From: an uncultured Eubacterium sp.
GTDB lineage: Bacteria > Bacillota > Clostridia > Lachnospirales > Lachnospiraceae
DNA length: 15,083 nt
Reading direction: 5' to 3'
Assembly (NCBI GenBank): GCA_900548465.1
Contig: URKY01000051.1
Coordinates: 1 to 15,083, forward strand
In this document: positions 1 to 15,083 of the stretch, in pieces
Numbering within the stretch: the first letter of the stretch is position 1
How the letters are laid out: every line of letters starts with the position of its first letter
Program-made: the position numbers and the translations under genes
Notes under the pieces: model-generated
Database searches by the model: none
The model's input: only the letters and a program-made list of their open reading frames with translations
Told to the model about the DNA's origin: nothing

Positions 1-72
1 TCTTTAGGTCAGGCGGCTATCCATAATCCCTTCAAGGTAGAGGTTGCAATTAATTGGAAAAATAACAAATAA
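1..72 (+). CDS. 3' end of an unidentified upstream gene (partial)
   Basis: Frame 1 is open from the window edge to a TAA at 70-72 and encodes 23 residues beginning SLGQAAIHNPFKV. The mixture of G, A, H, N, P, F and W residues and the less A/T-rich codons look like a genuine protein C-terminus rather than noise, but 23 residues are too few to assign a family. It overlaps the TTG start proposed for the next gene (44) by 29 nt, or ends 10 nt before the alternative ATG at 83, so the two genes are probably co-transcribed. It could also be a chance open frame. Confidence 0.4.
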   Translation, partial: SLGQAAIHNPFKVEVAINWKNNK

Positions 73-3000
73 AGATATAGATATGGTAAGTAGGTATGAG
101 GGAGTTATTATATCTAAAAGTGAAGATAATTATAGTGTGGAAGAAAAAGAAATTTTAGGTATACTTTTGTTTAAAATTGGCGTTATATCTAAGGGGGATG
201 GAAATTTGAAATTTTCTATGAGAAAACTGGAAGAGGCATTGGATATCTATATAGATTTAAGTGTTTATGATAAACAGATGGAGAACAATGTAATCATAAT
301 ATATCAGGAGTTAATTGATATTAGCTTTGAGGATAAAACAGTAGACAATAAAAGAAAGATTGACCTTTGTAAGAAGATTTGTGCACATAGCAAATCATTG
401 CAGAAAAGATATGAAGGTTTTGAGGTGTACTATTATTATGGAATAAAGAGAACAATGGCATGTTTGGATGAAAAGTATGTATATACGGCATATGATCTGA
501 TTAGCGAATACAAGAAGGAGTTTGAACAGGAAATTAAAAAAGGGGAGGTTTTGGACCAAATTGATTACGATGTAATAATTAAAATTCAGAAAGAAATATA
601 TACAACATTTAATGTTGTATGCAAAAATTATTTTGAGACGATTGAAAGTAATGATACTGATGAAAAAGATGATATTAGCGAAAATGTTGAGATGGAAGAA
701 GATAATGATAACGAAAATGTTGAGAAGGAAGAAAATAATGGTAATTTGAGGCAGGTTAACAGCTTTATACAGTCGTGTAAAAGAAAAATATCACGGGAGG
801 TAATTGGGCAGGATCATGTTATAGAGGCTGCAACTACTTTATTATGGGATTATAAATTATGGGGACAGATGTGCATATTATTTCTTACGGGTGCACCGGG
901 ATGTGGAAAGACTCTTTTGGCAGGCAAGGTAGGAGAAGTTTTAGGATTACCGTGTAAAAAATTCACTATGTCGGAATATGCTTTTAAGGATTCTTTGGAA
1001 ACACTAATTGGATTTGATGAGACATACAAGGATTCAAAAGAAGGAATTTTAACAGGGTTTGTCAAAAAAAATCCAAAATCCGTAATTATATTTGATGAGA
1101 TTGAAAAGGCAGGAAATGATGTATTACAGCTTTTACTACAGGTTTTAGATTGTGGGAAGATGCACGATATATATTTAAATGAGGACATTTCATTTGAAAA
1201 TACAATAATGATATTTACATCTAATGTTGGAAAGAAAATTTATGAAAACGATGAACATAGTAATTTATCAGGGGTAACTCAAAAGGAACTTGAAGATGCC
1301 TTAGTAACAGAAATAAATCCGGTAACAAATACTCCTTTCTTCTCTCAGGCACTTGTATCCAGATTTAGTAAAGGTACAATGTGTATTTTTAATAAGTTAG
1401 CTGCGGAAAACCTGGTTAGTATTGCCGAAAAGAGTTTGAAGGATTGTTCTAAAATGTTTGAGGAAAACTATGGAATAAGAATTACTTGGGATAAACAGGT
1501 ACCTATTATGTTATTACTATCAGAGGGAGAGCTTGCGGATGCAAGAAAGCTAACCGGTAAGGCAGAAAAATATATTAAAGAACAGTTAAGAAAAACAGTT
1601 GACTTATACGATGTTAATGGGATAAGTAAATTCTTTGATAATTGCAAAGAGATACATTTTTCTGTAGATTTGAATGACGCAAATGAAGACGTAGGAATTT
1701 TAATGAAGAACAGCCATAAAATGGACACTTTGATTGTTCAGGCTAATAAATTTGCAGATAAGTACAAAAATGAGGTTAAACCTAGGTATGATATAATATG
1801 TACGGATGAAATGTTAAAAATTGAAAGCATCTTAAAGAATAAGCCTATTGGAAAAATATTTATAAATATAAGAGAAGAAAGTCACAGACATATAACAGGC
1901 ATGTGTTATAAGAAAATGCCAATAACGGCTAATAAATTTAGAACTGCCAGAGTAGTTATAAAAAATATAAATGAAAAATATCCGGAAATACCTATTTTTT
2001 TAATAGAAGACGAATTTGATATAGATACACATCTTGAAAAAGAATTTATTAATATAGGTGTTAGAAGGATTATACGTAAACAGGATGGAAAGTTGAAGGA
2101 AATAATAGAAGAAATAGACAAGAATTATAGCATGCAGAAAATGTTGGATAATATAATTTCACAACACAAATTTCTAGACTTTGATACAGTTCCAATTGAC
2201 AAAGGGGATAGTGAAAAAGTAACCTTGAGGATTAGAAATTTAACATTGAAACAGCAGGTTAAATCATCTGATAGGGAAGACTTAGTGAGTGGTATAAATA
2301 AACCAAATGTAAAAATGGAAGATGTTATTGGTGGAGCAGATGCAAAAAAAGAAATGGAATTTGCAATGAAGTACTTAAAGAACCCTGGAAAATATATAAG
2401 AGCAAAGGTTGAAATACCTAAAGGAATTCTCATGTATGGACCACCGGGGACAGGAAAAACAATGCTGGCAAAAGCGTTTGCAAACGAATGCAATGCAAAT
2501 TTTATATCAGCTAAAGGAAGCGAGTTTGTTAAGTCAACTACAGGCTCAGGACCTGAAAATATGAGAGAGTTATTTATTAAGGCAAGAAGATATTCCCCAT
2601 GTGTTGTTTTTATAGATGAAATAGATGCAATTGGTTCACAGAGAGGAAATGTTAACGCCCATAGTGAAGAAATGACATTAAATGCATTACTTACTGAAAT
2701 AGAAGGTTTTGACACAAATAAAAATAAAACTGTAATGGTAATAGCGGCAACTAATGCGGGAATAAACAGCGAATCAGGTTATGATGGAATAGGTAGATTA
2801 GATGAGGCATTGGTGAGAAGGTTTGATAGTTGTATTTTTGTTGATCTACCTACAACTGAAGAAAGAAAGGAATATTTGAAGAAAAGCCTTATGTCTGTTA
2901 ATAATAACGAGATATCTGAAGAAATGATACAGAACATAGCTGACAGAAGCATTGGTGCAAGTCTTGCAACTCTTGAATCTGTTAAAAACAAGGCAATACG

Positions 3001-3628
3001 TGAGTCTGTAATGGAAGACATGCCATTAACAAACGAAATCCTTGATAATGCATTTGAAACAATGCTATTCGGACAGGAAAAAACAGGAAATTGGGGTAAA
3101 AATGTGTCATTGAGGGTAGCACGTCATGAAACAGGACATGCATTTATTTCCTACATAAATAATGTTGGTTTGTCTTATGTAACAATATCATCAAGAGGAA
3201 ATTATGGTGGTTATGTTCAGCACACAGGCTCTAATAAGATATATACTAAAAATGATTTGCTAAAGAAAATAGATATAGCATTGGCAGGAAGAGCAGCAGA
3301 AATTGTTTACTATGGAGAGGAGGGCATAGGCACGGGTGCGTCACAGGACATATTGCAGGCCACAAGGATTGCTAAAGCAATGATTTGTGATTTTGGTATG
3401 GATAATGAATTAGGAATTGCAAATATTGGTAGTGATGAAATGAAAGGAGAACTTGGTCTTAAAGTTAATTCAAAGGTAAATGCAATATTGAATAGAGAAT
3501 TAGAGAAGGTAATCAAACTTATAGTAGAAAATAGAAACGTAATTGATAACTTCGTTGAAGTTCTCTTAGAGAGAAATCATTTAAAAGGTTCAGAAATAAA
3601 GCGGACTTTTGAAATATGCACTGCTTAA
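44..3628 (+). CDS. Fusion protein: ClpB-D2-like AAA+ ATPase, receiver-like region, FtsH-like AAA+ ATPase and M41 zinc metalloprotease
   Basis: Predicted ATP-driven protease of 1194 aa (TTG numbering). Residues 1-200 are helical and unrecognised, followed by an acidic linker at 203-234. A ClpB/ClpA second-domain-like AAA+ module has Walker A GAPGCGKT (283-290), Walker B FDEIEK (350-355), a TSN sensor 1 and an ADARK sensor 2. Residues about 580-692 resemble a degenerate receiver fold. An FtsH-type AAA+ module has Walker A GPPGTGKT (799-806), Walker B FIDEID (856-861) and Arg fingers R925/R926. The M41 domain has HETGH (H1028, E1029, H1032) and the third zinc ligand D1102 in ASQD, so it should be catalytic. 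Ordinary FtsH is about 600-700 aa with two N-terminal membrane helices; none is seen here, implying a cytosolic enzyme. Start: TTG 44 has AAGG 6 nt upstream, while ATG 83 has no clear SD but avoids overlapping the preceding frame. First gene of a unit with a PP2C and a kinase. Substrates are unknown. Confidence 0.9.
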   Translation: MQLIGKITNKDIDMVSRYEGVIISKSEDNYSVEEKEILGILLFKIGVISKGDGNLKFSMRKLEEALDIYIDLSVYDKQMENNVIIIYQELIDISFEDKTVDNKRKIDLCKKICAHSKSLQKRYEGFEVYYYYGIKRTMACLDEKYVYTAYDLISEYKKEFEQEIKKGEVLDQIDYDVIIKIQKEIYTTFNVVCKNYFETIESNDTDEKDDISENVEMEEDNDNENVEKEENNGNLRQVNSFIQSCKRKISREVIGQDHVIEAATTLLWDYKLWGQMCILFLTGAPGCGKTLLAGKVGEVLGLPCKKFTMSEYAFKDSLETLIGFDETYKDSKEGILTGFVKKNPKSVIIFDEIEKAGNDVLQLLLQVLDCGKMHDIYLNEDISFENTIMIFTSNVGKKIYENDEHSNLSGVTQKELEDALVTEINPVTNTPFFSQALVSRFSKGTMCIFNKLAAENLVSIAEKSLKDCSKMFEENYGIRITWDKQVPIMLLLSEGELADARKLTGKAEKYIKEQLRKTVDLYDVNGISKFFDNCKEIHFSVDLNDANEDVGILMKNSHKMDTLIVQANKFADKYKNEVKPRYDIICTDEMLKIESILKNKPIGKIFINIREESHRHITGMCYKKMPITANKFRTARVVIKNINEKYPEIPIFLIEDEFDIDTHLEKEFINIGVRRIIRKQDGKLKEIIEEIDKNYSMQKMLDNIISQHKFLDFDTVPIDKGDSEKVTLRIRNLTLKQQVKSSDREDLVSGINKPNVKMEDVIGGADAKKEMEFAMKYLKNPGKYIRAKVEIPKGILMYGPPGTGKTMLAKAFANECNANFISAKGSEFVKSTTGSGPENMRELFIKARRYSPCVVFIDEIDAIGSQRGNVNAHSEEMTLNALLTEIEGFDTNKNKTVMVIAATNAGINSESGYDGIGRLDEALVRRFDSCIFVDLPTTEERKEYLKKSLMSVNNNEISEEMIQNIADRSIGASLATLESVKNKAIRESVMEDMPLTNEILDNAFETMLFGQEKTGNWGKNVSLRVARHETGHAFISYINNVGLSYVTISSRGNYGGYVQHTGSNKIYTKNDLLKKIDIALAGRAAEIVYYGEEGIGTGASQDILQATRIAKAMICDFGMDNELGIANIGSDEMKGELGLKVNSKVNAILNRELEKVIKLIVENRNVIDNFVEVLLERNHLKGSEIKRTFEICTA
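680..745 (+). repeat. Tandem 33-bp duplication in the acidic linker
   Basis: Two adjacent in-frame 33-bp units, 680-712 and 713-745, match at 29 of 33 positions. They encode ENVEMEEDNDN and ENVEKEENNGN (residues 213-234) in the linker between the helical N-terminal region and the first AAA+ domain. The reading frame is kept, as expected for a flexible linker that tolerates length change. Confidence 0.85.
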
Positions 3629-3648
3629 ACCACGCAATAATTTGGATT

Positions 3649-3652
3649 GGAG
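3649..3652 (+). promoter_or_regulatory. Ribosome binding site that sets the PP2C start at 3661
   Basis: GGAG lies 8 nt before ATG 3661. The upstream in-frame ATG at 3616 sits inside the end of the preceding gene and has no purine-rich SD before it, so 3661 is preferred. Confidence 0.65.
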
Positions 3653-3660
3653 ATGAGAAA

Positions 3661-4467
3661 ATGTTTTTAAAAAAATATTGTTCAGATAGGAAAAGAAGTT
3701 ATAAAAAAGTTAATGTAACGGGAATTTCACTGACAGGAAAAGGAAATAATAATCAGGATAACTGGTTCATTGGTGAGAATATATATGACAAAGAACAGGA
3801 GGTAAATACAAAATTAAATCTTGCCGAACCGATTGTAATAGGAATTTTTGACGGAATGGGAGGAATGGAATGGGGAGAAGAGGCTTCAGCTATTGCAGCA
3901 GACATGTTTAAACAGTACATACCATATATGAAAAAAAATAATGAAAGAGAGGATTTGGAAAAATTATATAGTCTGATTAATTTTGAAATATACAAATATA
4001 TGTATGAAAAAGGTGTACAGGGTGGGACAACTGCAGCAATAGCAATAATTAAACCCGAAGGTCAACTTATAGTAAGTAATGTAGGGGATAGTTTAATTTA
4101 CCTGTGCAGAAATAGAAGTATTACACAAATAAGTGATAATCAGTGCTTAGCAGGAATTCAACTAAAAAAAGGGATGATTACAGAGGAGACATATGAGTCC
4201 AGCAGTGATAAAAAAATTTTAATGTCTTCACTTGGCAGTATGGATGATTTAGAGAAAGAGAATATATTTTATAAAAGGATCAATGTGAATAAGGGAGATA
4301 AGATAATATTAGTTACAGATGGTGTGATTAATGCAATAGGAATGAAAAAACTAAGAAATATATGCAAAGAACGATGGGAATATAGTCGATTATTTGATAA
4401 AATTGTAGGTGAAATTAAGAAGATAAAAGACAAAGATGACTCAACGTTAATTATTGCCGGCATTTAA
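3661..4467 (+). CDS. PP2C-family Ser/Thr protein phosphatase
   Basis: A 268-aa soluble PPM/PP2C phosphatase, expected to remove phosphate from Ser/Thr residues using two Mn/Mg ions. The family motifs occur in order: NQDNW with metal ligand D33, GIFDGMGG with D64/G65, GTTAA at 122-126, NVGDS with D143, LVTDGV with D220, and KDDST near the C-terminus with D259/D260. No signal peptide, membrane helix or extra domain is visible, and the length is usual for a stand-alone bacterial PP2C such as PrpC/Stp. The gene starts 32 nt after the Clp-FtsH fusion stops and ends 15 nt before the kinase, so it is co-transcribed with both. It is the natural antagonist of the adjacent kinase; a role in dephosphorylating the protease is possible but inferred. 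A second PP2C is encoded at 10464-11231. Confidence 0.93.
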   Translation: MFLKKYCSDRKRSYKKVNVTGISLTGKGNNNQDNWFIGENIYDKEQEVNTKLNLAEPIVIGIFDGMGGMEWGEEASAIAADMFKQYIPYMKKNNEREDLEKLYSLINFEIYKYMYEKGVQGGTTAAIAIIKPEGQLIVSNVGDSLIYLCRNRSITQISDNQCLAGIQLKKGMITEETYESSSDKKILMSSLGSMDDLEKENIFYKRINVNKGDKIILVTDGVINAIGMKKLRNICKERWEYSRLFDKIVGEIKKIKDKDDSTLIIAGI

Positions 4468-4482
4468 AACAGGGAGGGAAAA

Positions 4483-6831
4483 ATGGATACACAAATCAGA
4501 AAAAACGAAATATGGAGTATAGGTGAAAGACTTGAAGATTGGGAGTTTGATCTAGTGATTAAGTTTATTAATATGGATAAGAAGAATAAAATTATGCTTT
4601 ATGCCAGTGTATTGTCAGATGATGAGGAATTGGGAGAAGTGATTAACAGTGGGGGATATGGTGCAATATGTTCTATTTATAGAGTTAGTAATGGTCAGAG
4701 AAAAGAGTTGCAGGATGTTGTAAAAATCGTTTGTGTAATGTATGATCCCAGAGATATGGAAAAGGACGAAAAAAGAGGTGGAGAAACATACAAAGAGGCT
4801 TTCGAAAAAAAATGGAATAGAGTAATAAGCGAGGGAGAAATACAGAATCGTTTATCATATAATGACCATATTCTAAAAAATTATGGTTATTCACGTACGA
4901 TTGACTATAAAGAAGGCCATGTCAATGGAAGAATTTTTTTGATACGAATGCATAAATATATGTCTTTAGATATGTATGTACGTAAGAAATATAAAGAAAC
5001 CGGTATGCATATGGACGAATTTGAAATAGTAAAAGTTGGAGAAAATATTAGTTCGGCTATGTGTGCAATGGAAGAAAATGATTTTATCCACAGAGATATA
5101 AAAGACAGAAATGTATTTGTAAGTGAAGAAAATCCGGAAAAAAAGAATTATATGTTAGGTGATTTTGGAGCAGTGGAATATCATACTGTCGGAACAGTAC
5201 AGGGGGTGTACCTCGGAGAACAGTGGGAAGTACCGGAAATTAGTTATGAATATAATCATGAAAAAAAAGTATACAGGTATAGCTCAAATTATAGTGGTGA
5301 AGGCTGCTATTCAACAGAATATACTTTTCAGAGTGATCAATATTTATTTTGTTGTATGTTGCTTGGATTAGGAGGAAAAAATAAGGAACTGAGTACGGCA
5401 TATCAGATTCAGGCTTATAGCAAAGATAAAAAAGAAGTAGTCATTAATCCATTTGAAAGTACAAAGTTGACAGAAATAATACAAAAAGGTTGGTCTGTTG
5501 TACCTGAGCATAGGTATGAGACAAATAAAAAGCTACATGAGGAATTTTTAAAATTGGAGCAGAATCTGGATGTTTGTAAAACTGGCTTTGTAGTATATAG
5601 AAAATGTATTGAGAACGGAAAGGAATTTTTTAAAGAAGAAACAATTGAAATTATCAGTGAAAATATTGGTAATAATAGTAAAAAAAATACAATATCATTA
5701 CCGGATAGTAAAATATTTAATATTAATATTAGAGTTTTATTAAAGAATGGTGAAACGTTTGAAAAAAGAGTAAGATTTGAAAAAACAGATAACGGACAGG
5801 ACGATTTATCGGATGTTAGAGTAAAAAGGTACAGACAATACTTAAAGTTTTATTTGTCAAAAACAGACGAAGAAAATGAAATGCCTGCAGCCATAGTAAA
5901 TCTTTTAGATTTAAGGGTAGATGCAAAAAAGGTTGAATGCGATTGGCATATACAGCCAGATAAAAGCAATGTAATTGGAGATGATAATGACAGAAAAAGT
6001 AAGGAAAACAATCTGAAAAATAATGATAGAAGTAATAAAACAATAAATAATAGTATAAAAGAACTTATTACATCAGAAGAAATAAGACATAAAAATATTA
6101 TTGAAAAGAATGAATTAGCCTATGATAAATATTGGAAACATTTGTATCACAAAAAGGATGAATTGTTTTCTCTAGGTTTGGTGTTAATTATAGCGTCGAT
6201 ATTTTGCTTAGCATTGGGTTATAATGATATTTGGGGAGTGGTAGAAAAGAACAATAATTTTTACGATAGTATTGTATGGATTGCTAATGGAAAAGTAGGA
6301 CAAATTATATTAGCGACGGCTATTGCAGCTATTGTATTTATAATTGTCCAAAGGGTGATATACAGTAGACAGAAAACGAGATATTGGAGTAAAAAATGGG
6401 ATAATGAACGAGCAAGGAATAATCTGATATCTAATCTAAAAGAGAGAGATAATTATGACAAAACTAAAAGTGCGGCTGATGATCTATTTAGAACACTTGA
6501 AAAAGAAGGGGATAGACTAGAAAGAAAGAGTGGTATTCTTACAAAGATTATATATACTTATTTGTCCATAATAGCAGTCATAGGATATTATGAATTAATA
6601 GTTTGCGTTAATATAAACATTAATAATAAATGGTTAGGTAATCTGGTTTATATAGGATTTATATTGGTAGGAGCTTTAGTTTTTGAGCTATTGAAAGCAA
6701 CTTTGTTGATCTTTATTAAAAGTGGTGCAAATAGTGTGCAAGCTGATAAAAAGCGTGAAGAACTAGAGTTTGAGATGCAACAGTGGAATAATATAGAGAA
6801 AGCAATTAGTTCAAATAAGAGCACTAAATGA
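4483..6831 (+). CDS. Membrane-bound Ser/Thr protein kinase with four C-terminal transmembrane helices and no PASTA repeats
   Basis: A 782-aa eukaryotic-like kinase. The kinase domain spans about 45-345: a shortened glycine loop SGGYG (56-60), catalytic Lys K81 in VVK, a probable alpha-C Glu in SEGEI (117/119), HRDIKDRN (203-210) with D205, K207 and N210, DFG 227-229, and VPE (250-252) in the APE position. All catalytic residues are present, so it should be active. Residues about 365-490 are a beta-rich unrecognised region, then a K/N/D-rich linker, then hydrophobic segments at about 561-580, 605-627, 686-709 and 718-745, with a charged helical stretch between the second and third. Typical Firmicute PrkC/Stk kinases have one helix and external PASTA repeats; this architecture differs. 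A strong SD (GGAGG, 4473-4477) precedes the ATG. It follows the PP2C by 15 nt and is closed by a terminator at 6868-6917. Confidence 0.92.
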   Translation: MDTQIRKNEIWSIGERLEDWEFDLVIKFINMDKKNKIMLYASVLSDDEELGEVINSGGYGAICSIYRVSNGQRKELQDVVKIVCVMYDPRDMEKDEKRGGETYKEAFEKKWNRVISEGEIQNRLSYNDHILKNYGYSRTIDYKEGHVNGRIFLIRMHKYMSLDMYVRKKYKETGMHMDEFEIVKVGENISSAMCAMEENDFIHRDIKDRNVFVSEENPEKKNYMLGDFGAVEYHTVGTVQGVYLGEQWEVPEISYEYNHEKKVYRYSSNYSGEGCYSTEYTFQSDQYLFCCMLLGLGGKNKELSTAYQIQAYSKDKKEVVINPFESTKLTEIIQKGWSVVPEHRYETNKKLHEEFLKLEQNLDVCKTGFVVYRKCIENGKEFFKEETIEIISENIGNNSKKNTISLPDSKIFNINIRVLLKNGETFEKRVRFEKTDNGQDDLSDVRVKRYRQYLKFYLSKTDEENEMPAAIVNLLDLRVDAKKVECDWHIQPDKSNVIGDDNDRKSKENNLKNNDRSNKTINNSIKELITSEEIRHKNIIEKNELAYDKYWKHLYHKKDELFSLGLVLIIASIFCLALGYNDIWGVVEKNNNFYDSIVWIANGKVGQIILATAIAAIVFIIVQRVIYSRQKTRYWSKKWDNERARNNLISNLKERDNYDKTKSAADDLFRTLEKEGDRLERKSGILTKIIYTYLSIIAVIGYYELIVCVNININNKWLGNLVYIGFILVGALVFELLKATLLIFIKSGANSVQADKKREELEFEMQQWNNIEKAISSNKSTK

Positions 6832-6867
6832 AAAAAATCTGAAAGATAAAGGATAATAAGTACATAG

Positions 6868-6917
6868 AGGACATGTGTTGAAGCAAAAACGATTTGTTTC
6901 AATACGTGTCCTTTTTT
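6868..6917 (+). terminator. Long-stem rho-independent terminator after the kinase gene
   Basis: The arms 6868-6887 and 6893-6912 pair over 20 bp, with two G-U wobbles, around a 5-nt loop, and a T run at 6912-6917 follows. It lies 36 nt after the kinase stop codon, so it should end the protease-phosphatase-kinase transcript and separate it from the FHA-rodA-pbpA unit. Orientation is plus-strand, because no matching T run exists on the other strand. Confidence 0.88.
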
Positions 6918-6960
6918 AGTATTACAAGAAAAGCCTTATGATGGGGGAAAATAAAAATTT

Positions 6961-6989
6961 TTAGAAAAAATGCCCTATTAAATTATATA
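6961..6989 (+). promoter_or_regulatory. Candidate promoter of the FHA-rodA-pbpA-PP2C unit
   Basis: TATATA (6984-6989) as -10 with TTAGAA (6961-6966) as a weak -35, spaced 17 bp. It lies after the terminator and 25 bp before the FHA start. A new promoter is expected in this 97-bp gap because of the terminator, but the -35 match is poor and the region is A/T-rich throughout. Confidence 0.3.
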
Positions 6990-7014
6990 AGAAAAAGAAA
7001 GTGAGGAATGATAT

Positions 7015-7680
7015 ATGGAAACAATGATTAGTCAGCTTACGGTAATTATACTGGTAGTGGTAATGCTCTGTGGCATATACCTTGTGTTTGGAGGAGGTAA
7101 TGGTAGAAGAAAAAGAAAAACAAATGAGAACCATTCTTCAATGGAATATTCTGAAAGTGAAAATAAGACTGAATATATCAGGAAAGGAGAAGAGGATTAT
7201 TATACTTCGTCTAACAATGAACCAAAGAAGACCGTTATTAGAAGAGGATATCATGCTAAACAAAATACAATTGTTCGAATAGAGCAGTTGGAAAAAAATA
7301 CAAATAAAATAGTAAAAAGATATGATGTAAGCCTAGAGAATGAAAAATTTGTCATAGAAAAACAGGGACACAACATTAAAAAAACAAGTCTGACAATAGG
7401 AAGAAATAAAAATGCAGACATAAATGTCCTTGATCAAACAAGGTATGTAGGTAATTATCATGCGAAACTATTGCTAACGGATGGAGATATATACATAGAA
7501 GACTGTAGTAAAAATGGTACATTTGATATTGATGGAAATAGAATTACGAGAAAGAAATTAGGGAACAGGGATATAGTTCTATTAGATGAATCGGTGATGC
7601 TTTATTTTACTATTAGTGAAGCTGATAAGACGCTGATATATGGCAAAAATCAGGAAGCGACGCAAATGAGACGGTGGTAA
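7015..7680 (+). CDS. Membrane-anchored FHA-domain protein
   Basis: A 221-aa phosphothreonine-reader candidate. Residues about 6-26 form one hydrophobic helix followed by a basic stretch (RRKRK, 31-35), predicting a membrane anchor with a cytoplasmic body. Residues 36-105 are a polar, probably disordered linker with many Ser and Thr residues, potential kinase targets. The FHA domain occupies about 108-205, with IGR (G129, R130), YHA (H149) and KNGTF (N167, G168, T169). The usual Ser of the SxxH motif is Gly (G146), which may weaken or alter phosphopeptide binding. GAGG at 7003-7006 precedes ATG 7015. The layout resembles actinobacterial FhaB (FipA), which also has an N-terminal membrane helix and a C-terminal FHA domain beside rodA/pbpA. 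It probably brings phosphorylated partners to the RodA-PbpA complex; this role is inferred. Confidence 0.9.
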   Translation: METMISQLTVIILVVVMLCGIYLVFGGGNGRRKRKTNENHSSMEYSESENKTEYIRKGEEDYYTSSNNEPKKTVIRRGYHAKQNTIVRIEQLEKNTNKIVKRYDVSLENEKFVIEKQGHNIKKTSLTIGRNKNADINVLDQTRYVGNYHAKLLLTDGDIYIEDCSKNGTFDIDGNRITRKKLGNRDIVLLDESVMLYFTISEADKTLIYGKNQEATQMRRW

Positions 7681-7693
7681 GGAGAAGGAAGTT

Positions 7694-9040
7694 ATGGAAT
7701 TACTGAGGTACAAAAATGTAAAAAGAAATATATACAATGTAAGTAAAAGCACGTTATGTATAATGCTTTTACTTTTAGAACAGATAATTTTTACAATTTT
7801 TATGTTTACACGAGGAAAATCAGATGAATATTTATCCATTGTGTTATTAATATCAATTATGAACATTGCCGTAATTCTTTTGACGCATATTGTCGATGGG
7901 AGTTTGAAATTCTCTTTTTTATGGCAGTCCCTTGTAAATATAGGAATAGTGACACAGTTGTTATGCGGAGTAAATTTAAAAACAATTGTAGTTATAAATG
8001 GAGTATCTCTATTTGTGGGTGCAATAATAGCGGTACTTCTCTTAACAATAAATGAGGAGAAAAATACAAGAAAAATCAGGATAATATTTTTTATATTAGA
8101 TATCCTTATACTGGTTGTACTGATGTTATTCGGGAAGATGGTAGCAACTACTTCGGCATGGCTTTCTATAGGAGGAAACAGTCTACAACTAACGGAAATC
8201 AGCAAGTTTATTTCTCTTATGTATATAGCAGCTCTTTGGGAGGATAAGAGGTTAACTGACAAAAAGAAAATTAAATTCAATCTGATATTTCTAATGACAA
8301 ACACAGTATTCTATCTGGTTATAGAGGAAATGGGAACATTAATAATCATATATTTAATGTCGATTATAGCTTCTTATATTTTTTGCAGAAAACAAAAGTA
8401 TGCAATAACTATGTTATCGATTATTGTCGGAATGACAGGTGTAGGGATATTTTTACTATTTATAGCACACCTGATAAGCAGCAAGACATCTGTATCTATT
8501 TTTCAAATTGCTAATAATGTTTTCTTGAAACAACAGCATAGATGGGATATGTGGTTAAATATTAAAAAGTTATCCAGCGATGCTACATATCAGATTGTAA
8601 CAGCACAGAAAGCAATAACTATAGGTGGACTTTTTGGTAGTTCACATACTTACTATATACCGGCTGGAAGTACAGACTTTATCTTTGTATCACTTATTCT
8701 GAAATTAGGATATTTCCTTGGGATTATTGTTTTAGTATTTTATTTTGCCATGCTGATGGAAGGATTAATAATTTCTTACAAAAACAAGGGGATTAAAAGA
8801 ACCATGGACGGTATCTTTTCAATAGCTTTGTTTACTCAAGCTTTACTTATGATCCTTGGCTCGTGCCGGGCCTTCATTTTAACGGGAATTGGGGTTCCAT
8901 TCTTGTCCCGAGGGGGCTCCAGCCAGGTGATAGCTACAGTGAGCGTGTTTTATATTCTTCTATCCAGTGGCAAAAAGGATATAACAAAAAAAATAAAAAA
9001 AACTGTTAATTGGAAAAGAGGTGGCAAAAATGAAAATTAG
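7694..9040 (+). CDS. SEDS-family peptidoglycan glycosyltransferase (RodA/FtsW/SpoVE type)
   Basis: A 448-aa polytopic membrane protein with about ten hydrophobic segments, expected to polymerise lipid II into glycan strands together with a class B PBP. Family landmarks: WLSIGG...LQLTEISK (156-171), matching the SEDS 'RW..IG...QPSE..K' loop; MGT (213-215); the long extracellular loop with TYQIVTAQKAITIGG (298-312); IPAGSTDFIF (322-331), matching the 'LPE.HTDFIF' motif; and PFLSRGGSS (402-410), matching 'PF.SYGGSS'. The candidate catalytic Asp is D296, before TYQI, but the loop is about three residues shorter than usual there, so this assignment is less sure. A strong SD (GGAGAAGG, 7681-7688) follows directly after the FHA stop. 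The end overlaps the transpeptidase gene, implying translational coupling. The motifs cannot separate RodA from FtsW; the partner suggests the actinobacterial RodA-PbpA type. Confidence 0.92.
   Translation: MELLRYKNVKRNIYNVSKSTLCIMLLLLEQIIFTIFMFTRGKSDEYLSIVLLISIMNIAVILLTHIVDGSLKFSFLWQSLVNIGIVTQLLCGVNLKTIVVINGVSLFVGAIIAVLLLTINEEKNTRKIRIIFFILDILILVVLMLFGKMVATTSAWLSIGGNSLQLTEISKFISLMYIAALWEDKRLTDKKKIKFNLIFLMTNTVFYLVIEEMGTLIIIYLMSIIASYIFCRKQKYAITMLSIIVGMTGVGIFLLFIAHLISSKTSVSIFQIANNVFLKQQHRWDMWLNIKKLSSDATYQIVTAQKAITIGGLFGSSHTYYIPAGSTDFIFVSLILKLGYFLGIIVLVFYFAMLMEGLIISYKNKGIKRTMDGIFSIALFTQALLMILGSCRAFILTGIGVPFLSRGGSSQVIATVSVFYILLSSGKKDITKKIKKTVNWKRGGKNEN
9017..9024 (+). promoter_or_regulatory. Ribosome binding site that sets the transpeptidase start at 9030
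   Basis: AGAGGTGG ends 5 nt before ATG 9030 and lies inside the last codons of the SEDS gene. The upstream GTG at 9021 is part of this SD, so ATG 9030 is the likelier start (464 aa). Confidence 0.7.
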
Positions 9041-10424
9041 AAGGACGTTTTTAAAGGTAAATAATTGGATAAATTATAATAGTGGTGAAAACTACATAAG
9101 TGTAGACGATGCAAAAGTTAAGTTTAGAGGGAAAGTTATATTTGCTTCAGCCATATGTATATTAATTTTTTTCATTTATTACCTCACAATACAGTCAGGC
9201 ATTGTACGTAGTGCAAACAAAGAGGTAGATCTTAGAATGGATTCGGCATTACAGGAGTCAGCAATTCAGAGCACAATAGAAGGAAACATAATTGACAGGA
9301 ACAGAAGGATAATTACAGAAGCAAAGAAAGTTGGGGAAGTCAGTTATTGCCTTTATCCTATTGTGTATTCAAATATAGTTGGATATGAAAGCAAAATGTA
9401 CGGGGCATCTGGTCTAAGATACAGATATAGAAAGGAATTATACAAAAAAAATAAAAATGGAAAAGGATGCAACATAATGCTCACGACAGACACTGAACTT
9501 CAAAAATACGCTTATGAACTTTTGGGAAAAAACGTTGGATCAATTATTGTATTAAAAAATAAAACCGGCGAGATTTTGGCTATGGCATCAAGAAACTCCA
9601 GTGAGATAGAATTCAATGTTAATATAATTAATAAAAATTATGAAAAATATGCAAATATACCAAACTTTTTTTATACCAACGCTGTATTTGGAAGTGACGC
9701 ACCAGGCAGTACTTTTAAAATTGTAACTGCAACGGCTCTCATAGACAGTGGACATGAAGACTATATTTATAATGATTATGGGAATTATAGAGGAATAAGA
9801 AACGTAGGTAGAGTTGCATACGGAGAGATTGGAGTTCAAAAGGCTTTATCCGTAAGCAGTAATACATACTTTGCAAAAGTGGCAACAGATATTATTGGAG
9901 GAAAAAAACTTTCAGAAACAATGTCAAAATATATGCTGGGAAAGGAATTGAAATTAGATTTTACAACTTTAAAATCAACAAAAGATTTTAATACTTTTGA
10001 TAACAACGAAGTGGCCATGATTGGATTCGGACAAGGTAGACAAACCATAACTCCGTTAAATATTGCAATGGCTTTATCTGCTAATGTAAATGATGGAAAG
10101 ATGATGAAACCTTATTTAATAAAATCAATTGACAATAATACAACCAAACCAGAGGTTCTGTCTGTTGTGTCAAGTAAAAATACGGCACAAAAAGTAAAAA
10201 AATTATTAAATGGGGTTGCTGAATATTACGGACTAGGTGGTGAATATTATGCAAAGACAGGAACGGCACAAATAGGAAAAGGAGAGTATAATCACATCTA
10301 TTTAGTGGCTGCAAACAACGAGTATACGGTAGCAATCAGTTTGAATGCGACTAAACAAACGAGTGGCTCATTGGTTCCTATTTCAAAGAATTTATTTAAT
10401 TATTTGCTAAAAAATGAAGTTTGA
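9030..10424 (+). CDS. Class B penicillin-binding protein, PbpA-like transpeptidase
   Basis: A 464-aa D,D-transpeptidase that would cross-link peptidoglycan outside the membrane (ATG 9030 numbering). It has a short cytoplasmic tail, one membrane helix at about 35-54, and a compact N-terminal domain with GNIIDRN (86-92) and a GASGLRYRYRKEL stretch, matching the 'RG.I.DRNG' and 'G.SGLE..Y...L' landmarks of FtsI/PbpA. The transpeptidase motifs are complete: STFK with the nucleophile S227 and K230, SSN (276-278) and KTGT (409-412). No PASTA domain follows, and the N-terminal dimerisation region is much smaller than in PBP2 or SpoVD. The length and layout match actinobacterial PbpA of roughly 490 aa. 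Overlapping the SEDS gene by 11 nt, it is almost certainly its dedicated partner. It is probably beta-lactam sensitive, as all acyl-enzyme residues are intact. Confidence 0.93.
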   Translation: MKIRRTFLKVNNWINYNSGENYISVDDAKVKFRGKVIFASAICILIFFIYYLTIQSGIVRSANKEVDLRMDSALQESAIQSTIEGNIIDRNRRIITEAKKVGEVSYCLYPIVYSNIVGYESKMYGASGLRYRYRKELYKKNKNGKGCNIMLTTDTELQKYAYELLGKNVGSIIVLKNKTGEILAMASRNSSEIEFNVNIINKNYEKYANIPNFFYTNAVFGSDAPGSTFKIVTATALIDSGHEDYIYNDYGNYRGIRNVGRVAYGEIGVQKALSVSSNTYFAKVATDIIGGKKLSETMSKYMLGKELKLDFTTLKSTKDFNTFDNNEVAMIGFGQGRQTITPLNIAMALSANVNDGKMMKPYLIKSIDNNTTKPEVLSVVSSKNTAQKVKKLLNGVAEYYGLGGEYYAKTGTAQIGKGEYNHIYLVAANNEYTVAISLNATKQTSGSLVPISKNLFNYLLKNEV

Positions 10425-10463
10425 AAATAATTTTAGATTAATAACGGTTAAGGAGAAAAGAAT

Positions 10464-11231
10464 ATGTTAAAAAGAAAAAATAAATTAATAAGAATAAGTG
10501 CAGCTACAGATATTGGTTCGAGAACTCAAAATCAGGACAATTTTGTTATATATGACAAAATAATCACTGTAGATCAAGACTGTTCCCTGTGTTGTATGCT
10601 GGAACAAGAATGTAATAAGGTATACTACGCATGTGCTTGTGATGGGATAGGTGGAGGGAAAAATGGTCGTGAAGTGTCTAAACTCTGTTGTATAGAAGTT
10701 GAAAAGTACCTGAAAAAGAAAAATTTAAGAGAAGAAAACGTTATTGAAGAAGTGATGGAATGTATAGATTACGTACAAGTTAAAGTAAATGAATATTTAA
10801 AAGCGGATGAAGGAGGATGCACATTGGCGCTGTTAGTGTGGGTAAACGACAAATATTATTCATTTTCAATTGGAGATAGCATAATATTTAGATATTCCAA
10901 AGTACTTAAACAGGTAAATGAATGTCAGACTCTAAAAGAGCATAAAGAAAAAACGGGACGCAAGAGTAGGATTGAAAAAAATGACAGCCATATACTTATA
11001 AATTATGTTGGCCGAAGGTTAACTGAAGGCTCAGAGATGGTTAATATAAGCATTGGAAAGATAAAGCGAAGAGATAAATTTGTTATAATATCAGATGGGG
11101 TAATAGATATGGGAAAAACAGAGTTAGAAAAGAAAATAAAGGATGGGGAAAAAGCGAAAAGTATAATAGACATTGCCTCAAAACAGCCGAATGCTGACAA
11201 CTGTACAATGATTATTATAGAGATGCCATAA
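10464..11231 (+). CDS. Second PP2C-family Ser/Thr protein phosphatase
   Basis: A 255-aa soluble PPM/PP2C phosphatase. The motifs run RTQNQDNF (D25), ACDGIGG (D60, G61), GGCTLALLV (117-125), SIGDS (D138), IISDGV (D211, G212) and ADNCT (D245, N246), so the metal-binding set is complete. It is cysteine-rich between 40 and 76 (seven Cys), unlike the other PP2C of this window, and clearly diverged from it, so they are not a recent tandem duplication. AAGGAG at 10450-10455 precedes ATG 10464. It sits 39 nt after the transpeptidase stop with no terminator between, so it belongs to the FHA-rodA-pbpA transcript. By position it corresponds to actinobacterial PstP, encoded beside rodA. A plausible job is reversing phosphorylation of the FHA protein or the synthase; this is inference. 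Confidence 0.92.
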   Translation: MLKRKNKLIRISAATDIGSRTQNQDNFVIYDKIITVDQDCSLCCMLEQECNKVYYACACDGIGGGKNGREVSKLCCIEVEKYLKKKNLREENVIEEVMECIDYVQVKVNEYLKADEGGCTLALLVWVNDKYYSFSIGDSIIFRYSKVLKQVNECQTLKEHKEKTGRKSRIEKNDSHILINYVGRRLTEGSEMVNISIGKIKRRDKFVIISDGVIDMGKTELEKKIKDGEKAKSIIDIASKQPNADNCTMIIIEMP

Positions 11232-11236
11232 TAAGA

Positions 11237-11265
11237 TTGATATGAAAAAATGGATATGGTAATAT
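11237..11265 (+). promoter_or_regulatory. Candidate sigma-A-type promoter of the LRR gene
   Basis: TTGATA (11237-11242; five of six -35 consensus bases) and TAATAT (11260-11265; four of six) are spaced exactly 17 bp. It starts 5 bp after the PP2C stop and 49 bp before the LRR start, suggesting that this gene can be expressed independently of the rodA unit. Confidence 0.5.
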
Positions 11266-11313
11266 AAGGAAAACAAGTATATAGTTAAGCAAATTACATG
11301 AAAAAAGGATAAA

Positions 11314-12171
11314 ATGAGAATGTCATTAGTAAAAGCAAAATGTCCTAAGTGTGGACAAGTACTAGGAGTAAACAGTAGAAATGAAGCGGAAATATGCACA
11401 TATTGTGGAGTTCCATTTATTACAGAAAAAGCAATTAATACATATAATTTTGAAAATGGAAGGAGCTCAAAAACAAATATTTATAATGTAAATAATAGCG
11501 AAGATTTTGAAATAGTTGGAGGGGTTTTAAAAAAATATCTGGGAAATGAATTGGAAGTAATTATTCCAGAAAGTGTACTTGAAATTGACAATTCAGTTTT
11601 TGCAAATACTTATATAGAGAGTGTGGTATTGCCGAATAAAATTAAAAAAATCGGAGTGGCGGCCTTTAAAAATTGTAAAAATTTAACGAGAATAGAATTT
11701 CCGGAAAGCCTTGAGGAAATTGATGCATATGCATTTAAAGGATGTATATCATTGACAAAGATTAGGATTCCTTCAAAAATAAAAATAATATGGTTTGAAA
11801 CATTTGCAGGATGCACAAATCTTGCTCAGATAGAATTATGTGAAGGGCTAACCAAACTAGAATCAGATGCATTTGGAAATTGTTCTATAGAGAGTATTAT
11901 CATTCCGAAAAGCGTTAATTACATACAAGTAACAGACCATTATGATTGGAGAGATGCATTTAGTGGTTGCTCGAATTTGCAAAGTATAACATGTCCTGAT
12001 CCAACATCAAAAGCAGTATTGAATTGGTTGAATTATTCAGATGAGCCAATAGCAATAAAATATAGAGTAAAAAAGTGGAAAGATAAAGGCGTATGTACTT
12101 ATTGTGGAAGCCCTTTTAAGGGAATTGTAAATGTTAGATGTAGCAGATGTAATAAAGAAAAGAACTACTAA
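11314..12171 (+). CDS. BspA-type leucine-rich-repeat protein with a zinc ribbon at each end
   Basis: A 285-aa protein of unknown role. Residues 10-31 form a zinc ribbon (CPKC at 10-13, CTYC at 28-31). Residues about 80-228 hold BspA/LRR_5 repeats of roughly 23 residues, seen as repeated 'IP..L..I...AF.GC..L..I' patterns, for example AFKGCISLTKIRIP, TFAGCTNL and AFGNC. Residues 261-279 form a second ribbon (CTYC, CSRC). There is no signal peptide or membrane helix, unlike the secreted BspA proteins, so it should be cytosolic. LRR surfaces usually bind proteins and zinc ribbons bind proteins or nucleic acid. An AAAGGA SD (11304-11309) precedes ATG 11314; ATG 11320 is an alternative. It follows the second PP2C by 82 bp in the same direction and ends 20 bp from a convergent gene. 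It may be a scaffold or kinase target of the cluster, but nothing in the sequence proves this. Confidence 0.85.
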   Translation: MRMSLVKAKCPKCGQVLGVNSRNEAEICTYCGVPFITEKAINTYNFENGRSSKTNIYNVNNSEDFEIVGGVLKKYLGNELEVIIPESVLEIDNSVFANTYIESVVLPNKIKKIGVAAFKNCKNLTRIEFPESLEEIDAYAFKGCISLTKIRIPSKIKIIWFETFAGCTNLAQIELCEGLTKLESDAFGNCSIESIIIPKSVNYIQVTDHYDWRDAFSGCSNLQSITCPDPTSKAVLNWLNYSDEPIAIKYRVKKWKDKGVCTYCGSPFKGIVNVRCSRCNKEKNY

Positions 12172-12176
12172 TACAT

Positions 12177-12199
12177 ATGAATAGAGATCATCTATTCAT
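12177..12199. terminator. Palindrome between convergent genes, possible weak bidirectional terminator
   Basis: Perfect 9-bp arms around a 5-nt loop (GATCA) lie between the two convergent stop codons and cover the stop codon of the minus-strand dGTPase gene (12192-12194). The position fits a shared transcription end, but the stem is A/T-rich and no T run follows on either strand, so a termination role is uncertain. Confidence 0.35.
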
Positions 12200-13397
12200 C
12201 AAAATATCCAATATATTCAACCTTGTGCTTTCCTTTTGGAAACAGGTATTTATACAAATCCACAAAATAATCGTCCGTCATACTGGCAATGAAATCTACG
12301 ACAATGTCCTCCGGAGTATTATTCTCATAATCATTCCCGGAATAATAGCCTGCCAGTTTATTTACATAGGATATATGATGCTTGTAAATAATAGAATTTT
12401 TGTTATGTGCTTTAGCATCTTCTAATAATCTCCAATAAATTTCTTCCACCATTGGATTAATTTCTTCATCATATACCCTTTGTACTTTCTTATTTCCATA
12501 AATCATTTCATAGTTTTCGCTTTTTCCCTTGGAAAACGCTTGGAAAAATTCTTCATCCATTTTCAGGTAATCCTTACCATAACTGTTTTCAACAATATTT
12601 ACAATCATATTGTTGATTATTTCTGCATTAGTGCTGCCTATTTTTCCACCAAAATATTCCGGTTCACTATCAAACAAACCTAATTTCTGTGCATCCTGAC
12701 GGTCCTTTCCTAAGTATGCGATAATATCTGAAATACGCATTACGCAGGCTTCCAATGTAGCTGGTACAAGTTTTTTGTTGGCATCAGCGTCTACATAACA
12801 TTCTTCAACTTTATTATCAAAAACTTCAAAATCCGCATACGGACGGGGCATATATTTTTCCAATTCCATTTCCCCATTGTGACACACAATACCATCCAAA
12901 GTCTGCATACTGAGATTTAATGGAAAAATTTTGTCCAAAACCCTTACACTGTGTACATTGTGATTGAAAAAACGTCCCGTGCTCTCATTGTATAATTCAT
13001 TTAACTTTCGCTCGCCGGCATGTCCAAATGGAGTATGTCCGATATCATGACCTAAGGAAATTGCCTCAATTAAGTCAGTGTTTAATCCAAGCAGCCCCCC
13101 GATATTTCTCGCAATTCTGGATACCAATTGCACATGACTGGAACGTCTTGAAATATCGTCATTCTTATATAAAGAAAATACCTGAGTTTTGTCTGCGTAT
13201 CGATTATACATGGGTAAATGCATAATTTTTTCACAATCACGGACAAAAGACGGACGCAAAAGTTTGTTCTTATCCCTGTTCATGTTTCTGCGAAGAACAT
13301 CCTCATTGCGAAATGCATAAGGATTTACCCAATGGGCTTCCCGGTCCGCAATTATTCTTTTCTGCAATTCTTCAGATAAATCATTATAGTTTGGCAT
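12192..13397 (-). CDS. dgt: HD-domain dGTPase-like deoxynucleoside triphosphohydrolase
   Basis: A 401-aa HD-superfamily enzyme, predicted to cut dNTPs (classically dGTP) into deoxynucleoside and triphosphate. The family signature is strong: RRSSHVQLVSRIAR with metal ligand H88, then GHDIGHTPFGHAGE (116-129) with H117/D118 and the catalytic-region H121 and H126, then HNGE (173-176), and RISDIIAYLGKD with the last metal ligand D224. The N-terminal region contains the usual DR..R landmarks in diverged form. At 401 aa it is somewhat longer than the roughly 330-350 aa common in Firmicutes. GGAGG (complement of 13406-13410) precedes the ATG. The gene lies 58 bp downstream of the Lon-like ATPase on the same strand, so the two are probably one operon. 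Substrate preference among dNTPs cannot be read from sequence. Housekeeping and antiphage roles are both known for relatives. Confidence 0.88.
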   Translation of the reverse strand: MPNYNDLSEELQKRIIADREAHWVNPYAFRNEDVLRRNMNRDKNKLLRPSFVRDCEKIMHLPMYNRYADKTQVFSLYKNDDISRRSSHVQLVSRIARNIGGLLGLNTDLIEAISLGHDIGHTPFGHAGERKLNELYNESTGRFFNHNVHSVRVLDKIFPLNLSMQTLDGIVCHNGEMELEKYMPRPYADFEVFDNKVEECYVDADANKKLVPATLEACVMRISDIIAYLGKDRQDAQKLGLFDSEPEYFGGKIGSTNAEIINNMIVNIVENSYGKDYLKMDEEFFQAFSKGKSENYEMIYGNKKVQRVYDEEINPMVEEIYWRLLEDAKAHNKNSIIYKHHISYVNKLAGYYSGNDYENNTPEDIVVDFIASMTDDYFVDLYKYLFPKGKHKVEYIGYFDE

Positions 13398-13455
13398 TTA
13401 CCCTACCTCCATTTAAGTTTTTCTATATTTTAGGTATAAACTCTGTACTTTTTAA

Positions 13456-14940
13456 TTACAATAAAAGTTCTTTAACCATCTTAGCATCAAAAGTAACTGA
13501 TTTAACATTATTTACTTCTATCTGATAGAGGGCATTTGCCGTAATGTGTTCTGCTGCCTGCTCTAAATCTCTGATACCACTTGTGTTCTTGTAAATGTCA
13601 ACTACTGCATCAATTGCTTCAGAAGTCATAATACACTCACTCTCTTTTAAACCAATTCTCTTCAAAGTCTTTGGCAAAGCAAATTTACTGAAAATAATTT
13701 TCTTTTCTTCTGTTGTGTAATCAGGTAATTCAATTACTGCAAATCTTGACATAAGTGGTGCACTAATCTGTGATTTGTCATTAGCAGTAGCAATTGGATA
13801 TACGCCAACTGTCGGAATCATACATTCCATATAGTTATCTGTAAATCCAAGATTATCAAGAAGTGTCAGTAAGACATCTGCCGGATTTCCTTTTCCGTTT
13901 CCTGAGGTAGCCTTGTCTAATTCATTAATAATAAATACAAGGTTTGACTCACCAGCCACCGAAAAAGCATCCATAATGATACCCGGTTTTGCATTTGTAT
14001 ATATACGTGAACTTCCTGTCAACTGCTCAGGATCATTGATCGAACTCATATCCAAAGTTGTCCATGGCAATTTTAAAATACGGGCAACTGCATAGGCAAT
14101 CTGTGATTTTCCCGTTCCTGCAGGTCCTACCAATAAAAGACCATATGCAGGAAGTGTATGGGTACGGTTAATCTGAATAATCGTCTCAATAATTCTTTGC
14201 TTTACTTTTTCCATACCATAAAGCTCTTCATCCAAAATCCTTCTTGCTTCATCAGGATCAATTGCTTCAAAATAATTATTTTTCCACTGAATGTTCATCA
14301 TTATGGAAAGTGCTCTCTGGGCATGATGTCTCTCTTCCTGAGATACTTCACTGGAACGGGCAACTGCAAGATTTCGGCGTGCCCAAAGACGTATATTATC
14401 AGGTAAACTTCTTCCGGCACAGTTCATAAAATCAGTAATGCTCTGAAGACTTGTAAGTTTCATGCTATCGCCTTCCTCTTCCTCATCTTCATCAATAACT
14501 TCCTCTGCAGGTGGATTACTTGCTAACAGTCTTTCAATCATAAACTGCAGAAATCCGTCTTCGGCTGAAAGTTTTGTACCGCCCCCAAAGGCTGTCTCAC
14601 GAATCTTATATACTGCATATCCCTCTTCCTGATTTTCACCTGATAATCTTACATTAATATGATTTTCACCAAGCCATTTAAGAAGGCTTACAAACCTTGA
14701 ATCTATTTTCAAAATATCAGCACTTACAGTTCCATCTTCTTCATTAAATTCAAAAGAAGTCCTTTTGATAGGATTTGTAAAAACACCACTTGAATGATGC
14801 TTCCACTGACGGTTTTTATTGTCCAAATACATTATAGGTGCATCAGCTGATGCAACACTGTTATTAGAACGAAATGTTGTGTATGTACATACACCTTTTT
14901 TGTTGTCATCCGGTGTATTATTAAAATCAAAAACTGCCAT
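13456..14940 (-). CDS. Lon-type AAA+ ATPase without a protease domain, with an altered Walker B motif
   Basis: A 494-aa protein from ATG 14940. Residues 1-225 are unrecognised, with an acidic run at about 145-158. An AAA+ module closest in pattern to the Lon ATPase domain follows: YGMEKVKQRI (241-250), Walker A GPAGTGKS (272-279), the PGIIMDAF segment, sensor 1 ATAND (385-389), an Arg-finger candidate R399 in MSRF, ELPDYTTEEK (404-413), and sensor 2 in GIRDLE (R457). Walker B reads FIINELDK (336-343): the usual Asp is Asn339 (codon AAT, complement of 13924-13926), while catalytic Glu340 remains. There is no Lon protease domain or Ser-Lys dyad, so it is a remodeller or chaperone rather than a protease. 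An upstream ATG at 14970 is possible but lacks an SD. First gene of a likely operon with dgt. Function unknown; a MoxR-like chaperone role is another possibility. Confidence 0.85.
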   Translation of the reverse strand: MAVFDFNNTPDDNKKGVCTYTTFRSNNSVASADAPIMYLDNKNRQWKHHSSGVFTNPIKRTSFEFNEEDGTVSADILKIDSRFVSLLKWLGENHINVRLSGENQEEGYAVYKIRETAFGGGTKLSAEDGFLQFMIERLLASNPPAEEVIDEDEEEEGDSMKLTSLQSITDFMNCAGRSLPDNIRLWARRNLAVARSSEVSQEERHHAQRALSIMMNIQWKNNYFEAIDPDEARRILDEELYGMEKVKQRIIETIIQINRTHTLPAYGLLLVGPAGTGKSQIAYAVARILKLPWTTLDMSSINDPEQLTGSSRIYTNAKPGIIMDAFSVAGESNLVFIINELDKATSGNGKGNPADVLLTLLDNLGFTDNYMECMIPTVGVYPIATANDKSQISAPLMSRFAVIELPDYTTEEKKIIFSKFALPKTLKRIGLKESECIMTSEAIDAVVDIYKNTSGIRDLEQAAEHITANALYQIEVNNVKSVTFDAKMVKELLL

Positions 14941-14946
14941 AGTTAT

Positions 14947-14954
14947 TCTCCTTT
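14947..14954 (-). promoter_or_regulatory. Ribosome binding site that sets the Lon-like ATPase start at 14940
   Basis: The minus strand reads AAAGGAGA, ending 6 nt before ATG 14940. This favours 14940 over the in-frame ATG at 14970, which lies close to the predicted -10 element. Confidence 0.7.
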
Positions 14955-14979
14955 TGTTTGTAAAATTCATTTTTATTCT

Positions 14980-15009
14980 ATCATATGAAGGCTGATTTTT
15001 GTATGAAAA
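14980..15009 (-). promoter_or_regulatory. Candidate promoter of the Lon-like ATPase-dgt operon
   Basis: On the minus strand, TTTTCA (complement of 15004-15009) as -35 and TATGAT (complement of 14980-14985) as -10 are spaced 18 bp. Four of six -35 and five of six -10 bases fit the consensus. It lies about 40 bp before the ATG at 14940. Transcription would start close to the alternative ATG at 14970, further arguing for the shorter protein. Confidence 0.45.
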
Positions 15010-15048
15010 ATTGTATATTATTTCCTCACCAAAATTAAAATTTTAAAT

Positions 15049-15072
15049 TCCACTCTTCCATTTCACAGTGGA
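15049..15072. terminator. Small hairpin at the window edge, possible terminator
   Basis: TCCACT (15049-15054) pairs with AGTGGA (15067-15072) around a 12-nt loop. T-rich sequence follows on both strands. The stem is short and the loop large, so this is a weak candidate; it might end a gene lying beyond the right edge. Confidence 0.25.
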
Positions 15073-15083
15073 TTTTACTTTTA

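Follow-up and report, generated by a model that had tools for sequence, protein, structure and literature searches.

AAA+ proteases, as set out in a 2020 review, carry their protease modules in separate subunits except in the cases of FtsH and Lon (PMC7226402). The fusion protein described here is encoded in a window of 15,083 nucleotides, the whole stretch of DNA that was analysed. Like FtsH (TIGR01241), it ends in a classic AAA motor and then an M41 zinc protease, so that the order of these two parts is shared, and it is about 34% identical to the solved FtsH 3kds. Unlike FtsH, it shows no membrane anchor, and two further domains, a Clp-D2-like motor and a receiver-like one, precede the FtsH-like part. 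The first motor is related to the HSP100 proteins ClpA, ClpB and ClpC, in that it matches the D2 of ClpA and ClpB, but the order of motors is inverted, with the D2-type motor first and the classic one last, and the protease is part of the same chain.

Two AAA+ domains, the second of FtsH type, also occur in the FtsH ternary conflict systems (Kaur et al. 2020, PMC7159879). As described in that account, both domains are of FtsH type, the first is catalytically dead, and the partners are MoxR and vWA proteins. In contrast, the first motor of the fusion is of Clp-D2 type with intact Walker A and B motifs, and the chain goes on to an M41 domain. A Pfam scan of the ten window proteins found neither a vWA domain nor, at cut-off, a MoxR match, the upstream gene lying beyond the window. 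With its PP2C, kinase, FHA, SEDS and PBP genes, the window also resembles the actinobacterial pstP-rodA-pbpA-pknA-pknB-fhaA-fhaB locus, which serves cell-wall control (PMC6554272). The text of that source has the word FtsH nowhere and the word protease once, and the locus as described in it includes no named gene of this kind. The window kinase differs from its actinobacterial counterparts in that its C-terminal part is predicted to hold four membrane helices (hydropathy peaks at residues 561-579, 608-626, 693-711 and 727-745) and no Pfam match to PASTA.

Domain organization and predicted fold of the fusion protein

The original prediction had placed a ClpB-D2-like motor, an FtsH-like motor and an M41 domain in one frame, 44-3628 on the forward strand (1194 aa). 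Pfam, NCBIfam and a residue alignment bear out all three parts, and the frame is single and unbroken (Table 1). Its start was not upheld, since TTG 44 lies within the tail of the upstream frame that ends at 72, so that ATG 83 is likelier; judged by eye, neither codon has a clear ribosome site. The 23-aa upstream tail gave nothing significant with phmmer against the frames of the loci. In the 1194-aa frame, Pfam located AAA_2 at aa 280-419 (whole-protein E 6e-33), AAA at aa 795-934 and Peptidase_M41 at aa 1024-1187. The NCBIfam ClpA model, which has 734 positions, matched over positions 448-717, its D2 part, and FtsH_fam covered aa 752-1185 with 295 bits, which, unlike a canonical FtsH, is below the cut-off of 600. 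The letter make-up of the window sequence is unusual.

Table 1. Features of the window and the matches or criteria by which they were assigned
Feature	Position	Strand	Basis or remark
C-terminal tail of upstream gene	1..72	+	frame 1, stop at 70-72
Clp-D2/receiver-like/FtsH/M41 fusion protease	83..3628	+	ATG 83 likelier start, 1181 aa; originally predicted frame from TTG 44
First motor, Clp-D2-like AAA+ domain and lid	764..1702	+	aa 228-540 of 1181; AAA_2, D2 part of ClpA profile
Receiver-like (CheY-fold) domain between motors	1718..2161	+	aa 546-693
Second motor, FtsH-like classic AAA domain	2426..2845	+	AAA 1.5e-46, FtsH_fam
Thr819-Thr820 at pore-loop aromatic position, second motor	2537-2542	+	1181-aa numbering
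Peptidase M41 zinc-protease domain	3113..3604	+	Peptidase_M41 3.8e-28
HExxH of M41 domain	3125-3139	+	H, E, H columns
Third zinc ligand Asp	3347-3349	+	aligned column
PP2C phosphatase	3661..4467	+	Stp1_PP2C 1e-33, under cut-off; PP2C_2 4.4e-9
Ser/Thr kinase	4483..6831	+	Pkinase 4.9e-11
Terminator-like hairpin	6867..6913	+	20 pairs, T-rich tail; between kinase and FHA genes
FHA (phosphothreonine-binding) protein	7015..7680	+	FHA 1.7e-9; FhaB_Rv0019c 3e-8, under cut-off
SEDS (FtsW/RodA-type) peptidoglycan polymerase	7694..9040	+	FTSW_RODA_SPOVE 1.5e-27
Class B penicillin-binding protein (PBP2-type transpeptidase)	9021..10424	+	Transpeptidase 1.1e-39
Second PP2C phosphatase	10464..11231	+	PP2C_2 5.3e-8
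Zinc-ribbon/leucine-rich-repeat protein	11314..12171	+	LRR_5 8.7e-37; zinc-ribbon matches weak

Membrane helices had been predicted to be absent, and this proved correct: the maximal 19-residue hydropathy is 1.29, against at least 2.33 in 20 of 20 canonical FtsHs, and no N-terminal transmembrane anchor of the FtsH type was found by hydropathy. The fusion protein is apparently soluble. Stretches above 1.6 are present in 8 of its 80 relatives, with a top value of 2.09. An AlphaFold2 model had a mean pLDDT of 82; most motor and protease blocks were at 85 or above, the ten-residue blocks of the first motor ranged from 84 to 98, and the N-terminal 220 residues or so formed a low-confidence part. 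The domains, the conserved active-site residues (see below) and the confident predicted fold together support a self-contained, non-membrane, two-motor protease.

The matches that Foldseek listed for the whole model were FtsH-type AAA proteases and Ycf2-FtsHi motors, so the domain between the two motors was modelled alone, and the predicted structure has the (beta-alpha)5 CheY fold. The phospho-acceptor position is Asp in 65 of 74 relatives, but Asn595 in the window and Gln in Blautia, so that two-component phosphorylation of this domain seems unlikely in the window/Blautia branch. The conserved Thr and Lys positions of receiver domains were not kept among the 74 aligned relatives. Neither the receiver-like domain nor the Thr-Thr pair in the pore loop of the FtsH ring had figured in the original prediction.

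Conservation of catalytic, pore-loop and docking residues

Aligned with its relatives, the window protein has intact Walker A and B motifs, arginine-finger positions, HExxH and third zinc ligand Asp. The catalytic H, E, H and D, as well as arginines 427, 912 and 913, are kept in 74 of 74 aligned relatives. These counts leave out 6 of the 80 loci, namely L004, L014 and the contig-end-cut L011, L024, L059 and L074; in L004 and L014, antisense frames are longer than the fusion frame. Strict patterns were applied to the window and the 80 loci, 81 sequences in all: every one of the 81 had the first-motor Walker A, 79 had the second-motor Walker A, 78 had HExGH and 65 fitted a tight pattern for the third ligand; the aligned columns are the better count.

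In the first-ring pore loop, the position of Tyr315 holds an aromatic residue throughout, in 84 of 84 aligned sequences by one count and in 74 of 74 by another. The pore aromatic of the FtsH ring is kept in 76 of 84 aligned family members, as a Tyr in Blautia parvula, and lost in the window protein and its nearest relative, a further difference from FtsH. As the FtsH ring of the window protein is without this residue, most of the pulling would probably be done by the first ring. The loop through which Clp unfoldases dock to ClpP bears a motif of the IGF or LGF type. Unlike in those unfoldases, the I/L-G-F/L tripeptide was absent wherever the loop pattern was found (78 of 81 sequences, window included).

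Distribution and phylogeny of the family

The same architecture was found elsewhere: all three parts, the Clp-type motor, the FtsH-type motor and M41, are present in 120 of the 120 best database matches, and 76 of 80 fetched loci have them at full length, the other four being cut by contig ends. Both the E-values and this recurrence exclude chance similarity. In Blautia parvula the architecture lies on the complete chromosome of an isolate, and Lachnospiraceae bacterium AC2029 is another isolate with a member of the family. P0002 (ENA) is 99% identical to the window protein, and the two probably come from the same organism. In the Blautia family, 6 of 397 sampled genomes, a Blautia genome included, have the fusion, and ordinary FtsH is present alongside it. 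The family is patchily spread among bacteria. Carriage by phages was considered and rejected, the 46 viral matches to a first-motor query being weak (the best-scoring had 31% identity over query residues 2-144). No paper on such a Clp-FtsH-M41 family was found in the open-licence PMC literature, and the family, which might have proved to be one already named, is seemingly undescribed.

The FtsH half of the fusions formed a branch apart from 20 ordinary FtsHs, and a single clade of the window protein, its nearest relative and Blautia was not rejected (p-AU 0.775). Both trees were quick. The first comprised 108 of 112 rows (L011, L059, L074 and L090 were without the motif pair), and in it L072 and L092 are long branches of unsure placement; L072 joins beside canonical FtsH rows. 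The second was reduced to 77 of the 108 rows by leaving out long branches, certain close relatives and all but five of the 20 canonical rows.

Neighbouring genes and the link to Ser/Thr kinases

A kinase lies near 28 of the 80 fusion loci and near none of 20 ordinary-FtsH loci (Fisher p 7e-4), where the controls came from 11 of the same genomes and were longer on average, and where the neighbour profiles, trained on fusion loci, can favour these over controls. At 17 of the 80 loci the kinase-profile match is an upstream same-strand frame that ends at most 300 bases from the fusion, one of these frames (L036) being a 109-aa contig-end piece. Kinase and protease are joined in one chain in 8 of 120 proteins among the matches listed. 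The remaining 52 fusion loci had no kinase within the stretch examined, some contigs being short. A PP2C gene lies near 15 of 80 loci; taken alone, neither the PP2C enrichment (p 0.18) nor that of FHA (p 0.065) is significant. The suggested tie to the neighbouring kinase and phosphatase is thus upheld for the kinase, by its enrichment and by the single-chain forms, but not for PP2C alone, and the fusion is not always next to both. The kinase link is real, though not universal.

In Blautia parvula, genes for SEDS, PBP, kinase-LRR, FHA, PP2C, FHA-kinase, the fusion and PP2C follow one another on one strand. Apart from the window, one of the 80 loci has both SEDS and PBP genes alongside the fusion. 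In a sister branch, YbjN-, RyR- or Hsp70-type neighbours take the place of the kinase; across the fusion loci, YbjN-like proteins were counted at 27 of 80, a protein of about 600 aa at 17, RyR-type proteins at 9 and Hsp70 at 4, and the YbjN enrichment over controls was also significant (p 1.3e-3).

Within the window, the first PP2C frame opens at 3616, and ATG 3661, preceded by GGAG, is its likelier start; the FHA protein has one predicted membrane helix (one hydropathy peak). The strong hairpin at 6867..6913 separates the genes for the fusion, PP2C and kinase from those for FHA, SEDS and PBP. Seven terminator-like rows, two of them this hairpin, were found in the window against 5.9 expected, the other stems having 5-6 pairs. 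Promoter-like sites were at chance level (81 found, 78.3 expected), and no regulatory RNA matched Rfam at the gathering threshold.

Discussion

We propose, at about even confidence, that the fusion is a soluble, self-contained, two-ring AAA+ metalloprotease that acts as the output of a Ser/Thr-kinase switch, tied here to peptidoglycan synthesis. Judged from the order of the domains, a hexamer would have four stacked layers: the Clp-D2-like motors as the first ring, then the receiver-like domains, the FtsH-like ring and the ring of M41 zinc proteases. A substrate would be gripped by the first ring through its aromatic pore loop and threaded down into the M41 chamber, where it would be cut without ClpP. 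The kinase and PP2C may set a phosphorylation state, the phospho-threonines being read by FHA proteins, and the receiver-like and N-terminal regions would be the likeliest docking or gating sites. In the window branch the pathway may be tied to the adjoining SEDS-PBP peptidoglycan synthase, so that a cell-wall or division protein seems the likeliest substrate or partner. Against this proposal stand the 52 fusion loci at which no kinase was seen, the single locus besides the window with SEDS and PBP, the hairpin between the two groups of window genes, the Asn or Gln at the phospho-acceptor position of the receiver-like domain, and the PP2C and FHA enrichments, which taken alone fall short of significance.

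It is less probable, yet a serious possibility, that the protein is a general cytosolic quality-control protease which lies near signalling genes by chance and removes misfolded proteins with chaperone-like partners. The first motor belongs to the disaggregase/unfoldase type, the sister branch has YbjN-like, RyR-type, 600-aa or Hsp70 neighbours more than kinases, and the YbjN enrichment is significant too. However, a housekeeping protease would hardly be so rare in the Blautia family and additional to ordinary FtsH, and the strong kinase linkage, with kinase fusions in or near the window's own branch, also argues for the kinase-switched protease. An unlikely reading is that of a defence or conflict system, in which a kinase senses a trigger and turns on the protease, so that the infected cell is killed or arrested. 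The patchy spread would fit, as would the kinases with TPR, WD40-type or LRR parts that adjoin the fusion or resemble those fused to it; PADLOC matched the FtsH motor to its model for IetA, an anti-phage ATPase (7e-40, the strongest match), and the first motor to PDC-M37B (1e-21), the kinase weakly matches defence-kinase models, and FtsH-like AAA proteins are known from published conflict systems (PMC7159879). These PADLOC matches, however, are to single motor or kinase domains, an NCBIfam IetA-type model reached 133 bits against a cut-off of 510, and no partner gene of the matched systems was recognised within the window. Moreover, the FtsH systems as described in that account have a dead first FtsH domain, the SEDS and PBP partners fit cell-wall control, and the viral matches are weak.

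It appears quite improbable that the window protein has an FtsH ring weakened as a motor and serves mainly as a regulatory unfoldase or a slow processing protease. Thr-Thr replaces an aromatic that most of the family keeps, the receiver-site Asp is lost and the letter make-up is unusual, but the window protein has both Walker motifs, the arginine-finger positions, HExxH and the third zinc ligand in place. An assembly or sequencing artefact fusing two genes, which the original prediction had considered, has a negligible probability: nothing beyond the rarity of the architecture suggests it, and an assembly error is ruled out by recurrence across loci, in all of the best matches, at full length in most loci and on the complete Blautia parvula chromosome.

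The kinase-switched protease could, in a broader and more tentative reading that we hold rather doubtful, join FtsH and Lon as the third type of AAA+ protease whose motor and cutter share a single chain. It would be cytosolic, with two unlike motors, a receiver-like gate between them and wiring to a eukaryote-type Ser/Thr kinase, sometimes in the same polypeptide; phosphorylation would directly switch targeted proteolysis and, in the window branch, control SEDS-PBP cell-wall synthesis. The family would add an architecture in which Clp-type and FtsH-type motors and a protease share one soluble chain, and it lends itself naturally to the study of how one substrate is handled by two unlike motors. 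It also bears on whether proteolysis can be under the direct control of bacterial Ser/Thr kinases. Both questions can be put to the test with the complete locus of Blautia parvula and with the proteins that join kinase and protease in one chain.

The fusion protease joins two AAA+ motors to an M41 domain in an apparently soluble protein

The frame predicted to encode the fusion is real and uninterrupted, and the domains expected in its product, AAA_2, AAA and Peptidase_M41, were all matched by Pfam (Table). Judging from the reading frames, translation probably starts at ATG 83, giving a 1181-aa form, because TTG 44 falls within the frame-1 tail of the upstream gene, which ends with a stop at 70-72; no clear ribosome site was seen by eye at either codon. 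With NCBIfam, ClpA matched the first motor through its D2 part, and FtsH matched the second half of the protein (295 bits versus a cut-off of 600). The solved structures closest by sequence, among 60 of 345 matches listed, were p97/Cdc48-type AAA proteins and FtsH. The hydropathy peak of 1.29 lies below membrane-helix level, in agreement with the original prediction of a protein without membrane helices, whereas all 20 ordinary FtsHs peaked at 2.33 or more. A stretch above 1.6 was present in 8 of 80 fusion relatives (maximum, 2.09).

According to a review (PMC7226402), motor and protease share a subunit in FtsH and Lon but are separate in the other AAA+ proteases, and Clp D2 and FtsH belong to different AAA+ clades. 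The fusion also differs from the FtsH ternary conflict systems, which, as outlined in the accessible text of PMC7159879, have a dead first FtsH domain and MoxR and vWA partners. In titles and abstract starts of the open-licence literature, a coverage outside which most subscription literature lies, we found no description of the architecture and no named family to which it belongs.

Table. Features of the window and of the Blautia parvula locus (L031); aa positions follow the 1194-aa numbering
Sequence	Feature	Position	Strand	Remark
Window	Fusion protease frame	44-3628	+	
Window fusion	AAA_2	aa 280-419		Pfam
Window fusion	AAA	aa 795-934		Pfam
Window fusion	Peptidase_M41	aa 1024-1187		Pfam
Window	Terminator-like hairpin	6867-6913		20 pairs; between kinase and FHA genes
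Window	HD protein	12192-13397	-	Resembles dGTP triphosphohydrolase; below every NCBIfam cut-off listed
Window	Lon-type AAA+ ATPase, 504 aa	13456-14970	-	Match covers ATPase part of Lon only (profile 266-568 of 795); no Pfam/NCBIfam-type match to Lon protease or N-terminal domain
L031	Weak terminator-like site	6202-6214		Likewise in kinase-FHA gap
L031	Stronger terminator-like site	494-519		5' of SEDS gene

The fusion recurs in a patchily distributed family

A search of 5.8 billion proteins, in which 7993 candidates were scored, gave 2073 matches (E ≤1e-20); the best 120, which are those listed, all span the first motor, the second motor and M41 in the family profile. Leaving aside one 99% copy, the nearest relative listed was P0003 (51% identity), the others being at most 41% identical. 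The few naming sources mostly call the relatives 'AAA family ATPase', with 'ATP-dependent metalloprotease FtsH', 'DUF6977 family protein' and 'hypothetical protein' used once each. In the relatives P0005, P0121 and P0095, Clp_N (PF02861) is precomputed in two and PF22397 in one, named DUF6977 family protein; N-terminal domains therefore vary.

The same architecture was also sought in reference genomes, where 405 pattern matches yielded 311 confirmed, of which the best 80 loci were kept. All 80 contained the fusion gene, full length in 76 and truncated at contig ends in four, two of which (L059 and L074) hold only its front part. The loci are mostly from Clostridia as labelled in the records, many from animal guts; further bins are labelled Treponema, Tannerellaceae, Synergistaceae, Deltaproteobacteria, Kiritimatiellaeota and others, and may include mis-binned contigs. 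Only 6 of 397 sampled genomes of the Blautia family carried the fusion, the Blautia genome itself among them. At least one additional M41 match was found in each of 25 carrier genomes checked (a partial one in G404). In the genome of locus L025 (G416), M41 genes of 1147 and 1157 aa, both of fusion size, accompany an ordinary FtsH. A quick tree built on the FtsH half has a branch with an SH-aLRT of 100 that parts 20 canonical FtsHs from 88 fusion rows, and a second tree (long branches removed, five canonical rows) also separates them.

Kinase genes are enriched near the fusion

The 80 fusion loci (1,224,027 bases) were compared with 20 control loci around canonical FtsH genes in 11 of the same genomes (382,988 bases; the controls being longer on average). 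The neighbour profiles had their seeds in the window and in fusion loci, a training that may favour fusion loci. A kinase was found in 28/80 fusion loci versus 0/20 controls (Fisher p 7e-4), YbjN-like proteins in 27/80 versus 0/20 (p 1.3e-3), PP2C in 15/80 versus 1/20 (p 0.18) and FHA in 13/80 versus 0/20 (p 0.065). An uncharacterised protein of ~600 aa (17/80), RyR (9/80), LRR (8/80), Hsp70 (4/80), SEDS (1/80) and PBP (1/80) were each seen in 0/20 controls. PP2C and kinase genes thus do not always adjoin the fusion in the stretches analysed, but the kinase is enriched. At 17 of the 80 loci, an upstream same-strand kinase-profile frame ends within 300 bases of the fusion (one, at L036, is a 109-aa contig-end piece). 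Moreover, with the kinase part of P0080 as query, 8 of the best 120 of 221 matches carry kinase, both motors and M41 within one chain (P0079, P0080, P0123, P0124, P0125, P0128, P0130 and P0137); P0122 (partial) and P0131 have kinase and motors without an M41 match.

Kinase, PP2C or FHA genes lie near the fusion in 29 loci, and YbjN, RyR, Hsp70 or ~600-aa genes in 39; five loci have both sets and 17 neither. Both contexts cluster on the tree (8 label changes versus 21.3 in shuffles, and 13 versus 28.7, respectively), and neither forms one clean clade. At L009, L012, L017, L018, L056 and other YbjN/RyR-linked loci, the fusion proteases belong to a sister branch and have YbjN-like, RyR-domain and ~600-aa proteins as neighbours, the last without a Pfam match and with a C-terminus RyR-like by eye. 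In a Tannerella bin (L061:3776-9081), a tandem pair of related Hsp70-type genes lies immediately 5' of the fusion, the second Pfam-confirmed and the first assigned through sequence clustering.

A form of the locus with cell-wall genes

In the window, the genes downstream of the fusion and on its strand encode PP2C, a Ser/Thr kinase predicted to have four membrane helices, FHA, SEDS (FtsW/RodA), a PBP2-type transpeptidase, a second PP2C and a zinc-ribbon/LRR protein. Because of the hairpin between the kinase and FHA genes, the fusion-side and FHA-side genes may form two transcription units. Blautia parvula NBRC 113351 is represented by a complete chromosome, one strand of which carries SEDS, PBP, kinase-LRR, FHA, PP2C, FHA-kinase, fusion and PP2C, then a gene encoding 377 aa, unmatched by Pfam at E 1e-4, and another kinase-profile match. 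Between Blautia and the window, PBP shares 38% identity and SEDS 26%. Constraining the window, P0003 and L031 to one clade was not rejected (p-AU 0.775), with a likelihood better than that of the quick free search; the cell-wall form, with two loci behind it, may therefore be characteristic of one branch of the family. Among known clusters that combine kinase and cell-wall genes, the closest is the actinobacterial pstP-rodA-pbpA-pknA-pknB-fhaA-fhaB locus, in the accessible description of which (PMC6554272) no fusion-type protease is named.

Starting from the domains, residues, recurrence and linkage observed, we propose that the fusion is most likely a soluble two-motor protease. In a putative hexamer, substrate proteins would be threaded through the Clp-D2-type ring and then the FtsH-type ring into the M41 chamber. 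The protease would serve Ser/Thr-kinase signalling as an output, presumably through phosphorylation; in the window branch, it would also be coupled to SEDS-PBP peptidoglycan synthesis.
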